Shown piece after piece: positions 1 to 64,000 of a stretch of DNA of 64,000 nucleotides; the first letter of the stretch is position 1; every line of letters begins with the position of its first letter. The translations under genes and the position numbers were made by a program. A model generated the notes under the pieces. That model did not search any database and was not told the origin of the DNA. It saw only the letters and a program-made list of their open reading frames with translations. The DNA comes from a virus. The stretch is from positions 1 through 64,000 of the IMG/VR virus record IMGVR_UViG_3300038825_000529. One strand, written 5' to 3'.

Positions 1-392
1 ATGGCGGTACAGATAAAGTCGGTATCGGAACAGCATCACCAACAACTCAAATTACAGCATCTACTTCAGCAAACATTTCACAAGTAGCTATTACTTCAAG
101 CTCAAACGCAACAGCTTGGGATGCAACAGCAGCAGCTAATGCATATTATGTTACAAGTGAAAATACAACTATATCTGCTCCAAGTAATGCAGTAGAAGGA
201 GCTATTATTAGTATTGAAATTGCTCAAGGTGGCACAGCTAGAACAGTTGCTTGGAATACTGTGTTTGAGTTTGCAGCCAGTACAGCACCTACTGTTACAG
301 CAACAGCAAATAAAACAGATATATTTGCATTTAGATACAACGGATCAGTTTGGCAAGAAATAGGCAGAAGCCAAAATATGGCTCAAACCTAA
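1..392 (+). CDS. Tail fibre protein, C-terminal part (5' end outside window)
   Basis: The open frame enters at base 3 and stops at TAA 390-392, giving about 129 residues. They align without a gap to the last 129 residues of the fibre gene at 60959-62335, with about eleven substitutions, starting GGTDKVGIGTASP and ending QNMAQT. The domain is Ala/Thr/Ser-rich and beta-strand-like, as in phage fibre ends. The next gene starts two bases later, so it is the first gene of a fibre cassette. Partial because the window begins here. Receptor-binding or fibre-tip function is inferred from position and paralogy. Confidence 0.85.
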   Translation, partial: GGTDKVGIGTASPTTQITASTSANISQVAITSSSNATAWDATAAANAYYVTSENTTISAPSNAVEGAIISIEIAQGGTARTVAWNTVFEFAASTAPTVTATANKTDIFAFRYNGSVWQEIGRSQNMAQT

Positions 393-393
393 T

Positions 394-2004
394 ATGGAAA
401 CCCTACAGAGAACAGCAAATCGAGGAAGTGTCTCGACTGGGTATGATATTGATAACTCTTTGAAGTTAGAAGCTGATAATACTGAATCACTTACTCGTTC
501 AGCACAGGATGGAGGCAATAGAAAAATAACCACCATTTCATTTTGGACAAAAAGAACAGAATTAACTAGCTCTTACGAAATGTTACTAATGGCAGGTGTT
601 AATAGTGCTAATTACACATCTCTTGGATTTGGTACAGGCAATGAAATAAATTTTCACTATTACAATGGTGGAAGTTACCCTTATAATTTCACAACACAAA
701 GATTGTTTAGAGACACTTCAGCTTGGTATCATATTGTAATTGGCATGGATACTACACAAGCTACAGACACTAATAGAGTTAAATTTTATGTAAATGGAGA
801 GCAAATAGCTGATAGTGATTTGGGTACTAATGTATATCCTTCTCAAGATATAGATACTCCATTTAATAATAACTCAGCAACCTACCCAATGGAAATTGGT
901 AATGATTCTGTTTTTAGTATAGGTGGAATTGCTTATAGTGGATATATAACAGAGTTTAATTTTATAGATGGCTCACAATTAGCACCAACAGAGTTTGGTG
1001 AATTTGATGAAGATAGTGGCATATGGAAACCCAAAGCATATACAGGTTCTTATGGCACTAATGGATTTTATTTAGACTTTGAAACCGCAGGTTCATTGGG
1101 TGCAGACTCAAGTGGTAACAGTAATAATTTTTCTTTAGTCAACATCACATCCGCAGACCAAGCAACTGATACACCGACTAATAATTTTTGTACGCTTAAC
1201 CCTCTTAGTTACAATGTTCCTTACACTGCATCACAAGGCAATACCAAATATGTAAAAAACGATACTACTTATGGAATGGCTTCAGGAACACATTATGTTG
1301 GAGCAGGTAAATGGTATTGGGAAATTAAGGTTACAGATTTTGGTACATATAGTAGCTGTAGTTTTGGAATTATAGATGCGTATAAACCAACTGTTGATGC
1401 TAATGAGCGTGGATATGAGGACCCTTCATTAGCTGCTACCAACCCAGACATTTTAGCTATGAGTGGTGCACCCAATAATTGGTTTATGAATAGTAATGGA
1501 ACAATATCCAATAATGGACCAACAAGTAGCGTTGACTATACTTTCTACGAAGGGGATATTTTAGCTTTTGCTTTAGATATGGATAATGGAGCATATTGGA
1601 TGGGTAATTCAAGATACTCGGGAGTAGCTAATGGTTCTTTTTGGATAGCACCAGGCGGTACAACCACAAGTGGTAGTGTAGCTACAACCGACCCCACAAA
1701 TGGAAACTATGCTTTGGTTGGCGATGGCGGTGGTACTAACAGTGGAACTCCTAATTTTAATGGTGGCACGATAACAGGTGGCAGTTTATTAACAGCAGGT
1801 TTTACACTAGTAACGCCCTTACTAGGTGCATACCATAGCAACACCGAAGTTACCCTAGAAGTAAACTTTGGTGGGTTTACATCTTACGGAGAAGATGGTG
1901 GATATTCAGATGCTAATGGATATGGTAATTTTGCTTATGCAGTACCATCGGGTTTTTACTCTCTTTGCTCAAAAAATATTGCAGAATTTGGAGGTTCGGG
2001 ATAA
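394..2004 (+). CDS. Tail fibre/adhesin with LamG-like and SPRY-like domains (copy 2)
   Basis: 536 residues, starting METLQRTANRG. Residues about 45-190 look like a concanavalin/LamG jelly-roll (ISFWTKRTE, WYHIVIGMD, VKFYVNGEQI). A conserved linker follows (GIWKPKAYTGSYGTNG). Residues about 300-400 contain a SPRY-like segment (GKWYWEIKV, SFGIID). The C-terminus (DANGYGNFAYAVPSGFYSLC) matches the end of the paralogue at 62342-63769 (475 residues). Such domains bind sugars or proteins, so host-surface recognition is likely. The stop overlaps the next start (TAATG). Domain calls are by eye. Confidence 0.75.
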   Translation: METLQRTANRGSVSTGYDIDNSLKLEADNTESLTRSAQDGGNRKITTISFWTKRTELTSSYEMLLMAGVNSANYTSLGFGTGNEINFHYYNGGSYPYNFTTQRLFRDTSAWYHIVIGMDTTQATDTNRVKFYVNGEQIADSDLGTNVYPSQDIDTPFNNNSATYPMEIGNDSVFSIGGIAYSGYITEFNFIDGSQLAPTEFGEFDEDSGIWKPKAYTGSYGTNGFYLDFETAGSLGADSSGNSNNFSLVNITSADQATDTPTNNFCTLNPLSYNVPYTASQGNTKYVKNDTTYGMASGTHYVGAGKWYWEIKVTDFGTYSSCSFGIIDAYKPTVDANERGYEDPSLAATNPDILAMSGAPNNWFMNSNGTISNNGPTSSVDYTFYEGDILAFALDMDNGAYWMGNSRYSGVANGSFWIAPGGTTTSGSVATTDPTNGNYALVGDGGGTNSGTPNFNGGTITGGSLLTAGFTLVTPLLGAYHSNTEVTLEVNFGGFTSYGEDGGYSDANGYGNFAYAVPSGFYSLCSKNIAEFGGSG

Positions 2005-3074
2005 TGGGAGCTTATACAACAATAGACGACCCATCTGTATATTTTCAGACTAAAACCTATACAGGTACAAGTGGCATACATGATGTTACTCTTGATGGTA
2101 ATTCAGATATGCAACCTGACTTTGTTTGGTTTAAAAATAGAACTGTAGGATATAGTCATTCACTATATGATAGTAGCAGAGGTGTCAACAAGCCTTTATC
2201 TTCTGACCTTACAAATGATGAAGGAAGTATTACTAATGGCTTAACAAGATTTGACTCCGATGGTTTTAGAGTTTCTTCAGCAGCAGCTATAAATGAAAAT
2301 TCAATAGTTTGTTGGAACTGGAAAGCTAATGGTGGTACGACCTCAAGCAATACTGATGGAGATATAACTTCAACTGTACAAGCCAACACCACAGCAGGGT
2401 TTAGTATTATGACTTACTCGGGAACAACTGGTGATGTTCATACCATAGGACATGGACTGGGAGTTACTCCCGAGGTTTGGATTGTAAAACAAAGAAGTGG
2501 TAACTCAGAATTTAAAGATTGGTTCTTTTGGCATCATCATATGGCGGCTAGCAACATTATTGACAACAGGATGATGTTTCTTAATACAACTGCTGGTATA
2601 GCAACATACACAGGTATTAATGCTGTAACTAGCACTACCATTAGAGTTAAAAGCTCTACAACAGCACAAAATGGAGACACTTATGTAGCTTATGCTTTTG
2701 TTGGAAAACAGGGTTATAGTCAGTTCGGCAGTTACACTGGAACAGGAGATGCAGATGGTCGAATGATAGCAACAGGTTTCAAACCTGCTTTTATATTATT
2801 AAAAAAATCAAGTGACAGTGGCGATAATTGGATGATGTACGATAACGAAAGACCTGGATTTAATGTGACGGACCAAGCCTTACGCCCAAATTCAGATGCA
2901 GCAGAATATGATAATGCAAATGCAAATATAGACATATTAAGCAATGGCTTTAAACTGCGTACAAGTTTTGGATGGGTAAATCAAAGCAGTCACACATACA
3001 TATACATGGCATTTGCAGAAAATCCATTCGTAACATCAGATGATAGCGGATCAATCCCAACAACAGCGAGGTAA
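2004..3074 (+). CDS. Fibre-cassette protein, DUF7483-like
   Basis: The start is ATG 2004, overlapping the stop of the previous gene. The frame is open from 1965, but 2004 matches the start of the paralogue at 63769 (both continue AYT, IDDPS, YFQ). 356 residues, rich in Gly, Ser, Thr and aromatics. The C-terminal half contains KPAFILLKKSS, NWMMYDNERPG and YIYMAFAENPF, a pattern I associate with the DUF7483 family of marine phage structural proteins. Probably a fibre or receptor-binding component. The family assignment is from memory and moderately sure. Confidence 0.7.
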   Translation: MGAYTTIDDPSVYFQTKTYTGTSGIHDVTLDGNSDMQPDFVWFKNRTVGYSHSLYDSSRGVNKPLSSDLTNDEGSITNGLTRFDSDGFRVSSAAAINENSIVCWNWKANGGTTSSNTDGDITSTVQANTTAGFSIMTYSGTTGDVHTIGHGLGVTPEVWIVKQRSGNSEFKDWFFWHHHMAASNIIDNRMMFLNTTAGIATYTGINAVTSTTIRVKSSTTAQNGDTYVAYAFVGKQGYSQFGSYTGTGDADGRMIATGFKPAFILLKKSSDSGDNWMMYDNERPGFNVTDQALRPNSDAAEYDNANANIDILSNGFKLRTSFGWVNQSSHTYIYMAFAENPFVTSDDSGSIPTTAR

Positions 3075-3077
3075 ATT

Positions 3078-3653
3078 ATGTGGGCATTAGTAGAATCGGG
3101 AAATGTAACAAAACTTTATGTACGACCTAAAAAATTAACAATAGGTGATGTAAATTATCCTAGTAATATATTTACTATGTGGTCAAGCTCTGAGTTAGAG
3201 GCACTAGGAATTTATGAAGTTATAGAAGATAACACCAACTTTAAAGATGATGGGTATTATATTAATACCAATCAAACTTTTACATTTGCTAGTGGAAAAG
3301 TAACAGCATCCTATGGTACAGCTACAGCTAAATCTTTAGACGATACGACTGATCCCGATACTGGCAAGGTTACTAGAGGTTTAAAATATAAACATTCACA
3401 AAAAATAGATAATGAGGCGTATGGGTTGTTACAACCTAATGATTGGATGGTAGTTAAGGCTACTGAAACAAGTGGCACAGTAGCAAGTGATTGGACTACT
3501 TATAGAACAGAAGTTAGAACAGCAGCACAAAGCATGAAAACAAAAATTAACGCAGTATCAACTGTAGATGCTTTAGCAGCACTATATGTTTATAACGATG
3601 CTACACCACCAGTTCGACCATTAGGTAAGTTTCCTGATGCACCAACATCATGA
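3078..3653 (+). CDS. Tail-associated protein, DUF4376-like (tail fibre assembly type)
   Basis: 191 residues. The N-terminus starts MWALVESGNVTKLYVRPKKL. The C-terminal third (YRTEVRTAAQSMKTKINAVST, then VRPLGKFPDAP) resembles small tail-fibre accessory proteins with a DUF4376-like helical end. It lies directly behind the fibre cassette and before the holin-like genes. The role is inferred from position; no catalytic motif is seen. Confidence 0.6.
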   Translation: MWALVESGNVTKLYVRPKKLTIGDVNYPSNIFTMWSSSELEALGIYEVIEDNTNFKDDGYYINTNQTFTFASGKVTASYGTATAKSLDDTTDPDTGKVTRGLKYKHSQKIDNEAYGLLQPNDWMVVKATETSGTVASDWTTYRTEVRTAAQSMKTKINAVSTVDALAALYVYNDATPPVRPLGKFPDAPTS

Positions 3654-3742
3654 TTTATACAATCTTACATTTAAGTGTTGCAATTTTTTGTGTTGCAGGA
3701 ACAGCTGTTTTATTAATGGGTGATGATAATCATCCGCTTTAA
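3650..3742 (+). CDS. Small membrane protein, 30 residues
   Basis: A 30-residue frame whose ATG overlaps the previous stop (ATGA). It begins MIYTILHLSVAIFCVAGTAV and is one hydrophobic helix followed by a short acidic tail (MGDDNHPL). No separate ribosome site; translational coupling is likely. It is first of three consecutive small membrane-type genes ahead of the nozzle gene and may take part in lysis. Function unproven. Confidence 0.5.
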   Translation: MIYTILHLSVAIFCVAGTAVLLMGDDNHPL

Positions 3743-3754
3743 AGGGAGAAAAAT

Positions 3755-3922
3755 ATGTTAGATATGTTATTAAAAATAATTCAGTTAGCACCTTGGGTTA
3801 TTTCGGGAGCGTCTTTAGTTTGTGCTTTAACACCAACACCAAAAGACGATCAAATGTTGGGTAAAATATACAAATTGATTGATTGGTGTGCAATCAACGT
3901 TGGTAAAGCAAAAGACAAATAA
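3755..3922 (+). CDS. Small membrane protein, possible holin component
   Basis: 55 residues (MLDMLLKIIQLAPWVISGAS at the N-terminus) with one hydrophobic segment at about 5-27, then a charged C-terminus (KAKDK). AAAGGGAGAA sits 5-14 bases upstream of the ATG. Its neighbours are two other one-helix proteins, with the lysozyme 2.4 kb downstream, so a holin or antiholin role is plausible but not shown. Confidence 0.55.
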   Translation: MLDMLLKIIQLAPWVISGASLVCALTPTPKDDQMLGKIYKLIDWCAINVGKAKDK

Positions 3923-3925
3923 CTC

Positions 3926-4108
3926 ATGACCACTACAAAAGAAGCATTAATTAAATTAGAAGCACATGAAAGAGAATGTGCTATTCGTTACGAATACATA
4001 GAAAAACGTCTTGACGAAGGTTCTGCTAAGTTTAAAAGACTAGAACTGATTCTATGGGGTTTGTATGGTTTAATTGCTGCTTCTTTAGGTGTAGATAAAC
4101 TATTGTAG
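3926..4108 (+). CDS. XhlA-like small membrane protein (holin-associated)
   Basis: 60 residues: a charged amphipathic N-terminal helix (LEAHERECAIRYEYIEKRLD) and one C-terminal membrane helix (LILWGLYGLIAASLGV). This layout matches haemolysin XhlA-type proteins that work with holins. It sits between another small membrane gene and the nozzle gene. Lysis function is inferred from family resemblance. Confidence 0.55.
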   Translation: MTTTKEALIKLEAHERECAIRYEYIEKRLDEGSAKFKRLELILWGLYGLIAASLGVDKLL

Positions 4109-4117
4109 GAGAGTTAG

Positions 4118-5998
4118 ATGCCTTTACAAAAGTTCCTTTTTAAACCTGGAATCAACAAAGAAGGAACAGCTTATTCAAACGAAGGTGGGTGGTTTGATTC
4201 TAATTTAGTTCGTTTTAGAAAAGGTCTTCCTGAAAAAATAGGTGGATGGGCTAAATCTAGTTTAGATTCTTTTCAATCAACTGCTCGAGGATTACATGCA
4301 TGGGTTGGTTTAGATGGTACTAAGTATTTAGGCGTAGGAACCACATGGAAGTATTATATTTTAGCAGGTACTTCTTATTACGATATAACTCCTATACGTT
4401 CCACCGATGAAAACGTTACAACGTTTTCAGCTACTAATGGTAGTGCTGTTATAACAGCAACAGATACAGCTCATGGAGCTGTGGTTAATGATTTTGTAAC
4501 TATTTCTAATGCGGTTTCTTTAGGTGGTAATATTACTGCTTCCGTTTTAAACCAAGAACATCAAATAACTTCTGTTCCTGATGTAAACACTTATACGTTT
4601 ACCGCTTCTGCAACAGCAAACTCTAGTGATTCAGGTAATGGTGGTAGTGCTACAGATGCTGCTTATCAATTAAATGTAGGTTTAGATGTTTATGTGCCTT
4701 CTTCTGGTTGGGGAGCGGGAACATGGGGAACAGGAACTTTCGGTTCTACTACCGCTCTTAGTTTTGCTAACCAGTTGAGATTATGGTCACACGATAATTT
4801 TGGTGAAGATTTAATACTTAATCCTAGGTTTGGTGGAGTATTTTATTGGGATCAATCAAATGGTTTGACTACTCGAGCAGTAGCTCTTTCAGATTTATCA
4901 GGAGCTGATCTTGCTCCTACAAAAGCATTACAAGTTATGGTTTCTGATATTGATCGACATGTTATTTGTTTTGGTGCTGATCCTTTAAACACAGGAGGAA
5001 CTGCTAGAACAGGGTCTATTGATCCTATGTTTATTGCGTGGAGTGATCAAGAAAACGCTGCTGTTTGGAATCCTTTAGCTACTAATACTGCAGGTTCTTT
5101 TAGATTATCTGCAGGTTCTTCTATTGTGGGGGCAACTAGAGCTAAACAAGAAATATTAGTTTGGACAGATACTTCTTTATATTCAATGTCTTTTATAGGA
5201 CAGCCTTTTACATTCGGGTTAAATTTAGTTAATGAGGGAGTAGGTTTAGTTAGTCCTAATGCAATGGTAAATAGTCCTAAAGGTGTTTTTTGGATGGATA
5301 AAAAAGGTTTTTATGGATATAACGGAGCTGTTCAAGAAATACCCTGTACCGTACAAGACTATGTTTTTAGTGATATAAATGAAGTTCAAGCTTATCAAAT
5401 TTTTGGTTTTGTGAATAAAGCTTTCGATGAAGTCGGTTGGTTTTATTGTAGTGCTGACGCAACAGTTATTGATAAATATGTGGTATTTAATTATGAAGAA
5501 AACGTTTGGACTATAGGAACTTTATCAAGAACTGCTTGGATAGACGAAGGTATTTTTGATAATCCGAAAGCAACATCTTCATCGTCGGATGTAGGTTATT
5601 TATATAATCATGAAATAGGTAATGACAATGACGGTAATCCTATGACTAATGTTTTTATAGAGTCAAGTGATTTTGATATTGATCCAGGAGGAGAAGATTT
5701 TCAATTCATTAGTAGAATTATTCCTGATATTAAATTTACAGGAACAGGATCAACAGGAAGTGGCGGACAAAGTGTTAATGTTGTTTTAAAACGTAGGAAT
5801 TTTCCAGGAGAAAGTTTAACAACAGCAGTAACAAGTATTTGTGATTCAGCAACTACTAAAATAGATACAAGAGTTAGAGGCAGACAAGCAGTTTTACGCA
5901 TAGAATCAGATGACGACGGAGCAACAGGAAGCACTGAAGGTGTTGGTTTTAGAGTTGGAGCTATGCGATTAAACTTTAGACCTGATGGCAGAAGGTAA
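4118..5998 (+). CDS. Tail nozzle / tail tubular B-type protein
   Basis: 626 residues. It starts MPLQKFLFKPGINKEGTAYS, followed by GGWFDSNLVRFRKGLPEKIG, the opening typical of podovirus nozzle or stabilisation proteins that close the short tail. The body is beta-rich, as expected for a propeller-like protein. GGAG lies before the ATG, and the stop overlaps the next start. It should assemble onto the adaptor ring encoded at 57113-58817. The long distance to those genes is normal in this layout. Confidence 0.75.
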   Translation: MPLQKFLFKPGINKEGTAYSNEGGWFDSNLVRFRKGLPEKIGGWAKSSLDSFQSTARGLHAWVGLDGTKYLGVGTTWKYYILAGTSYYDITPIRSTDENVTTFSATNGSAVITATDTAHGAVVNDFVTISNAVSLGGNITASVLNQEHQITSVPDVNTYTFTASATANSSDSGNGGSATDAAYQLNVGLDVYVPSSGWGAGTWGTGTFGSTTALSFANQLRLWSHDNFGEDLILNPRFGGVFYWDQSNGLTTRAVALSDLSGADLAPTKALQVMVSDIDRHVICFGADPLNTGGTARTGSIDPMFIAWSDQENAAVWNPLATNTAGSFRLSAGSSIVGATRAKQEILVWTDTSLYSMSFIGQPFTFGLNLVNEGVGLVSPNAMVNSPKGVFWMDKKGFYGYNGAVQEIPCTVQDYVFSDINEVQAYQIFGFVNKAFDEVGWFYCSADATVIDKYVVFNYEENVWTIGTLSRTAWIDEGIFDNPKATSSSSDVGYLYNHEIGNDNDGNPMTNVFIESSDFDIDPGGEDFQFISRIIPDIKFTGTGSTGSGGQSVNVVLKRRNFPGESLTTAVTSICDSATTKIDTRVRGRQAVLRIESDDDGATGSTEGVGFRVGAMRLNFRPDGRR

Positions 5999-6330
5999 TG
6001 TCTAAACTGTTACAAACTAAATTACCTGTTTCGATTGGAGAGATATCTTCTGAAACATTTAATCGTTTAGTAAGAGTTTTAGAGTTAAGTTTAAATAGGG
6101 TTGATATAGATGCAACACTATCGGTAAACGAAACACAACGTAATGAAAATAAATTTAACAATGGCGATATTATATGGAATCTTTCTACTAACCAATTACA
6201 GCTGTGGAATGGTGAAACATGGATAGATTTATATTCTGGCAACGAAAAAGGTGTTCAAGCCGTAGCACAGATAGGCAATATAACTGTAGCTACTGGTGGA
6301 AATACTTCAATAGAACTGGGGATAAATTAA
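5998..6330 (+). CDS. Hypothetical virion-associated protein
   Basis: 110 residues, translationally coupled to the nozzle gene (TAATG). The C-terminal half (NGDIIWNLSTNQLQLWNGET, then TWIDLYSG) resembles the short strand-rich repeats often found in tail proteins. No enzyme motif. Probably a minor tail protein; not recognised. Confidence 0.5.
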   Translation: MSKLLQTKLPVSIGEISSETFNRLVRVLELSLNRVDIDATLSVNETQRNENKFNNGDIIWNLSTNQLQLWNGETWIDLYSGNEKGVQAVAQIGNITVATGGNTSIELGIN

Positions 6331-6332
6331 AT

Positions 6333-6779
6333 ATGAATATTAATAAATTAAGAGAAGAGTTAGAGTTTGATGAAGGCTGTATATATGAGATCTATAATGA
6401 TCATTTGGGTTATCCTACTTTTGGTATTGGTCACCTTGTACTTGAAAGCGATCTCGAACACGGAGAACCAGTTGGAACCCCAGTATCAAAGGAACGAGTT
6501 ATCGAATGTTTTGAAAAAGATATAGAGTCTGTATTTGCTGATTTAGAAAGAAATATGCCTTGGGCGTCTGATCAACCTGAAGATATAAAACGTGTATTAG
6601 CTAATATGTGTTTTAATTTAGGTATTACAAGGTTGTTAAAGTTTCAAAAGTTTTTAACTGCAATAGAAAAACAAGATTGGAATACTGCCGCAGTTGAGAT
6701 GATGGATAGTCGTTGGGCTACACAAGTAGGACCTCGTGCGACTAGGTTAAGAGATAGAGTATTAAAAGGAGGATTATAA
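6333..6779 (+). CDS. Endolysin, T4 lysozyme family (glycoside hydrolase 24)
   Basis: 148 residues from ATG 6333; the open frame extends upstream, but MNINKLREEL aligns with the T4 lysozyme start. The catalytic triad is visible as Glu14 (DEG), Asp23 (YND) and Thr29 (PTFGIGH), spaced as in T4 lysozyme. The C-terminal half carries LANMCFNLG and SRWATQVGPRATRLRDRV, typical of the family. The enzyme cleaves peptidoglycan glycan strands at lysis. There is no signal peptide, so release through a holin (candidates at 3650-4108) is expected. Confidence 0.93.
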   Translation: MNINKLREELEFDEGCIYEIYNDHLGYPTFGIGHLVLESDLEHGEPVGTPVSKERVIECFEKDIESVFADLERNMPWASDQPEDIKRVLANMCFNLGITRLLKFQKFLTAIEKQDWNTAAVEMMDSRWATQVGPRATRLRDRVLKGGL

Positions 6780-6880
6780 TGCCAAAAGTAGGAAAGAAAA
6801 AATTTTCATATACCCCTAAAGGGAAAGCAGCAGCAAAAGCTTATGCTAAGAAAATGAAAAAGAAAAAAGGGAAAAAGTAA
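6779..6880 (+). CDS. Tiny Lys-rich basic protein (33 residues)
   Basis: The ATG overlaps the lysozyme stop (TAATG) and the stop overlaps the next start. It begins MPKVGKKKFSYTPKGKAAAK and ends in a Lys run; nearly half the residues are Lys. First of three adjacent very basic proteins of 33, 62 and 91 residues. A nucleic-acid-binding or packaged DNA-condensing role is inferred from composition only. Confidence 0.55.
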   Translation: MPKVGKKKFSYTPKGKAAAKAYAKKMKKKKGKK

Positions 6881-7068
6881 TGCCAAAAAGTAAAAAGACT
6901 CATAAAACCAAAGACGGTCGAACAGCTAAAAAAGGTTTATATTACAATATAAACAAAAAACGTAAAGAAGGCAGAAAAATGCGAAAGAAAGGAGCTAAAG
7001 GTGCTCCGACTGCAGCAGCCTTTAAACGTTCCGCTAAGACCGCTAAGAAGCCTAAAAAGAAAAAGTAA
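6880..7068 (+). CDS. Small Lys/Arg-rich basic protein (62 residues)
   Basis: Begins MPKSKKTHKTKDGRTAKKGL and ends KTAKKPKKKK; more than a third of the residues are Lys or Arg, with no acidic cluster. Coupled by stop-start overlap to both neighbours. The Ala/Lys/Pro C-terminus is like histone H1 or protamine-like tails. Likely binds DNA or RNA; possibly virion-packaged. Function unknown. Confidence 0.6.
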   Translation: MPKSKKTHKTKDGRTAKKGLYYNINKKRKEGRKMRKKGAKGAPTAAAFKRSAKTAKKPKKKK

Positions 7069-7343
7069 TGGCTAAGCCTAAGAAACGCAAAGAAAAGTCT
7101 ATACGACGTACTACGAAGGGTAAGGGAGCTAATTTTCGATCTACTAAGTCTGGTGCAGGTATGACTAAAAAAGGCGTAGCGGCTTACAGACGTAAAAATC
7201 CTGGATCAAAATTAAAAACAGCGGTTACAGGTAAAGTTAAACGAGGCAGTAAAGCAGCAAAAAGACGTAAATCATTCTGTGCTAGATCAAAAGGTTGGAA
7301 AGGTGAACGAGGTAAAGCGGCTAGAAGAAGATGGAAATGTTAA
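7068..7343 (+). CDS. Basic protein, DUF6321-like
   Basis: 91 residues with GAGMTKKGVAAYRRKNPGSK, then LKTAVTGKV and KAAKRRKSFCARS, a signature common in marine phage and bacterial small basic proteins (I recall DUF6321; from memory). Two Cys near the C-terminus. The net charge is strongly positive. It overlaps the previous gene by one base and abuts the nuclease gene. Probably nucleic-acid binding; the role is not established. Confidence 0.65.
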   Translation: MAKPKKRKEKSIRRTTKGKGANFRSTKSGAGMTKKGVAAYRRKNPGSKLKTAVTGKVKRGSKAAKRRKSFCARSKGWKGERGKAARRRWKC

Positions 7344-7775
7344 ATGTATGAGTATAACTGTACGGTTACTAGGGTGGTTGATGGCGACACTATTGATGTC
7401 ATCCTTGATCTTGGCTTTTCTATTCTTCACAAGTGTCGTGTACGCCTTTATGGGATTGATACACCTGAATCAAGAACCCGAAATAAAGACGAAAAAGCCA
7501 GAGGTAAACTTGCGGCTAAGTTCTTAGAAGATTCTATTAAGAACGGTAAAGTAATTATTTTACAATCTAAACTAAAAGATTCTAAAGGTAAATATGGACG
7601 TGTTCTAGGAGCTGTTATCGTAGATGGAGTTGACATCAACGAAAAAATGATATTAAAATCTCTTGCAGTTAGATATCATGGGCAGAGTAAACAAGATGTA
7701 GAAGCAGAACATATGGAAAACAGACGTAAGTTAATAGAACTAGGTGAGTTTGTTCCAGTGGATGTGGAGAAATAA
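7344..7775 (+). CDS. Staphylococcal nuclease-like (SNase/TNase) endonuclease
   Basis: 143 residues forming a full SNase OB-fold. VVDGDTIDV carries the metal-site Asp13/Asp15. RLYGIDTPE gives Arg34 and Glu42, and KYGRVLG gives Arg86, matching the catalytic Asp, Arg, Glu, Arg set. It cuts DNA or RNA in a Ca2+-dependent way. No signal peptide. Its position among virion and lysis genes suggests late expression, perhaps host DNA degradation or packaging clean-up. Confidence 0.85.
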   Translation: MYEYNCTVTRVVDGDTIDVILDLGFSILHKCRVRLYGIDTPESRTRNKDEKARGKLAAKFLEDSIKNGKVIILQSKLKDSKGKYGRVLGAVIVDGVDINEKMILKSLAVRYHGQSKQDVEAEHMENRRKLIELGEFVPVDVEK

Positions 7776-7776
7776 T

Positions 7777-8160
7777 ATGCAAAACGACGGTAGGTTTGGC
7801 GGGGATATGGATCGTAATGAAGTTGAGATGGATCTCAACAAATTTATGGCGATGATACAAGAAATATCTGATCTTAAAGATAAAATAAGAGATTTAGAAG
7901 CTGATGATAAAATAAACCCACATCAAAAGTGGATTCATTTAGCTAAAGCGGTAGATTCTTGGCGTATTTTCCCTAGAGCTTTTTTAACTGTTTATATTGT
8001 TTTATTGTATAAATGCACTATTTGGTTTATGGAACTTCCTGAACCTAGTTTTGAACAATCAGGTCTTATATCGATTGTTGTTGGTGCTGGTGCGGCTTGG
8101 TTTGGTTTATATGCGGGCACAACAGGTAGTAGTAAACAATTTAAAGGTGAAGATTCTTGA
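7777..8160 (+). CDS. Membrane protein with coiled coil and two C-terminal helices
   Basis: 127 residues from ATG 7777; the frame is open from 7744, but 7777 directly follows the upstream stop. Residues about 20-45 form a charged coiled coil (ISDLKDKIRDLEADDK). Two hydrophobic segments follow (LTVYIVLLYKCTIWF and IVVGAGAAWFGLYAG). A common marine-phage layout that may be holin-like or tail-membrane related. Not recognised with certainty. Confidence 0.6.
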   Translation: MQNDGRFGGDMDRNEVEMDLNKFMAMIQEISDLKDKIRDLEADDKINPHQKWIHLAKAVDSWRIFPRAFLTVYIVLLYKCTIWFMELPEPSFEQSGLISIVVGAGAAWFGLYAGTTGSSKQFKGEDS

Positions 8161-9278
8161 ATAAAAAAGAAGAAGAACAACACGATAAGGTTTTTTCGTG
8201 GGCGGCAGTTTTCTTTCTAATAACGATAGTTATTGGTTTATCTGTTAATATAAATGCACAATCTAGTCAACAATCAGGAACAGCTTGTGTAAATGGTTCT
8301 CAGTATTGTGAAAATAATAGTTTAGATACTACTAATACAACGACGACGACCAACACTAATACAAACACCAATACAAATACTAACACCAACACCAACACGA
8401 ACAACAACACCAACGTTAATACTAATACAACGACGAGCACAGCAACGAATACGAATTCAAACACTAATGTCAACACCAACACGAACAATAATATCAACAC
8501 ATCGACAGCAACTTCGACTTCGAACAACACCAATACAAACAATAACGTTAATACTTCGACTTCTAATTCAACAGTAAATTCGACTGTTAATCAAAACGTT
8601 AATAACACAAATAATTCGACTTCAACATCGAACAACACTAATACCAACACTAACGTAAATCAATCAACTTCAGATTCAAACGTTACAACAGATAATCGAA
8701 ACGTAAACGAAAATAATTCAAGATCTGATAACACCAATAGAAACATAAATGAATCAAACAGCACTCAAACGATTAATCAAAACGTAAAAAGTGAAGCACC
8801 TCCTGCGTCTGCGATAGCTCCTAGTATCATGTCTTACTCACAAGACCTCTGTACAACAGGTGTCTCAGGAGCTTTTCAAGGACAGGTGTTTGGTTTATCT
8901 GGTGGTAAAACTATTGTTGATGAAAACTGTGAAAGGTTAAAACTATCTAAGTATCTATACGATATGGGAATGAAAGTAGCCTCAGTTGCATTGCTTTGTC
9001 AAGACAAAAGAGTATTTAAGGCTATGTCAATGGCGGGTACACCTTGTCCGTATAACGGTAAAATTGGTAAAGAAGCTACGGTGGCTTGGGAAGAAAACCC
9101 GCAAAAAAGACCTGATAAAGATGACGCTTTAGAAGATTATATTGCTCAATGTACACATGAAGCTAACCCCAACAGAGACAAGATTAATAAAGATGTTGTA
9201 GGTTTAGTTAAAAAAACTTATACACGGAAAACTAAAACAGCTAAACAATGCAAAAAAGAGTTTTATTCTACGCATTAG
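8157..9278 (+). CDS. Membrane-anchored Asn/Thr-rich low-complexity protein (TTG start)
   Basis: 373 residues. The only in-frame start near the upstream gene is TTG 8157, overlapping its stop (TTGA) with GGTGA upstream. Residues about 13-35 form a membrane anchor or uncleaved signal (WAAVFFLITIVIGLSV). Residues about 50-220 are an Asn/Thr/Ser repeat tract (many NT and NTN units). The C-terminal 150 residues form a compact, Cys-containing domain. It probably lies in the membrane or periplasm with the C-terminal domain exposed. It overlaps the next exported protein by about 30 bases. Function unknown. Confidence 0.7.
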   Translation: MNKKEEEQHDKVFSWAAVFFLITIVIGLSVNINAQSSQQSGTACVNGSQYCENNSLDTTNTTTTTNTNTNTNTNTNTNTNTNNNTNVNTNTTTSTATNTNSNTNVNTNTNNNINTSTATSTSNNTNTNNNVNTSTSNSTVNSTVNQNVNNTNNSTSTSNNTNTNTNVNQSTSDSNVTTDNRNVNENNSRSDNTNRNINESNSTQTINQNVKSEAPPASAIAPSIMSYSQDLCTTGVSGAFQGQVFGLSGGKTIVDENCERLKLSKYLYDMGMKVASVALLCQDKRVFKAMSMAGTPCPYNGKIGKEATVAWEENPQKRPDKDDALEDYIAQCTHEANPNRDKINKDVVGLVKKTYTRKTKTAKQCKKEFYSTH

Positions 9279-11494
9279 GGTGTTTAGTTAGTTTTAATGT
9301 ATTAGGACAGTATACATACGAAGCTAATCAAGACCTTTATGATCTTAATGCTAATGCTAATAACTTCAACGGTGAGTTAGCATACGAGGTATCTGATGAT
9401 GGAATTAGTCCTGCGATTGACCTTTCTTTTAATTTTACTTTTTATGGCTCTACGTTTAGCCAAGCAAGAATGGCAACGAATGGATGTCTCCATTTTGGTA
9501 ATAGTGGGAGCTATTGTAATGACTATACTCCTGACCCTATTAACGGACAGCACACTTATACCATATACCCTTTCTGGACTGATCTCATAAGAGATAACGA
9601 TTCTCGTATGAAGTCTTGGGGTGATTCTAGTAAGATGATTTTTGGTTGGTATAACCTTCGAGAATACAATAGAGCATCTGATAATAGTTTTGAAATTATA
9701 CTTTGGAATAATAATTCTTTCGATTTACGATACAGAGAACTAGATATTATTAATCATGATGTTTTAATAGGTGAAGTAGGAGCTAATAAAGATAACTCTT
9801 ACACTTATTACTACCACGATGAATGTAATACAGGATCAACTAACAGTTCTAGTTGTTATAACTACGATTGGAATAGCTCTGATAAAAATACTAATCTAGA
9901 AAATGGCGGGTCTTTATATGGTTCAGGTAGTGGCAACAGTATTGATTGTAGTGATCCGTTAAACGATACAAGTTGTTCAGGTTATGCTGATGCTTATCAA
10001 ACTCAACAATGTAATATAGATCAACTTTATTCTGAATCTTGTCCTTACTATTGGGATGCTTATGACGATCAACAATGTGCAGATGATCCTCAATATGCTC
10101 CGTTTTGTCAAGGTTATCAACAAGAAGAATCAGTAGCTTTCTTTGATGATACTAACGTAGATTATGGCTATGTGGACGAACAAGAACAATTTGCTACGGG
10201 TGTATTCGAAGATGATTACCATGATGATTATGGTTTTGAAGAACAGTTTACCGTTGTTGAAGTATATGAGGATGAAATGTTTCCGTCTTATGAAGAATTT
10301 GGAGGTGATAACCTTGAAGAATATTTCAATGGTTCTGAACCTGAAGAATTAATAATATTTTTTGAACCTGATCCTTTACCGTTTATAGATGATTTTACTT
10401 CACCTTATAATGAACCTTTTCAACAAGAAGAAGTGTTGTTAGATGAGTTTATATTTCAAGAAACTTTTTTAGTAGAAGATTATAGCGAACCTGAAACATT
10501 TATTGAATTTAATAGCGTAGAAGAACTGGAGGAGTGGTTTGAAGAAGAAACTAATGAACATTTTGAAGAACGAATTGAAGAAGAACTTGCTAATCTTGAT
10601 GAACCAGAAGAAGAATTTATTGAAGAGATCTTCGAAGAAGAAGTCGTAGAAGAAGTATTCGAAGCAATCGAAGAACGTATAGCAGAAGCTGAGATAGAAG
10701 AAGAAAGAATCGAAAGAGAAGAAGTCGTAGAGGAGTTTGAAGAAGTTTTCCAAGAAGAGTTTGAAATAGCTGAACGAGAAAACACTAAAGGTGAAAGCTC
10801 TATTAGTAGAGAAATAGCCTTACGAGTTGTTTCTTCTACGATAGCTACAGCTACACAAAGTGTTAGTGGTACAAACGCAGGTAACAGTGTACATTCTACA
10901 GGCAATACTGCGGCTTCTGGTAACGCTGTAGGCAACAGTTCTACAGGAGCTTCGTCAGGTAACGCAGGGATAAGTACGAGTAGTTCTCCGAGTATGTCAG
11001 ATCAGTTTGCTTCAGCTACCGTACAAACAAATCAAGTATTAGATATGAGTTCTATGTCTGTTTCTAGTTCTTCTACTAGTGATTCTATAAATACAACCGA
11101 TGTTAATACTTCGGTTGTTGTTGCTAACGTAAATACTAATACAGTTCAAGATCAGATAGATACTTCGATTAGTTCTATGAGTACATCTTCTGACACAGAT
11201 ACTACAGTAGAAGATGTAATAGCACAAAATTTACAAACAGCACAAGAAGAAGTAGAAGCTCAACAAGAAGAAACAGGTGAATATGGTTCAGAAGATACGA
11301 TTATTGCATATATGGGTTTTGTTCCTGGATTTAATACTTACGAGAAAGTTTTAATGGTAGATCAAGATCAATGGTATACGTCTAGAACCATCTATACTGA
11401 GACGATGCCTGATAATATAAACGCTTTTTATGGACTAGCAGGTAGTAATATAAGCAAAATGAACGATATAATAAATTCACAACCACCTTTATAG
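9248..11494 (+). CDS. Exported NIDO-like protein with Glu-rich and Ser/Thr-rich regions
   Basis: 748 residues. The N-terminus MQKRVLFYALGCLVSFNVLG is a signal peptide. Residues about 20-200 resemble a nidogen (NIDO) domain (ARMATNGCLHFG, YPFWTDL). A Cys-bearing repeat segment follows (CSDPLNDTSC, CNIDQLYSESC, CADDPQYAPFC). Residues about 300-520 are extremely acidic (runs such as EEFIEEIFEEEVVEEV), then a Ser/Thr/Asn-rich stretch and a folded C-terminus. Extracellular or periplasmic location is inferred from the signal peptide. Very unusual for a phage of this kind; adhesive or superinfection-related roles are possible but unproven. Confidence 0.7.
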   Translation: MQKRVLFYALGCLVSFNVLGQYTYEANQDLYDLNANANNFNGELAYEVSDDGISPAIDLSFNFTFYGSTFSQARMATNGCLHFGNSGSYCNDYTPDPINGQHTYTIYPFWTDLIRDNDSRMKSWGDSSKMIFGWYNLREYNRASDNSFEIILWNNNSFDLRYRELDIINHDVLIGEVGANKDNSYTYYYHDECNTGSTNSSSCYNYDWNSSDKNTNLENGGSLYGSGSGNSIDCSDPLNDTSCSGYADAYQTQQCNIDQLYSESCPYYWDAYDDQQCADDPQYAPFCQGYQQEESVAFFDDTNVDYGYVDEQEQFATGVFEDDYHDDYGFEEQFTVVEVYEDEMFPSYEEFGGDNLEEYFNGSEPEELIIFFEPDPLPFIDDFTSPYNEPFQQEEVLLDEFIFQETFLVEDYSEPETFIEFNSVEELEEWFEEETNEHFEERIEEELANLDEPEEEFIEEIFEEEVVEEVFEAIEERIAEAEIEEERIEREEVVEEFEEVFQEEFEIAERENTKGESSISREIALRVVSSTIATATQSVSGTNAGNSVHSTGNTAASGNAVGNSSTGASSGNAGISTSSSPSMSDQFASATVQTNQVLDMSSMSVSSSSTSDSINTTDVNTSVVVANVNTNTVQDQIDTSISSMSTSSDTDTTVEDVIAQNLQTAQEEVEAQQEETGEYGSEDTIIAYMGFVPGFNTYEKVLMVDQDQWYTSRTIYTETMPDNINAFYGLAGSNISKMNDIINSQPPL

Positions 11495-11504
11495 GAGAAG
11501 TACT

Positions 11505-11864
11505 ATGGATTGGTTTCAAAATAAAACAACACAAATAATAGCTCTTGTAGGTATTGTTTCAACTCTTGCAGGGTTCGGCTACACAGGTGCTACTTATGTT
11601 AATCGTATTGCTAATCTAGAAGCTAAGATTGGTGGTATAGGTGAAGCTGAAGATGAAATGAAAGTTATAGAAGAACGTTTCGCTTCAATAGAAACATCTG
11701 TACAGTTTTTAGAAAAAAGTATCGACGGTATAGCTGTTCCAGACGTTACTGAGATAAAAACAGATATTGCTACGATTAAAGCTGATTTAGAAAGCTTAGA
11801 TGATAACTTACGTAAAGTAGAAACTAAATTAGATAAAAAAGACGATAATCCATTAAACGGATAA
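11505..11864 (+). CDS. Membrane-anchored coiled-coil protein
   Basis: 119 residues. One N-terminal membrane helix (IIALVGIVSTLAGFGYTGA) is followed by a long coiled coil to the C-terminus (heptads through IETSVQFLEKSI and LESLDDNLRKVETKL). TAGGAGAAG gives a good ribosome site. The shape recalls an inner-membrane spanin or a tail chaperone, but a better spanin pair exists at 46562-47298. Function unknown. Confidence 0.6.
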   Translation: MDWFQNKTTQIIALVGIVSTLAGFGYTGATYVNRIANLEAKIGGIGEAEDEMKVIEERFASIETSVQFLEKSIDGIAVPDVTEIKTDIATIKADLESLDDNLRKVETKLDKKDDNPLNG

Positions 11865-12046
11865 TGAAAGTTTTTATTACAGAATTTAAACACGATGGGC
11901 TTTTTTACGAAGGTCCTAATATTGTAGCAGAATCATTTGAAGCCGCAGAAGTAACTGCAGAAACATATGGGGTAAATGTAGTCGGTATGCTTGATGTAAT
12001 CATCACTGATCACAACGAAGATGACTATAAAAGGGTTTTACATTAA
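11864..12046 (+). CDS. Hypothetical protein
   Basis: 60 residues, overlapping the previous stop (TAATG). Begins MKVFITEFKHDGLFYEGPNI and is acidic towards the C-terminus. Its 3' end runs into the hairpin at 12030-12052. No domain recognised. Confidence 0.5.
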   Translation: MKVFITEFKHDGLFYEGPNIVAESFEAAEVTAETYGVNVVGMLDVIITDHNEDDYKRVLH

Positions 12047-12052
12047 CCCTTT
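12030..12052 (+). terminator. Possible terminator hairpin
   Basis: Perfect 8-base stem AAAGGGTT/AACCCTTT around a 7-base loop, overlapping the last codons of the preceding gene, followed by CTTTGAT. The U-tract is weak, so termination may be partial. Its loop also contains TTTACA, the possible -35 of the promoter at 12037-12066. Confidence 0.4.
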
Positions 12053-12066
12053 CTTTGATATATAAT
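12037..12066 (+). promoter_or_regulatory. Candidate sigma70-type promoter for the internal-virion-protein operon
   Basis: TTTACA (12037-12042), 18 bases, TATAAT (12061-12066). A 75-base leader precedes the small gene at 12142. TATAATCAAAG resembles the TATACAATCAA boxes at 56164 and 60927, which may make a late-promoter set. Confidence 0.5.
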
Positions 12067-12141
12067 CAAAGTTCAGCCATTGTGCTGCAGTTTACGGGGT
12101 GAGCTATAACTCGCAAAACGTTTATATACGCTGAGGAAACA

Positions 12142-12249
12142 ATGGTTGGAGTTGATAAAAAGACATACAAAAAGAATAAAGGTCGTCGTTCTGACTTCGT
12201 AATTTATTCGTCTAAAGGCAAGAAAACAAAAGCTAGGAGTAGATTCTGA
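12142..12249 (+). CDS. Small basic protein (35 residues)
   Basis: 35 residues beginning MVGVDKKTYKKNKGRRSDFV and ending in a Lys/Arg-rich tail. GAGGAAACA precedes the ATG, and the stop overlaps the next start (TGATG). It resembles in charge the small basic proteins at 6779-7343. Function unknown. Confidence 0.5.
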   Translation: MVGVDKKTYKKNKGRRSDFVIYSSKGKKTKARSRF

Positions 12250-13178
12250 TGTGGAATATTATTATCCCTGCTCTAACTGCTGTAGCAACAGCTAAATATG
12301 CTAGTAATACACGTAACGATCCTAAAGCCGCTATTGGTAGCGGTACAGCACCTGCATTACAACCTGGAGGAGATATTCAAGTTACGCCTGTTGAAGGCAC
12401 TGATGTACAAGATTTTGGTGATTTCGAAACTGAAAATATAGCAGAACCACAAAACTTAACTGAAGAAGAACAATTAATCGCTATGTTACAAGAAGCAGGA
12501 GTTGATCTAGAAGGGTTAGCTAGTTTTGCATACGGTGGACCGCTTTATAAACAAAGTGGTGGTATTTTAGATATCTTAGGTTTATCTATGGATGACTTAA
12601 CAAGTCCTGAAGGTATAAATTTTGATGAAATAGAACCTATGGATCCATCATCTCCAGATGCTTTAGAAATAAGTATGGATCAAAATGAATTAAAACCTTC
12701 TATAGGTGATATGTCTGATCCAGAAGTAGGGCAAGAACAAACAGGAATACAAAAAGTTCTTAATATAGCCGCAACAGACCCTGAATTATTTCAAACGGGA
12801 GTAGGTTCATTAACTAAAGTTATTAATACTCTTATAGCTGATCAACCTGAACGTAAAGGCAGTATGGTTAGAACACAAACACTTCCAGGAAATTCAGCAC
12901 GTAGAAGATCAGCACAAATGAATATACAACCGATTGGCGGTTCTAAAGTTACGTTTGCTAACCAAGGTAAAGCCTTACAAAGACCGATGTTCATGCCTCA
13001 CGGAGGACAGATGAGAGGTCCAGGAGGTCCTAAAGATGACCTTATACCTGTAATGGCAAGTAACGGTGAATATATGCTTTCTAAAGCTGCAGTTGATGCT
13101 GCAGGTGGTGGTAGTCATGCTAAAGGTTTAGCTCGTTTAGACGCGTTTAATAAAATGGGAAATAAAAGATACGGATAA
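12249..13178 (+). CDS. Minor virion protein
   Basis: 309 residues. Acidic first half. A GGPLYKQSGG element occurs near residue 97. The C-terminus (PHGGQMRGPGGPKDDLIPVM, then SNGEYMLSKAAVDAAGGG) is a signature often seen in marine podovirus structural proteins. It is first of six successive virion-type genes to 21027. Likely packaged or ejected with DNA; the precise role is unknown. Confidence 0.6.
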   Translation: MWNIIIPALTAVATAKYASNTRNDPKAAIGSGTAPALQPGGDIQVTPVEGTDVQDFGDFETENIAEPQNLTEEEQLIAMLQEAGVDLEGLASFAYGGPLYKQSGGILDILGLSMDDLTSPEGINFDEIEPMDPSSPDALEISMDQNELKPSIGDMSDPEVGQEQTGIQKVLNIAATDPELFQTGVGSLTKVINTLIADQPERKGSMVRTQTLPGNSARRRSAQMNIQPIGGSKVTFANQGKALQRPMFMPHGGQMRGPGGPKDDLIPVMASNGEYMLSKAAVDAAGGGSHAKGLARLDAFNKMGNKRYG

Positions 13179-13181
13179 TTT

Positions 13182-14312
13182 ATGGCAACTAGAGAAGAAC
13201 AAGAATATTCAAGTCAAGCCCCCGCGGGTTATATAGGCGATTTTTTACAAACAGGTATTTTCCCTTACGCAAAACAGTTTTTAACTGACCAGTTTGAGAA
13301 TATGGGTAGACCTGATAGTAGTCCATTTACTTATACAGGTCCACGAGTAGCTCAATTTGATCCTAGAGAAAGATATGCAATGGATTTACAAGATGCTGCT
13401 ATCGGTAGTTATAGACCTTATTTAGGCGAACAAGCGGGATTATTAAGCGAAGCCGCAGATGTTTCTAGAGCAGGAACAGTACGTGGTGCTGACGAAATAT
13501 CTCAAGGTTTAAGAAGCGGTAGAAATTTAACTTCTCAAGCTAATATTACAGGTCAAGGAGCTACACGAGCTTTTGACCCACGTGGTATAGGTAGTTTTTA
13601 TAATCCTTTTGAAGACGCAGTTGTTCAACAAACACTTACAGATTTAGACCGACAAGGAGCACAACAAGATATGGCTCTTAGAGATAGAGCTGTATCTTCT
13701 GGAGCTTTCGGTGGGTCACGTGGTAGATTAGCTCAAGGTGAATTAGCTAGGCAACAAGAACGCGGAGTAGCAGAAGCGATTGCAGGTATACGTTCAGGTG
13801 GTTATCAAGACGCAGCAAATAGAGCACAACAAGCATTTGAAGCCCAACAAGGTAGACAAGCCCAATTCGCAGGATTACAAGGACAATTAGGTCAAGGAAT
13901 GTTCGGTATGGGATTACAAGGTGGTCAAGGGTTAGCAGGGCTAGGTTCTCAGTTTACTCAAGGTTTTGGTCAATTAGGTCAACAATACGGTAGTATGGCT
14001 CCCGCATTACAAACATTACAACAAAACGATATTAACCAACAATTAGCATTAGGTGGGTTAGGTAGAGGTAGACAACAATCTCTTATGGATCTCGGTTATC
14101 AAAACTTTACAGGTCAATACAACTTACCGATGCAAACATTACAAAACGTTGGTTCGATTACCGCGGCTCTTGGACCGTTGGCAGGTGGTTACGGTTATGC
14201 AGGGGCTAACCCAACTACTAACGCAATGTATGCTCCGTCTACAGCGGGGTCAGTTTATAACCAAACTAATCCATTTTTCGGTGGGTTAGGTAACTACTTT
14301 AGTTACACATAA
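13182..14312 (+). CDS. Gln/Gly-rich internal virion-like protein
   Basis: 376 residues. The first half has FYNPFEDAVVQQTLTDLDRQ, a motif I associate with marine phage virion proteins. The middle and C-terminal regions are Gln/Gly-rich repeats (QGQLGQGMFGMGLQGGQGLA). No signal or membrane segment. By position and composition a probable ejection or internal capsid protein. Confidence 0.6.
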   Translation: MATREEQEYSSQAPAGYIGDFLQTGIFPYAKQFLTDQFENMGRPDSSPFTYTGPRVAQFDPRERYAMDLQDAAIGSYRPYLGEQAGLLSEAADVSRAGTVRGADEISQGLRSGRNLTSQANITGQGATRAFDPRGIGSFYNPFEDAVVQQTLTDLDRQGAQQDMALRDRAVSSGAFGGSRGRLAQGELARQQERGVAEAIAGIRSGGYQDAANRAQQAFEAQQGRQAQFAGLQGQLGQGMFGMGLQGGQGLAGLGSQFTQGFGQLGQQYGSMAPALQTLQQNDINQQLALGGLGRGRQQSLMDLGYQNFTGQYNLPMQTLQNVGSITAALGPLAGGYGYAGANPTTNAMYAPSTAGSVYNQTNPFFGGLGNYFSYT

Positions 14313-15985
14313 TGGCTTTACCATTTATAGGTCCCGCATCTCTTAATCCACAACAAGGCGGTGGTGGGGGAATAACGACTATTAAAATGAATCCTGCACA
14401 AGTTAGGTTTCCTACTTCACGTAGACCTGCTCCGCAAAGACGACCGTTAGAACCAACTAATGTAGAAAAGTTTGCTCCGTTAGCACCTTTATTAATGGAA
14501 GGAATATTTAGTGCGTTTAAAAAAGAACCTGAAAGATTAACCAACGAACAATATTTACAAAGTATTGGAGCTGATCCACAAGACCCAAGTAAGTTAGAAC
14601 AAACACAATTAGACGCTTATAACCTTTACGGACCACGAGCAGAACCTAATACGTTCGGGATGGATGAAATAGCTAATATCGTAGCCGCAGGGCTTTCTGG
14701 CAGAGGATCGAAAGATTACGCGAATACTTATCTTAATTTAAGAAAAGCTAAAAGTGCATCCGATGCTAGAACTGATGCTGCACGGTCATCGTATATATCC
14801 ACGCAAATGACTCCTAGAAATCAAAGTGTATTATTAATGGATAAAGATGCTGCTGCTGTAGGTAACGCTGCTGATATGTATTATATGGGTCAATTTGATC
14901 CTCAAGGTAGTTTTCAATATTTTAATGAGGAAACTCGTCAGTTTGAAGATGTTGCTGATTCAGGTAAAAATTTAGTTCAAGCTAAATCATTTTTAGAAGG
15001 AGGTGACTCTAATCCGTTTAGAGATAAAGCTAAAAGTAAAGCTTATGATGAATACGCTGCTTTAGACGGAACGTTACAAGCCCAACAATCGTCTCTTATA
15101 GGAGTAACTGTAGCTCTTAATGAAACAGTTGATGCTCTTGATGTTGCTATTGATGATCCTGCATATAACCCTGTTTCTTTTTTATCATCCTTAACTAATA
15201 TAGCTAATAGTGGTCTTGCTAATTTTGATCAAGCAGCATCAATGTTGGGAGGAGGAAATTCGAATAATTATTTTGCAGACTCTGCTGATGTTGATGCAGG
15301 TATAGGTGGAGCTGATACTAGAGAAGGTACAGGTGATAACGCTAAAAGATTGTACAATGCTTTAAAAACAGGTGACGATGAAAAAATAGCCGCGGCTATG
15401 AAACAGTTTGAAAACGCTAATGCTGATTATTTAGAAACTTTAGGTATAAGAAATCTTTTTCAAGAAATTGGTTATCAAAATGTAAGAGCACAAGCTAATT
15501 TATTATCTTTAGCTTATCAAGCGGCAGCAGCAAACGGACAGACAGGACGAACTTTATCAGATAAAGATTTAGCTTTCCATTTACAAATGGTGGGTTATGG
15601 TGCAACTCAAGACCCGCAAATATTAAGAGATAATTTATTAGCTTTCGGAGATCAGTTGATTCAAAGAGCTGACGAACAAGCTGAAACAAGTTATGGTCGT
15701 TTAATTGAAAGTGAAGTTCCTGAGTATTTACAAGAAGCACAATTTCAAAGATTTATAAACCGTTGGTACATTCCTGAATTAAATGCTGATGGACAAAGAA
15801 TATATAACAATCCTAAAAATTTTACTTATCGAGATTTTTATACAAGAAACCAAGGTATAGAATCTATTGAAAAATTTAAAGGTTACGAAAGACGTAAATC
15901 TAAAAAAGAACAAATAGACGAACAAAGAAGAAAAGATAAAACTTTCGAAAATATTAATTTAAGTATCGTTAATCCAATTATCTAA
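14312..15985 (+). CDS. Internal virion-like protein
   Basis: 557 residues, coupled to the previous gene (TAATG). Pro/Gly-rich start, then a mostly helical body (repeated Ala, Asp, Gln and Leu), ending in a basic helix (KGYERRKSKKEQIDEQRRKD). This size and helical composition suit an ejection-channel component. No enzyme motif seen. Confidence 0.55.
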   Translation: MALPFIGPASLNPQQGGGGGITTIKMNPAQVRFPTSRRPAPQRRPLEPTNVEKFAPLAPLLMEGIFSAFKKEPERLTNEQYLQSIGADPQDPSKLEQTQLDAYNLYGPRAEPNTFGMDEIANIVAAGLSGRGSKDYANTYLNLRKAKSASDARTDAARSSYISTQMTPRNQSVLLMDKDAAAVGNAADMYYMGQFDPQGSFQYFNEETRQFEDVADSGKNLVQAKSFLEGGDSNPFRDKAKSKAYDEYAALDGTLQAQQSSLIGVTVALNETVDALDVAIDDPAYNPVSFLSSLTNIANSGLANFDQAASMLGGGNSNNYFADSADVDAGIGGADTREGTGDNAKRLYNALKTGDDEKIAAAMKQFENANADYLETLGIRNLFQEIGYQNVRAQANLLSLAYQAAAANGQTGRTLSDKDLAFHLQMVGYGATQDPQILRDNLLAFGDQLIQRADEQAETSYGRLIESEVPEYLQEAQFQRFINRWYIPELNADGQRIYNNPKNFTYRDFYTRNQGIESIEKFKGYERRKSKKEQIDEQRRKDKTFENINLSIVNPII

Positions 15986-18900
15986 TGGCAACAGTAGAAC
16001 CAACCTTAGATGAACTTTTAGCTAGAGGAGTAGATTCAGTAAGTCAAACTCCGTTAGACGCTAATCCTAATAGAACCTATGGGGATATTCTTAGTCCTGA
16101 TGAATTAAAAGTAGCTGCAATAAAAGGTATTCCGTATATACGTGATCGTTTTATTGAGGCTGAAGGGGCTGATGTTATTAATAAACAAATTACTGATTTC
16201 GATGAGTTTGTAAAACCTAAATTACAAACTTATAATCGAGCTCCTTTTGAATATGAAGACAATGATTATTTTTCTGGATATGCTAGACAACTAGAAGATT
16301 ATAATCAAAATATAGATAAATTACGCGAACGAAGACAAATGATGTACGTGAGAGGTAATTATCCTGAAAGCGTACAAGAACCACGACCACCTTTTAAACC
16401 TTTTGGTTATGATAAAGCTAAAGAACTGGCTGATCTAGGATGGGATCCTTTTAATGAATTAGATTTTCCTGGAATTAGAAACTTTAGAAACCAATTAGCA
16501 AGAGGAGCACCACCAAACGTTATATTTTCTGATTTAAATTATGCTAAAGAAAATATGGACGGAGGAAGATTTGCTGAAAGTCTTCCTGGAAAATTTATTC
16601 CAGCTGATCCTTCTGATCCTTCTAAAGGTTCAATTTATAGAGAAGAAGGTAAAGAAGATCAAATATTTGATTCACCGACTGTAAGACCGTTAGACGTTTT
16701 AGAATTTGCTCAACAAGAAGTTCCTACCATAGGTACTGAAGTAGCTTTTGGTTTAAAAGGTCTAAAACATTTTGATGCTTTTTTACGTAAAAGTGATATT
16801 AAGTTTTTAAAAGATAATCCTATAGCTAGAAAATTTTTTGATAGTGTTTCTAGTAATGTCTTTTTAGCAGGAGGAGCAGCAGGAGCAAGATTTACACAAC
16901 GTTTAATTGGAGCTGCTAACGGAGCTCATAATCGTTCAATCGAAGATATGTTAGACGAAACAGGTTGGACATTTTTATTAGCTTACGGTGGTAATCAAAC
17001 AATCGATGCATTTATGAATGGATTGCCGAAACTATATCGGGCTATTATGGGTAAAGATTTAGGAGCAGAACAAGTAGCTTCAATTAAAGAAGCAATAGAA
17101 CGTAAACGAGCAAGTAAACGCGGTGAAAAAACAGCAACAGTTTCTGGTCGCGATGAGGATATTACGTTACTTGATATAGATGAAGCAGTTGCACAATTAA
17201 GTAAAGATATAGGAGAAAATTTATCTTATAATCCTACATTAGCTAGAGCTTCTAAAGAAGATGTTATTGCTGATATAGAAGCTATGTTAATTCAAGGTAC
17301 AAACAACCCTGCGTATAAAAAGTTTTACGATGAAGCTATGAAAGGTAACGAAGAAGTTATACAAAAATTATTTAGTAATCTTTTTGATAACTTAGACCCT
17401 AACGTTACAGGTCAAACAATTAGTAGAGAGTTATTGAATTTAATGGGTAGAAAGAAAAAAGAATTTATCAATAATTCAGAACAAAGTATACAAAACCTTA
17501 TTTTACAAGTTGATAATATTAAAACAGCAGGAAAAGATACACCTATTTTTCAAAAAGTATTAGATGAAAAAGCGGCTACTGATCTTTATCCCAGATTAAC
17601 AAATCGTATAAACGAAATAAGTAGAACTTATAAAGACGATATAAACACCGTGGTTGATGATGCTTTAATTAACTCAGGGATAGCCGATCTTACGTTTACT
17701 TCAAGACCTATTAGAAAACAAATATTGAATTTTAAAACAGTAGCTGAAGGTAAAACAGGCAGTTTAGCTAGTCCTGGAAAAGGACAAATAAGAAAATTAT
17801 TTAAAGAAACTTTTAGTGATGAAGGATTAGAAAGACTTACAAAATATAGTGAAGGTGATTTAACTTTACCAGAGATTAATCAATTAAGAATCGATATTAA
17901 TAGTATACGGTCAGGTATTGATCCTAGTAAAAGTCCAGGAGATTTAAAAGCATTTAATTTAACTAAAGATTTACAAGATTCTATAGAAAATCAAATGTAT
18001 AAAACAATCCGTTCTAACTTACCTAAAAAAGAAGCACAAGATTTAGTCGATTTATTTGATGCACAGCGTATGGTATACGACACTGCTAATAAACAAGTTA
18101 TAAAAGACATGGCTAAACAAGAGCCTGAAGGAGTTATTAATTATTTATTAAGCACAGGCAGTAAAAACAAACCATTAGTTAATACAAAAGCTAATGATTT
18201 TATGAACTTTTTAAAAGAAACAGGAAGTGTTCCAGAAATAAGAGGAATACAAAATGGTTTAATTAATCATATCCGCAAGAATTTTTTAGATCCATCAAGT
18301 GGGCAACCGAATGTATTAGCTAAAAACTATAAAGAATTTATTGAACAAAATCAAGCAACATTGGAAGCGGTGTTTGGTAAAGAACTTTTTGAAAAAGGCT
18401 TTCCTAAAACAGGTAAAGCTTTTAACGAAAATATTATTGAACCGATAGAAAAACTAAATAGAAAATATAATTTACTAGAACAAAAATATGGTGACGCGAA
18501 CCCATTTAATATTGTAAGTAGAATTTTAGACTCAAGCCCTACAGCAAAAATGTCTGGTGAGTTAATTGATGATTTAGATTTTTTAGATGATTTATTATCA
18601 ATGGCAACCCCTGCAGAAAGAGAGATTTTAGAATCACAGATTAAAGATGGAGCTAAAAAATATCTCGCTACTAGAATGCAAACGGATGGTTTGTTTGATC
18701 CAAATAAATTAAATAGGTTGTTCAATGAAGGTTTTGCTCCTGCGGGTATGGTAGGAGATGATTTAAGTTTTAAAGGTGTTTATCGAAGATTATTAGGAGA
18801 TGAAACAGATTCATTTTTTAAAAATTTAGAAGTAATACGTGACATGGCTATGCGAGAGTACGGACAACTTGGTTCAGATTCTGCTGCAAGAGCTGCGGTT

Positions 18901-19272
18901 AAAGAAGGGGTTATAGATTCAGGAACTGAATACGCAAGAAGATTTTTTATCCCACCGTTAACACAGTTTGGTAGACGAATGACAGCATTAGATAATTTAA
19001 TTGGTGAAAGAAATTTAAGATTTATGGGTAAAGTTATGTCTGATGAAAAATTATTTACTTCATACGTAGAGTTCTTGACGGGAAGAAAAACTTTAAATAA
19101 TTTTGTTAGAACATTAAATAGTTATGAGAGTATTTATTTAAGTGATATTGCAAATACTTTAGAATACTATGATACAGAAGAAAAACGAGTTAAGTCAGAT
19201 GATGAGGTTTCAAAAGTTCCAAATTTAAACCCATTAACGAACGAAGCTTTTTTACCTATTAGGAATTTATAA
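15985..19272 (+). CDS. Large internal virion / ejection protein
   Basis: 1095 residues, the longest gene in the window. Largely helical and charged. A hydrophobic Gly/Ala patch near residue 290-310 (FLAGGAAGARFTQRLIGAAN) could insert into membrane. No lysozyme or transglycosylase motif was found. T7-like and SU10-like phages place their longest ejection proteins in this position relative to the other internal proteins, so DNA ejection is the likely job. Stop and start overlap with both neighbours. Confidence 0.6.
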   Translation: MATVEPTLDELLARGVDSVSQTPLDANPNRTYGDILSPDELKVAAIKGIPYIRDRFIEAEGADVINKQITDFDEFVKPKLQTYNRAPFEYEDNDYFSGYARQLEDYNQNIDKLRERRQMMYVRGNYPESVQEPRPPFKPFGYDKAKELADLGWDPFNELDFPGIRNFRNQLARGAPPNVIFSDLNYAKENMDGGRFAESLPGKFIPADPSDPSKGSIYREEGKEDQIFDSPTVRPLDVLEFAQQEVPTIGTEVAFGLKGLKHFDAFLRKSDIKFLKDNPIARKFFDSVSSNVFLAGGAAGARFTQRLIGAANGAHNRSIEDMLDETGWTFLLAYGGNQTIDAFMNGLPKLYRAIMGKDLGAEQVASIKEAIERKRASKRGEKTATVSGRDEDITLLDIDEAVAQLSKDIGENLSYNPTLARASKEDVIADIEAMLIQGTNNPAYKKFYDEAMKGNEEVIQKLFSNLFDNLDPNVTGQTISRELLNLMGRKKKEFINNSEQSIQNLILQVDNIKTAGKDTPIFQKVLDEKAATDLYPRLTNRINEISRTYKDDINTVVDDALINSGIADLTFTSRPIRKQILNFKTVAEGKTGSLASPGKGQIRKLFKETFSDEGLERLTKYSEGDLTLPEINQLRIDINSIRSGIDPSKSPGDLKAFNLTKDLQDSIENQMYKTIRSNLPKKEAQDLVDLFDAQRMVYDTANKQVIKDMAKQEPEGVINYLLSTGSKNKPLVNTKANDFMNFLKETGSVPEIRGIQNGLINHIRKNFLDPSSGQPNVLAKNYKEFIEQNQATLEAVFGKELFEKGFPKTGKAFNENIIEPIEKLNRKYNLLEQKYGDANPFNIVSRILDSSPTAKMSGELIDDLDFLDDLLSMATPAEREILESQIKDGAKKYLATRMQTDGLFDPNKLNRLFNEGFAPAGMVGDDLSFKGVYRRLLGDETDSFFKNLEVIRDMAMREYGQLGSDSAARAAVKEGVIDSGTEYARRFFIPPLTQFGRRMTALDNLIGERNLRFMGKVMSDEKLFTSYVEFLTGRKTLNNFVRTLNSYESIYLSDIANTLEYYDTEEKRVKSDDEVSKVPNLNPLTNEAFLPIRNL

Positions 19273-20321
19273 TGGCAGTAAATAGATTTAATAACAATAT
19301 GTTCCAATTCGAAGATTTCGATATGTCAGGAATTATGAATCCTGAACTTGTTGATGTTATGGAAATGCGTAAAGAAGCGAATCTTGCTAGAGGTAACGCA
19401 ACAGATCAATATGAAGCTGACGTTGCTGATTTTAAAAATATACAAGCAACTGAAGCTGAACAAGGGATAGCGTCGTTACCTAATGCACCATCTATGCCAA
19501 ACATACCAACAGTACCTAATATTGATTATACAAACTTTAATCCAACATTATTTGATATACCTTTTACTCCACCCGATTTTAATTTTGAAGATATAGATTA
19601 TACAAATATTCCAGATATACCTGTAATACCTAATATACCAACATTCGTTGATAATCCATATACAGAAGTATTTGATACACCTACACCTGACCCAGACCCT
19701 GTAGTCAACCTTCCAGATTTAGGTGTTGTTAATTTTCCAGATTTTAATTTTGATATTCCTGAATTAGGTATTGTTAATGTAGATGATAATCTTTCTACTA
19801 TGCCTGTTACTGATGATATCATCGATGTTGATATTCCTGTATCAGATAGCCCCCTACCTGATTATCTTTTCGTTGATCCTGAAACGGGCGGAGATTATGT
19901 TTTAGTTCCAGGAGATCCTAATAACCCTGTTGTAATTAGAGATCCTGAAACAGGTGAATTACCTCCAGGATATAATGATGACGGACCTGTTTACCCTCCA
20001 GGAACAACACCACCAGAAGTTTATGTACCACCTCCTCCACCACCTGTACGTAGACCATACGAAACAGTTATCCCTTACGAAAGACCTTTAGATAATGTTT
20101 ATGCAGGATATACAAGACCGATGGATCCAAGTTTATTTGGTAGCACTCCAGGATTCGAAAATAGTCCGTTTAGACAACAACCGACAGGGATGAAAGGCGG
20201 AGGTCGAGTACCTATGGGGAATAATAATATGTTAAATAGCGGGCTATCAAGGTTGCCCTTAAATCAACAAAACGATACACTTACTCAAGTGTTCCAATCA
20301 GGCTTTAGACCACGGAGATAA
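19272..20321 (+). CDS. Pro-rich virion-like protein with PNIP-type repeats
   Basis: 349 residues. Residues about 75-190 carry irregular short repeats of Pro, Asn, Ile, Phe and Asp (SMPNIPTVPNIDY, IPDIPVIPNIP, LPDLGVVNFPDFNF). A Pro-rich hinge follows (PPPPPPVRRP), then MKGGGRVPMG near the end, like the GG motifs of its neighbours. Extended, probably fibrous or unstructured. Likely a virion component; function unknown. Confidence 0.6.
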   Translation: MAVNRFNNNMFQFEDFDMSGIMNPELVDVMEMRKEANLARGNATDQYEADVADFKNIQATEAEQGIASLPNAPSMPNIPTVPNIDYTNFNPTLFDIPFTPPDFNFEDIDYTNIPDIPVIPNIPTFVDNPYTEVFDTPTPDPDPVVNLPDLGVVNFPDFNFDIPELGIVNVDDNLSTMPVTDDIIDVDIPVSDSPLPDYLFVDPETGGDYVLVPGDPNNPVVIRDPETGELPPGYNDDGPVYPPGTTPPEVYVPPPPPPVRRPYETVIPYERPLDNVYAGYTRPMDPSLFGSTPGFENSPFRQQPTGMKGGGRVPMGNNNMLNSGLSRLPLNQQNDTLTQVFQSGFRPRR

Positions 20322-20322
20322 A

Positions 20323-21027
20323 ATGGCAAACGGAATAGAAGACTTAATGAATATACGAACAACAGGTGGCACACAAAACGTTCCTCCTAGACCTCCTATG
20401 CAAGGTGGGTTAGCTTCTATGGGAGCAGGACAACCAACAATGCCTCCTGTGGTAGACGATCAAATGTCAATGCCTCCGATGGGCGGACAAGAAATGCCTT
20501 CTGAACAACCTCAAGAACAAGGAATGTCTATTGAACAAGATGCAGCAATGTTAGCCGAAGCAACAATCGGTAGAACAGGTGGTGATCCTCAAGCAGCAGT
20601 CGCTATTTTAGATACAGCTAAAGCCATGTTGATGCAAGGTGGTCAAGAAGAACCTATGATGATGGCAGGTGGTGGTGCATTAAATCCAGGATTACAAGCC
20701 TTACAAAAAACAAACCCTGAAGTCGTTGATAAAATTTTAAAAAGAGAAATGGGTGGACCGTTATATGCTGAAGAAGGTATGCCTTTAACAGATACTGAAA
20801 CGATGAAACAAATGATTATGAATAGTATTAGAGAAAACCCTGTACTAAATAGTGAAGGAGCTTATAATATTACAAGTCCTATGGGGCAAAATGTAAGAAC
20901 AGCTGTATCTCAGTTAAGTAATGATGTTTTAGGTAGAGATGTTTCTGATAACCGTTCTGATGTTTCTAAAGATGAGTTAAGAGGAATTTACGGTAAGTCG
21001 CGTATTTTTAATATGCAGAAAAACTAA
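20323..21027 (+). CDS. Met/Gln/Gly-rich virion-like protein
   Basis: 234 residues. The N-terminal half is Met/Pro/Gly/Gln-rich. MMMAGGGALNPGLQAL and REMGGPLYAEEG echo GGPLY of the 12249 gene. The C-terminal 70 residues look folded. Last gene of the structural block; its TAA (21025-21027) overlaps the stop of the opposite-strand helicase gene. Confidence 0.55.
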   Translation: MANGIEDLMNIRTTGGTQNVPPRPPMQGGLASMGAGQPTMPPVVDDQMSMPPMGGQEMPSEQPQEQGMSIEQDAAMLAEATIGRTGGDPQAAVAILDTAKAMLMQGGQEEPMMMAGGGALNPGLQALQKTNPEVVDKILKREMGGPLYAEEGMPLTDTETMKQMIMNSIRENPVLNSEGAYNITSPMGQNVRTAVSQLSNDVLGRDVSDNRSDVSKDELRGIYGKSRIFNMQKN

Positions 21028-22466
21028 TCGATCCAGTCTTTCCACTTTTCATCACCTAGTACTTCTTGTGCTAGGTCAAGTTTATTTCTAAGAGCTTTTA
21101 CGATCTTTTCATCAACCGTGCCTTTAGCAACTAAATCAATATAGGTAACTTTATTTGTTTGACCTATACGATGAGCCCTATCTTCTGATTGTAAACGTTT
21201 TTCTAAATCGTAATTATTAGAATAATAAATCACGGTACTTGCTTCGGTCAGCGTAATACCATAACCACCTGTTTGTACATTACTAATTAAATAAGTAAGG
21301 GGTGAGTCAGGATCTTGAAATGATTTAATGATTTGTTGTCTATCTTCATCTAACGTTTCACCGTAGTAAGTTGCTACTGCTTCTGTACCCACGGTATCTT
21401 GTAATGTTTTTAAGATACGTTTGATATCGTATTGATAATTAGCCCATATAATAACTTTACCTTGAGTTTCTGCTAATACATCTAATAAACTATCTAAACG
21501 ATTGCTTTTAATTTCTACTTCATCGCCTTGATCGTGTTTAACAAAACCACAAACAACTTGGTGTAGTCTAAGAATCTGTGTTAGAACAGAAGTAACACTT
21601 ACTAATTCACTAGATTCTAATTGTGCGATAGCATAATCTTTTAATTGTTTATAAACTTTCTTTTGTTCAGGCGTTAGTTCAACTTCTCTGCGTTGATATA
21701 CTTTATCGGGCAAGTCTAAACATTCTTTCTTTAGCACTCTGTAAGAGAACTCATTTACATTTTCTGTGAGTTCTTCTAAGTTTTGATAACCGACCACCTG
21801 TCTAAAAGTTCGTTGTCCCATACTTCTATTAATAACTTTTGCATACCTGTTTTGAAATGAATAGAACGATGAGTAACCTAATAACTGTGTAGATAGGAAT
21901 GCACTTTGGCTATATAAATCCAACGGTGATTGCGTTACGGGAAAGCCTGTAAGGATTCTACGGTACTTAGTATTGAGAGCTAACTTTAATAAGTTCTTAG
22001 TTCGTTGTGCTTTAGGGTTCTTAATAGTCGTAGATTCATCGACCGCGATCAGTGCGTTGTGAGCGAGTATAAACTTCTCAACAAAAGCTACACCTTTCTT
22101 CGTACTAAAAGCTTCGACATTAATAATTAATATTTTAAGTTCAGGCGAAACTTCGAACAACTTCATTAGTTCTGCTTTTTGTTTTACCGTAGGTGCGGGA
22201 TTCCATACACCAACTTCTCGTTCTACGTGGTCAGGCATATGAGCAGGTATTTCTTTTCCAGACCAGTTCCGATAGACCCCTTTGGGTGCTACGATGATAG
22301 CCGCGTTTATCCCACCTTTATCATATAAAAGTGCGATATTGTCTATAAGTACTTTAGATTTACCTGTACCCATTTCCATAAAATAAGCATATTCACGCTT
22401 ATTCCATGATCTTTTTAATGCCTCAAGCTGATGCTCATAGGGCTTGGTTTTAAACTTATACTGCAT
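21024..22466 (-). CDS. SNF2-type DEAD/H helicase (SF2)
   Basis: 480 residues, the only convincing minus-strand gene. Walker A is MGTGKS at 32-37. Motif II is DEST at 143-146 instead of DEAH. Motif III region is ILTGFPVTQSPLDLYSQ. The C-terminal helicase half has RLQSEDRAHRIGQTNKVTYI, the SNF2 motif VI. It should be an ATP-driven DNA translocase, acting in replication or recombination. It is read from a promoter inside 22490-22517 and meets the plus-strand virion operon tail to tail with overlapping stop codons. Confidence 0.9.
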   Translation of the reverse strand: MQYKFKTKPYEHQLEALKRSWNKREYAYFMEMGTGKSKVLIDNIALLYDKGGINAAIIVAPKGVYRNWSGKEIPAHMPDHVEREVGVWNPAPTVKQKAELMKLFEVSPELKILIINVEAFSTKKGVAFVEKFILAHNALIAVDESTTIKNPKAQRTKNLLKLALNTKYRRILTGFPVTQSPLDLYSQSAFLSTQLLGYSSFYSFQNRYAKVINRSMGQRTFRQVVGYQNLEELTENVNEFSYRVLKKECLDLPDKVYQRREVELTPEQKKVYKQLKDYAIAQLESSELVSVTSVLTQILRLHQVVCGFVKHDQGDEVEIKSNRLDSLLDVLAETQGKVIIWANYQYDIKRILKTLQDTVGTEAVATYYGETLDEDRQQIIKSFQDPDSPLTYLISNVQTGGYGITLTEASTVIYYSNNYDLEKRLQSEDRAHRIGQTNKVTYIDLVAKGTVDEKIVKALRNKLDLAQEVLGDEKWKDWID

Positions 22467-22489
22467 ATTCTTTCTAATTTCTAGTTCCC

Positions 22490-22517
22490 ATTATATATTA
22501 CAATTTACTTATAAAAA
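22490..22517 (-). promoter_or_regulatory. Promoter for the minus-strand helicase
   Basis: On the minus strand TTTTTA (22517-22512), 16 bases, TATAAT (22495-22490), followed by a 20-odd base leader with an AGAAAGAAT ribosome site. The upstream sequence GGGGCTTTTTAT resembles the GCTTTACTTT class. It lies 15 bases from the inverted 19-mer at 22532. Confidence 0.55.
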
Positions 22518-22531
22518 GCCCCAAACTAAAA

Positions 22532-22691
22532 AGTTTTCTCATGCCCTCTAATAGAATTAGTAGTTTCTAATAGATTGAATCGTACAATCTAATAGACTGT
22601 AACACTCTTAAACACTGGCTTTGTTTAAAAATCTATTAGATTATTACCGATATTAGTAGTTTTCGAAAAGTTTTTCCTATAAACTTTTTTA
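22532..22691. repeat. Inverted regulatory/origin element, copy A
   Basis: Begins with AGTTTTCTCATGCCCTCTA (22532-22550), whose exact reverse complement is at 44496-44514. Then TAGTTTCTAATAGA, four CTAATAGA/TCTATTAG octamers (22548, 22567, 22589, inverted at 22632), GATATTAGTA and AAAAGTTTTT blocks occur in the same order as in copy B (44345-44514, read on the other strand). The intergenic space 22467-22779 holds no gene; this element and two divergent promoters fill it. Likely an operator cluster or replication origin. Confidence 0.75.
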
Positions 22692-22719
22692 TTCTTAAAA
22701 CTACTATATAACTAATAGC

Positions 22720-22748
22720 TTTACTTTGTCGGTATTGCTAGATATTAT
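22720..22748 (+). promoter_or_regulatory. Early promoter, GCTTTACTTT class
   Basis: TTTACT (22720-22725), 17 bases, TATTAT (22743-22748). Preceded by CTAATAG at 22712. Drives the first early operon, whose GTG start at 22780 has AAAGGAG upstream. Confidence 0.65.
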
Positions 22749-22779
22749 TTAAGTTCTAGAAATAAGAAAGGAGAAAAAA

Positions 22780-23106
22780 GTGACAGTATATGTCGTACAG
22801 GAGATTCCAGGACGCAACATTGCCTCGGCTAGAAGCTATGGTGATTTTCAAGTTCTGTTACCCTCTAACACACAAATTATGTTAAGTGCTGCTCCCTCTG
22901 TTCGTAGGATGAAAAAACTCTTACAGGACTTCAAAGAAGGAGATTACTTATTATTAATAGGCGATCCTGCCGCCATTGGCGTAGCGTGTTCTATCGCTGC
23001 ATTTTATAACCGAGGTAGATATAGTATATTAAAGTGGGATCGACAGGAAAGTTTATACTATCCTGTTGATATCGATCTACATCAGAAAGGAGAAATAGAT
23101 GAATAA
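22780..23106 (+). CDS. Hypothetical early protein (GTG start)
   Basis: 108 residues from GTG 22780, preceded by AAAGGAGAAAA. Contains a Rossmann-like stretch (GDYLLLIGDPAAIGVACSIA). It overlaps the next gene by eight bases. First gene of the replication operon. A common phage small protein that I cannot assign. Confidence 0.65.
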   Translation: MTVYVVQEIPGRNIASARSYGDFQVLLPSNTQIMLSAAPSVRRMKKLLQDFKEGDYLLLIGDPAAIGVACSIAAFYNRGRYSILKWDRQESLYYPVDIDLHQKGEIDE

Positions 23107-23671
23107 ACCAACTTTTGAGGACTTAGTCGGTACGGAATCCGTTGAAGAATGGACGAATGAAGTATCTGACGGAGAACTTAATATTGTTTCTAACTTAGCT
23201 AAGAAACAACTTCAACTAGCTAGGCAAGTAGCCACGTTAGAAGAAGATCTCAAAGCTAAGAAAGAAGAACTTCGTTTAACTTCGGAGCAAGAACTACCTG
23301 ATGCGATGCAAGCAGCAGGTCTTAATCAAATAGTACTTAGTACTGGAGAGAAAATCTCTATTAATGAGTTCTATAACGCTCACATATCGAAGGCAAACCA
23401 AGAAGTAGCATATCAGTGGTTAGTAGAAAACGGTCACGAAGGACTTATAAAGAACGAGGTTCTTTTAAAGTTCGGACGTGAGGAAAGCACAGTCGTAGAC
23501 GAAACTGTTTCGGCTCTGCAATCTAGAGGTCTATCACCAGAAGTGCGACAGAGTGTTCATCCGAGTACATTAAAAGCTTTTGTAAAAGAGCAGTTTACTT
23601 CGGGTAACGATATACCAACCGAACCATTTGGTATCTATATAGGTACTAAAGCAACCATTAAAAAGGATTAA
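23099..23671 (+). CDS. Hypothetical early protein with coiled coil
   Basis: 190 residues. A coiled coil at about 35-65 (KKQLQLARQVATLEEDLKAK) is followed by an alpha/beta C-terminal domain (GEKISINEFYNAHI, GHEGLIKNEVLLKFG). Lies between the first early gene and the SSB-like gene. No catalytic motif. Possibly a recombination or replication accessory protein, from context only. Confidence 0.6.
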   Translation: MNKPTFEDLVGTESVEEWTNEVSDGELNIVSNLAKKQLQLARQVATLEEDLKAKKEELRLTSEQELPDAMQAAGLNQIVLSTGEKISINEFYNAHISKANQEVAYQWLVENGHEGLIKNEVLLKFGREESTVVDETVSALQSRGLSPEVRQSVHPSTLKAFVKEQFTSGNDIPTEPFGIYIGTKATIKKD

Positions 23672-23673
23672 TT

Positions 23674-24459
23674 ATGACAGATAAAAAAGATATAGCTGAA
23701 ACATCTAATACCGCTATCAGCACTTTTGACGATACTTTATTGTCAGGCGGTACAGGACTAGAAGAAACAACTACAGAGGATTTTGCGATCCCCTTTATAA
23801 GAGTTCTTCAACCCATGTCACCACAACTACAAAAACAACATGGTAGTTATGTACAAGGTGCGAGTGCGGGTGATCTGTATAACACCGTTACAGGTGAAGC
23901 CCACGACGGAGAAAAAGGAATATTAATTGTTCCGTGTGCTTATAACAAAAAGTACATCGAATGGATTCCTAGAGAGAAAGGTGGTGGTTTAGTGAACGCT
24001 AACCATGACATTTCTATCTTATCTAAATGTACTAAAGATCCTGAAACTAGACGGTCATATACGCCAGACGGTAACGAGATTGTAGAAACTGCACAGTTTT
24101 TCGTTTTAGTATTAGAAGGTGGTTCTCCACAACAGGCTGTAGTAACGTTTACTTCTACACAATTAGGTGTAGCTAGAAAATGGTTAACGATGTTAAGAAT
24201 GGCTAGAGTAGAAAACAGTAAAGGTGAGTCTGTAGAAGCACCAATGTTTGCTTATACTTATAGACTTACTACAACCACACAGTCTAACGATAAAGGTAGT
24301 TGGAACGGATATTCTGTTAACCAAGAAGGTGCTACAGAGATGCCTATTGCAATGATGGCTAAAGACTTTATGTCTGCGGCAAGAGCAGGAGACGTTCAAG
24401 TTAAAGAGGAACATCAAAGAGATGACGTAAAAGATACTACGTTTGACGACGCAATCTAA
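23674..24459 (+). CDS. Putative single-stranded DNA-binding protein
   Basis: 261 residues. A beta-rich central part (GEKGILIVPCAYNKKYIEWI, AQFFVLVLEGG) precedes a strongly acidic tail (REDDVKDT-type, ending FDDAI). An acidic C-terminus with a hydrophobic end is typical of SSBs that recruit replication partners, as in T7 gp2.5. It lies directly before the primase with an AAGGAGG site between them. Function inferred from shape and neighbours. Confidence 0.55.
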   Translation: MTDKKDIAETSNTAISTFDDTLLSGGTGLEETTTEDFAIPFIRVLQPMSPQLQKQHGSYVQGASAGDLYNTVTGEAHDGEKGILIVPCAYNKKYIEWIPREKGGGLVNANHDISILSKCTKDPETRRSYTPDGNEIVETAQFFVLVLEGGSPQQAVVTFTSTQLGVARKWLTMLRMARVENSKGESVEAPMFAYTYRLTTTTQSNDKGSWNGYSVNQEGATEMPIAMMAKDFMSAARAGDVQVKEEHQRDDVKDTTFDDAI

Positions 24460-24473
24460 CAAGGAGGGGTTTT

Positions 24474-25997
24474 ATGTCGTTAGCAGAGAAATTTGCTACA
24501 CGCTATGCTGGATTGCGGAAAGCTTACGGTACGTTTACCGCAAGTGATGAAACTCGAGAGGATGGCAAGGCAAGTGGTAAAAACATCACCATATCTAAGG
24601 AGTTATCTGATAAAGATCTTCTGAAACTGTGGGATGACCACTTGTCAGGTCGTCAAAGCGTAGGGATTGTAGCGATAGATGAAAACAATAGCTGTGTATG
24701 GGGAGCGATCGATGTTGATGAGTATCAACTAGATTTAAAAGACCTCTCTAAGAAACTAGCTAAACAAGAACTACCTCTAATACTTTGTCGAAGTAAAAGC
24801 GGAGGAGCACATATTTATATCTTCCTACAAGAACCTGTTGCGGCTTCGATGCTACAACGAAAACTTAGACAATTAGCCGCGGCAATCGGCTACGGTCAAG
24901 CAGAGATATTTCCTAAACAAACACAACTATTATTAGAACGTGGTGATAGAGGTAGCACGTTAAATATGCCTTACTTCGGAGGAGAGAACTCAACACGTTA
25001 TGCTTACGGTAGAGACGGTGGAGCATTAACTCCAGAAGAGTTTCTTAACTTCGCATCTGAACTAGCCTTAACTGCAAACCAGTTAGAAAAATTAGAAGCC
25101 AGTCCATTAAACGAAGCTATTGATTGGTTAGATCAATCACCCCCATGTATACAACATTTAATCGTACAGGGGTTTCCTAAAGGTACGCGTAATTCAGGAT
25201 TATTTAATGTAGGAGTATTTCTTAGAAAGAAATTTCCTGACGATTGGGAAAAAAGATTAGAGGATGTAAATATAAAATATATGCAACCACCATTAGGAGC
25301 ACAAGAAGTGTTGACCGTCGGTAAGCAAGTACAACGTAAAGATTACTTTTATAAATGTAATGATCAGCCAATAGCTAGTCATTGTAATAGTCCGCTATGT
25401 CGAACACGTAAATATGGGATTGGTGCTAATGGTGGTACACCGTTATTTAGTAATTTAACTAAACAAGATAGTGAACCACCGATTTGGTTCCTGGATGTAG
25501 AAGGCGGCAGGTTAGAATTAGAGACAGATGACTTACTAAATCAAAACAGATTTCAAAGAAAGTGTATGGATGCTCTAAATAAGATACCTCAGAAGGTTAA
25601 GGAAAACGTCTGGAGACAGATCATCCAGCAGCTCCTAGACGCGTTAACCGTGGTCGAAGTTCCTAAAGAAAGTTCCACAGAAGGGCACTTTTTAGAACTA
25701 TTAGAGAATTTTTGTACAGAACGACCTGCGAGAGAACGTGATGAGCTTTTATTACATAAACCATGGACGGATAATGGTAAAACCTATTTTCGACTTGGTG
25801 ATTTAATGGAATATTTACATCGACATAACTTTAAAGACTATCAAAGAAATAATTTAACATCTAAACTAAAACAACTACATGGAGAACCACACTTTTTTAA
25901 TATCAAGGGTCGAGGAGTAAACGTTTGGTATATAGAAGAATTTAAAGCTCAAGACGAACCACATGATTTACCAGAATTTAACGATAACTTATTATGA
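24474..25997 (+). CDS. AEP (archaeo-eukaryotic) primase, TOTE-type
   Basis: 507 residues. Primase motif I is AIDVDEY (Asp80, Asp82) and motif II is SGGAHIYIF (109-117); the third acidic motif may be EIFPK. The order and spacing match AEP primases of the TOTE family. A Cys cluster near 295-312 (YKCNDQ, SHCNSPLC) suggests a zinc or Fe-S site as in PriCT-type regions. The C-terminal 70 residues look like a winged helix (FRLGDLMEYLHRH). It should make RNA or DNA primers. Strong AAGGAGG before ATG. Confidence 0.8.
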   Translation: MSLAEKFATRYAGLRKAYGTFTASDETREDGKASGKNITISKELSDKDLLKLWDDHLSGRQSVGIVAIDENNSCVWGAIDVDEYQLDLKDLSKKLAKQELPLILCRSKSGGAHIYIFLQEPVAASMLQRKLRQLAAAIGYGQAEIFPKQTQLLLERGDRGSTLNMPYFGGENSTRYAYGRDGGALTPEEFLNFASELALTANQLEKLEASPLNEAIDWLDQSPPCIQHLIVQGFPKGTRNSGLFNVGVFLRKKFPDDWEKRLEDVNIKYMQPPLGAQEVLTVGKQVQRKDYFYKCNDQPIASHCNSPLCRTRKYGIGANGGTPLFSNLTKQDSEPPIWFLDVEGGRLELETDDLLNQNRFQRKCMDALNKIPQKVKENVWRQIIQQLLDALTVVEVPKESSTEGHFLELLENFCTERPARERDELLLHKPWTDNGKTYFRLGDLMEYLHRHNFKDYQRNNLTSKLKQLHGEPHFFNIKGRGVNVWYIEEFKAQDEPHDLPEFNDNLL

Positions 25998-26572
25998 TTA
26001 AACATATCAAACATATATTTGCAGAGTTTGAGCACGGAATAGATAAGTGGGACGATCCTCGTGAACGTATGTTCGAAGGCACGATGGTTAAAGGTCGACC
26101 GACTCGTGGGTTTGGTGATTCAACTTTTAATTATGCAGGTAAGTTATATGAACCTGAACCATGGACTCATAAAATGCAATTAATCAAGGTTGCGGCAGAA
26201 GATGTAGCTTCCAGAGTTTTCGATAAAGAAATCAAATTTACTTTTTGTTTATGTGGTTTTTATCCTGATGATAAAGGTATACCACACCACAGCGATACTG
26301 TACCTACTCTTGATGACGTGGTTGTTTCTTTAAGTTTTGGTGCACCTAGAGTTTTTGCTTGGAGAACTTATCAAAATAATATAAAACGACATACAAATAC
26401 CAGTGATGTAGATTTTAAGGAAAATTTTATAAAAGATGAGAAGTTATATCTTCTTGATCACGGTGATGTAATTATGTTCGATGGATACTCACAGATGAAA
26501 GCTACTCATGCTGTTCCTGATTTAGTAGGAGCAGAAGAAAGAGTTAATTTAACTTTTAGAAGTGGTTTATGA
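25994..26572 (+). CDS. AlkB-like 2-oxoglutarate/Fe(II) dioxygenase
   Basis: 192 residues. HHSDTVP gives the HxD iron ligands (His99, Asp101). ATHAVP gives the distal His172, and ERVNLTFR gives the 2OG-binding Arg (183 or 189). The N-terminal STFNYAGK matches the AlkB nucleotide-recognition lid. AlkB enzymes oxidatively remove alkyl groups from bases; a role in tailoring modified bases is also possible here because hypermodification genes follow 3 kb downstream. Overlaps both neighbours by four bases. Confidence 0.85.
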   Translation: MIKHIKHIFAEFEHGIDKWDDPRERMFEGTMVKGRPTRGFGDSTFNYAGKLYEPEPWTHKMQLIKVAAEDVASRVFDKEIKFTFCLCGFYPDDKGIPHHSDTVPTLDDVVVSLSFGAPRVFAWRTYQNNIKRHTNTSDVDFKENFIKDEKLYLLDHGDVIMFDGYSQMKATHAVPDLVGAEERVNLTFRSGL

Positions 26573-28065
26573 CCTTACCTAGCCATACGCAAGTGATCCT
26601 TGGACCTCCAGGAACAGGGAAAACTAGCACACTCCTTGGCTTAATCGAAGACGAACTAGAAAACGGTACTGAACCTGAACGTATTGGTTTCTTCACGTTT
26701 ACTAAAAAAGCAGTAAACGAAGGTAAAGAAAGAGCCATGAATCGTTTTAGTATTACTAATAAACAACTGCCATTTTTCCGTACTCTACATTCATTAGCTT
26801 TTAGACAACTAGGACTTACTAGAGAAAGCGTAGTAAGTAATTCAGACATATCAGACCTAAACGAAAAACTTAATTTAAAACTTACAGGTAGGACAACTTC
26901 CGATGATGGTCATTTATTCGGTATGACTCATGATGATCGTCTAGCCTTTATAGAAAACTTAGCTAGGATGAGAGACGTGCCACTAAAAGAACAGTGGCAC
27001 GAGGTTGAAGATGCGGTTGGTTGGTTTGAGCTAGAACGTTTTGCTCGAGGATTGAAGTTATTTAAAGAAGATCGGTTGCTTGTTGATTATACAGATATGT
27101 TACAAAACTTTTTAGTTGATGGTGATGTACCTGTATTAGATGTTATGTTCGTAGACGAAGCACAAGACCTTTCTCCTTTGCAGTGGGCGGTGGTGCGTAA
27201 GTTAGCAGAAAAAGCCAAAAAGATATACGTCGCAGGAGATGACGACCAAGCAATCTATCGTTGGGCGGGAGCGGATGTTGAGTATTTGATAAAAAATTCT
27301 ACCGACGCTATGATACTAAAACAATCTTATCGAGTACCGTCTTCTGTACATAAAGTTGCTAGTCGATGTATAGGTCAAGTAGGTTCGCGTATTTATAAAG
27401 AATGGAAACCTAGAACAGATGAAGGTTTGGTACGTTGGGAAGCTACGATAGAACAGGTAAACATGGATCAAGGTGAGTGGTTAGTGTTAGCTAGAACAAA
27501 TTATTTATTAGAAAGCGTTGATGAGTATTGTAGAAACGAAGGATGGTTTTTCGAAGTTAAAGGTCGACCGTCTATTTCAGAGGCAAAGGTTAGAGCAGTT
27601 ATCTATTGGGAACGATTACGTAAAGGTCAAACAGTAACCTTGGCTGAATGTGCAAACATTCTAAAATATATCAAAGTTAAAACACCTAAGAAACTTGATT
27701 TATTAGATACTGATTTAGTTTTACAGTACGAAGATCTTAAAAGTCATCTTCCAGACTTGCCTGATGGTCATTGGTATGATGTTTTTACCTTATTAAGTCC
27801 TAAAGATATTAGTTACATACGAGCCATGCTACGTAGAGGAGAAAAGATTACTAAACAACCACGTATTAGATTATCTACAATCCATGCGGCTAAAGGTGGA
27901 GAAGCTACCAACGTTGTATTACTTACGGATATAACTACAAGAGTTTATAAAAATTATCAACAAAACCCTGATGAGGAAAATAGAGTATTCTATGTGGGTA
28001 TTACAAGAACAAAAGAAAACCTGTATTTGATAGAGCCTAAAACAACACGCTGCTATCAAATGTGA
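26569..28065 (+). CDS. UvrD/Rep-like SF1 DNA helicase
   Basis: 498 residues with the full SF1 set: GPPGTGKTS (12-20), FTFTKKAVNEG, motif II VDEAQDLSP, motif III GDDDQAIYRWAGA, motif IV KQSYRVP, motif V IHAAKGGEATNVVLL and motif VI VFYVGITRTKENLYLI. A 3'-5' translocating DNA helicase acting in replication or repair. With no DnaB-like helicase in the window, it or the SNF2 protein may drive the fork. Confidence 0.92.
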   Translation: MTLPSHTQVILGPPGTGKTSTLLGLIEDELENGTEPERIGFFTFTKKAVNEGKERAMNRFSITNKQLPFFRTLHSLAFRQLGLTRESVVSNSDISDLNEKLNLKLTGRTTSDDGHLFGMTHDDRLAFIENLARMRDVPLKEQWHEVEDAVGWFELERFARGLKLFKEDRLLVDYTDMLQNFLVDGDVPVLDVMFVDEAQDLSPLQWAVVRKLAEKAKKIYVAGDDDQAIYRWAGADVEYLIKNSTDAMILKQSYRVPSSVHKVASRCIGQVGSRIYKEWKPRTDEGLVRWEATIEQVNMDQGEWLVLARTNYLLESVDEYCRNEGWFFEVKGRPSISEAKVRAVIYWERLRKGQTVTLAECANILKYIKVKTPKKLDLLDTDLVLQYEDLKSHLPDLPDGHWYDVFTLLSPKDISYIRAMLRRGEKITKQPRIRLSTIHAAKGGEATNVVLLTDITTRVYKNYQQNPDEENRVFYVGITRTKENLYLIEPKTTRCYQM

Positions 28066-28071
28066 AAGTGC

Positions 28072-28101
28072 TTTACTTTGCACATAAAAGTAAAGTATAA
28101 A
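28072..28101 (+). promoter_or_regulatory. Early promoter, AGTGCTTTACTTT class, with palindrome
   Basis: TTTACT (28072-28077), 18 bases, TATAAA (28096-28101). CTTTACTTT (28071-28079) is repeated inverted as AAAGTAAAG (28087-28095), a perfect 9-base palindrome arm filling the promoter spacer and a possible operator. Followed by AAAGAAAGGAGAAA before ATG 28138. Confidence 0.65.
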
Positions 28102-28137
28102 GGTACTTATATTTATGTTTAAAGAAAGGAGAAAATT

Positions 28138-28620
28138 ATGAACATATTCTATTTTAACGAAGATCCTGTGATTGCGGCTAAGTCGCAACCAGATAAAATG
28201 CTAGTGAAGATGCCATTAGAAACCGCACAGATGCTCTGTACAGCTCACCGTTTATTAGACGGAGACGAATATGCAGATAGTGTAGGGTTATATAGGAAAG
28301 CTTATATGAACCATCCCTGTACAATCTGGGCTAGAGAATGCAGTGGTAACTATTATTGGCTTTATAAACATTTTATAGCGTTAGGTAACGAATATACATA
28401 TCGTTACCAACGGACTCATGCAAGTCTTGCTAAATTGTCAGACGCCTTATATGTAATGCCTAAAAACATTACTCGAGGTCTTATGACACCAGTTGCTCAA
28501 GCGATGCCTGACGAATATAAAAACGAGGACTCTGTTCTAGCTTATCGTAATTACGTTATTAACGAGAAACATTACGCTAAGTGGGAAAAGGGTAGAACTA
28601 AACCAAGTTGGTGGAGGTAA
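28138..28620 (+). CDS. Conserved phage protein of unknown function (MNIFYxxxDP family)
   Basis: 160 residues. MNIFYFNEDPVIAAKSQPDK, then VKMPLETAQMLCTAHRLLDG, HPCTIWARE and NYYWLYKHF match a conserved family I have seen across many phages and megaplasmids, without known activity. The N-terminal His/Glu/Lys pattern could be enzymatic. It leads the operon containing the methyltransferase, hypermodification and synthase genes, so a DNA-modification link is possible. Confidence 0.65.
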   Translation: MNIFYFNEDPVIAAKSQPDKMLVKMPLETAQMLCTAHRLLDGDEYADSVGLYRKAYMNHPCTIWARECSGNYYWLYKHFIALGNEYTYRYQRTHASLAKLSDALYVMPKNITRGLMTPVAQAMPDEYKNEDSVLAYRNYVINEKHYAKWEKGRTKPSWWR

Positions 28621-28625
28621 ATTAA

Positions 28626-29468
28626 ATGTCATCAATAAGAAAGAAACTTACTGTTAATGAAAACGACAGTAAAAATACTAGAATGGATCTTGCTTCGGCA
28701 GGAGTGTTAGGAAACTGGAGACCTGATGAACTTGCTCATATGAGTCGGTTCGATAAAATCTCCTCTATGTGTATCGCTGAAGCTAAACGGTTAGGTCGAC
28801 CACTTGATACGTTTGAAGTAGGTTGTGGTGAATGTTGGGCTTTACGTAATCTATACAAAGCCTATGTTGTAAAGAAATCAGATATTATCCAATCGTATTA
28901 TGGTTACGATATTGATCCTGCTTGTGAATTAGAAAATCCTTTTTGGTCTAACGCAGGTGGAGAACTATCTGAATCCACATGGTTTCAAAACTTTAATGGT
29001 GAAATACGTATACAAGACTTAACTGTAAACCCTTTATTTAGACTAGAAGATGAAAGTATAGATTTTTTCTGGACGACCGAAGTTATAGAACATATGGGTA
29101 GAGAGTTTATTAGTGCATGGTTGGATGATGCTGCTAGAACTATACGACCGAATGGGTTAGCTTTTGTATCTACTCCTAACCACGATGGTTCTAACGACAA
29201 GCTTCCTGAGGATCACGTATACGAGTGGGGGTTTCAAGAACTAAAAGAAGAATTAGAAAGAAACTTCGAGATAGTAGACGTTACAGGAACGTTTATACAA
29301 TTACCTAATTTAAAGAAAGCGATGAAAGAAGATTCTGAAACAGGATGGACTCCTGAACAGTTTCAAAAATTACAAAACAGATACGGTAGACAGTTTTTAC
29401 GAGTTGTTGCCGCCACGTTTTATCCTGAAGTCGCTAATAACTGTTCTTGGGTGTTACGTAAAAAGTAA
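28626..29468 (+). CDS. SAM-dependent methyltransferase (class I)
   Basis: 280 residues. Motif I is FEVGCGECWALR (63-74). The post-I acidic residue is in YGYDIDP (93-99). Motif IV region is FFWTTEVIEHMG (147-158), followed by TIRPNGLAFVSTPNHDG. The absence of DPPY/NPPY argues against a standard N6-adenine DNA methylase. It sits between the MNIFY family gene and the hypermodification gene, overlapping the latter by one base. The substrate could be a modified nucleotide or DNA base; not determinable from sequence. Confidence 0.8.
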   Translation: MSSIRKKLTVNENDSKNTRMDLASAGVLGNWRPDELAHMSRFDKISSMCIAEAKRLGRPLDTFEVGCGECWALRNLYKAYVVKKSDIIQSYYGYDIDPACELENPFWSNAGGELSESTWFQNFNGEIRIQDLTVNPLFRLEDESIDFFWTTEVIEHMGREFISAWLDDAARTIRPNGLAFVSTPNHDGSNDKLPEDHVYEWGFQELKEELERNFEIVDVTGTFIQLPNLKKAMKEDSETGWTPEQFQKLQNRYGRQFLRVVAATFYPEVANNCSWVLRKK

Positions 29469-30400
29469 TGACTGAGTTTATTCCCGCAGAGTTGGATCGT
29501 TATTGCTATTGGCAAACTGAACGTGAGTCGATACGCATTAAAAAAGAATCTGCAGTTCTTTCCCCTCCCTGGACTGACGATCCAATTTTGCAGGAGTTTA
29601 AGTTCTGCCAAGTGTTTAGAGAAGATGATCGTACAACACGTTGGTTTAGAACACATATAAGAGAGCCTATGCGGAACGAAGAAGACGTTCTTATGGCTAC
29701 GATTATATTCCGTTGGTTTAATTTAATAGAAACAGGGAGAACTTTAATCGATCATGATTTATTACGTAAGTGGAATAGAAAGAAAGCTATTTATGAAATA
29801 ACTAAACAACCTAAGTGGATCACGGGTGCTTACATTATTAAAACACCAAACGGTATGGATAAAGTAACAGGAGTAGCCGAGTGTGTTTCACATATTTGGA
29901 AAGCTAGAGAATCTATATTATCTAGATTACATGAGAATTTAGTAAAGGGTGAATCTTCATTAGAAGCAACATGGTTAATTCTTAGAGATTATCCATACAT
30001 GGGTCCATTTATGGCTTACGAAGTTGTTACTGATTTAAGACATACCTATTTATTAGAAAACGCTAACGATATTATGACTTGGGCTAATGCAGGTCCAGGA
30101 GCCATGCGAGGACTTAATCGTCTTACAGGCAGACCGTTAGACTATAGTCGTAAAAGCCATCCATGGTGTGAAGAAATGCAAGACCTATTTAAACAAGTAA
30201 AGAAAGTATTAGCTCCTTCGATTATTTTTAGAAACGGTGCTAATTATGAAATGCGAGAGATCGAAGGTGGTCTATGTGAGTTTGATAAATATTCTCGAAT
30301 ATATAAAAACGAGGGAAGAACACGATCGGTGTATAAACATAATAATCTTCCAATGGTGGAAGACTTAATAGAAGGAGAAAGTAAGTATGGGAATGAGTGA
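29468..30400 (+). CDS. Thymidine hypermodification protein (5-hmdU DNA kinase helical-domain / aGPT-PPlase-like)
   Basis: 310 residues. The N-terminal signature FYW-type YCYWQTERESIRIKK, then PPWTDDPILQEFKFCQVF and REDDRTTRWF (33-60), matches the helical HhH-related family described with thymine-hypermodified phage DNA (5-hmdU DNA kinase helical domain, alpha-glutamyl/putrescinyl thymine pyrophosphorylase relatives). Known members act on 5-hydroxymethyluracil in DNA. It is in one operon with a thymidylate synthase-family enzyme, which could provide the hydroxymethylated base. Family match good by eye; the exact reaction is uncertain. Confidence 0.7.
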   Translation: MTEFIPAELDRYCYWQTERESIRIKKESAVLSPPWTDDPILQEFKFCQVFREDDRTTRWFRTHIREPMRNEEDVLMATIIFRWFNLIETGRTLIDHDLLRKWNRKKAIYEITKQPKWITGAYIIKTPNGMDKVTGVAECVSHIWKARESILSRLHENLVKGESSLEATWLILRDYPYMGPFMAYEVVTDLRHTYLLENANDIMTWANAGPGAMRGLNRLTGRPLDYSRKSHPWCEEMQDLFKQVKKVLAPSIIFRNGANYEMREIEGGLCEFDKYSRIYKNEGRTRSVYKHNNLPMVEDLIEGESKYGNE

Positions 30401-30605
30401 TAGAGTAATAGAGTTGTTAGAAGAGTATGGTGATGTAATCGATATACATTACACACAGTTTTTAGAGGTAGCTTTCTTTCTAAAAGTAGCCGCAGATGAG
30501 CGACTTGCAATAGCTTTTATAAAAAGAAAAGTACCAATGTTAAACGATGAAGAAATTCGTTTTGTGATACATGAAATAGTAGGAGGTTATCAAGACACCT
30601 TATGA
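30387..30605 (+). CDS. Hypothetical small protein
   Basis: 72 residues, helical. It overlaps the hypermodification gene by 14 bases and the synthase gene by four. GAAGGAGAAAG precedes the ATG. No domain recognised; its tight packing between two modification genes suggests the same pathway. Confidence 0.6.
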   Translation: MGMSDRVIELLEEYGDVIDIHYTQFLEVAFFLKVAADERLAIAFIKRKVPMLNDEEIRFVIHEIVGGYQDTL

Positions 30606-31693
30606 AAGTAATTAATGCAAGAAACGTAAACGACGCGTTAGAAAAAGGTATAGATTTATTTCAAGACCCTACTGAATATAGAGTACAGGAAAGTCGTAAT
30701 GGTATAACGTATGAAGCTAAGACACCTGTAGCTACCGTATACAAAAAACCTTGGGAAAGAGTTTGTTTAATAAAACAAAGAGACGCTAATCCATTTTTTC
30801 ATTTTATAGAAGGGTTATGGATGCTCGATGGTCGTAACGACTTAGAACCACTAACTTATTTTGTTAAATCGATGTTTGATTTTTCAGACGACGGTGAAAC
30901 TTTATGGGGAGCTTATGGTTGGAGATGGAGAAGTTATTTTAAGAAAGATCAAATAGCTGCAATTATCGGTTTGTTAAAAGAAAACCCTTACGAAAGACGA
31001 GCAGTTCTACAGATGTGGGATCCTAAGGACGATTTAGCGAGAACTTGTAATAAAAAAGTTGAAAGAAAAGACGTACCTTGTAATACGAATATTTATTTTA
31101 AAGTACGTGATGGTAAGTTATGCATGACTGTTTGTAATCGTTCTAACGATATGCTTTGGGGAGCTTATGGTGCTAACGCAGTTCATATGTCTATGTTGCA
31201 AGAGTTCGTAGCTCTTAATCTAAATTTACCGATGGGTGATTATACTCAAATTAGTGATAGTTTTCATATTTATCCAAACACTCCTGTGTGGGAAAAAGTT
31301 AAAGATATTGAATTAAATGTATACACCTATAAACATATACAAAATCATTACGATCTTATCGATGAATATGAGCCTGTACCTATTGTTAATGACCTTATTT
31401 CTTTTAACAGAGAAGTCAGGTTCTTCTTCGATTATTTTGAAACTTTTAGATATAATCCAAAAGAAATGCTAAAAAGAACAGATGATATCGAATGGGATAA
31501 TAATATTTTTCCAGACGTAGCAGTGCCTATGTTAAAAGCATTTCATTATCATAAAGAAAGAGATTATTTGAATTCGTATCGAGAAGTACAGTCTATTAAG
31601 TCTCTCGATTGGATGGAGGCGTGTTTTGAGTGGATCCGCAAACGAGACACCGCCTATACTTTAAACAATGCGGATATAGGAGAAAGCAAATGA
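30602..31693 (+). CDS. Thymidylate synthase-family enzyme, probably dUMP hydroxymethylase or ThyA-like
   Basis: 363 residues, longer than the usual about 264 of ThyA. FFHFIEGLWMLDGRND matches the synthase N-terminal motif. VPCNTNIYF carries the nucleophile Cys160, with Asn where ThyA usually has His. NRSNDMLWGAYGANAVHMS supplies the phosphate-binding Arg180-Ser181 and Asp183; an Asn near the base-recognition position points to a uracil rather than cytosine substrate. SDSFHIYPN completes the family. Makes dTMP or hydroxymethyl-dUMP; the latter is favoured by the neighbouring hypermodification gene. Confidence 0.8.
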   Translation: MKVINARNVNDALEKGIDLFQDPTEYRVQESRNGITYEAKTPVATVYKKPWERVCLIKQRDANPFFHFIEGLWMLDGRNDLEPLTYFVKSMFDFSDDGETLWGAYGWRWRSYFKKDQIAAIIGLLKENPYERRAVLQMWDPKDDLARTCNKKVERKDVPCNTNIYFKVRDGKLCMTVCNRSNDMLWGAYGANAVHMSMLQEFVALNLNLPMGDYTQISDSFHIYPNTPVWEKVKDIELNVYTYKHIQNHYDLIDEYEPVPIVNDLISFNREVRFFFDYFETFRYNPKEMLKRTDDIEWDNNIFPDVAVPMLKAFHYHKERDYLNSYREVQSIKSLDWMEACFEWIRKRDTAYTLNNADIGESK

Positions 31694-32037
31694 GCAAATG
31701 GGAAAACATGAAAGAAGTTGCCCAAAACGATCTTGAAGCTCTTAAACGAGCAGAGACTTCGTACGGTGATTCTTGGAGACGTCGTGGAGGTGTTGGTGCC
31801 TTTATGATGTTAGCACGTAAGTTCGATCGTATAGAACACCAGTCTGAAAAGCACGGGTGGGATATCTTCGAAGCAGGTGAAGTCTACAAAGGCGAAGCAG
31901 GTTTACTCGATGATATTCGAGACTTACGTAGATATTTATTATTAGTTGAAGAATACATTTTAGCTAATACTAATCAAGTTAGCGTTGAAGCTGACGATGT
32001 TAATTATGCCGCAGAAGATGGCAAGGAGGATTATTAA
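31690..32037 (+). CDS. Hypothetical protein
   Basis: 115 residues from ATG 31690, overlapping the synthase stop (ATGA) with GGAGAAAGC upstream; an open extension to 31630 lies inside the synthase gene and is not needed. Helical and charged, with Trp/Arg-rich SYGDSWRRRGGVGAFMMLAR, a motif seen in other phage early proteins. Function unknown. Confidence 0.65.
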   Translation: MSKWENMKEVAQNDLEALKRAETSYGDSWRRRGGVGAFMMLARKFDRIEHQSEKHGWDIFEAGEVYKGEAGLLDDIRDLRRYLLLVEEYILANTNQVSVEADDVNYAAEDGKEDY

Positions 32038-32378
32038 TGAGTAATACAGATAGTTGGTGGAAAAAGTTTGTTAAATTTTTTACACCTTTACCAAAAGAAG
32101 AACTACAACCTAAGAAAGTTGTAAAGGAAGAAGTTCTTGAAAAAGCAATCAAAGATGCTGAAGTTGTTTTAAAGAAGTTTGACGACGAACTTAAAGCAGG
32201 GAACATCTATGAAGTGGTGCAGAAAGATCCTAAACGAGCTAGAACGAAAAAAGGAACATATAAGGCAGACGATAAGTCTACTCCAGATGTTAACGAAGCT
32301 TGGGAAGGTGGTAAAGCTCCTGCAAAAAAGCCAAAAGCTAAGAAAACTAAAGTCACGAGGATCAAAAAGAAGAAGTGA
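32037..32378 (+). CDS. Lys-rich hypothetical protein
   Basis: 113 residues. The N-terminus WWKKFVKFFTPLPKEELQPK is amphipathic. The C-terminus is Lys/Ala/Pro-rich and ends TRIKKKK. Directly upstream of, and overlapping, the DNA polymerase gene. Possibly a DNA-binding polymerase accessory protein; not recognised. Confidence 0.6.
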   Translation: MSNTDSWWKKFVKFFTPLPKEELQPKKVVKEEVLEKAIKDAEVVLKKFDDELKAGNIYEVVQKDPKRARTKKGTYKADDKSTPDVNEAWEGGKAPAKKPKAKKTKVTRIKKKK

Positions 32379-34240
32379 TTTTACAAACCCCTATGTTCGC
32401 TCCAACAAGTGACTGGTCTATACCTGAGATCTTTCCTCAGTTTTCTGAGACAGAAACGATTGCAGTAGATTTAGAAACTTACGATCCACACCTCATGACT
32501 TGTGGTCCAGGATGGGCTACAGGTCGTGGGTATATCGTGGGTGTTGGTATTGCGACAGAGGGTTGGAAGGGTTACTTTCCTATCCGTCATCAAGGCGGAG
32601 GTAATCTTGACGAAGATATTGTATTACGTTGGTTACGCAACACTCTAGCATCGGAAAAGCGAGACGTTATATTTCATAACGCCTTATACGACGTAGGGTG
32701 GCTCCGTAGAGAAGGCGTACACGTAGGCGGTAAAATATTAGATACGATCGTGGCGGCTCCCCTAGTAAACGAGAATAGGTATTCTTATTCTTTAGATAAC
32801 CTCGGTGAGTTTTACTGTAACGAAAAGAAAGATGAATCGTTATTACAAAACGCTGCTTTATCGTTTGGAGTAAATCCTAAATCAGAAATGTATAAACTAC
32901 CGTCTAAGTTCGTTGGACCTTATGGTGAGCAAGATGCAGCACTAACTCTAAAACTTTGGCAAAAATTAAAAATCGAAGTTCAAGAACAAGGGTTAGAAAA
33001 AATACTCGACATGGAATGCCGACTGATTCCTTTACTGTTAGAAATGCGATGGCGAGGGGTTAGAATCGATGAACAAAAAGCTGACGATGTTAGTAAAAAG
33101 TTATCGATCGAAGAACAAAAGCTACAGGTCGAGATTAAACGTAAATATGGTGCAGAAGTTAATTTATGGGCTAATGCATCGTTAGAAGCTATCTTTGAAA
33201 AGAACAAGATATGGTTTCCTAGAACCGCAAAAGGTATGGCTAGTTTTCAAAAAGACTGGTTAGAAGGACACGAACACGAGTTACCACAACTTATTGTTCG
33301 AGCGAGGAAACTTAATAAAGCTAGAACTACTTTCATCGATAAGATGATTAAAGATCACTGTTTCGATGGTCGTATACACGCAGAAGCTCATGCTATGCGT
33401 AACGATCGTGGCGGCACGGTTAGTGGTAGATTTAGCTATAGTAATCCTAATCTACAACAAGTTCCTGCAAGAGATCCAGAGATCGGTAATTTAATACGAT
33501 CTTTGTTTATTCCAGAGGATGGTTGTCAGTGGGGTGTATTCGATTATTCACAACAAGAGCCAAGGCTTACTGTTCATTACGCTGATCGAATGAACTTAGC
33601 AGGGGCAAAAGATGCGGTAGTTGAGTATACAGAAAAGAACGCGGATTTCCACCAGATCGTTGCAGATATGGCTAATATACCGCGTAAACAGGCTAAGACG
33701 ATTAATTTAGGACTTAGCTATGGGATGGGTAAAGAAAAGCTTATTAAAGAGCTAGGGATAGACGATACGGAAGCTGAGGGGTTATTTCAGCAGTATCATA
33801 ATAAAGTTCCCTTTATACGAGGGTTACAAGATCAGTGTGCAAGGGTAGCCATGGAACGTGGTTATATACGAACGTTTGCTGGTAGACGTTGTAGGTTTAA
33901 TCTATGGGAAGATAGATATGAACGTACTCTACCTCTACCGTACGAAGAAGCACAGGAAAAATACGGTGATAATTTAAAAAGATCATATACATATAAGGCT
34001 CTGAATCGGTTGATTCAAGGATCGGCTGCTGACATGACGAAGTTAGCAATGCTGGGTCTGTGGGAGGAAGGAATTGTTCCTCACCTACAAGTCCACGATG
34101 AGGTTGATATCTCAGTAGAGAACACTGAACAAGCTGACAAGATTGCAGAAATAATGGAAACTTGTGTAGAACTTGCAGTACCCCTACTAGTGGATAAGGA
34201 ACTCGGAAGTTCATGGGGCGAAACAAAGGAAATAAAATGA
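32375..34240 (+). CDS. polA: Family A DNA polymerase with 3'-5' exonuclease
   Basis: 621 residues, from GTG 32375 overlapping the upstream stop; ATG 32393 is an alternative. Exo I is IAVDLETY (Asp32, Glu34), Exo II is FHNALYDVGWL and Exo III is YGEQDAALTL. Polymerase motif A is FDYSQQEPRL (Asp390 approx). Motif B is RKQAKTINLGLSYG, with Leu445 at the position of E. coli Pol I Phe762. Motif C is QVHDEVD (His574-Asp-Glu). No 5'-3' exonuclease domain. The main replicative polymerase of the phage. Confidence 0.95.
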   Translation: MILQTPMFAPTSDWSIPEIFPQFSETETIAVDLETYDPHLMTCGPGWATGRGYIVGVGIATEGWKGYFPIRHQGGGNLDEDIVLRWLRNTLASEKRDVIFHNALYDVGWLRREGVHVGGKILDTIVAAPLVNENRYSYSLDNLGEFYCNEKKDESLLQNAALSFGVNPKSEMYKLPSKFVGPYGEQDAALTLKLWQKLKIEVQEQGLEKILDMECRLIPLLLEMRWRGVRIDEQKADDVSKKLSIEEQKLQVEIKRKYGAEVNLWANASLEAIFEKNKIWFPRTAKGMASFQKDWLEGHEHELPQLIVRARKLNKARTTFIDKMIKDHCFDGRIHAEAHAMRNDRGGTVSGRFSYSNPNLQQVPARDPEIGNLIRSLFIPEDGCQWGVFDYSQQEPRLTVHYADRMNLAGAKDAVVEYTEKNADFHQIVADMANIPRKQAKTINLGLSYGMGKEKLIKELGIDDTEAEGLFQQYHNKVPFIRGLQDQCARVAMERGYIRTFAGRRCRFNLWEDRYERTLPLPYEEAQEKYGDNLKRSYTYKALNRLIQGSAADMTKLAMLGLWEEGIVPHLQVHDEVDISVENTEQADKIAEIMETCVELAVPLLVDKELGSSWGETKEIK

Positions 34241-34581
34241 AAGGTATCTCACAAGAAAAAGCTAAAGAATACTCTATTAAGTACAGACGAATGTACGAAC
34301 AATGGGTAGAGAGCTCTACGACTCTAGAACAAATGGGTAGAGAGCATAATTTAACAAAACAACGTATGTGGCAGATCATTACACGTTGTAAACTCGGTGA
34401 TGGTGATTACTACTACGGTACACAGATTGCTAGAAACAAATGGTCTGAGTTTAAAACAATGTACGATGACCTCGATCAGACTAAACGTGCTTTCGATGAC
34501 TGGTTAAAAGAAAGAGACATCAAACTTATTGCTAATAACCAAAAAGCCGCTCCACATACTGGTTGGGACTGGTCGGGCTAG
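34237..34581 (+). CDS. Small HTH DNA-binding protein
   Basis: 114 residues from ATG 34237 (ATGA overlap with the polymerase stop, AAAGGAAATAAA upstream). TLEQMGREHNLTKQRMWQII is a sigma region 4-like helix-turn-helix at about residues 28-47. Possibly a transcription regulator. Promoter AGTGCTTTACTTT begins just after its stop. Confidence 0.65.
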   Translation: MKGISQEKAKEYSIKYRRMYEQWVESSTTLEQMGREHNLTKQRMWQIITRCKLGDGDYYYGTQIARNKWSEFKTMYDDLDQTKRAFDDWLKERDIKLIANNQKAAPHTGWDWSG

Positions 34582-34589
34582 GACAGTGC

Positions 34590-34618
34590 TTTACTTTCTA
34601 AACTTTGCCTTTTATATT
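34590..34618 (+). promoter_or_regulatory. Early promoter, AGTGCTTTACTTT class
   Basis: TTTACT (34590-34595), 17 bases, TATATT (34613-34618). The next ATG is 8 bases after the -10 box, so the transcript would be leaderless or nearly so. Confidence 0.65.
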
Positions 34619-34626
34619 TAAGGTAT

Positions 34627-35343
34627 ATGTTTTTAGCAAGTAACACACAAATAGAACTACCGAACAACGGAGAGTGCAAGGTATGTTCGAAACCTTTATA
34701 CGGACAAAGACGAAAGTTTTGTAGTTCTAAATGTAGCGTTAAGTTTCATGATCAAGATAAACATAAACGATTATATGTAGAAGCTCCTCGATCGTGTGCA
34801 CATTGTTCCATTGAGTTTTTTAAGAGTCAGACTGGATTATTAAATTATTGTTCTAAGGATTGTCAAAAACAATATCAGTATTCTAAAAATAAAGACCCAC
34901 ATTCAACTTATGGATCAGGCAAACGTAAACAGATATTATCAAATAAATATCAAAATTGGTCTTGTTGTGCTTATGACGAAGCGGTTATAGATAACGATAT
35001 TTTAGACCATATAGAATATTTAGCGACTGATGAACCTTACGTACAAGAAGATATGGAGTGGCTCGAACGTGTATTACATGAAGAACATACAACACCTAGA
35101 TACTCAGACGGAACTGTATACAAACCTGATCCGTTATCGTTTAAATTGAAAAAATGGAGAAATTATTGGTGGCGAGAACCCAATGTATCTAAACATCGAA
35201 AACGAGCAAAATACGCAAACAGTCGTTCTTTTAATGAACGTTGGTCTATTTTAACAAAACGCTCGATTATGAAACGTTACCGTAAAATGAAATATGGCGA
35301 AAGAAAAAAATTTATGGCTCTTGTTAAGATCAAATCTTCCTGA
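34627..35343 (+). CDS. Zinc-finger protein, HNH-associated type
   Basis: 238 residues. Two zinc modules are CKVCSKPLYGQRRKFCSSKC (16-35) and CAHCSIEFF with YCSKDC (about 57-80). The C-terminal half is basic and Trp/Tyr-rich (WRNYWWREPN). Such paired Cys4 modules are common in phage DNA-binding proteins and HNH endonuclease partners, but no HNH motif is visible. It overlaps the next gene by 50 bases. No ribosome site can lie between the likely transcription start and the ATG. Confidence 0.65.
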   Translation: MFLASNTQIELPNNGECKVCSKPLYGQRRKFCSSKCSVKFHDQDKHKRLYVEAPRSCAHCSIEFFKSQTGLLNYCSKDCQKQYQYSKNKDPHSTYGSGKRKQILSNKYQNWSCCAYDEAVIDNDILDHIEYLATDEPYVQEDMEWLERVLHEEHTTPRYSDGTVYKPDPLSFKLKKWRNYWWREPNVSKHRKRAKYANSRSFNERWSILTKRSIMKRYRKMKYGERKKFMALVKIKSS

Positions 35344-35683
35344 AATACATTTACAACGAATTGAAACAGGTATGACAGGAGCAGGTGTTCCTGACGTTAA
35401 CGGTTGTGCCAAAGGTAAAGAGTTCTGGATTGAGCTAAAAGAAATACATTCAGGTAATGCTCTTACTCTACGCCCTATGCAAATATCGTGGTTAGCGAAA
35501 CGTGCATCGTTTGGTGGTCAAGTTTTCGTTATGGCTCGTAAAAACGATGAGATCAAGCTCTACCATATTGACAGTCTTACAGGTATTCAAGACCTCGTTA
35601 AAACTGGATATAAATCAAAAGCTCTTGTGACTCTTACGATTCCTTACGATTGGGACGCTCTTGTTAGTGCTTTACTTTCGTAG
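35294..35683 (+). CDS. VRR-NUC nuclease (PD-(D/E)XK fold)
   Basis: 129 residues. GVPDVNG gives Asp34, EFWIELK gives Glu47 and Lys49, and LRPMQISWL gives Gln63, which is the VRR-NUC catalytic set. Stand-alone phage VRR-NUC proteins can act on branched DNA such as Holliday junctions, so replication intermediate processing is likely. The start overlaps the zinc-finger gene by 50 bases. The next promoter begins inside its last codons. Confidence 0.85.
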   Translation: MAKEKNLWLLLRSNLPEIHLQRIETGMTGAGVPDVNGCAKGKEFWIELKEIHSGNALTLRPMQISWLAKRASFGGQVFVMARKNDEIKLYHIDSLTGIQDLVKTGYKSKALVTLTIPYDWDALVSALLS

Positions 35684-35699
35684 TTTTCGTACCTATAAT
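35671..35699 (+). promoter_or_regulatory. Early promoter, AGTGCTTTACTTT class
   Basis: TTTACT (35671-35676), 17 bases, perfect TATAAT (35694-35699). The leader starts with stem GTAGC/GCTAC (35707-35722, loop TAATAG) and later has GTGCA/TGCAC around GCCA. AGAAAGGAGAAA precedes ATG 35766. Confidence 0.75.
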
Positions 35700-35765
35700 G
35701 ATAAAAGTAGCTAATAGGCTACGTGATTAACCAGTGCAGCCATGCACATTAGAAAGGAGAAAATT

Positions 35766-36800
35766 ATGGCACACCAAGTAGAAACGATGGCTTGGACGGG
35801 GGATGTACCTTGGCACGGATTAGGTGTCGAGGTTGATTCTAACCTTAAACCATCTGAAATGCAGAAAGCGGCTCAGTTAGACTGGACAGTTAGCAAACGT
35901 CCTAGTTATACTATAGACGCTCCTGAGTGGAGTGACGATGTTGGTCTTATCCAAGCGGAAAATACCTTCCACGTTGTTCGAGATAGCGATAACCGAATAC
36001 TATCGCATTGTGGTAGAGACTATGTCCCTATACAGAATGAAGACGTATTCAAATTCTTTAAACGCTTTACGGATGCTGGTCATATGACCATGGAAACCGC
36101 AGGTAGTTTGAAAGACGGTGGAGAAATTTGGGGTTTAGCTAAAATCTCAGAAGACTTCGAACTAGCGGGTGACGACCTTATTAAAGGTTATTTGCTTATC
36201 AACCAACCACATATCGTTGGTCGAGCAATGACTATTAAGTTGACACCTATCAGAGTTGTTTGCAACAACACTTTAACGATGGCTTTACAACACGGTGGCA
36301 CAGCGTCCTTCCGTATGCCACACGTTAAAGCATTCGATGACGATGTTATACAGATCGCAGAAGAAGCTCTAGGGCTATCTGCTGAACGTATGACAGAGTT
36401 TAGAGAAGCTGCAAACTTACTCTCTAAGAAGAAAGCTAAACATTCTCAGTTTCTTGAGTTTGTAGGTGATATTTATCAACCTGATATGATTGCTGCTTAT
36501 AGACACGACCAACAGCTCAAAGCTGAAGGTAAGTTGATAGGTATGCAAGAACCTCTTGTTGAGAAATTTAACAAGTTTCCACTTCTTGCTGTCGATGCTC
36601 TAGAACAGTCTCCAGGTGCAAACCTGAAGTCTGCTAAAGGTACGTGGTGGGGAGCATTGAATGCTGTCACCTACGTTGAAGACCATTTACGTGAGTCTGT
36701 AACCGAAGGCAACGCTTTACATAGTTCATGGTTTGGTGCTGCGGCTAATCGTAAAGCTAAAGCCTTAGATTTAGCTGTGAAATATGCGGAGGCTGCATAA
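35766..36800 (+). CDS. DUF932 phage/plasmid-like protein
   Basis: 344 residues from ATG 35766, which has AAAGGAGAAA upstream; the open frame to 35742 is leader. AHQVETMAWTGDVPWHGLGV is the hallmark of DUF932 (TIGR03299), followed by PHIVGRAMTIKLTPIRVVCN. Widespread on phages and plasmids, sometimes highly expressed; biochemical role unknown. Confidence 0.8.
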   Translation: MAHQVETMAWTGDVPWHGLGVEVDSNLKPSEMQKAAQLDWTVSKRPSYTIDAPEWSDDVGLIQAENTFHVVRDSDNRILSHCGRDYVPIQNEDVFKFFKRFTDAGHMTMETAGSLKDGGEIWGLAKISEDFELAGDDLIKGYLLINQPHIVGRAMTIKLTPIRVVCNNTLTMALQHGGTASFRMPHVKAFDDDVIQIAEEALGLSAERMTEFREAANLLSKKKAKHSQFLEFVGDIYQPDMIAAYRHDQQLKAEGKLIGMQEPLVEKFNKFPLLAVDALEQSPGANLKSAKGTWWGALNAVTYVEDHLRESVTEGNALHSSWFGAAANRKAKALDLAVKYAEAA

Positions 36801-37039
36801 TGCCGAGAGACCCTAAATCATATTTAGTCGATGGTGAAGTTTTAGCCATGGTCTGGTCAGCATTGTATGAGGGAGCTAACGATGAGTTAGCTTCCGTCAT
36901 ACGTGATACGATGATTGCTCAAGGCTGTCAAGAATTACACGGTATTACCGATCAATCATTAATTTTAATGTTCTGGAAAAACTTCCTAGAAGAAAAAGGT
37001 CTAGTTGAGTTTTCCGACCCACCTAAGGAGGTGCACTAA
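36800..37039 (+). CDS. Hypothetical protein
   Basis: 79 residues, overlapping the DUF932 stop (TAATG). Helical and acidic. Ends PPKEVH; its last codons carry the AAGGAGG ribosome site for the next gene. No domain recognised. Confidence 0.6.
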   Translation: MPRDPKSYLVDGEVLAMVWSALYEGANDELASVIRDTMIAQGCQELHGITDQSLILMFWKNFLEEKGLVEFSDPPKEVH

Positions 37040-37299
37040 TGCAAGAACCTATAATCGAATCAGGTATACCTTTACCTGAGGATCAACGTTCGCAGACAAG
37101 CTATCCGTTTGCTAAGATGAAAGTAGGAGACTCGATCTTCTTCCCACTTAGCCCAAGCGATAACTCTCAGCGAATGAAGAACCGTTTAGCTCAAGCCAGT
37201 CGAGGCTTTGGCAAAAAACAAGAACCCGAATGGAAGTTCGTCATTAGATATCGTTTAGAAAACGAAATCTCAGGCGTCCGCGTTTGGCGTAGCTTGTAA
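37039..37299 (+). CDS. Hypothetical DUF932-operon protein
   Basis: 86 residues. SYPFAKMKVGDSIFFPLSP, then RLAQASRGFGKKQEPEWKF, ending VRVWRSL, is a small beta-strand protein with a basic loop seen in many phage genomes. Probably nucleic-acid binding. Preceded by a strong AAGGAGG. Confidence 0.6.
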   Translation: MQEPIIESGIPLPEDQRSQTSYPFAKMKVGDSIFFPLSPSDNSQRMKNRLAQASRGFGKKQEPEWKFVIRYRLENEISGVRVWRSL

Positions 37300-37331
37300 A
37301 CAGTCTGCCTATGAGGTACTCGTTATAGTGC

Positions 37332-37360
37332 TTTACTTTCACGTATTTCGTAGGCATACT
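37332..37360 (+). promoter_or_regulatory. Early promoter, AGTGCTTTACTTT class
   Basis: TTTACT (37332-37337), 17 bases, CATACT (37355-37360). The downstream block TAGGCATACTTGTA is nearly repeated at the 40420 promoter. Confidence 0.65.
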
Positions 37361-37371
37361 TGTAATAGTTG

Positions 37372-37389
37372 TTCTAACGCAAGTTAGAA
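37372..37389 (+). promoter_or_regulatory. 5' leader stem-loop
   Basis: Perfect 7-base stem TTCTAAC/GTTAGAA closed by GCAA, a GNRA tetraloop, beginning within about six bases of the expected transcript start. Likely protects the 5' end or presents the ribosome site. Confidence 0.6.
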
Positions 37390-37417
37390 TTTGTTAACCA
37401 AAAGAAAGGAGAAAGAT

Positions 37418-37789
37418 ATGCAAACAGCAACATCTACATCTACCTCTGCAAAGAGAGTTCCTGCGAAAGCAGTAACAAAACCTTTGAGCAAAGCTAAAGT
37501 GACAGCAGTCCCGAAGCCTAGTTCAACAGGCAAAGGAGCTTCTAGAACTTTATATAAGTTCATAGGCAAAGTTCCTGAAGCCAAAGGTTTTACTCCGCAG
37601 ATGAGAGCCTTGATCTTAACTGTTAGTGAAGCTAAAAAGAGTGATTTAGACTCTGCTAGTTTTACAGCACAAGATCTAGTATCTCTTGCAGTAAAGCAAG
37701 GCAATCTGACTACAGGTCAAGACCCGCTTAGAATCTTTAGATTTTATGCGAAAAGACTTGTTGATGAAGGCTACTTCGCAAAGGTATAA
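37418..37789 (+). CDS. Small winged-helix-like protein with basic N-terminal tail
   Basis: 123 residues from ATG 37418 (AAAGGAGAAAGAT upstream). The first 45 residues are Lys/Pro/Ala/Thr-rich and disordered. The C-terminal domain (FTPQMRALILTVSEAKKSDL, then IFRFYAKRLVDEGYF) looks winged-helix and matches the C-terminus of the 45239 protein and, more weakly, the 45894 protein. Probably a DNA-binding early regulator. Its mRNA ends at the strong terminator 37796-37830. Confidence 0.65.
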   Translation: MQTATSTSTSAKRVPAKAVTKPLSKAKVTAVPKPSSTGKGASRTLYKFIGKVPEAKGFTPQMRALILTVSEAKKSDLDSASFTAQDLVSLAVKQGNLTTGQDPLRIFRFYAKRLVDEGYFAKV

Positions 37790-37795
37790 TCTGTT

Positions 37796-37830
37796 AAGTG
37801 CATAACAATGTTTGTTGTGCACTTATTTTT
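37796..37830 (+). terminator. Rho-independent terminator
   Basis: Thirteen-pair stem AAGTGCATAACAA / TTGTTGTGCACTT with one wobble, loop TGT, then ATTTTTTA. It separates the 37418 gene from the next small gene, which has AGGGGAAAA as ribosome site and must rely on read-through or another promoter. Confidence 0.8.
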
Positions 37831-37842
37831 TAGGGGAAAACG

Positions 37843-38046
37843 ATGGAAATAGAAATAACTAAACAAAACGGATTAACGTTTAAAACCAACGTAGCAGTTT
37901 TAGCACGACACGTAATACACGCAATGTTAAAAGATCCGTTTATTGAAATTAAAAACGAGGATGCTGAGCTTTTTGAAAAAGCAGTACATAACGTTATGTA
38001 TGAAGCAATCGATAATCTTATAGGGGAAAAAGATGGCACAAGTTAA
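37843..38046 (+). CDS. Hypothetical protein
   Basis: 67 residues, acidic, beginning MEIEITKQNGLTFKTNVAVL. AGGGGAAAACG precedes the start. It overlaps the next gene by 14 bases. No domain recognised. Confidence 0.6.
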   Translation: MEIEITKQNGLTFKTNVAVLARHVIHAMLKDPFIEIKNEDAELFEKAVHNVMYEAIDNLIGEKDGTS

Positions 38047-38350
38047 ATATGCAACGGTTGAGATATTAGAAACTCTTACACAAAAAGCCGAAGATTCTGG
38101 CAAAAACAGATACCCTGACGTAGGGATTGTTAACGGAGCTTTACTCGAATTAGGCTACGATTTAGAAGAAGTCAAACTTCCGATTACTTACACTTTAGAT
38201 CATAACGATGTAGAAGTTAGAGCTATGTTTGTAATTCCAGGACCTGATCCAGAAGCAAACGAGCGATTCTTTTTAGATATGGAATACGAAGATTATAACA
38301 ATCTACCTTATGTCGATTTACCCAACAATATTCTGTCAGACGAATTATGA
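38033..38350 (+). CDS. Hypothetical acidic protein
   Basis: 105 residues, alpha then beta. AGGGGAAAAAG upstream. The acidic C-terminus (FFLDMEYEDYNN) could mimic nucleic acid, but this is speculative. Overlaps the lipoprotein gene by four bases. Confidence 0.6.
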   Translation: MAQVKYATVEILETLTQKAEDSGKNRYPDVGIVNGALLELGYDLEEVKLPITYTLDHNDVEVRAMFVIPGPDPEANERFFLDMEYEDYNNLPYVDLPNNILSDEL

Positions 38351-38559
38351 TTTATCGATTATTAACAGTATTTATCATTACAGGCTGTGCGGCATACGTT
38401 CCAGAAACTAAGGAATGGAACGATCGATATGATCCTGCGGCTTGGCGTAAACAGTTTGAAGAATGTCGGGATAAGTTGTATACAACCTATCCTGAAGAAG
38501 TTAACCAAGACCAATGGTCAAAATGTATGGAAATAGATTATGAACTTAAAGAAAGCTAA
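38347..38559 (+). CDS. Small lipoprotein
   Basis: 70 residues. MIYRLLTVFIITGCAAYVPE has a signal segment ending in a lipobox (ITGC, Cys14), then a hydrophilic helical domain with two more Cys. It should be exported and lipid-anchored. Early phage lipoproteins can mediate superinfection exclusion (as in T5 Llp or P1 Sim-like systems), so this is a candidate. Confidence 0.6.
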   Translation: MIYRLLTVFIITGCAAYVPETKEWNDRYDPAAWRKQFEECRDKLYTTYPEEVNQDQWSKCMEIDYELKES

Positions 38560-38728
38560 ATTATTACGCAAAGTTTTAGCAACAGGTGGAGCTGATTGGC
38601 GAGACGCTAAACACGTACAAACAAAAGATCGGTTTGGTACTTTACTACCTACGATCTTTTTAGATCCTAAATGCGGTCGTGCAATATATCGAAAAACAAA
38701 AACTATGGCACGAATGCGGGGGTCTTAG
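38540..38728 (+). CDS. Small basic hypothetical protein
   Basis: 62 residues, Lys/Arg-rich (MNLKKAKLLRKVLATGGADW, RAIYRKTKTMARMRG). Overlaps the lipoprotein gene by 20 bases in another frame. The following promoter starts at its stop codon. No domain recognised. Confidence 0.5.
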   Translation: MNLKKAKLLRKVLATGGADWRDAKHVQTKDRFGTLLPTIFLDPKCGRAIYRKTKTMARMRGS

Positions 38729-38734
38729 TAGTGC

Positions 38735-38764
38735 TTTACTTTGCTAACTTTCGTACTTTATACT
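38735..38764 (+). promoter_or_regulatory. Early promoter, AGTGCTTTACTTT class
   Basis: TTTACT (38735-38740), 18 bases, TATACT (38759-38764). Drives a transcript whose first 320 bases form the structured leader 38798-39060. Confidence 0.7.
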
Positions 38765-38797
38765 ATAAGTATGTTTACTAGAACAAGTTTGATAAGT

Positions 38798-39060
38798 CCA
38801 GAGAGATTCATATGATTACTCCATTAAATAATGATACCGAGCGGAGTTTTTTAGTTAGACCGCTCACCTCTCTGGCTCAAAACCGTGGTGATGTCCCGAT
38901 CCTTGTAAAAGCCTGTACTTTCGAGTCGGTTAGGATGAACGGAGGTATATGCGGAAACCGAGATCCTCTCATCACCACACTTTTTTACTCTCCAGCACCA
39001 AGAGCGGGAGTCTAAATATGAATTTGGTGATAGATGGCGGTCTATCACAAAACACCGCCA
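38798..39060 (+). ncRNA. Candidate structured leader RNA with long-range stems and a potential pseudoknot
   Basis: This gene-poor interval has perfect pairings in series. CCAGAGAG (38798-38805) pairs with CTCTCTGG (38868-38875) and encloses GAGCGG (38839-38844) / CCGCTC (38860-38865). GTGGTGATG (38885-38893) pairs with CATCACCAC (38970-38978) and encloses TCGGTT (38926) / AACCGA (38956). GTGATAGA (39027-39034) pairs with TCTATCAC (39041-39048), and its whole loop TGGCGG (39035-39040) is complementary to CCGCCA (39055-39060). GC content is higher than in flanking genes. Structure inferred by eye; function unknown (regulatory leader, riboswitch-like or trans-acting RNA). Confidence 0.55.
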
Positions 39061-39089
39061 ACAGTTTATTAATAAGAAAGGAGAAATAG

Positions 39090-39344
39090 ATGGAAAAGAA
39101 TGAAATACTACAAATGATCGATACGCTTACACAAAGCCTCGATTTATTAGTACAAACGCAACGCTCGACACAAGAGTTTATGCAAACACAACTCGATGTG
39201 AATAATATGTTGATACAACGTATTAAAAAACTCGAAGTCGAAGCTAACGTGATCAAAACAAAAGAACCTGTTGCGATTAACGATATTTTCGATACGATGA
39301 TTAACCGTTTCAAAAAAGAAGGTGAAGATGCCACGAAAAGCTAA
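39090..39344 (+). CDS. Small coiled-coil protein
   Basis: 84 residues, almost wholly coiled coil (LDLLVQTQRSTQEFMQTQLD). AGAAAGGAGAAATAG precedes the ATG. First gene after the structured leader, therefore the likely target of any control by it. Function unknown. Confidence 0.6.
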   Translation: MEKNEILQMIDTLTQSLDLLVQTQRSTQEFMQTQLDVNNMLIQRIKKLEVEANVIKTKEPVAINDIFDTMINRFKKEGEDATKS

Positions 39345-39576
39345 ACCCAAGTTTGATTTAAACCCTATAGAACGAGCTGTTGCGACGATCGCTATTGCTT
39401 TAGAGCCTTATATAGCTGATCAAACGTCTGAAGAATATTTAGCACGTATGGATCGTAATAGAGTCGAAAGGGGTATAGCATTATTATTTGATACATTAGA
39501 AGCCGATGACGTTATCGATTATGAAAAAATAACCGATGCTATGTTAGAAGGTTTCGATTATAAGGAGGACTTATGA
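39328..39576 (+). CDS. Hypothetical protein
   Basis: 82 residues from ATG 39328, preceded by GAAGGTGAAG; a GTG six bases earlier is less likely. Helical (NPIERAVATIAIALEPYIAD). Overlaps the coiled-coil gene by 17 bases. Not recognised. Confidence 0.55.
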   Translation: MPRKAKPKFDLNPIERAVATIAIALEPYIADQTSEEYLARMDRNRVERGIALLFDTLEADDVIDYEKITDAMLEGFDYKEDL

Positions 39577-39746
39577 CACAACATAAGGCAGTCGTTGAGC
39601 AACAACGCAAAAAACTTGCACAAGAGGAAGATAATAACAAATTACTTTCATATTATTATCAAAAAAGTCCAACAACCCATTATCGCGAACTTAAATATAA
39701 AAGCGGTCGCGTGGTTACAACAGATTTGAGTGGCAAAGATGAATAG
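39573..39746 (+). CDS. Small hypothetical protein (57 residues)
   Basis: 57 residues beginning MTQHKAVVEQQRKKLAQEED. TAAGGAGGACTT precedes the ATG, which overlaps the previous stop. Charged helix followed by a Tyr-rich segment. No domain recognised. Confidence 0.55.
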   Translation: MTQHKAVVEQQRKKLAQEEDNNKLLSYYYQKSPTTHYRELKYKSGRVVTTDLSGKDE

Positions 39747-39867
39747 AGTAATTATAGAATTAGAATTTAACGATAATCCAACAAATGAAGATGTTTACAA
39801 TTACCTAAAGGAATTAATGGACAACGACTGTTTGGGTTATGAAATTAAGAAGAATGAAAATGAGTGA
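39739..39867 (+). CDS. Small hypothetical protein (42 residues)
   Basis: 42 residues beginning MNRVIIELEFNDNPTNEDVY. Overlaps both neighbours by eight bases in different frames. Beta-alpha pattern; function unknown. Confidence 0.45.
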   Translation: MNRVIIELEFNDNPTNEDVYNYLKELMDNDCLGYEIKKNENE

Positions 39868-40105
39868 TTTTAATATGATGGGTGCTGTAGGCTATAGGAT
39901 CTCACATACGGACGAATCACAAGATTATCCGATTGCTACCATTAAAATAGCATTTAAGCTTCCTGAGGGCGAAAACGGTCGAATCGAGATGTTTCACGTT
40001 CATGAAGCTTTACGCAGGATGATCGATAAAAAACAAATAGCTTTTGATTTAACTTTACCACCTACCGAACCACCTAAAATTTGGAGTAATAATGAAAGTA
40101 ATTAA
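39860..40105 (+). CDS. Hypothetical protein
   Basis: 81 residues from ATG 39860; ATG 39854 and 39839 are in frame upstream but 39860 has the better AAGAAG spacing. Alpha/beta composition (IATIKIAFKLPEG, HEALRRMIDKKQI). It overlaps MazG by 14 bases. Not recognised. Confidence 0.55.
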   Translation: MSDFNMMGAVGYRISHTDESQDYPIATIKIAFKLPEGENGRIEMFHVHEALRRMIDKKQIAFDLTLPPTEPPKIWSNNESN

Positions 40106-40397
40106 TGATATCGTTGATTGGGCGGAGGTACGCGGACTAATTTACGGACAAGATATACAACCTGAAAAACAGATGTTGAAACTTGTAGAAGAAGTCGGTG
40201 AGACAGCTCGAGCACTCGCCTACGATGATGCACCTGGATTGAAAGACGGGATAGGGGATTGTGTTGTTTGTTTGATCGTTTTAGCCGAACAAAAAGGTTT
40301 AACGCTCGAGGAGTGCATGCAAGCCGCTTACGATGAGATATCTGGTCGTACAGGTCGATTAGAAAACGGTTTATGGAAGAAACAAGAAGACCTCTAG
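40092..40397 (+). CDS. mazG: MazG-like nucleotide pyrophosphohydrolase
   Basis: 101 residues. The metal-binding pattern EEVGE (Glu33, 34, 37) and KDGIGD (Asp52, Asp56) is the MazG/all-alpha NTP-PPase signature. It hydrolyses nucleoside triphosphates to monophosphates and PPi; phage MazG proteins are thought to tune nucleotide pools or alarmones and could here remove unmodified or aberrant dNTPs. Confidence 0.8.
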   Translation: MKVINDIVDWAEVRGLIYGQDIQPEKQMLKLVEEVGETARALAYDDAPGLKDGIGDCVVCLIVLAEQKGLTLEECMQAAYDEISGRTGRLENGLWKKQEDL

Positions 40398-40419
40398 GTT
40401 TCTTGCCTTCTAGTACTGC

Positions 40420-40447
40420 TTTACTTCGCGGTACTCTTAGGCATACT
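40420..40447 (+). promoter_or_regulatory. Early promoter, GCTTTACTTC variant
   Basis: TTTACT (40420-40425), 16 bases, CATACT (40442-40447). Shares TAGGCATACTTGTA with the 37332 promoter. Confidence 0.6.
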
Positions 40448-40454
40448 TGTATTA

Positions 40455-40475
40455 GTTATTAAATGGTTTAATAAC
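40455..40475 (+). promoter_or_regulatory. 5' leader stem-loop
   Basis: Nine-base perfect stem GTTATTAAA/TTTAATAAC with loop TGG, starting near the expected transcript start and followed by TAGAAAGGAGAAAGAT before ATG 40498. Same design as 45191-45213. Confidence 0.6.
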
Positions 40476-40497
40476 ATTAACTAGAAAGGAGAAAGAT

Positions 40498-40845
40498 ATG
40501 GATATTGAAAAAATCCAACAACAGGTGGCTGACCTTAAAAACAATGTCAGTTTATTAGAACATGCTACAGTCAGCGAATTTAATTCAGACTTACTGACTT
40601 CATTACATCGTATTACCGATGTTTTAGATGATTTACAGCCTCGAGTAATCGATCCTGCTGATTTATCGAAAGAAGCCGAGCAAAAAGTACTTAACACATT
40701 ATCCGAGTTAACTGCTCGTATCGATAATATAGAAGCTCGTGAGTACACTGAAGAAGGTATCGAAGATATCGCCAAAGGTGCTATTCAAAATATGGATTTC
40801 AGTGCCGAGTTAGACGACGGTAGTTTATCAGTGTGGGCAAGATGA
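40498..40845 (+). CDS. Coiled-coil early protein
   Basis: 115 residues, helical with heptads (MDIEKIQQQVADLKNNVSLL, LSELTARIDNIEARE). Resembles the 39090 protein in design and RBS context. The stop overlaps the next start (ATGA). Function unknown. Confidence 0.6.
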   Translation: MDIEKIQQQVADLKNNVSLLEHATVSEFNSDLLTSLHRITDVLDDLQPRVIDPADLSKEAEQKVLNTLSELTARIDNIEAREYTEEGIEDIAKGAIQNMDFSAELDDGSLSVWAR

Positions 40846-41213
40846 TACACGGACTACTTATCGACCCGTTCGAGCAAATTGTTACCGAGGTAGAGTTGTC
40901 AGAAGACTCTACCTTTGCCGACGCTAAAAAACATATGCAACTTGATGGACCCCTCGACGTTGTTACATTAAGTGACGATACGATGGTCATAGTTGACGAT
41001 GAAGGTTTATTAAAAAACAATAATCGATATTTCAAACTATCAGAGTTCCATCAGCCGTTAGCAGGTCGTGCCATTATTGTTGGTTATGATGATGAGGGTG
41101 CGACTATTAGCGGTAATTATAATGCTGATACGATCGAGTGGATGCCTGAGGATCATGTCGAAGAACCTTTTATGCAATTTATACCGATTCCCGATGAGAA
41201 GGAGATGCACTGA
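40842..41213 (+). CDS. DUF3846-like protein
   Basis: 123 residues from ATG 40842; an upstream GTG frame is inside the previous gene. MIHGLLIDPFEQIVTEVELS, then VDDEGLLKNNNRYFKL and AIIVGYDDEG, match the DUF3846 style found in phages and plasmids. Role unknown. Confidence 0.6.
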   Translation: MIHGLLIDPFEQIVTEVELSEDSTFADAKKHMQLDGPLDVVTLSDDTMVIVDDEGLLKNNNRYFKLSEFHQPLAGRAIIVGYDDEGATISGNYNADTIEWMPEDHVEEPFMQFIPIPDEKEMH

Positions 41214-41572
41214 TGAAACAAGAAAAATTAATTATTTATTATCATTTATTTGTGCCATGGATACATGATGGTTACGATCGAGCTGATTTATTAGACGCTT
41301 GGTCTAGTGGTGAGTCTCCCGAAGACCATGCACTAAGTATTGCAGGTTCTTTTCCTGTGCAACATTTCAAAAATTGGGACGAAGTAAAACATCACTGGGA
41401 TAACGGTTGGGATGATAACCCATACGATGGCAGTAAAGATACTGAAGACTTAAAATTTAAAACTTGGTCTGATTGGTATGAACATGATGGTTATGTTGAA
41501 GGTATTCCCGATACTTTAGATGTCGAGTGGGATTACGATGATGAGTACTTTACACCTATATCAATAAGATGA
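41213..41572 (+). CDS. Hypothetical acidic protein
   Basis: 119 residues, rich in Trp, Asp and His (HHWDNGWDDNPYDG). Coupled to the previous gene (CTGATG). No domain recognised. The extreme acidity may indicate a protein that mimics DNA, but this is only composition. Confidence 0.55.
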   Translation: MKQEKLIIYYHLFVPWIHDGYDRADLLDAWSSGESPEDHALSIAGSFPVQHFKNWDEVKHHWDNGWDDNPYDGSKDTEDLKFKTWSDWYEHDGYVEGIPDTLDVEWDYDDEYFTPISIR

Positions 41573-41736
41573 GATTTGTACCACAACTAAGCGAAGAACA
41601 GGTCAAATTTTGGGTAGAAACCGAAAATATCGATTATGTCGAGATTATTAAATTAATTGCTAATGGTGAGATGAGCCCTAAAGCATTAAATACTGAAATA
41701 TTTGATAACGAAAACTGGGATCCAACGGAGGAATAA
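41569..41736 (+). CDS. Small hypothetical protein (55 residues)
   Basis: 55 residues beginning MRFVPQLSEEQVKFWVETEN, overlapping the previous stop (ATGA). Acidic C-terminus. Its last codons carry the GGAGG ribosome site of the next gene. Function unknown. Confidence 0.55.
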   Translation: MRFVPQLSEEQVKFWVETENIDYVEIIKLIANGEMSPKALNTEIFDNENWDPTEE

Positions 41737-41738
41737 TT

Positions 41739-42197
41739 ATGGGATTAGATTGTTATATTGTTCACAGTAATGACCGTGAGAAGCCTTTCACAGCTGAAGA
41801 TGACCCACGTATAAAAGATATTAATTTATGCGGTGGGATGATGAGTGGTCACGGTGCCGACGGATCGTTCCGAGGTAAATGGTACGAGCCTTTAATGGAT
41901 GAGTTGATGGGAGATGACGGTATATGGCATATGCCTGAAGATAGTTTTGGAGTTTTACCTGAATGGTTAAAAGAACAAGCTCAAGCTCTAGCTGATCTAT
42001 TACATGCAGTCGAATCAGATGCTAAAGAACAAGATCTACTGATTGACGATGGTAAAGCTACTCTATCACCTGAAACGATTATTTATCAAACACATCATGC
42101 TTCACCGTATGAATATACTTATCAAGAAGTCCAAGACTTGGAATTGTTATTACGTTGTGCGAGTGAGCGTGGTGCGGTAATGCTGTGCTGGTGGTAG
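41739..42197 (+). CDS. Conserved phage hypothetical protein (MGLDCYI family)
   Basis: 152 residues. MGLDCYIVHSND, then LCGGMMSGHGADGSFRGKWY, resembles a recurrent family of small phage proteins that start MGLD. No catalytic motif. Ends in CWW. Function unknown. Confidence 0.6.
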   Translation: MGLDCYIVHSNDREKPFTAEDDPRIKDINLCGGMMSGHGADGSFRGKWYEPLMDELMGDDGIWHMPEDSFGVLPEWLKEQAQALADLLHAVESDAKEQDLLIDDGKATLSPETIIYQTHHASPYEYTYQEVQDLELLLRCASERGAVMLCWW

Positions 42198-42208
42198 TGC
42201 AAGGCTGC

Positions 42209-42236
42209 TTTTATTCGCTATACTCGGCTTTATACT
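42209..42236 (+). promoter_or_regulatory. Early promoter, GCTTTTATT variant
   Basis: TTTTAT (42209-42214), 16 bases, TATACT (42231-42236). AAGGAGATT precedes ATG 42271. Confidence 0.5.
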
Positions 42237-42270
42237 ATTTATAAGTAAAAAATAACTAAGGAGATTTACT

Positions 42271-42504
42271 ATGAGTGATAAAACTAAACCACTTTCGATT
42301 CACGAGTCGAATTTATTCTGGACTCCAGAGAGTTCAGAGGAGTTGAACGCTTACATCGATAAGCATATACCTGAAGAGGCTGTACTGATGCATATGGCGT
42401 GTGCATTCCAGCAGAACTTGATTGTTAGCACCGTATTGAAATACGGTATTGAGAACACCGAGTTTGTTGCCGCTAAACCATTATTTACGAGGAAAGAAGC
42501 ATGA
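42271..42504 (+). CDS. Hypothetical protein
   Basis: 77 residues (MSDKTKPLSIHESNLFWTPE). Helical second half. Overlaps the next gene by four bases. Not recognised. Confidence 0.6.
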   Translation: MSDKTKPLSIHESNLFWTPESSEELNAYIDKHIPEEAVLMHMACAFQQNLIVSTVLKYGIENTEFVAAKPLFTRKEA

Positions 42505-42686
42505 GTGATGATAACCACCCATCAGAAATAGCAGATGCTATTTTAGTTGCAGGAGTGATGGCTGCTGACCCTTATCCGAAGATTGACTTCGATAAGATTA
42601 ACGCTGTGTTGAAAGTAGTTCGAGAAGAACTAACAGACGCTGAGTTCAGATGGTTTATAAAGAAACTTGAGAGCGGTTCACCATGA
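42501..42686 (+). CDS. Hypothetical protein
   Basis: 61 residues (MSDDNHPSEIADAILVAGVM). Overlaps both neighbours by four bases; GGAAAGAAGC precedes the ATG. Not recognised. Confidence 0.55.
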   Translation: MSDDNHPSEIADAILVAGVMAADPYPKIDFDKINAVLKVVREELTDAEFRWFIKKLESGSP

Positions 42687-42877
42687 CCGACTGTACTCTA
42701 TGTGACGAACCTATTAGCCAAGGACGAAGAAGCCTTGGCTATATGACTTGTTTAGGTTGTGGTGAAGCCGCAGCCAACGAGTTAGCGGAAAAGCGTAAAA
42801 AACAGATTGCTCCAGTTTATAACAAAGGAGCTTATCAATATATAACTGAAAACGATTTAGAGACTATCGGGAGGTAA
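42683..42877 (+). CDS. Small zinc-ribbon protein
   Basis: 64 residues. CTLCDEPISQGRRSLGYMTC and CLGC form a Cys4 zinc site near the N-terminus, then a basic helix (ELAEKRKKQIAPVYNKGAYQ). A common phage architecture for nucleic-acid binding or anti-host regulators. Confidence 0.65.
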   Translation: MTDCTLCDEPISQGRRSLGYMTCLGCGEAAANELAEKRKKQIAPVYNKGAYQYITENDLETIGR

Positions 42878-42889
42878 CTCTATTACTGC

Positions 42890-42917
42890 TTTAATTCGGC
42901 TTGGTCGCGGTTATACT
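42890..42917 (+). promoter_or_regulatory. Early promoter, GCTTTAATTC variant
   Basis: TTTAAT (42890-42895), 16 bases, TATACT (42912-42917), then TATATAGTTAAAAACTA containing a small TAGTT/AACTA stem (42923-42935). AGAAAGGAGAAAGC precedes ATG 42961. Confidence 0.55.
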
Positions 42918-42960
42918 ATATATAGTTAAAAACTAACCATTATTTAGAAAGGAGAAAGCA

Positions 42961-43263
42961 ATGGAAAAAGAACTAAAAGAAATTATCGATATGTTGAATA
43001 AAAACGAACGTCGATTAGTCGGTGAGGATGGCGGAATGGCTTTGAATGTACTCGCTACCCATCTATCGCCTGTTGGTATTATAAATGCTGGTCGTATTGA
43101 TTATGGCTTCGGTGGTATTTGTGATCTTATAATACGAATCTATAACTACGGTGATTGGAAATTTGTAGTCCAGGAAGATGTTGATGCAAAACCAGTGCAT
43201 GACGGTGGTACAGTATATACAGGGACTGTCGATTTATATAATATCAATAGCAAGGCAGTATGA
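42961..43263 (+). CDS. Hypothetical protein
   Basis: 100 residues, alpha/beta (MEKELKEIIDMLNKNERRLV; WKFVVQEDVDAKPVHDGGTV). Good ribosome site. Overlaps the small membrane gene by four bases. Not recognised. Confidence 0.6.
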   Translation: MEKELKEIIDMLNKNERRLVGEDGGMALNVLATHLSPVGIINAGRIDYGFGGICDLIIRIYNYGDWKFVVQEDVDAKPVHDGGTVYTGTVDLYNINSKAV

Positions 43264-43373
43264 GAGACCCAGACAATATGTTATTATTCTTTTTGTTCGG
43301 CTTGGTGGCGTTAGTGATAGCGTCGTACGTTGCTTTATTTCCGCTAATTCCTAGCTATACTATATATAGTTAA
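43260..43373 (+). CDS. Small membrane protein (37 residues)
   Basis: 37 residues with one membrane helix (MLLFFLFGLVALVIASYVAL), overlapping the previous stop (ATGA). Its 3' half also contains the promoter at 43334-43361, so the frame could be incidental. Function unknown. Confidence 0.4.
   Translation: MRDPDNMLLFFLFGLVALVIASYVALFPLIPSYTIYS
43334..43361 (+). promoter_or_regulatory. Early promoter, GCTTTATTTC variant
   Basis: TTTATT (43334-43339), 16 bases, TATACT (43356-43361), then ATATATAGTTA with AGTTA/TAACT leader stem (43368-43382). AGAAAGGAGAAAGAT precedes ATG 43414. Confidence 0.55.
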
Positions 43374-43413
43374 AAAATAACTTTTTAGCGATTAACTAAG
43401 AAAGGAGAAAGAT

Positions 43414-43683
43414 ATGAGAATATTAACTAAAGAAGAGATTGATGCTTATAACCAAGGTATCAACGACGCGAAAGCAGGATTACCTTGTGACGCATCGAAA
43501 ACACGGGTAACAGCGAACTACTTCGGAAAGTATGTCAACGATTACTATGACGGTTATACAGCAGCAGAAGCAGGGATTAAGTTACATACTAGATACCCTG
43601 AGAATGATTCTACCGTGGTAGAATTAGAGTATGAGGAGTGCTTGATGTCAGAAGACGCTTATTACGAATCAGCGTGGGCATAA
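43414..43683 (+). CDS. Hypothetical protein
   Basis: 89 residues (MRILTKEEIDAYNQGINDAK; YVNDYYDGYTAAEAGIK). The paired 'N/DAYxxGYxxA' pattern is frequent in small phage early proteins. Acidic C-terminus. Function unknown. Confidence 0.6.
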   Translation: MRILTKEEIDAYNQGINDAKAGLPCDASKTRVTANYFGKYVNDYYDGYTAAEAGIKLHTRYPENDSTVVELEYEECLMSEDAYYESAWA

Positions 43684-43685
43684 TC

Positions 43686-44240
43686 ATGCATAAAACTAAA
43701 GATACAATGAAAGTATTCGTAGACAATGCTCAACCCGTGATCCAGGAGATTAAACGAGTACATAACGAATTTATTCGATTAGAGTATTTTGCATTTAGTC
43801 CAGAGGATTTATATGAGCAAAGTGGAGTGATTGATTATATAAAAGATAACAAATATAATCCCGAAGATTTCGACGGTCCTATTAATGCTATCTATGCTCA
43901 GTTCGGTGAAGAAACTGGAGCCGCTCTATTGTTAGAAATAACTCCCGAAGTTCGTGCTTCGTTAAGTAGTGACGTTGTTGATGTTTTATGTGATCGTGGT
44001 GAACAAGGTGATATCGAGTTTATCCGTGCTTGGGAGGAGTCCGCTGATAAAACGGTCTACTTTCGTATGGATCATTGCTATTATATGTATGATAGTGGCT
44101 TCGAGCTTTCTAATGATTGCGATCAAATTACTAGGTATCTTGGTGACGGTCTTTGTCATATCACTCAACGTCTAGGTTTGACTTATCTTAATGAAATGAT
44201 TGATGATCTACTTTATGCTCATGGTTGGGAACTTAATTAA
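43686..44240 (+). CDS. Hypothetical acidic protein
   Basis: 184 residues from ATG 43686; the frame is open to 43638 inside the previous gene. Strongly acidic (ELSNDCDQITRYLGDG). Last gene of the early region, immediately before hairpins at 44240-44297. No domain recognised. Confidence 0.6.
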   Translation: MHKTKDTMKVFVDNAQPVIQEIKRVHNEFIRLEYFAFSPEDLYEQSGVIDYIKDNKYNPEDFDGPINAIYAQFGEETGAALLLEITPEVRASLSSDVVDVLCDRGEQGDIEFIRAWEESADKTVYFRMDHCYYMYDSGFELSNDCDQITRYLGDGLCHITQRLGLTYLNEMIDDLLYAHGWELN

Positions 44241-44262
44241 GGCTTGACTCCCTCAAGCTTTG

Positions 44263-44297
44263 CCCTCGGTCAGCGGTGCGTTGGTCGGGGGTTTTTT
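44263..44297 (+). terminator. Terminator at the end of the early region
   Basis: CCCTCG (44263-44268) pairs with CGGGGG (44286-44291, one wobble), followed directly by six T. A preceding hairpin AAGGCTTG/CAAGCTTT (44239-44261) may add to it. Confidence 0.7.
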
Positions 44298-44344
44298 ATG
44301 TCTATCGTGTTCTATTAATCTATGTGTATTGTTATTCTCAAAAT

Positions 44345-44514
44345 TAAAAAAGTTTTTGAAAAAAGTTTTTCAAATGTACTAATATCTCTAATAAACTAAT
44401 AGATTCGTTCTGTAAGTCTCTTGGTTACTCTATTCTTTGATTCTGCAAAACTAATAGAATTCTATTACTCTATTAGAAACTATGGTAAGATTACCTAGAG
44501 GGCATGAGAAAACT
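44345..44514. repeat. Inverted regulatory/origin element, copy B
   Basis: Read on the minus strand from 44514, this repeats copy A (22532-22691) in order: the exact 19-mer, TAGTTTCTAATAGA, CTAATAGA/CTATTAG octamers, AATCTATTAG, GATATTAGTA and two AACTTTTTT blocks. No gene lies in 44241-44574; besides this element there are the terminator on the left and a promoter towards TerS on the right. Confidence 0.75.
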
Positions 44515-44520
44515 ATTTAT

Positions 44521-44548
44521 TTGATAATAAAACTAATATGATTGTAAT
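44521..44548 (+). promoter_or_regulatory. Candidate promoter for TerS
   Basis: TTGATA (44521-44526), 16 bases, TGTAAT (44543-44548), 7 bases after the 19-mer of copy B, mirroring the helicase promoter next to copy A. CGGAGGTAGA then leads to ATG 44575. Confidence 0.45.
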
Positions 44549-44574
44549 AACTTTATGCGAAGCTCGGAGGTAGA

Positions 44575-45105
44575 ATGAAACAGCTGACATACACGTCATT
44601 AATGCCAACAGAAGATGGTAAAGGATTCATTGACGATAGTGGTAAGATTTGGCAGCCACTCAACTCTAAACAAAAGAAGTTTTGTAAAGAGTACTTCAAA
44701 GGACAAACAGCCACTGAAGCCGCGATAAAAGCAGGGTATACGAAGGATCGCAAGGGTGCGAAGACACAGGGGAGTGTATTACTAAATCATAACCCAGTTG
44801 TAAAGAATTACTTGATCGACTTGGAAATCGCAGCTTCGGAAAGAGATGCAGTTTCCTTGGAGGCACACCTCTCTACTCTACACGACCTTAGAGAGGAGGC
44901 GAAGGACCAAGGTCAAATATCCGCAGCCATCACAGCCGAGGTCCATCGAGGGAAGGCGGGTGGACTCTACATCGATCGACGCGAGATACTAACCGCGAAA
45001 ATCGATCTGATGTCCAAGGACGACATACTCGATCGACTCGAAAACCTTATTAAGAAAAGAACTTTGGATGCAAAAGTTGTTGAAGGAGAGATAGCCGCGG
45101 ATTAA
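44575..45105 (+). CDS. terS: Terminase small subunit
   Basis: 176 residues. LNSKQKKFCKEYFKGQTATE, then AAIKAGYTKDRKGAKTQGS and LLNHNPVVKNYL, is the Terminase_2 helix-turn-helix that recognises the packaging site. The C-terminal part is helical for oligomerisation. It is 3.3 kb from TerL, separated by an origin-like region, two winged-helix genes and the spanins. Codon use is more GC-rich than in neighbours, notably at 44800-45060. Confidence 0.85.
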   Translation: MKQLTYTSLMPTEDGKGFIDDSGKIWQPLNSKQKKFCKEYFKGQTATEAAIKAGYTKDRKGAKTQGSVLLNHNPVVKNYLIDLEIAASERDAVSLEAHLSTLHDLREEAKDQGQISAAITAEVHRGKAGGLYIDRREILTAKIDLMSKDDILDRLENLIKKRTLDAKVVEGEIAAD

Positions 45106-45106
45106 G

Positions 45107-45120
45107 ATTCGTGCGAATCG
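45107..45120. repeat. Palindrome ATTCGTGCGAATCG, copy 1
   Basis: ATTCG and CGAAT arms around TG, directly after the TerS stop. Related copies lie at 45676-45689 (AG centre) and 45706-45719 (TG centre). Possible binding site for a dimeric protein. Confidence 0.6.
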
Positions 45121-45154
45121 CCACGCCAAGGTAATCCTGGACTCTTTATACTGC

Positions 45155-45183
45155 TTTACTTTCGCTTGTATCTAAGCAATAAT
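45155..45183 (+). promoter_or_regulatory. Early-type promoter, CTGCTTTACTTTC
   Basis: TTTACT (45155-45160), 17 bases, AATAAT (45178-45183); TATACT at 45183 would need a 22-base spacer. The -35 block matches the family well, the -10 less so. Confidence 0.5.
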
Positions 45184-45190
45184 ATACTTA

Positions 45191-45213
45191 TCTTAAATAA
45201 AGGTTATTTAAGA
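45191..45213 (+). promoter_or_regulatory. 5' leader stem-loop
   Basis: Ten-base perfect stem TCTTAAATAA/TTATTTAAGA with loop AGG, followed by AAAGAAAGGAGAA before ATG 45239. Matches the design at 40455-40475 with a different stem sequence. Confidence 0.65.
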
Positions 45214-45238
45214 ATTAACTAAAGAAAGGAGAATTATT

Positions 45239-45532
45239 ATGATAGATAAGAACTATCAAGCAGGAGCCCAAAGAGGGTCAATTAACTACGACGCAGTGAT
45301 CACTTTGATTGCTACGCCAAAAGGAAAGTTCCCACCCCAAGCAGGGAAGATCATCGAAGCGTTAATCGCTGCGAAAGATCACACCATGACGGTGGGTGAG
45401 CTGATCGGCACTGACGGTTCGACCGAGAGTGCATTAGTCAAAGCTGGATTGGTAACAGTCCAAGAGCCGAATGACATTTGGGCTCATTATAGAAAACGCT
45501 TGATCGAGGAAAAGCTGATTACTGTCAGCTAA
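45239..45532 (+). CDS. Small winged-helix-like protein
   Basis: 97 residues. GKFPPQAGKIIEALIAAKDH, then TVGELIG and NDIWAHYRKRLIEEKLITVS, align with the C-terminal domain of the 37418 protein. Predicted DNA-binding, one of three paralogues. Its gene sits next to the origin-like region and ends at a strong terminator. Confidence 0.65.
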   Translation: MIDKNYQAGAQRGSINYDAVITLIATPKGKFPPQAGKIIEALIAAKDHTMTVGELIGTDGSTESALVKAGLVTVQEPNDIWAHYRKRLIEEKLITVS

Positions 45533-45549
45533 CCACGGACAGCGAACGA

Positions 45550-45571
45550 GGGGACTTCGGTCCCCTTTTTT
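45550..45571 (+). terminator. Rho-independent terminator
   Basis: GGGGAC/GTCCCC stem with a TTCG tetraloop, then six T; an outer GGACA/TGTCC pairing surrounds it. Confidence 0.85.
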
Positions 45572-45576
45572 GTGTC

Positions 45577-45834
45577 CGCTCTACTCTACGCTCTACTCTA
45601 TCACTCAATCTACTCTATCACTCTATCCGTCGCTCTACTCAACCCTTCCTGCTCTACTCTATATATAATAAATACATTCGAGCGAATCGCCCAGAAAGAA
45701 AAAACATTCGTGCGAATCGGGTAAATAAAAAATAAAATCGCTAAAATCGTAAAAATCGCTAATAAATAAATAATTAAATAAATGTATATATATGTATACA
45801 AGTAAAGTAGTTTAGTTATATAATAGGTTATTGA
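45577..45834. other. Origin-like intergenic region (pyrimidine repeats, palindromes, iterons, AT-rich)
   Basis: 45577-45660 is a purine-poor tract of repeated CTCTACTCTA units. 45676-45719 holds two ATTCGNNCGAATCG palindromes. Three tandem 9-base units AAAATCGCT/AAAATCGTA/AAAATCGCT start at 45734, 45743 and 45752. 45759-45824 is almost pure A/T. No gene is present between 45533 and 45893. This layout is typical of a replication origin; packaging or regulatory use is the alternative. Confidence 0.55.
45795..45824 (+). promoter_or_regulatory. Candidate promoter for the 45894 gene
   Basis: TATACA (45795-45800), 18 bases, TATAAT (45819-45824). The leader contains TAGGCTA (45847) pairing with TAGCCTA (45873) and TTAGGC with GCCTAA, a possible folded 5' region. 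Confidence 0.45.
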
Positions 45835-45893
45835 TTAGGCAACTAGGCTACCTTATCAATACTAACTAACTAATAGCCTAAGAGGTATCCAAC

Positions 45894-46295
45894 ATGGATA
45901 AACAAAGTAAAGATAGATTAGCAGTCAAAACGGCTACTGCTAATGTAGATAAAAGAAAAGCCGATATAGATAACATTGCCCCTATTGGTAAAAGCGGTGG
46001 CGGTGTTGCTCAATCAATGGTCTTATCATTAACTGATAACGCCATGAATGATAGAGGTATAGCACCTAGACAAGTACAACTAGTTTTAGCTTACCTTCAT
46101 CTTTTAGGCGGTAAGGCTACAGTCAAGCAAATAGATGACTTTAGCGTAACTGCTGAGGATAGTATTGCATGGGTAACTGCTAGCGGTGATGCGTACGAAC
46201 AAACCCCTAGTAAAATACTACGTACCTACATATCTAAAATGAAAGGTACTGATGCTTGGAACAAATCCAACGGTATTAAACCACTAGTTAGCTAA
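45894..46295 (+). CDS. Small winged-helix-like protein
   Basis: 133 residues. A Lys-rich N-terminus, then GIAPRQVQLVLAYLHLLGGK and TPSKILRTYISKMKGTDAW, which share spacing with the other two winged-helix-like proteins (37418, 45239). It follows the origin-like region and ends at a strong terminator, so it has its own transcript. Probable DNA-binding regulator or initiator. Confidence 0.6.
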   Translation: MDKQSKDRLAVKTATANVDKRKADIDNIAPIGKSGGGVAQSMVLSLTDNAMNDRGIAPRQVQLVLAYLHLLGGKATVKQIDDFSVTAEDSIAWVTASGDAYEQTPSKILRTYISKMKGTDAWNKSNGIKPLVS

Positions 46296-46313
46296 CCTCT
46301 AGCTACCTTACCT

Positions 46314-46340
46314 AAGGGCTACATTCGTAGCCCTTTTTTT
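46314..46340 (+). terminator. Rho-independent terminator
   Basis: Nine-base perfect stem AAGGGCTAC/GTAGCCCTT, loop ATTC, and seven T. Confidence 0.9.
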
Positions 46341-46500
46341 ATGCCTACAATATAACCCTAGCCCCTTACATCACTAACACTACCTCTACCCTTACACCAT
46401 ATATAGCTACTCTTAGAACGTACCCTATACCCCCCTAGACCGCTTCTACGTCCTCACCCTCCGCCGCTCCTTGGGTTCAGCCTTCCGATTGCAACTACTT
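46341..46500. other. Strongly C/T-rich, G-poor intergenic tract
   Basis: About 160 bases with very few G on the plus strand (ACCCTAGCCCCTTACATCAC and similar). No gene is supported here. It follows the terminator and precedes the leaderless-type promoter at 46528. With the tract at 45577-45660 it makes two purine-poor plus-strand stretches between TerS and TerL; a packaging or origin signal is possible. Confidence 0.5.
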
Positions 46501-46527
46501 TACAAATAAGTCCCTGTGATAAAAATT

Positions 46528-46555
46528 TTGCGAAAAAATTTTTTACGATTATACT
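46528..46555 (+). promoter_or_regulatory. Promoter for the spanin operon (leaderless type)
   Basis: TTGCGA (46528-46533), 16 bases, TATACT (46550-46555). ATG 46562 begins 6 bases after the -10 box, about where transcription should start. No Shine-Dalgarno precedes it. Confidence 0.55.
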
Positions 46556-46561
46556 TTTCGG

Positions 46562-46945
46562 ATGGGTTTTAAACTTAGCTTGGTTCTCGGAGTCCTATTG
46601 GCGGCATCTTTGGCGGGTTCGTGGTTCTTATTAGACCAGATATCCACGCTCAAAGGTAATCAGATAATCCTGGAATCAAAAATATCCGAGCAAAACGAAT
46701 CCATCAAACAATACCTAGCTAAACAAGAACAGCTGTCCGCGAGTCTTGGTACGTTAGAAGCCGAAAAACAAAACGCACTTCGTGAAGTAAATAAATTAAG
46801 AAACACATTTGCTAAGCACGATCTAGATAACCTTGCACTAAACAAACCTAAACTTGTTGAGAAGATGGTTAACCGTGGTACTAAACGAGTAATAGATAAC
46901 CTTGTAGAGTTGACCACGGTCAGCGAGGAGGAGCCGAGTGGATGA
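46562..46945 (+). CDS. Inner-membrane spanin (Rz-like)
   Basis: 127 residues. One N-terminal membrane helix (LSLVLGVLLAASLAGSWFLL) is followed by a long periplasmic coiled coil (ISEQNESIKQYLAKQEQLSA). The next gene, overlapping by four bases, is a short lipoprotein; together they form the i-spanin/o-spanin arrangement that fuses inner and outer membranes in the last step of lysis, which implies a Gram-negative host. Confidence 0.75.
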   Translation: MGFKLSLVLGVLLAASLAGSWFLLDQISTLKGNQIILESKISEQNESIKQYLAKQEQLSASLGTLEAEKQNALREVNKLRNTFAKHDLDNLALNKPKLVEKMVNRGTKRVIDNLVELTTVSEEEPSG

Positions 46946-47298
46946 AGAAGGACCGATTGAAAAAATTTAGTATTATTGCGTTGTTCGCGGTCAGTGGTTG
47001 TTCGTTATTACCTACAGCTAAACCGATAGATGTGAATACGATCGCATTACCTGCTCCGATGTACCACCCACCGTTACCTATGGAAATCCAAGCGACCGAG
47101 GTAACATTTGAAGTGTTAACTCCAGAGATCATGGAAGAATACCTACAACTCGTTAAAGACGGTAAAGCTCCTGCGGTTGCATACTATGCGTTGACTACAC
47201 AACAATACGAAAACCTTTCGATGAATATGGCAGAGATCACACGCTACACAAAGAACATTTTAGCGATTGTAGAGTATTATAGGGAATACGATGAGTAA
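46942..47298 (+). CDS. Outer-membrane spanin lipoprotein (Rz1-like)
   Basis: 118 residues. MKKDRLKKFSIIALFAVSGC ends in a lipobox (AVSGC, Cys20). A Pro-rich stretch follows (LPAPMYHPPLP), then a helical C-terminus. Lipobox plus Pro-rich linker next to an i-spanin supports an o-spanin role. Larger than many Rz1 proteins, so an additional function is possible. Confidence 0.7.
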   Translation: MKKDRLKKFSIIALFAVSGCSLLPTAKPIDVNTIALPAPMYHPPLPMEIQATEVTFEVLTPEIMEEYLQLVKDGKAPAVAYYALTTQQYENLSMNMAEITRYTKNILAIVEYYREYDE

Positions 47299-47431
47299 AG
47301 GAAGTAAACGTAGACCAGAAAAAGGTAATCAATACCAAGATAACTGGGAAAAAATATTCGGGAAGAAAGATGCCAAAAACAGTACCAAAGTTCAAAGAAC
47401 CACTAATCTTCGGGTATCACATCCACGCTAG
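47291..47431 (+). CDS. Small conserved phage protein (46 residues)
   Basis: 46 residues beginning MSKGSKRRPEKGNQYQDNWE and KIFGKK. The 'MSKGS..RP..N..Y..NW..IFGKK' pattern recurs in many phage genomes without a known role. Overlaps the spanin gene by eight bases and the next gene by 62 bases in another frame. Confidence 0.5.
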   Translation: MSKGSKRRPEKGNQYQDNWEKIFGKKDAKNSTKVQRTTNLRVSHPR

Positions 47432-47687
47432 ACCTGAATTAGGCGAGATCAAATGGCAGTGGGCTGATCAACGTAAACAGTTTTGGGAAGATTGGATTCC
47501 TAAAGATAAAGATCTAATTATTCATACCAAACTATCCGCGGACCACGAACAGTTGTTCAGGGATGCCTTCTGGCAAGACATGGAAGACGAAATACGGAAT
47601 ACGAAAGATAGTCTAAATTTCAGGGCTAGGGAACGACGGGCTAAGAAAAAAGCTACCGCGAACCAAGGATCCCACCCCTCACCCTAA
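47370..47687 (+). CDS. Hypothetical protein
   Basis: 105 residues (MPKTVPKFKEPLIFGYHIHA), Trp-rich centre and basic C-terminus (NFRARERRAKKKATANQGSH). GGGAAGAAAG gives a possible ribosome site. Not recognised. Confidence 0.5.
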   Translation: MPKTVPKFKEPLIFGYHIHARPELGEIKWQWADQRKQFWEDWIPKDKDLIIHTKLSADHEQLFRDAFWQDMEDEIRNTKDSLNFRARERRAKKKATANQGSHPSP

Positions 47688-47716
47688 CTACTTTACTTAT
47701 CCCTAAAACACAACGT

Positions 47717-47746
47717 TTTACATTTTGTTATTAATTAGCTTATACT
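47717..47746 (+). promoter_or_regulatory. Promoter for the packaging/head operon (leaderless type)
   Basis: TTTACA (47717-47722), 18 bases, TATACT (47741-47746). ATG 47750 and 47753 lie 3 and 6 bases after the -10 box. An extra CTACTTTACTTAT block sits at 47689. Confidence 0.55.
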
Positions 47747-47749
47747 TCG

Positions 47750-48364
47750 ATGATGGCGGATCTCGATCGTATAACCGAATTGCTTTTATCAGAAGATTTT
47801 GGTGCTGACGTACCTGATTCTTTAATGGGTCGAATGATTCCTGATACCGAACCTACACTAAATCCTTTATTAGAATTATTAACCGACCGACAAGGACAAG
47901 ATGATTTTTTAATGATGATGGCAGGACTTCCTAAAAAACCCGCTAAAAGTGCAATCAACGTAGGGATGCAAAGATTTATGTTACCTGTAGATGAAATAGC
48001 AAGAACAGCTACTACACGATCAGGAGCACCAAAACTTACAGGCGAAGCGTTAAAACGACAAAACATGATTAACGAAGCATACCAAACAGCTAACCCTGCT
48101 CCTACGTTAGCTACTATGTATCAAAAAGCTTTAGATCAAATACAAAAAGCAAAAGAACTAGCTAGAGATACGATTGGCATGAAAAACCCAGCAGGACAAA
48201 TAAAACAAGCCGATGCAATGGAAGCAGCAGCATTAAGAGAGATCGAACGAATAAGAAAAGCAGGAGGCGGTAAACTGCCTGATTTAATGCCTGATAAATT
48301 AACTCCCGAACAAATACAACAAGCAATGCGAGAAGCAGGTCTAGGAAGCTTATTTAAACCCTAA
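47750..48364 (+). CDS. Head/packaging operon protein of unknown function
   Basis: 204 residues (ATG 47750 or 47753). Helical, with a Met-rich segment and a C-terminal LTPEQIQQAMREAGLGSLF. No Shine-Dalgarno; see the promoter at 47717. Directly upstream of TerL without a gap. It may be a virion or packaging accessory; not recognised. Confidence 0.55.
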   Translation: MMADLDRITELLLSEDFGADVPDSLMGRMIPDTEPTLNPLLELLTDRQGQDDFLMMMAGLPKKPAKSAINVGMQRFMLPVDEIARTATTRSGAPKLTGEALKRQNMINEAYQTANPAPTLATMYQKALDQIQKAKELARDTIGMKNPAGQIKQADAMEAAALREIERIRKAGGGKLPDLMPDKLTPEQIQQAMREAGLGSLFKP

Positions 48365-49891
48365 ATGACATCTAACGCAGATAAGTTAGCAGCTTTACGA
48401 GAAATAGATGTTTCTCATTTAACTAAAGCAGAAGCTAAAGAATTTACGATTCTTTTAGAAGAACTAGAAAAACGTGAATTTCAAGAAAAAGCCACAAGCA
48501 CCTTTATGGATTTTGTTAAATCTATATGGCAAGAATTTATTAACGGTGATCATCACGTTAAAATGGCAAAAGCTTTTGACGATATTGCTACAGGTAAACT
48601 TAAACGTTTAATTATTAATATGCCGCCTAGACATACAAAGTCTGAGTTTGCATCACATTTGTTCCCTGCGTACTTATTAGGTAAAAATCCTAAATTAAAA
48701 ATTATAGAAGCAACCCATACCGCTGACCTTGCGGTTAACTTCGGACGTAAAGTTAGGGATTTAATTGACGGAGAAGAATACGCGGCTTTATTTCCTGAAA
48801 CTGAACTAAAAGCAGATAGTCGTTCTGCAGGTAAATGGTTAACAAATAAAGGCGGTGAATATTACGCAGCAGGTATTGGTGGTGCATTAGCAGGAAGGGG
48901 TGCGGATTTGTTTATTATTGACGATCCACATTCGGAACAAGACGCTATGTCCGATAAAGCGATGGACGAGGCTTACGAATGGTTTATGGCAGGTCCACGA
49001 CAAAGGTTACAACCTGGAGGTGCAATCGTTATTGTGATGACCCGTTGGAATAAAAAAGATCTTACAGGGCGGTTAGTTAAGAAAATGGCACAAGATCCTG
49101 GAGCAGACCAATGGGAGGTTATTGAGTTTCCTGCAATATTACCAAGCGGTAAACCTTTATGGAATAATTTTTGGAAATTAGAAGAACTCGAAAGTATAAA
49201 AGCATCAGTTAGTCCAGGAAAATGGGCGGCTCAATATATGCAACGACCTACAGGTGAAGGTATTTCAATTATACCGAAAGATTGGTTTATGATTTGGGAC
49301 GAAGAAAAACCACCTAAATGCGATTATCTAATACAAAGTTTTGATACAGCGTTTTTAAAATCAGAAAGAGCTGACTATACTGCTATAACAACGTGGGGTG
49401 TATTTTATCCTGAAGGTAAAATAGGCGAAGAACACTATCACGGGGATGAAGCTCATTTAATTTTGATTGATTGTATAAAAGAACGTTACGATTTTCCTGA
49501 ATTAAAAGCCGAAGCTTTACGTTTGTATGAATATTGGCAACCTGATACAATTATTATTGAAGCAAAAGCTAGTGGTTTGCCATTAGTACAAGAATTACGT
49601 AGAATCGGTATTCCTGTAAATACTTTTTCTCCTGGAAAAGGGCAAGATAAAATAGCTAGACTAAATTCTGTGTCTCCTATTTTTCAAGATGGACGTGTTT
49701 GGATTCCAGATAACCGTTGGGGCGAAGAACTTATGGATGAAGTTTCTGATTTCCCGAACGGTGAGAACGATGACTTAGTAGACGCAACGACTTTAGCGTT
49801 AGCTAGGTTCAGGGAAGGCGGGTTTTTGACACTTTCGAGTGATTATTTTGAAGAGGAAGAACCCTATCAAGGCGAAAGGGTTTATTATTGA
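48365..49891 (+). CDS. terL: Terminase large subunit
   Basis: 508 residues. The ATPase has a Walker A-type MPPRHTKS (86-93) and Walker B IIDDPHSE (184-191), followed by VMTRWNKKDLTGRL. The nuclease domain shows IQSFDTAF, ADYTAITTWG and NDDLVDATTLAL with metal-binding Asp residues. It translocates and cuts DNA into the prohead through the portal. It begins at the base after the previous stop. Confidence 0.95.
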   Translation: MTSNADKLAALREIDVSHLTKAEAKEFTILLEELEKREFQEKATSTFMDFVKSIWQEFINGDHHVKMAKAFDDIATGKLKRLIINMPPRHTKSEFASHLFPAYLLGKNPKLKIIEATHTADLAVNFGRKVRDLIDGEEYAALFPETELKADSRSAGKWLTNKGGEYYAAGIGGALAGRGADLFIIDDPHSEQDAMSDKAMDEAYEWFMAGPRQRLQPGGAIVIVMTRWNKKDLTGRLVKKMAQDPGADQWEVIEFPAILPSGKPLWNNFWKLEELESIKASVSPGKWAAQYMQRPTGEGISIIPKDWFMIWDEEKPPKCDYLIQSFDTAFLKSERADYTAITTWGVFYPEGKIGEEHYHGDEAHLILIDCIKERYDFPELKAEALRLYEYWQPDTIIIEAKASGLPLVQELRRIGIPVNTFSPGKGQDKIARLNSVSPIFQDGRVWIPDNRWGEELMDEVSDFPNGENDDLVDATTLALARFREGGFLTLSSDYFEEEEPYQGERVYY

Positions 49892-49909
49892 GGAAAATCA
49901 TACTATGAT
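49881..49909 (+). promoter_or_regulatory. Possible portal promoter (leaderless type)
   Basis: TTTATT (49881-49886), 17 bases, TATGAT (49904-49909). ATG 49918 follows after 8 bases, and no ribosome site is visible near it. Confidence 0.4.
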
Positions 49910-49917
49910 GTATTACC

Positions 49918-52347
49918 ATGGCTATTGAAAAACAACCAATTCCTATGCGTTCTCGTTCTGAAGACCCAATCGAACTAGAATTAGTACAGCAACCCGACGA
50001 AGAAACTGAGCTTTTCGTTCAGCCTGATGGTTCTATTGTGCGTGGCAGCGACATGGAAGAAGAAACACCGTCTAAGTTTGGCGAAAACTTAGCAGAAGTT
50101 TTAGACGACCGTGAATTAAACACTATTGCCGCAGAATTAGTTTCATCTTACGAAGAAGATTTAGATTCTAGAGATGATTGGTTTCAAACATACAGCGAAG
50201 GTTTAGAATTATTAGGCATTAGTTCTGATTCTAGGTCACAACCTTTCGTTGGAGCTTCAGGAGTACATCATCCGATCCTTGCTGAAGCAGTAACACAGTT
50301 CCAAGCACAAGCTTATAAAGAAATGTTACCCGCAGGTGGACCTGTAGATACAGAAGTTTTAGGAATTACCGATAATGCTAAGATGGAAAAGGCAAATCGT
50401 GTAAAAAACTTCATGAATTACCAAATTACGTACAAAATGGAAGAATATGACCCAGAAATGGATCAATTACTCTTTTATTTACCGCTTTCTGGCTCCGCTT
50501 TCAAAAAAGTTTACTACGATCCTGCTTTAGGACGTGCGGTTGCACGTTTTGTTAAGTCAGAGCACCTTGTTGTTCCGTATTACGCAGTAGATTTACTTAC
50601 CGCACCAAGAATTACCCATGTAATTCATATGAACGAGAACGAATTACGTAAATTACAAATTTCTGGGTTCTATAAAGACACCGATATGATGTCTCCGACC
50701 AGTAATCCTGATTTAACGGAAGTAGATGATAAAATTGACGAACTTCAAGGGTTAACTAGAACAATAAGCGACGAAGAATTTACGTTATTAGAAATGCACG
50801 TTAATTTAGACCTCGAAGGCTTCGAAGATGTAGACGCTAACGGTGAAGAAACAGGATTAGCATTACCCTATATCGTTACTATTTGTAAAGATAATAATAA
50901 AGTATTAGCGATTAGACCTAACTATGATCAAAACGATCCTATGCGTAAAAAAGTTGAATATTTTACTCATTATAAGTTTCTTCCAGGATTAGGTTTTTAT
51001 GGTTTTGGTTTAATTCATATGATGGGTGGATTAACTAAATCAGTTACTTCTATTTTACGTCAGTTGATTGATGCAGGTACGCTTTCTAATTTACCCGCAG
51101 GATTTAAATCAAGAGGACTAAATATTCAGCGTCATGATGATCCGTTACAACCTGGAGAGTGGCGTGATGTCGATGCTCCTGGAGGTCGATTACAAGACGC
51201 GTTTTTACCACTGCCTTATAAAGAACCAAGCGGTACATTAGCCACCTTACTAGGTGCTTTAGTTGATTCAGGTAAAAGATTTGCAGCAACCGTAGAAAAT
51301 CCGACAGGCGACGGTAATTCCGAAGCTCCTGTAGGCACAACCGTAGCATTAATGGAAAAAGGACAACGAGTAATGTCCGCAATCCATAAAAGATTACATT
51401 ATGCACAAAGATGTGAGTTTAAAATACTAAAAAGAGTATTTGGTGAGTTTTTACCACCTGAATACCCTTATCAAGTACAAGGTGCTTCCGAAAACGTATT
51501 TAAACAGGATTTTGATGGTTCTGTAGACGTTATACCAGTTTCTGACCCTAATATCTTTAGTATGACACAAAGAATTACATTAGCTCAGACACAATTACAA
51601 ATGGCACAAGCCGCACCTGAATTACACGACTTACGTGAGTCGTATAAGAAAATGTATATCGCATTAAACATAAAAGATATTGATGCACTCCTTCCACCTG
51701 AACAAGAAGTACCTGCACGTGATCCTATTAGTGAACAACAAGCAGTTTTAACAGGAACACCGATTAGAGCTTACGAGTTTCAAAACCACGAAGCTTATAT
51801 AGCAGCACATAGTGCGTTTATGCAAAATCCTATGGTCCAACAAAATCCAGTAGCTTCACAAGCAATCGGTGCAAATATACAAGAACACCAAGCGATGTTA
51901 TATAAATTACAAATAGAACAAGCGATGGGACAACCGTTACCAGAAATACAAGCAGGACAAATGCCGCCTGAAATGATGAATGAGATTGCATTAATGGCAC
52001 AAGCAGCAACACAACAAGTTACAGGTCAAGCACAAGCGATGGCAGCAGCAATGCAAACACCAGATCCACAAAGACAGATGTTCGAACAACAACTACAACT
52101 TGAAAGAGAACAGTTGATGCAAAAAGAAGGCGACGATCAAAGAGATGCACAACTAGCCGCAATGAAAGCTGAATTAGACGCACAAATTAAACGTGAGAAG
52201 ATCGAAGCTGATTTACGTGTACAAGATACTAAAGCCGCAATAGAATTGCAAGAACTAGAGCAAAGAGCTAAAGTTGATGCAGAAAAGAACTATACGGAAT
52301 TAGTTAAAACAGTTCGAGAAACTCGAAAACAAAACGGAGAAAAATAA
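49918..52347 (+). CDS. Portal protein
   Basis: 809 residues, a size typical of SU10/P22-like portals. ASGVHHPILAEAVTQFQAQA, then YKEMLPAGGPV, and the PLPYKEPSGTLATLLGALVD segment match the podovirus portal core. The C-terminal 200 residues are Gln/Met/Ala-rich and helical (QRQMFEQQLQLEREQLMQKE), forming a barrel or coiled coil. Builds the dodecameric gate for DNA entry and exit. It has no visible Shine-Dalgarno. Confidence 0.85.
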   Translation: MAIEKQPIPMRSRSEDPIELELVQQPDEETELFVQPDGSIVRGSDMEEETPSKFGENLAEVLDDRELNTIAAELVSSYEEDLDSRDDWFQTYSEGLELLGISSDSRSQPFVGASGVHHPILAEAVTQFQAQAYKEMLPAGGPVDTEVLGITDNAKMEKANRVKNFMNYQITYKMEEYDPEMDQLLFYLPLSGSAFKKVYYDPALGRAVARFVKSEHLVVPYYAVDLLTAPRITHVIHMNENELRKLQISGFYKDTDMMSPTSNPDLTEVDDKIDELQGLTRTISDEEFTLLEMHVNLDLEGFEDVDANGEETGLALPYIVTICKDNNKVLAIRPNYDQNDPMRKKVEYFTHYKFLPGLGFYGFGLIHMMGGLTKSVTSILRQLIDAGTLSNLPAGFKSRGLNIQRHDDPLQPGEWRDVDAPGGRLQDAFLPLPYKEPSGTLATLLGALVDSGKRFAATVENPTGDGNSEAPVGTTVALMEKGQRVMSAIHKRLHYAQRCEFKILKRVFGEFLPPEYPYQVQGASENVFKQDFDGSVDVIPVSDPNIFSMTQRITLAQTQLQMAQAAPELHDLRESYKKMYIALNIKDIDALLPPEQEVPARDPISEQQAVLTGTPIRAYEFQNHEAYIAAHSAFMQNPMVQQNPVASQAIGANIQEHQAMLYKLQIEQAMGQPLPEIQAGQMPPEMMNEIALMAQAATQQVTGQAQAMAAAMQTPDPQRQMFEQQLQLEREQLMQKEGDDQRDAQLAAMKAELDAQIKREKIEADLRVQDTKAAIELQELEQRAKVDAEKNYTELVKTVRETRKQNGEK

Positions 52348-52550
52348 TGAGAGATTATTACGATAACGATAAATATCCTTCACCGTCACCTAAGAAAACA
52401 AAGGCGTCTCCTAGTTTTCCTAGCGTAGAGGATACAACAAAAACACAATCTGTTCAAGCAGGTGAATGCTTAGACAAACCTGAAGAAGCTAAAGTAAAAG
52501 CGGCTTATGGACAGACAAAAGGACTTCTTTGGTATCGTTCTATTAAATAA
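52347..52550 (+). CDS. Small hypothetical protein
   Basis: 67 residues (MRDYYDNDKYPSPSPKKTKA), disordered N-terminal half and a Lys/Ala-rich C-terminus. Coupled to the portal stop (TAATG). Not recognised. Confidence 0.6.
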   Translation: MRDYYDNDKYPSPSPKKTKASPSFPSVEDTTKTQSVQAGECLDKPEEAKVKAAYGQTKGLLWYRSIK

Positions 52551-52553
52551 TTA

Positions 52554-52751
52554 ATGGACTATATCTTAGCAACGGAGCATTTGCTTCGTAAATTTCGTGA
52601 GAGGAAAGAAGCTCTCATGCAAACATTGGCTTCTGGAAGTATTGAGAATTTTGAGCAATACCAAAGGATAGTCGGTGAAATAGCAGGTTTGAGTTTCTGT
52701 GAACAGGAAATTCAAACTTTACATTCTAATATGGAGGATGCAAATGACTAA
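52554..52751 (+). CDS. Small helical protein
   Basis: 65 residues, one long helix (LATEHLLRKFRERKEALMQT; FCEQEIQTLHSNMED). Resembles small proteins between portal and scaffold in related phages. Overlaps the co-chaperonin gene by eight bases. Confidence 0.55.
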   Translation: MDYILATEHLLRKFRERKEALMQTLASGSIENFEQYQRIVGEIAGLSFCEQEIQTLHSNMEDAND

Positions 52752-53196
52752 TGAAGTCGAAAACACAACTGTTCCAGATAGGGTAGATAATTTCGGTAGT
52801 AATGGTGCGGCTAAAGCAGAATTAGCTTCAGAGCCAACAATTACTCCTGATAATGTAGACTCTCATGCAAGTTCGTTACCCCGTCCAACTGGGTATCGAA
52901 TTTTAATATTACCTTTTAGCCCCAAAGCGGTAACTAAAGGTGGAATACATATAGCAAAACAAACGGTCGATAAGGAAAGGTTAGCGACTGTTGTAGGGTA
53001 CGTAGTTTCTCTAGGACCTGATGCTTATAGTGATCCACATAAGTTTCCAGAAGGAGCTTGGTGTAAAGAAGGTGATTGGGTTATCTTCGGTCGATATGCG
53101 GGAGCTCGTTTTCAAATAGAAGGTGGCGATATGCGTCTTTTAAATGATGACGAAATTTTAGCTTGTATCGATGACCCAGAAGCAATTTTATCATAA
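52744..53196 (+). CDS. GroES-like co-chaperonin
   Basis: 150 residues from ATG 52744; the open extension to 52699 lies in the previous gene. RPTGYRILILPFSPKAVTKG at about 47-66, GYVVSLGPDAY and KEGDWVIFGRYAGARF follow the Cpn10 beta-barrel. The mobile-loop region (VTKGGIHIAKQTVDK) could engage host GroEL. Placed between portal and scaffold, it probably helps fold the capsid protein, as T4 gp31 does. An extra 45-residue acidic N-terminus is unusual. Confidence 0.85.
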   Translation: MTNEVENTTVPDRVDNFGSNGAAKAELASEPTITPDNVDSHASSLPRPTGYRILILPFSPKAVTKGGIHIAKQTVDKERLATVVGYVVSLGPDAYSDPHKFPEGAWCKEGDWVIFGRYAGARFQIEGGDMRLLNDDEILACIDDPEAILS

Positions 53197-53214
53197 CAAA
53201 CTTGAGGAGGACTC

Positions 53215-54102
53215 ATGCAAAATAACGAAGCCGAAAAAATAGAATTAGAATTACCTGAAGGGGAAGTCGATATACACGCAGCAGACGTAGACGATTCGAT
53301 TAAAGACGAAGTCGTCGAAGAAGCTCCTGTAGAAGAAGTAAAAGATGAATTAGATACTATTTCTGATTCAGTGCAAAAGCGTATCGATAAGTTAACTTAT
53401 AAGATGCGAGAAGCCGAAAGACAGCGGGATGAAGCTGTTAATTACGCTCAAAGTGTTAATCAAACAGCAACTAGTTTAAAAGAGAAATTAAAAAACTCTG
53501 ACACTTCCCTTTTCAAAGAGTACGATAACAGGGTACAATCTGAAATTGAAGGAGCAAAGAGACTTTTAAAAGATGCACAAGAAGCAGGAGATAGTGAAGC
53601 AGTGGTTGAAGCAACTACGATTCTTTCTCGTGCTACCGCTGAAGCAGAAAATCTTAAAAGACTACAAGCTCAACAACAAGTTAGGGAAAAGGCAAAACCA
53701 GAAGAAGTTCCAGTTGAGCCTTATCAACCGACTTTACAGCCAGAACAAGCTCCAGGACCAGATCCTAAAGCTGAAGCATGGGCTGAAAAGAATGAATGGT
53801 TTGGAGATGACCAAGCAATGACATTTGCAGCATTTGGAATACATAAAGAATTAGTAGAAGAAGGCGTTGATCCGACTTCTGATAAGTACTATGCCGAAGT
53901 TGATAAACGTATGGCTGAAAATTTCCCACACAAGTTTTCTAACGAGCAACCTGCCCCCGTGCAACAGGTCGCTGCTTCTAGCCGAGGGGCTAGTGGTAAA
54001 AAATCATCACGCAAAATTAAGTTGACACCTAGTCAAGTAGCAATAGCTAAAAGACTAAATGTGCCACTAGAAGAATATGCTAGACATATCGAAGGAGTAT
54101 AA
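53215..54102 (+). CDS. Capsid scaffolding protein
   Basis: 295 residues. Very acidic N-terminus. Coiled-coil core (RIDKLTYKMREAERQRDEAV). Pro/Glu-rich linker. Basic C-terminal helix (GKKSSRKIKLTPSQVAIAKR) that would contact the capsid protein. The composition and its place before the major capsid gene are typical of podovirus scaffolds. GAGGAGG before the ATG. Confidence 0.75.
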   Translation: MQNNEAEKIELELPEGEVDIHAADVDDSIKDEVVEEAPVEEVKDELDTISDSVQKRIDKLTYKMREAERQRDEAVNYAQSVNQTATSLKEKLKNSDTSLFKEYDNRVQSEIEGAKRLLKDAQEAGDSEAVVEATTILSRATAEAENLKRLQAQQQVREKAKPEEVPVEPYQPTLQPEQAPGPDPKAEAWAEKNEWFGDDQAMTFAAFGIHKELVEEGVDPTSDKYYAEVDKRMAENFPHKFSNEQPAPVQQVAASSRGASGKKSSRKIKLTPSQVAIAKRLNVPLEEYARHIEGV

Positions 54103-54103
54103 A

Positions 54104-54598
54104 ATGACCGAAGAAAATAAAACAGAAGTCAATACTGATCGTAACTCACGATCTGCAGAGACACGAGCCTCTCAAACTCGCAGAAAGCCTTGGGCTCCCC
54201 CGTCTATGTTAGACGCACCCGAAGCTCCTCCTGGATATCAATTTAGGTGGATTCGTGAAGCTACTCGAGGAATCGATGATAAATCTAATATGTCTAAACG
54301 TATTAGAGAGGGATATGAACCTGTGAGAGCAGAAGACTATCCTGATTTCGAAGCTCCTACTATTGAAAACGGTAGCAACACTGGAGTAATTGGAGTCGGA
54401 GGATTAATACTTGCTAAAGTTCCAGTCGAAACCGCAGCAGAGCGTAATGCTTATTTTAAAGATCAAGCAGATACCGCGATGCAAGGTGTAGATCAAAACT
54501 TTATGCGAGAAAGTGATGCTAGAATGCCTATTAAAGATAGTGATATCCAAAGGACTTCTAAAGTCGCCTTCGGTAGTAAACCTACCGATGCAAAGTAA
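54104..54598 (+). CDS. Head-operon protein
   Basis: 164 residues from ATG 54104 (GAAGGAGTATAA upstream). Basic, disordered start. PPGYQFRWIREATRGIDDKS and RIREGYEPVRAEDYPDFEAP recur in capsid-neighbour proteins of marine phages. Probably a minor head or assembly protein. Confidence 0.6.
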   Translation: MTEENKTEVNTDRNSRSAETRASQTRRKPWAPPSMLDAPEAPPGYQFRWIREATRGIDDKSNMSKRIREGYEPVRAEDYPDFEAPTIENGSNTGVIGVGGLILAKVPVETAAERNAYFKDQADTAMQGVDQNFMRESDARMPIKDSDIQRTSKVAFGSKPTDAK

Positions 54599-54635
54599 TT
54601 AATAATAACAATGTATATAGACAAAGGAGAAAACA

Positions 54636-55175
54636 ATGGCTAATACAAATAAACCAGATGGTTTTACTCCCGCATATCATATGTACGGAGGTGTTATTCG
54701 CCCTGCTAAAATGAGAATCGCAAGTGCAACTAACGCATCAATCTTTTCAGGTGATGTTGTTAATTTATCTAGTGGTTATGTCATCCAAGGCACAGCGACA
54801 GGCACACCCGTAGGTGTATTTTACGGAGTATACTATACAGCTACTGACGGCACCCCAACTTTCTCGAAAGTTTGGACTGCTGACACAGCTACCCAAGGCG
54901 GAGCAGATGCAGAAGCTCTCGTTTATAACGATCCTGGAATCGTTTACGAGGCTCAATTTACAGCTGGAACACCAGCAGTAAGTTTTATCGGCTCTAAATA
55001 TACTCTTTCTACGACTGCAGGTTCAACATTGAACGGTAGATCAAAGGAAGGGGCAACCGCAACAACCTCAAGTGGTGTAGCGTTATGTGTAGGATTCGCC
55101 TCGCAACCAAGCAACGAAATCGGTGCTTATGCGAGAGGGTTATTCACATTCCCTACTAACACTTTTGCTGTTTAA
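54636..55175 (+). CDS. Probable capsid decoration protein (DUF2190-like)
   Basis: 179 residues, beta-rich and Gly/Thr-rich (SIFSGDVVNLSSGYVIQGTA; GVFYGVYYTATDG). The size and position immediately before the major capsid gene suit a head decoration or stabilising protein. ACAAAGGAGAAAAC gives a strong ribosome site, consistent with high expression. Confidence 0.6.
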   Translation: MANTNKPDGFTPAYHMYGGVIRPAKMRIASATNASIFSGDVVNLSSGYVIQGTATGTPVGVFYGVYYTATDGTPTFSKVWTADTATQGGADAEALVYNDPGIVYEAQFTAGTPAVSFIGSKYTLSTTAGSTLNGRSKEGATATTSSGVALCVGFASQPSNEIGAYARGLFTFPTNTFAV

Positions 55176-55192
55176 TTCTAAGGAGATAAATA

Positions 55193-56101
55193 ATGGCGAT
55201 TAACAGAGCACAACTAGTCAAAGAACTAGTTCCTGGACTCCATGCTCTCTTTGGATTAGAGTATGAGAGATATAATAACGAACACGAAGACATCTTCGAT
55301 ACTGAGAACTCCGAAAGGGCTTTTGAGGAAGAAGTAATGTTAAGTGGATTTGGTGAAGCACCGACTAAAGGAGAAGGAGCCGCAGTCATTTATGACACAG
55401 CTCAAGAATCCTGGACATCTCGTTTCACGCATGAAACTATCGCACTAGCGTTTGCGTTAACAGAAGAAGCAATCGAAGATAACCTCTACGACACACTTTC
55501 TTCACGTTACACAAGAGCACTAGCACGTTCGATGCAACAAACAAAGCAAGTTAAAGCAGCTAATGTTTTAAACAATGCTTTTAGTTCATCTTACGTTGGC
55601 GGTGATGGAAAAGAGCTTTGTGCTACAGACCATCCAACTGTTGCGAACGTTGATTTAAGTAATGAGCTGTCTACAGCTGCTGACCTTAATGAAACTTCTC
55701 TAGAGCAATCATTGATTGATATCGCTGGGTTTAAGGATGAAAGAAACCTTAAAGTAAATGCACAAGCAAGGAAATTAATTATTCCACCTGCTTTGCAATT
55801 CGTAGCGGATAGATTGATGGAAACTCCAGGAAGAGTTGGTACTTCAGATAACGATATTAATGCAATTAGAAATATGGGAATGGTCTCAGAAGGCTACGTT
55901 GTAAATCATTATCTAACAGATACTGACGCTTTCTTCATCAAAACTGATGTTCCTAACGGGTTAAAACACTTTGTTAGAACTCCTGTATCTACTAGTATGG
56001 AAGGCGACTTCGAAACTGGTAACGTAAGATACAAGGCGAGAGAACGTTACAGCTTTGGTTGGAGTGACTGGAGAGGTATCTTCGGTTCACCAGGAGCCTA
56101 A
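55193..56101 (+). CDS. Major capsid protein (Mu gpT-like, HK97 fold)
   Basis: 302 residues. LKVNAQARKLIIPPALQFVA, RLMETPGR and the GNVRYKARERYSFGWSDWRG end match the Mu-like head subunit gpT family, with ELVPGLHALFGLEYERYNNE at the N-terminus. These adopt the HK97 fold. It follows scaffold and decoration genes and has TAAGGAG upstream. A strong terminator follows at 56122, as expected for the most abundant late product. Confidence 0.9.
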   Translation: MAINRAQLVKELVPGLHALFGLEYERYNNEHEDIFDTENSERAFEEEVMLSGFGEAPTKGEGAAVIYDTAQESWTSRFTHETIALAFALTEEAIEDNLYDTLSSRYTRALARSMQQTKQVKAANVLNNAFSSSYVGGDGKELCATDHPTVANVDLSNELSTAADLNETSLEQSLIDIAGFKDERNLKVNAQARKLIIPPALQFVADRLMETPGRVGTSDNDINAIRNMGMVSEGYVVNHYLTDTDAFFIKTDVPNGLKHFVRTPVSTSMEGDFETGNVRYKARERYSFGWSDWRGIFGSPGA

Positions 56102-56121
56102 TTCATTAACGTGAATTCATT

Positions 56122-56151
56122 AAAGGGGAACTTCGGTTCCCCTTTTCTTTT
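56122..56151 (+). terminator. Rho-independent terminator after the capsid gene
   Basis: Ten-base perfect stem AAAGGGGAAC/GTTCCCCTTT with TTCG loop, then TCTTTTT. Confidence 0.92.
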
Positions 56152-56163
56152 TGTAGGCATTCG

Positions 56164-56172
56164 TATACAATC
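56164..56172 (+). promoter_or_regulatory. Candidate late -10 element TATACAATC
   Basis: TATACAATCAAAAG occurs just after the capsid terminator and again as TATACAATCAAGAAAG at 60927 and TATAATCAAAG at 12061. No good -35 is visible. Together they may mark a late promoter class. Confidence 0.4.
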
Positions 56173-56257
56173 AAAAGACTAGGATATATTAACCTGTTCT
56201 ACAGACTGACCTAGCAGACAAGCCGAGACAGTAGAACTTATTTCCACGGAGGAAATT

Positions 56258-56764
56258 ATGGCAAAATCAACCTTTTCGGGTCCTGTACAATCATTGGCAG
56301 GATTTATATCAGCAGGTAACGCTAACGTTGTTAGTTTAACTGCAGACACATCCCTGACAGTGGCTGCCCACGCAGGAAAAATATTAACTTGTAACGACGC
56401 AGATGGTAAATTTACTTTACCTACTATCGTAGCTACTGCTCCAGGAAGAGACGATGATCCTAATCAAACAAATAATTTAGGTGCTTCATTCTTTTTCGTA
56501 GTAGAGACTGCTGCAACTGACATGGACATCTTAACAGATGGTACAGATAAGTTTGTAGGTGGGCTTTATACTGGTGTAACAGACGCAACAGGTAAAACTT
56601 TTATTTCTGGTGCATCTAACGATGTTATCACTATGAATGGTTCTACTAAAGGTGGACTTGCAGGTAGTATCGTTAAAGTAACTGCTATGGCAAGTGCTAA
56701 ATACGCAGTAGAGGGAATTATTTTAGGGTCAGGAACTTTAGTTACACCATTTGCTGACGCTTAA
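56258..56764 (+). CDS. Virion surface / head decoration-like protein
   Basis: 168 residues, beta-rich and Gly/Ala/Thr-rich (AHAGKILTCNDADGKFTLPT; LGASFFFVVETAATD). GGAGGAAATT upstream. Resembles small phage structural proteins of the head or tail surface. No enzyme motif. Confidence 0.6.
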   Translation: MAKSTFSGPVQSLAGFISAGNANVVSLTADTSLTVAAHAGKILTCNDADGKFTLPTIVATAPGRDDDPNQTNNLGASFFFVVETAATDMDILTDGTDKFVGGLYTGVTDATGKTFISGASNDVITMNGSTKGGLAGSIVKVTAMASAKYAVEGIILGSGTLVTPFADA

Positions 56765-56784
56765 TCTTAATATAGGAGATTAAT

Positions 56785-57111
56785 ATGAGTTCATCAGATG
56801 TAAAAGCGACCAAAGCTTTAACTTCAACAGGACAATTACAAGGATTTATTGGTTCTGGTGCAGGTACTGCTACTAATTTAGGTCCCATAAGAATTCAGTC
56901 TGTTCAAGCACAATCAAGTGCAGCAGACGGTTCTATAAAAATCTATGACGGAACGAGTGCAAGTGCAACTAAGTTACTTATTGAATTTAAGTTCGGTTCA
57001 GCAGCAAATGAGGCTTTTGACCATTATTTGCCAAATGACGGAGTAAAATTTAATACGGGGGCTTATGTTGTGTTGTCTAATTGCGACTTTTTTGTAGCAT
57101 ACTACAACTAA
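56785..57111 (+). CDS. Small structural protein
   Basis: 108 residues, Ser/Ala/Thr-rich beta pattern (IRIQSVQAQSSAADGSIKIY; NTGAYVVLSNCDFFVAYYN). Typical of small virion proteins between capsid and adaptors. TAGGAGATT upstream. Confidence 0.6.
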   Translation: MSSSDVKATKALTSTGQLQGFIGSGAGTATNLGPIRIQSVQAQSSAADGSIKIYDGTSASATKLLIEFKFGSAANEAFDHYLPNDGVKFNTGAYVVLSNCDFFVAYYN

Positions 57112-57112
57112 C

Positions 57113-57784
57113 ATGGCAACCTCGGGAACTCGTGCATTTAGTTTAGATGTAGCGACCGCAATCGAAGAGGCGTACGAACTTGCAGGATTAGAAGCTCGTA
57201 CGTCATACGATGCTGTTACAGCACGTCGTTCTATGAATATCATGTTTGCCGATTGGTCAAACAGAGGTATTCAAATGTGGGAAGTAGCCAAAGAGGAGCT
57301 AACTCTTACAGAAGGCACTAATGAGTATACGATTAACTCATACGATATCGATGTTTTAGACGCTTATGTAGAACGAACAGTTAATACTGTAGTTACTGAT
57401 TATCCTTTAGACAGAATAGATCGGAATGAGTATATAAGTATTCCTAACAAAGCTACTAAATCACGTTCTACAGAATTTTGGCTAGAACGTAAAAAGTCTC
57501 CTGTTATTCATCTTTATCCAACGCCCGAGAACTCAACGGACAAACTCATTTACTATGTCTGGCGTACGATAGAGGATGCTGCGGCTTCTACTAACGATGT
57601 AGATATACCTACACGGTTTATGCCTTGTTTAGTATCAGGACTAGCTTATTATTTGTGTATAAAGAAAAATGTTCAGAAACTTCCCGTGATCCAAGATTTA
57701 TATGAAAGAGATTTAGCTAACGCTTTACGTTATGATGAAGACCGTTCTAATATTAGACTGGTTCCTAAACAAGAGTATATCTAA
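57113..57784 (+). CDS. Head-tail adaptor / tail tubular A-type protein
   Basis: 223 residues. AIEEAYELAGLEARTSYDAV, RRSMNIMFADWSNRGIQMW and the VIHLYPTPENSTDKLIYYVW segment match P22 gp4/T7 gp11-type adaptor rings. The helical C-terminus (LYERDLANALRYDEDRSN) would contact the portal. Coupled to the next gene. Confidence 0.75.
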   Translation: MATSGTRAFSLDVATAIEEAYELAGLEARTSYDAVTARRSMNIMFADWSNRGIQMWEVAKEELTLTEGTNEYTINSYDIDVLDAYVERTVNTVVTDYPLDRIDRNEYISIPNKATKSRSTEFWLERKKSPVIHLYPTPENSTDKLIYYVWRTIEDAAASTNDVDIPTRFMPCLVSGLAYYLCIKKNVQKLPVIQDLYERDLANALRYDEDRSNIRLVPKQEYI

Positions 57785-58161
57785 TGGCTTACGCTTCAGG
57801 AAAATATGCTTACTTTATTTGCGATACTTGCGGGTTTAGATACCCATATAAAGAAGCTAGAGGCACTTGGGAAAACAATAGAGTTTGTCATGAGTGTTAT
57901 GAACCTAAACACCCACAACTAGACCCACCAAGTATAGGAGCAGACGCAGAACTGCTTTGGAGACCCAGACCCGACGTTCCTTTACCTCAAGCAGGGTTAG
58001 GTGTTGTTACTACAATAGATCCTTCAACAGCAGTTATAAATAGCACAACAAGTCCTAGTGGAACTAGAACAATGACTGTTACAGATGATCCTATAGGTAG
58101 TGTGTTTGAAGGTGAGTTTGGAACAGGTGAAGTAGGTACTTTAGAAGCAGGTGGAGACTAA
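57784..58161 (+). CDS. Zn-binding virion-associated protein
   Basis: 125 residues. CDTCGFRYPYKEARGTWENN, then VCHECY, gives a Cys4 zinc site at residues 13-40; the remainder is Pro/Thr-rich and extended. It sits between two adaptor genes with stop-start overlap at both ends. A similar small zinc protein occurs next to adaptors in other marine phages. Role unknown. Confidence 0.6.
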   Translation: MAYASGKYAYFICDTCGFRYPYKEARGTWENNRVCHECYEPKHPQLDPPSIGADAELLWRPRPDVPLPQAGLGVVTTIDPSTAVINSTTSPSGTRTMTVTDDPIGSVFEGEFGTGEVGTLEAGGD

Positions 58162-58817
58162 TGGCAGGATTTACATACGCAACATTAAAAACAGCAATAC
58201 AAGATTATTTAGATAATACAGAAACTACTTTTGTTAATAACCTAAATACTTTTATACAAACAACAGAAGAAAGAATTTTAAAAGGAGTACAACTTCCTGT
58301 TTTTCGTAAAAACGTTACAGGTAGAGCTACACAAGGTAATACTTATTTAGCTACGCCTTCAGATTTTCTATCTCCGTTTAGTTTGGCTTTGATCGATAGT
58401 TCAGGTAATTATAGCTATTTATTATTAAAACACGTTTCCTGGATTAGAGACTACACTCCTTCAGCAACTACAGAAGGATTGCCTTTATATTATTCTCAGT
58501 TTGATGACAATACTTTTTTACTAGCCCCCACACCTAACGCTACATTAGATTTTGAACTTCATTACAACTATAGACCCGCATCTTTAACAAGTATGCAATC
58601 AAGCGAACAAACTTGGCTTTCCGATAATGCCCCTAATGCTATGTTATACGGAGCCTTAGTAGAAGGTGCAGTGTTTATGAAAGAAGCTCCTGATACTATT
58701 ATGTTATACGAACAAAAATTTCAAGAAGCTTTAGCCTTACTTAAAGTTCTTGGTGAATATAAAGACGTTAGAGATGAAGCTCGAAACGATCAACTTAAAA
58801 TACAACCACAAGCATGA
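58161..58817 (+). CDS. Head-tail adaptor, SU10 adaptor-like
   Basis: 218 residues. YATLKTAIQDYLDNTETTFV, then RILKGVQLPVFRKNVTG and the LLAPTPNATLDFELHYNYRP beta hairpin match the SU10-type adaptor family. C-terminal helical tail (APDTIMLYEQKFQEALALLK). It forms the ring between portal and nozzle. Confidence 0.8.
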   Translation: MAGFTYATLKTAIQDYLDNTETTFVNNLNTFIQTTEERILKGVQLPVFRKNVTGRATQGNTYLATPSDFLSPFSLALIDSSGNYSYLLLKHVSWIRDYTPSATTEGLPLYYSQFDDNTFLLAPTPNATLDFELHYNYRPASLTSMQSSEQTWLSDNAPNAMLYGALVEGAVFMKEAPDTIMLYEQKFQEALALLKVLGEYKDVRDEARNDQLKIQPQA

Positions 58818-59542
58818 AGGAACTAGAGGGTAAAAACGTTGCAATCGTTGCTATGGGGCAAAGCCAAATAGATTTTCACCTTTCGCAAACACATAGTGTA
58901 GAGTTTGATGAAGTTTGGGCTATAAACGCAATGATTGGTGTTTTACCCAATATTGATAAAGCTTTTATACTAGACCCGATGAGTCGGTTTTTAGATACCG
59001 AAGATGCAGGAAGTATGACTTCTATGATGAGGAAAAAATTACCTAAATGTAATTTTCCTATTTACACCTGTGAATTAGATGATAGAGTTCCTGCCGCAGT
59101 TGAGTACCCTATAGAATTAATTGTACATGATTTAGGTTGTTCTTATTTTAATAATACTATTCCTTACGCTATAGCTTTTGCTTTATGGAGTAAGGTTGGT
59201 AAAATTTCTTTATTTGGAATAGATTTTACTTATAGAAGCAATATGCATTTTGCAGAAGCAGGTAGATCATGCACTGAGTTTTGGTTATCTAAATGTATTG
59301 ATGCAGGAATGCAAATTGAAGTTGCTCCTAGATCAACTTTGTTAGACATGGATATTCCTTTACATGAGAAACTATACGGTTATCATAGACTTGATGATCC
59401 TAAGATTGTTTACCAAGACGGTAAAGACATGAGTGTTTGTAAACTATCTGAAGTACAGATGGAACCAGAAAACAAACCTGTAGGGATTATTAATAGACAT
59501 GATTTAAAAGAATTAAATCCTGTAGAACCGAAAGAGTATTAA
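58814..59542 (+). CDS. Rossmann-like protein, MAF/DUF115 type
   Basis: 242 residues. It opens with a strand-loop pattern (NVAIVAMGQSQIDFHL), then VWAINAMI, KAFILDPM and ISLFGIDFTYRSN. The alternating strands and GxS loop resemble DUF115/motility accessory factor proteins, some of which are nucleotide-sugar transferases. It lies within the tail operon and overlaps the adaptor gene by four bases. Possible virion glycosylation enzyme; weak evidence. Confidence 0.5.
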   Translation: MKELEGKNVAIVAMGQSQIDFHLSQTHSVEFDEVWAINAMIGVLPNIDKAFILDPMSRFLDTEDAGSMTSMMRKKLPKCNFPIYTCELDDRVPAAVEYPIELIVHDLGCSYFNNTIPYAIAFALWSKVGKISLFGIDFTYRSNMHFAEAGRSCTEFWLSKCIDAGMQIEVAPRSTLLDMDIPLHEKLYGYHRLDDPKIVYQDGKDMSVCKLSEVQMEPENKPVGIINRHDLKELNPVEPKEY

Positions 59543-59543
59543 T

Positions 59544-59834
59544 ATGTTTTCTTTAAGATCAGATTTAGAAGTAGGTAGTTTAGGCGTAACCACCACAGAT
59601 AACAGAGGACTTAGTGTCGATGAAGTTTCTGAAATGGCGGTTAATAAAATAATTTCTGTGAGCGATACAGCTCCTGCACCCATAAGGGCACAAGCTCATG
59701 CATTTAGAGATGCGTGTAAAAAGATAGTTATGTATTATATGCAAGAGGCGATAAAAAACCATATGTGTACAATATGTAATCAATTAGAACAGCAAGGTCA
59801 AAAAGACTTAGCTAATATTATCAGGAGACTATAA
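59544..59834 (+). CDS. Hypothetical tail-operon protein
   Basis: 96 residues; the C-terminal half is helical with CTICNQLEQQGQKDLANIIR. The N-terminus MFSLRSDLEVGSLGVTTTDN is extended. The stop overlaps the next start. Not recognised. Confidence 0.6.
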   Translation: MFSLRSDLEVGSLGVTTTDNRGLSVDEVSEMAVNKIISVSDTAPAPIRAQAHAFRDACKKIVMYYMQEAIKNHMCTICNQLEQQGQKDLANIIRRL

Positions 59835-60265
59835 TGGCGATAACACAAGCAATGTGTACTAGCTTTAAAAAGGAACTATTAGAAGGGAAACATAATTTTC
59901 TTGCTTCTGGTGGTAATTCTTTCAAACTAGCTTTATACACAAGCTCAGCAACAATGAGTGCAGCAACAACTGCATTTACAACAACAAACCAAGCATCTGG
60001 AACAAATTATACTTCAGGTGGTGCGGCATTAACCAATGTTAATCCAACATCTTCAGGAACAACAGCGTTTACTGATTTTGCTGACTTAACTTTTGGTACA
60101 GCTACAATTACTGCAAGAGGATGTATGATTTATAATGATACAGCTTCAGGCGATCCAGCAGTTGCTGTGTTTGATTTTGGCGGAGATAAAACATCTACAG
60201 CAGGTAGTTTTACTATAACATTTCCAACAGCCGACGCATCAAACGCGATTATTAGAATAGCGTAA
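59834..60265 (+). CDS. Tail structural protein
   Basis: 143 residues. MCTSFKKELLEGKHNF, then FKLALYTSSATM and AVFDFGGDKTSTAGSFTITF, recur in marine phage tail regions and look like a beta-sandwich. Likely a fibre base or minor tail protein. Confidence 0.6.
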   Translation: MAITQAMCTSFKKELLEGKHNFLASGGNSFKLALYTSSATMSAATTAFTTTNQASGTNYTSGGAALTNVNPTSSGTTAFTDFADLTFGTATITARGCMIYNDTASGDPAVAVFDFGGDKTSTAGSFTITFPTADASNAIIRIA

Positions 60266-60273
60266 ATTAGCTT

Positions 60274-60909
60274 ATGGCTAGTATCACTGGCTGGGGCAGA
60301 GGCACTTGGGGCGAAGGAGCCTTCGGTGAACCTGCACCTGTTGCTCTTACAGGAGTTGCAGGTACTTCTGCGTTAGGCTCAGAAACAGTTACAGGTGATG
60401 CAAATATTACCGAAACAGGACTAGCGGGTACTTCTGCTTTAGGTTCTGTTACAGGTAAAGGTTCAGCACTTATTGCTGAAACAGGAGTTGCGGCTACAGG
60501 AGCAGTGGGCACAGCCACCGCTACAGGTGTTGCTCTTACGGGGGTTACTGGAATATCAGGAACTTCTCAATTAGGAACTGAAACTGCAACAGGTACTGCA
60601 GAAGTTGTTATTAGTTCTGGCGTTGCTGGAACTAGTGCTTTAGGTAACGAAACCGTAACAGGTGTTGCTAACGTATCCCCCACTGGTTTAGCAGGTACTT
60701 CTGCATTAAATAGTGTATCAACAATTACAGATAACCGATTTGGTATTACAGGACTTAGTGCAACGTCGGCATTAGGTGTTTTACAAGAAACAACAGGAGA
60801 CGCTAATATCTATCCAACAACCGTTGTTGGAACAGGTGAAATTAATTTAGTTCTTATCTGGGGTGAAATAGTTCCAGGAGTAACGACTAACTGGCAAGAA
60901 GTTGCTTAA
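60274..60909 (+). CDS. Repeat-containing tail protein
   Basis: 211 residues. Starts with GWGRGTWGEGAFGEPAP, then imperfect repeats of roughly 22-25 residues built on AGTSALGxETVTGxANxxxTG (at least six). The repeats should give a regular beta fibre. The DNA repeats could recombine to change length. It precedes the fibre gene and its candidate late promoter. Confidence 0.65.
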   Translation: MASITGWGRGTWGEGAFGEPAPVALTGVAGTSALGSETVTGDANITETGLAGTSALGSVTGKGSALIAETGVAATGAVGTATATGVALTGVTGISGTSQLGTETATGTAEVVISSGVAGTSALGNETVTGVANVSPTGLAGTSALNSVSTITDNRFGITGLSATSALGVLQETTGDANIYPTTVVGTGEINLVLIWGEIVPGVTTNWQEVA

Positions 60910-60926
60910 CATTTTGATAAAAACCA

Positions 60927-60934
60927 TATACAAT
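60927..60934 (+). promoter_or_regulatory. Candidate late -10 element TATACAAT
   Basis: TATACAATCAAGAAAG directly upstream of the fibre cassette, matching 56164. TTAACA at 60906-60911 is a poor -35 (15-base spacing). TACGGAGAT then precedes ATG 60959. Confidence 0.4.
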
Positions 60935-60958
60935 CAAGAAAGTACGGAGATATAAAAC

Positions 60959-62335
60959 ATGGCGAGTACATACGTAAACAACCTAAGACTTAATGAGATG
61001 GCTACTGGTGACGCCAGTGGAACTTGGGGAACAACAACCAACACCAACCTCGAGCTTATCGGGGAGGCTTTAGGCTTTGGCACTGAAGCTATTACAACCA
61101 ACGCAGATACACACACAACGACAGTAGCAGACGGAAGTTCTGATGCAGGTCGTTCGATGTATTTAAAATATACAGGCACATTAGATTCAGCTTGTACTAT
61201 TACGATTGCTCCTAATACTATGAAGCGTATGCAGTTTATAGAAAATGGAACAAGTGGTTCTCAAAACATTATTATTTCACAAGGCTCAGGAGCTAATATA
61301 ACCATACCTCCAGGAGACACAAAAGCAGTTTATTTAGACGGAGCTGGTTCTGGAGCAGCAGTTGTTGATGCTTTTGCCAGTCTTTCAGTCTTAGATTTAA
61401 AAGTACAAGATGATTTAACAGTAACAGATGATCTTATTGTTAATGGTGACATAGACCTAGAAGGTTCTATTGATGTTAATGGTACAGCTAACTTAGATGC
61501 TGTAGATATAGATGGTGCTGTAAATATGGCTTCTACGCTACAAGTAGATGGCAGTATAACTTCTTCTGATGGAGCAACTATTACTGTTAATGACAACAGC
61601 GAAGCTTTATCTTTAATATGTACGGATGCTGATGCTAGTGAAGGTCCGATTATGTCTTTTTATAGAAACTCGGCTAGTCCTGCTGATAATGACGTTTTAG
61701 CTCAGTTATATTTTCAAGGCGAAAATGATGCTGACCAAAAAGTAAATTATGGGGTTATAAAAGCTGCAATTCAAGATGCTTCTGATGGCACAGAAGATAT
61801 GAAACTAAGTCATAAGACACTGGTTGCTGGAACTGAAAGAGAAAGAATGACACTTCTTGGAACAGAAACAGTATTTAATGAAGATTCTGTTGACTTAGAT
61901 TTTCGTGTTGAATCAAATGGCAACGCTAATATGCTGTTTGTTAATGGCGGTACAGATAAAGTCGGTATCGGAACAGCATCACCAACAACTCAAATTACAG
62001 CATCTACTTCAGCAAACATTACACAAGTAGCATTAACCTCAAGCTCTAACGCAGTAGCTTGGGATGCAACAGCAGCAGCCAATGCCTATCATGCAACCAC
62101 AGAAAATACGACTTTCTCAGCACCTAGTAATGCTGTAGAAGGTGCAATTATTTCTGTAGAGATAGCACAAGGTAGTACAGCTAGAACAGTTGCTTGGAAT
62201 ACAGTCTTTGAATTTGCAGCTAGTACAGCACCCACAGTTACTGCTACAGCTAACAAGACAGACATTTTTAGTTTTAGATACAATGGTTCTGTCTGGCAAG
62301 AAATTGGCAGAGTTCAAAACATGGCACAAACTTAA
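60959..62335 (+). CDS. Tail fibre protein (copy 1)
   Basis: 458 residues. N-terminal attachment-like segment (LRLNEMATGDASGTWGTTTN). Middle repeats of strand pairs (VQDDLTVTDDLIVNGDIDLE, SIDVNGTANLDAVDIDGAVN) form an extended beta-helical shaft. NGGTDKVGIGTASP introduces the Ala/Thr-rich tip, which is nearly the same as that of the partial gene at 1-392. Probably a receptor-binding fibre. Confidence 0.8.
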   Translation: MASTYVNNLRLNEMATGDASGTWGTTTNTNLELIGEALGFGTEAITTNADTHTTTVADGSSDAGRSMYLKYTGTLDSACTITIAPNTMKRMQFIENGTSGSQNIIISQGSGANITIPPGDTKAVYLDGAGSGAAVVDAFASLSVLDLKVQDDLTVTDDLIVNGDIDLEGSIDVNGTANLDAVDIDGAVNMASTLQVDGSITSSDGATITVNDNSEALSLICTDADASEGPIMSFYRNSASPADNDVLAQLYFQGENDADQKVNYGVIKAAIQDASDGTEDMKLSHKTLVAGTERERMTLLGTETVFNEDSVDLDFRVESNGNANMLFVNGGTDKVGIGTASPTTQITASTSANITQVALTSSSNAVAWDATAAANAYHATTENTTFSAPSNAVEGAIISVEIAQGSTARTVAWNTVFEFAASTAPTVTATANKTDIFSFRYNGSVWQEIGRVQNMAQT

Positions 62336-62341
62336 TAATCT

Positions 62342-63769
62342 ATGGAAGTATTACAACGCACAGCTAATCGTGGAAGCATATCTACTGGTGAGTATGAGAT
62401 TGCTAACTCTATAAAAATTGAACCCGCTAATGATGAAGGATTATATTTTACGCCATCATCAACAACTAACACCGATACTTTTACTTTTAGTTGTTGGTTT
62501 AAAAGAACAGAAATATCAAATCAAATTAATACTCTTTTTGGTTCTTATACTGATGCTAGTAATCATGCATTATTTAGATTTAAAACAGACGATACATTAG
62601 AGCTAAGATTTGTTACAACAGGAACTGGTAAAATTTTAGTAAGCAATATGGTATTTAGAGATACATCGGCTTGGTATCATATGGTATTGGCAGTTGATAC
62701 AACCGATGGAACTACAGCAAATAGAGTTAAAGTTTATATAAATGGAGAGCAAATAACATTAACAGGAGATTACCCAAATCAAAATCAAGATTGTATTGGT
62801 ATTAATACAGCTAGTAAGGCAATGAATGTTGGATATTTAAGTAATGTTTCTAATCTAGAATTTGCAGGTTATATAGCCGAAGCTCATCATATAGATGGCT
62901 CTCAATTAGCATCAACAGACTTTGGTCAATATGACGGAGATAGTGGTATATGGAAGCCTAAAGCCTATACAGGCTCTTATGGTACTAATGGTTTTTATTT
63001 AGACTTTGAAGACAATACTTCAGCTGGAAAAGATACTAGTGGTAATAATAATAATTTTTCTGATGCAAATTTAAATGCAGCTGACCACGCAACTGACACA
63101 CCGACTAATAATTTTTGTACAATTAATGCTTTAGTAGACAACAACTTTTCTATATGGGCTTTAACAGAAGGTGGTACAAGAGGACCGAATACAGGTGAAA
63201 ACAATGCATCTGTAGGTACTTTTGCTGTAAGTTCAGGCAAATGGTATTGGGAAGGTGTTACCACATCTTTTTCTGGTACTAACTATTGGAAATGGGGAGT
63301 AATCCGAGCAGATGTTCAACAAGGTAATAGTGCTGACCCAGCTTCAGATGCAGGTTCATCGTGGTATACAGGAGACAACGCTTTTTATACTCAAACATCA
63401 ACCACCGCATCTTCGGTTGCTTATAACACAGGTTTTACTGGTTATACTGCAGGAGATATTTGGAGCATTTCTTTAAACTGTGATGTTAGTCCTTATGAAA
63501 TGACTATTCGCATTAATAATTCAGTACCAGGGACTTCTGCTAATAATACTGACAGGTCAGTTGGTACTTTTGCAAGTTCAGATTCAGTAGTGCCTTTTTA
63601 TATGTTAGCAAATAGTGCTAGTGATAATACATGGCACAATTTTGGTAATCCATTCATATCAAATTTAAGTGGTGGAAACTCTGATGCAAATGGTTATGGA
63701 GATTTTAAATACGCACCACCATCAGGCTACTACGCCTTATGCACTAAAAACTTAGCGGAGTACGGATAA
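62342..63769 (+). CDS. Tail fibre/adhesin with LamG-like and SPRY-like domains (copy 1)
   Basis: 475 residues. MEVLQRTANRGSISTGEYEI matches the 394 gene start. LamG-like half (FSCWFKRTE, WYHMVLAVD, VKVYINGEQI), linker GIWKPKAYTGSYGTNG, then a SPRY-like half (SGKWYWEGV) that is clearly more diverged from copy 2 than the first half. Ends with the DANGYGDFKYAPPSGYYALC box. The half that differs may set receptor range. Confidence 0.75.
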   Translation: MEVLQRTANRGSISTGEYEIANSIKIEPANDEGLYFTPSSTTNTDTFTFSCWFKRTEISNQINTLFGSYTDASNHALFRFKTDDTLELRFVTTGTGKILVSNMVFRDTSAWYHMVLAVDTTDGTTANRVKVYINGEQITLTGDYPNQNQDCIGINTASKAMNVGYLSNVSNLEFAGYIAEAHHIDGSQLASTDFGQYDGDSGIWKPKAYTGSYGTNGFYLDFEDNTSAGKDTSGNNNNFSDANLNAADHATDTPTNNFCTINALVDNNFSIWALTEGGTRGPNTGENNASVGTFAVSSGKWYWEGVTTSFSGTNYWKWGVIRADVQQGNSADPASDAGSSWYTGDNAFYTQTSTTASSVAYNTGFTGYTAGDIWSISLNCDVSPYEMTIRINNSVPGTSANNTDRSVGTFASSDSVVPFYMLANSASDNTWHNFGNPFISNLSGGNSDANGYGDFKYAPPSGYYALCTKNLAEYG

Positions 63770-64000
63770 TGGCTTATACAAATATAGACGACCCATCTGC
63801 ATATTTTCAAGTTGCTACTTATACTGGTAATGGCACTGATAATACAGCCATTACTTATGATGGTAACAGCGATATGCAACCTGACTTTCTTTGGTTTAAG
63901 TTACGAAGCACTACAGGTAACCATGTTTTATTTGACAGCAATAGAGGAACTAGTAAATATGTAAGAAGTAATACTACTGCTGCTGAGACAACAAATGCTA
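63769..64000 (+). CDS. DUF7483-like fibre-cassette protein (5' part; runs off the window)
   Basis: Starts at ATG 63769 overlapping the previous stop. The first 77 codons (AYTNIDDPSAYFQVATY, DGNSDMQPDFLWFKLRS) match the 2004 gene. Truncated by the window end, so the complete gene should extend roughly another 800 bases. Confidence 0.75.
   Translation, partial: MAYTNIDDPSAYFQVATYTGNGTDNTAITYDGNSDMQPDFLWFKLRSTTGNHVLFDSNRGTSKYVRSNTTAAETTNA

Follow-up and report, generated by a model that had tools for sequence, protein, structure and literature searches.

The leader of the gene at 39090 in an uncultivated tailed phage is almost certainly, to judge from the sequences compared, a promoter-proximal structured RNA of modular construction, in which a promoter, a constant hairpin, one to four exchangeable and separately folding modules and a constant linker with the ribosome site follow one another in that order. 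The leader very probably works at the RNA level, and the explanation that we prefer overall, with confidence falling just short of even, is that the modules are RNA cassettes and that the RNA itself is an early trans-acting product. The window, i.e. the whole stretch of 64,000 nucleotides that was analysed, belongs to a phage record of 65,538 bases (G000), the terminase of which has its nearest matches in phages 023Pt_psg01 (57.5%) and DSL-LC04 (57.8%) and in the Pelagibacter phages HTVC027P (53.6%) and HTVC023P (50.2%). The leader is bounded by the end of the upstream gene at 38728 and the start of the downstream gene at 39090, and the features assigned to it are as follows.

38735-38764, plus strand: early promoter-like site, TTTACT-18-TATACT, 9 of 12 matches
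About 38771, plus strand: predicted transcription start
38771-38797, plus strand: single-stranded 5' end of the RNA, opening with an ATG at the predicted start
38798-38875, plus strand: constant 5' hairpin with a conserved U-rich loop, UUUUWUAGUU
38798-38805 / 38868-38875, plus strand: outer 8-bp stem of the 5' hairpin, CCAGAGAG / CTCTCTGG
38839-38844 / 38860-38865, plus strand: apical 6-bp stem of the 5' hairpin, enclosed by the outer stem
38885-38978, plus strand: module of type A, made of P0, P2, P4 and a proposed kissing helix P3
38885-38893 / 38970-38978, plus strand: P0, the 9-bp closing stem of type A, GTGGTGATG / CATCACCAC
38899-38903 / 38932-38936, plus strand: P2 of type A
38926-38931 / 38956-38961, plus strand: P3 of type A, the proposed kissing helix joining the P2 and P4 loops
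38941-38945 / 38965-38969, plus strand: P4 of type A
38987-39060, plus strand: module I, a possible pseudoknot plus a hairpin, in the window and the near-identical L003 only
38987-38992 / 39006-39011 crossing 38996-39001 / 39024-39029, plus strand: possible pseudoknot of module I
39027-39034 / 39041-39048, plus strand: 8-bp stem of module I, GTGATAGA / TCTATCAC
39035-39040: loop TGGCGG of module I, complementary to CCGCCA at 39055-39060, six bases past the stem
39062-39089, plus strand: constant 3' linker with the ribosome-binding site AAGAAAGGAG at 39074-39083
39090-39344, plus strand: gene behind the leader, encoding an 84-aa protein of unknown family with a conserved TQRSxQEFM

The preliminary description of this region had placed it behind an early promoter, and the site at 38735-38764 agrees with that; it is embedded in a longer motif, GCTTTACTTT..TTTCGTAC..TATA, which is kept in all family-1 relatives long enough to include it. 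The 5' hairpin begins some 27 bases past the predicted start, and the ribosome-site linker TTTATTAATAAGAAAGGAG falls outside every module. There is no terminator-like site in the window leader, and no terminator or processing site separates the RNA from the gene in the window's phage family. Promoter-like sites of the same kind lie at 35665 and 37328 of the window; the recurring motif GCTTTACTTT..TTTCGTA..TATA is seen at 22718, 35665, 37328 and 38728, its other copies having short leaders with simple hairpins. Two other long gaps of the window (31694 and 43264) proved to be coding or ordinary promoter regions. The early region also encodes a MazG-like pyrophosphatase (40092-40397) and a DUF932 protein (35742-36800).

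The perfect stems of 8, 9 and 8 bases and the TGGCGG/CCGCCA complementarity reported in the preliminary description lie exactly where it had put them, and its proposal of a structured leader RNA with nested stems is upheld by a fold better than that of shuffled sequences and by covariation in relatives. With MFE programs, which cannot score pseudoknots, the fold of 38780-39100 beats dinucleotide shuffles at z = -2.5 and that of the tighter span 38771-39080 at z = -3.7. Single-sequence energy fails to choose the strand, the minus strand giving similar values; the helices of the 5' hairpin and P0 contain 15 G-U and 0 A-C cells, so the plus strand is the RNA. A search of Rfam 15 with the window leader matched no family, nor did a search with leaders representing the main module types, and among the leaders of the window and its relatives no Rfam riboswitch family was matched even at E up to 10, in line with the earlier remark that no recognised riboswitch is present. 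Weak anti-hemB matches were rejected, as they resemble ordinary terminators (GACCCCGC..GCGGGGTTTTTT), and leader queries against the nucleotide sequences of cultured phages and plasmids returned nothing relevant.

The comparison set consists of about 27 related contigs; a search with the downstream protein yielded 16 viral contigs, and further ones were reached from the constant sequences at either end (5' and 3') and from a mixed protein alignment. The locus is carried by two phage families of an aquatic, largely marine group. In family 1, which is window-like, the promoter, the 5' hairpin and the ribosome-site linker are almost invariant and the interior varies by phage. In family 2 the architecture is the same, and the downstream protein is only about 33% identical to that of family 1, yet homologous, as the shared TQRSxQEFM illustrates. 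The single fixed fold drawn in the preliminary description does not extend to these relatives, in which the interior is a slot holding different, unrelated modules: one to four lie between the constant parts, and no complete leader is without a module. Sorted by sequence and closing stem, and with leader groups of the same content tabulated by hand, the modules fall into at least ten types that form 20 combinations across 22 leader groups.

Module A: the window; diverged forms in L024, L081, L084 and L086; K in L077-L083
Module B/C: L004, L012, L005, L013 and L087
Further module types: D, E, F, G, H, and I (window)
Examples of combinations: A+I in the window, A+G in L006, C+G in L005, A+H in L015
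More examples of combinations: E+F+A+H in L009, A+F+D in L014, F+A in L018

Among the leaders examined a module is never duplicated within one leader, and direct repeats of at least 14 bases are absent from the window, L009 and L014 leaders. Crossing helices (a pseudoknot or kissing loop) can be drawn by eye for most types, the drawing for D being weak; B, D, E, G, H and I are each represented by few variants or by one. The hairpin CCUAGAUURRAUUCGGGG recurs in peripheral loops of modules A, D and K (L006, L017 and L083 leaders), a distribution indicating that it is a mobile sub-part inserted into different modules.

Covariation in relatives, which the preliminary description had named as the way to check its stems, was found as compensatory changes in the 5' hairpin, in P0, P2 and P4 of type A, and in F. 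In the apical stem of the 5' hairpin 95% of cells are paired over 13 distinct sequences, with double-sided changes in five of seven pairs; none of 500 shuffles scores as high, and slid control versions are 27-64% paired. For type A the sample is small and the helices and members were hand-picked, with the selection bias that this brings, so that the counts amount to moderate evidence: P0 has 81 of 81 cells paired and double-sided changes in 6 of 9 pairs, P2 has 20 of 20 cells and 3 of 4 pairs, and P4 has 18 of 20 cells and 4 of 5 pairs. P3 is almost invariant (GGU/ACC), and covariation therefore neither supports nor opposes the proposed kissing helix. Matches of the type A pattern in viral contigs L066-L076 were set aside as chance, real matches occurring only at leader loci.

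Modules are shared by phages whose genes have diverged, and are replaced between phages whose genes are nearly the same. Between families 1 and 2 the modules are 93-94% (H), 95% (E) and 88% (F) identical, whereas DNA identity in the adjoining gene is 52-58%; the reverse is seen in the window (A+I) and L004 (B), where the modules are unrelated and DNA identity between the genes is 94.8%. The modules would either move between phages or be held far tighter than the adjoining gene, and the changing module combinations favour movement. Taken together, the comparison indicates that the modules are RNA cassettes exchanged as whole folding units, their folds being kept by compensatory change.

Module F is demonstrably a covarying pseudoknot at the level of sequence comparison. 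Its six distinct sequences, from three phage groups, form three helices, one of them crossing, with 100% of cells paired and double-sided changes in four pairs; slid versions are 31-56% paired. The potential pseudoknot suggested in the preliminary description, just before the ribosome site, occurs only in the window and L003. The unpaired positions of F are mostly invariant, with the conserved motifs GUGCGAGA..UUAU..GAGAAG..AAACUACUAGA. A search with a loose F pattern placed F in the pelagiphage contigs L118, L120 and L122, which are related to HTVC027P via a 336-aa protein (56%); in 85,000 cellular genomes the F pattern gave 19 matches, all of them chance and lacking the F helices. In L120 and L122 a promoter-like TTGTCA-16-AATAAT (10 of 12) directly precedes F, which has no ribosome site of its own, and a further promoter-like TTGACA, recognised by eye and absent from the scan list, stands between the F RNA and the next gene. 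Having its own promoter-like site in front and another TTGACA before the gene, F in these two contigs is apparently a free-standing RNA. Immediately after F in L118 and L122 (about 2927-3023 in L122) there are two 9-bp hairpins, GUGCCUUGG/CCAAGGCAC and GUGCCUGGA/UCCAGGCAC, with apparently complementary loops (UGAGC/GCUCA, and the palindromic UGCGCA), that may form a further kissing module. F is also seen at the contig end of a related phage (L124, contig 3300030060_002022, 12783-12847), behind homologues of the window genes at 42501 and 42683 and preceded by another apparently structured element without a match.

The cultured pelagiphage HTVC027P has in the corresponding place a promoter-like TTGACA followed by about 430 bases of unannotated, strongly structured RNA, which folds at z = -5.5 on its strand and contains a known orphan family.

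L125 5754-5874, minus strand (about 17753-17873 of the record): Flavobacterium-1 RNA (RF02976) in HTVC027P

The match scores 90.2 bits against a cut-off of 58.9, and HTVC027P alone is above the cut-off: Flavobacterium-1 is unmatched in the window and in all family-1 and family-2 leaders tested. Nine base pairs may form between the loop region of this RNA and the loop of a hairpin upstream. During HTVC027P infection of HTCC1062, RNA-seq assigns gp33 and gp34, which lie behind the structured RNA, to an early-to-middle cluster (PMC12753301); the non-coding RNA terms searched for are absent from the text of that paper. The HTVC027P RNA is comparable to the window leader in position and type, without shared sequence, and it is through F that the pelagiphages are linked to the window locus by sequence.

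Several features favour a set of trans-acting RNAs, namely the interchange of unrelated modules at one site, the lack of repeats and the apparently separate F of the pelagiphages. The absence of any repeated module fits different tools better than a multimer, and the conservation of unpaired positions in F, together with the near-identity of E and H across phages, is better explained by specific partners than by generic stability. That the RNA acts in trans on host factors is nevertheless a part of the preferred explanation to which we give a somewhat smaller chance than to the whole outline, and clearly less than an even one. The main competitor, which we regard as possible though rather unlikely, is a cis-acting leader whose compact modules would act on the transcript carrying them, be it by shielding the early mRNA from ribonuclease, by binding RNA polymerase and so promoting its read-through or by setting translation of the downstream gene; any compact fold would then suffice, hence the interchangeability of unrelated modules. 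The modules are indeed always promoter-proximal and ahead of a conserved ribosome site, very different ones seem equivalent, and the presence of at least one in every complete leader, on an RNA that in the window's phage family is joined to the mRNA, is what keeps a cis role in consideration. However, module sequences are conserved far beyond the needs of a generic stable fold (F, H at 94% and E at 95%), F in L120 and L122 seems to be a separate RNA, and the other leaders of the same promoter type in the window genome are short.

A coding role was examined in several frames. For the frame at 38812 the doubt voiced in the preliminary description was justified: its ATG is AAG in L005-L007, indels of 1, 2 and 4 bases cross it, and it is no conserved gene. 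A 46-aa frame at 38949-39089 (GGAGGTATATG) has a Shine-Dalgarno-like GGAGG and a stop immediately before the ATG at 39090; occurring in family-1 type A leaders only, it is absent from family-1 leaders without type A and was rejected as a gene. Frameshifting at UUUUUUA was likewise rejected, as family 2 does not preserve the slippery codon frame. It is improbable, although less easily dismissed, that a leaderless small protein starts at the ATG 38771 (MFTRTSLISPERFI), with the modules as its variable C-terminus, or that this frame encodes a leader peptide controlling the folding of the RNA. The ATG coincides with the predicted start of transcription, in family 2 as well, and of the 24 leaders holding the start of the frame 19 keep it open over 35-92 codons; stops are fewer than in either of the other frames. 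Against this, it stops after 14 codons in the window (at 38813), L004, L009, L014 and L017, and the ATG is ATA in L004. The synonymous share of changes is 25-30%, with 19-26% expected and 39-50% in the next gene, so that codon-level constraint is near neutral. Moreover, the reading frame through module K differs between L080 and L083, and the changes in F of L077 and L083 replace amino acids on either side of the pseudoknot but preserve the base pairs.

That the ribosome site of the 39090 gene is controlled by a riboswitch, or by the two-state switch raised in the preliminary description, is very improbable, and as a general feature of the locus such a switch is unsupported. The loop TGGCGG could pair with CCGCCA shortly upstream of the ribosome site, and the stem shares GTG 39027-39029 with another possible helix, but the element at 38987-39060 lacks comparative support, being absent from all relatives except the near-identical L003; in most of them another element or none occupies its place. 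The constant ribosome-site linker also lies outside the modules, and the Rfam search gave no riboswitch match. Of the two parts of a riboswitch, an aptamer and an expression platform, the second finds no counterpart here, as the leader has no terminator-like site, the ribosome site is outside the modules and the element next to it is unconserved. Chance folding of a functionless non-coding spacer is scarcely credible, for although some leaders fold no better than shuffles (L082, z = -0.5, from programs blind to pseudoknots), several helices covary and modules are 88-95% conserved where genes have diverged to 52-58%.

Among known systems, the antitoxin RNA ToxI of a type III toxin-antitoxin system is a tandem repeat of one unit of about 36 nt, and the pseudo-ToxI RNA of phage PhiTE consists of pseudoknot units at a locus evolving by expansion and recombination (PMC3475682, PMC5086642). 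Like pseudo-ToxI, the leader would be a phage-made RNA of pseudoknot units at a recombining locus, which makes the former a possible working model; unlike ToxI, window-type leaders hold different modules, none repeated and most larger than the ToxI unit. Crossing helices as in the H-type pseudoknot of ToxI are accompanied by covariation for F only, those of type A and the others being proposed. Also unlike the type III antitoxin loci (ToxI, CptI, TenpI), no toxin gene was recognised adjoining the leader; the adjoining proteins have no Pfam or PHROG match to the endoribonuclease toxins of type III systems, remote homology being possible. RNA anti-CRISPRs (Racrs) are small phage RNAs directed against host defence that mimic CRISPR repeats (PMC10651486); small phage anti-defence RNAs of this sort would fit the exchange pattern of the leader, whereas the window, L009 and L014 leaders contain no repeats. 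By the tests made, the leader RNA is outside the ToxI family and probably outside that of the Racrs. Like the HK022 put RNA, the leader is a structured RNA with which an early phage transcript opens; its composition varies among phages, unlike put. The put RNA of phage HK022 is a fixed hairpin pair that acts in cis on RNA polymerase, keeping read-through. Some animal picornaviruses carry tandem pseudoknots in the 5' UTR that are variants of one unit; the leader resembles them as a chain of pseudoknots in variable number, and differs in that its units are unrelated and exchanged.

By analogy with pseudo-ToxI and the Racrs, the modules may be directed against host factors. According to the trans-acting explanation, the RNA itself would be the product and would act early in infection, each module forming a compact shape that may bind and occupy one particular host factor, such as an RNA-binding defence protein, a ribonuclease or another RNA-handling enzyme. 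A phage lineage would hold the set of modules fitting its current hosts, and the small downstream protein would be made from the same transcript. More speculatively, and as a joint proposition that we consider rather doubtful, the locus could correspond, at the RNA level, to an anti-defence island, with a promoter driving a slot in which phages exchange unrelated pseudoknotted cassettes; every cassette would neutralise or recruit a host RNA-binding factor of its own, and the abundant HTVC023P-type pelagiphages would be included via shared modules and position.

Phage counter-defence has been sought almost only among proteins. A fixed locus of exchanged RNA folds, with a relative in a cultured pelagiphage, would make phage RNA arsenals directly testable. 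It would also place orphan Rfam families, Flavobacterium-1 among them, in a biological context, and it offers several new families of structured RNA in which unpaired motifs are conserved and can be used to look for partners.
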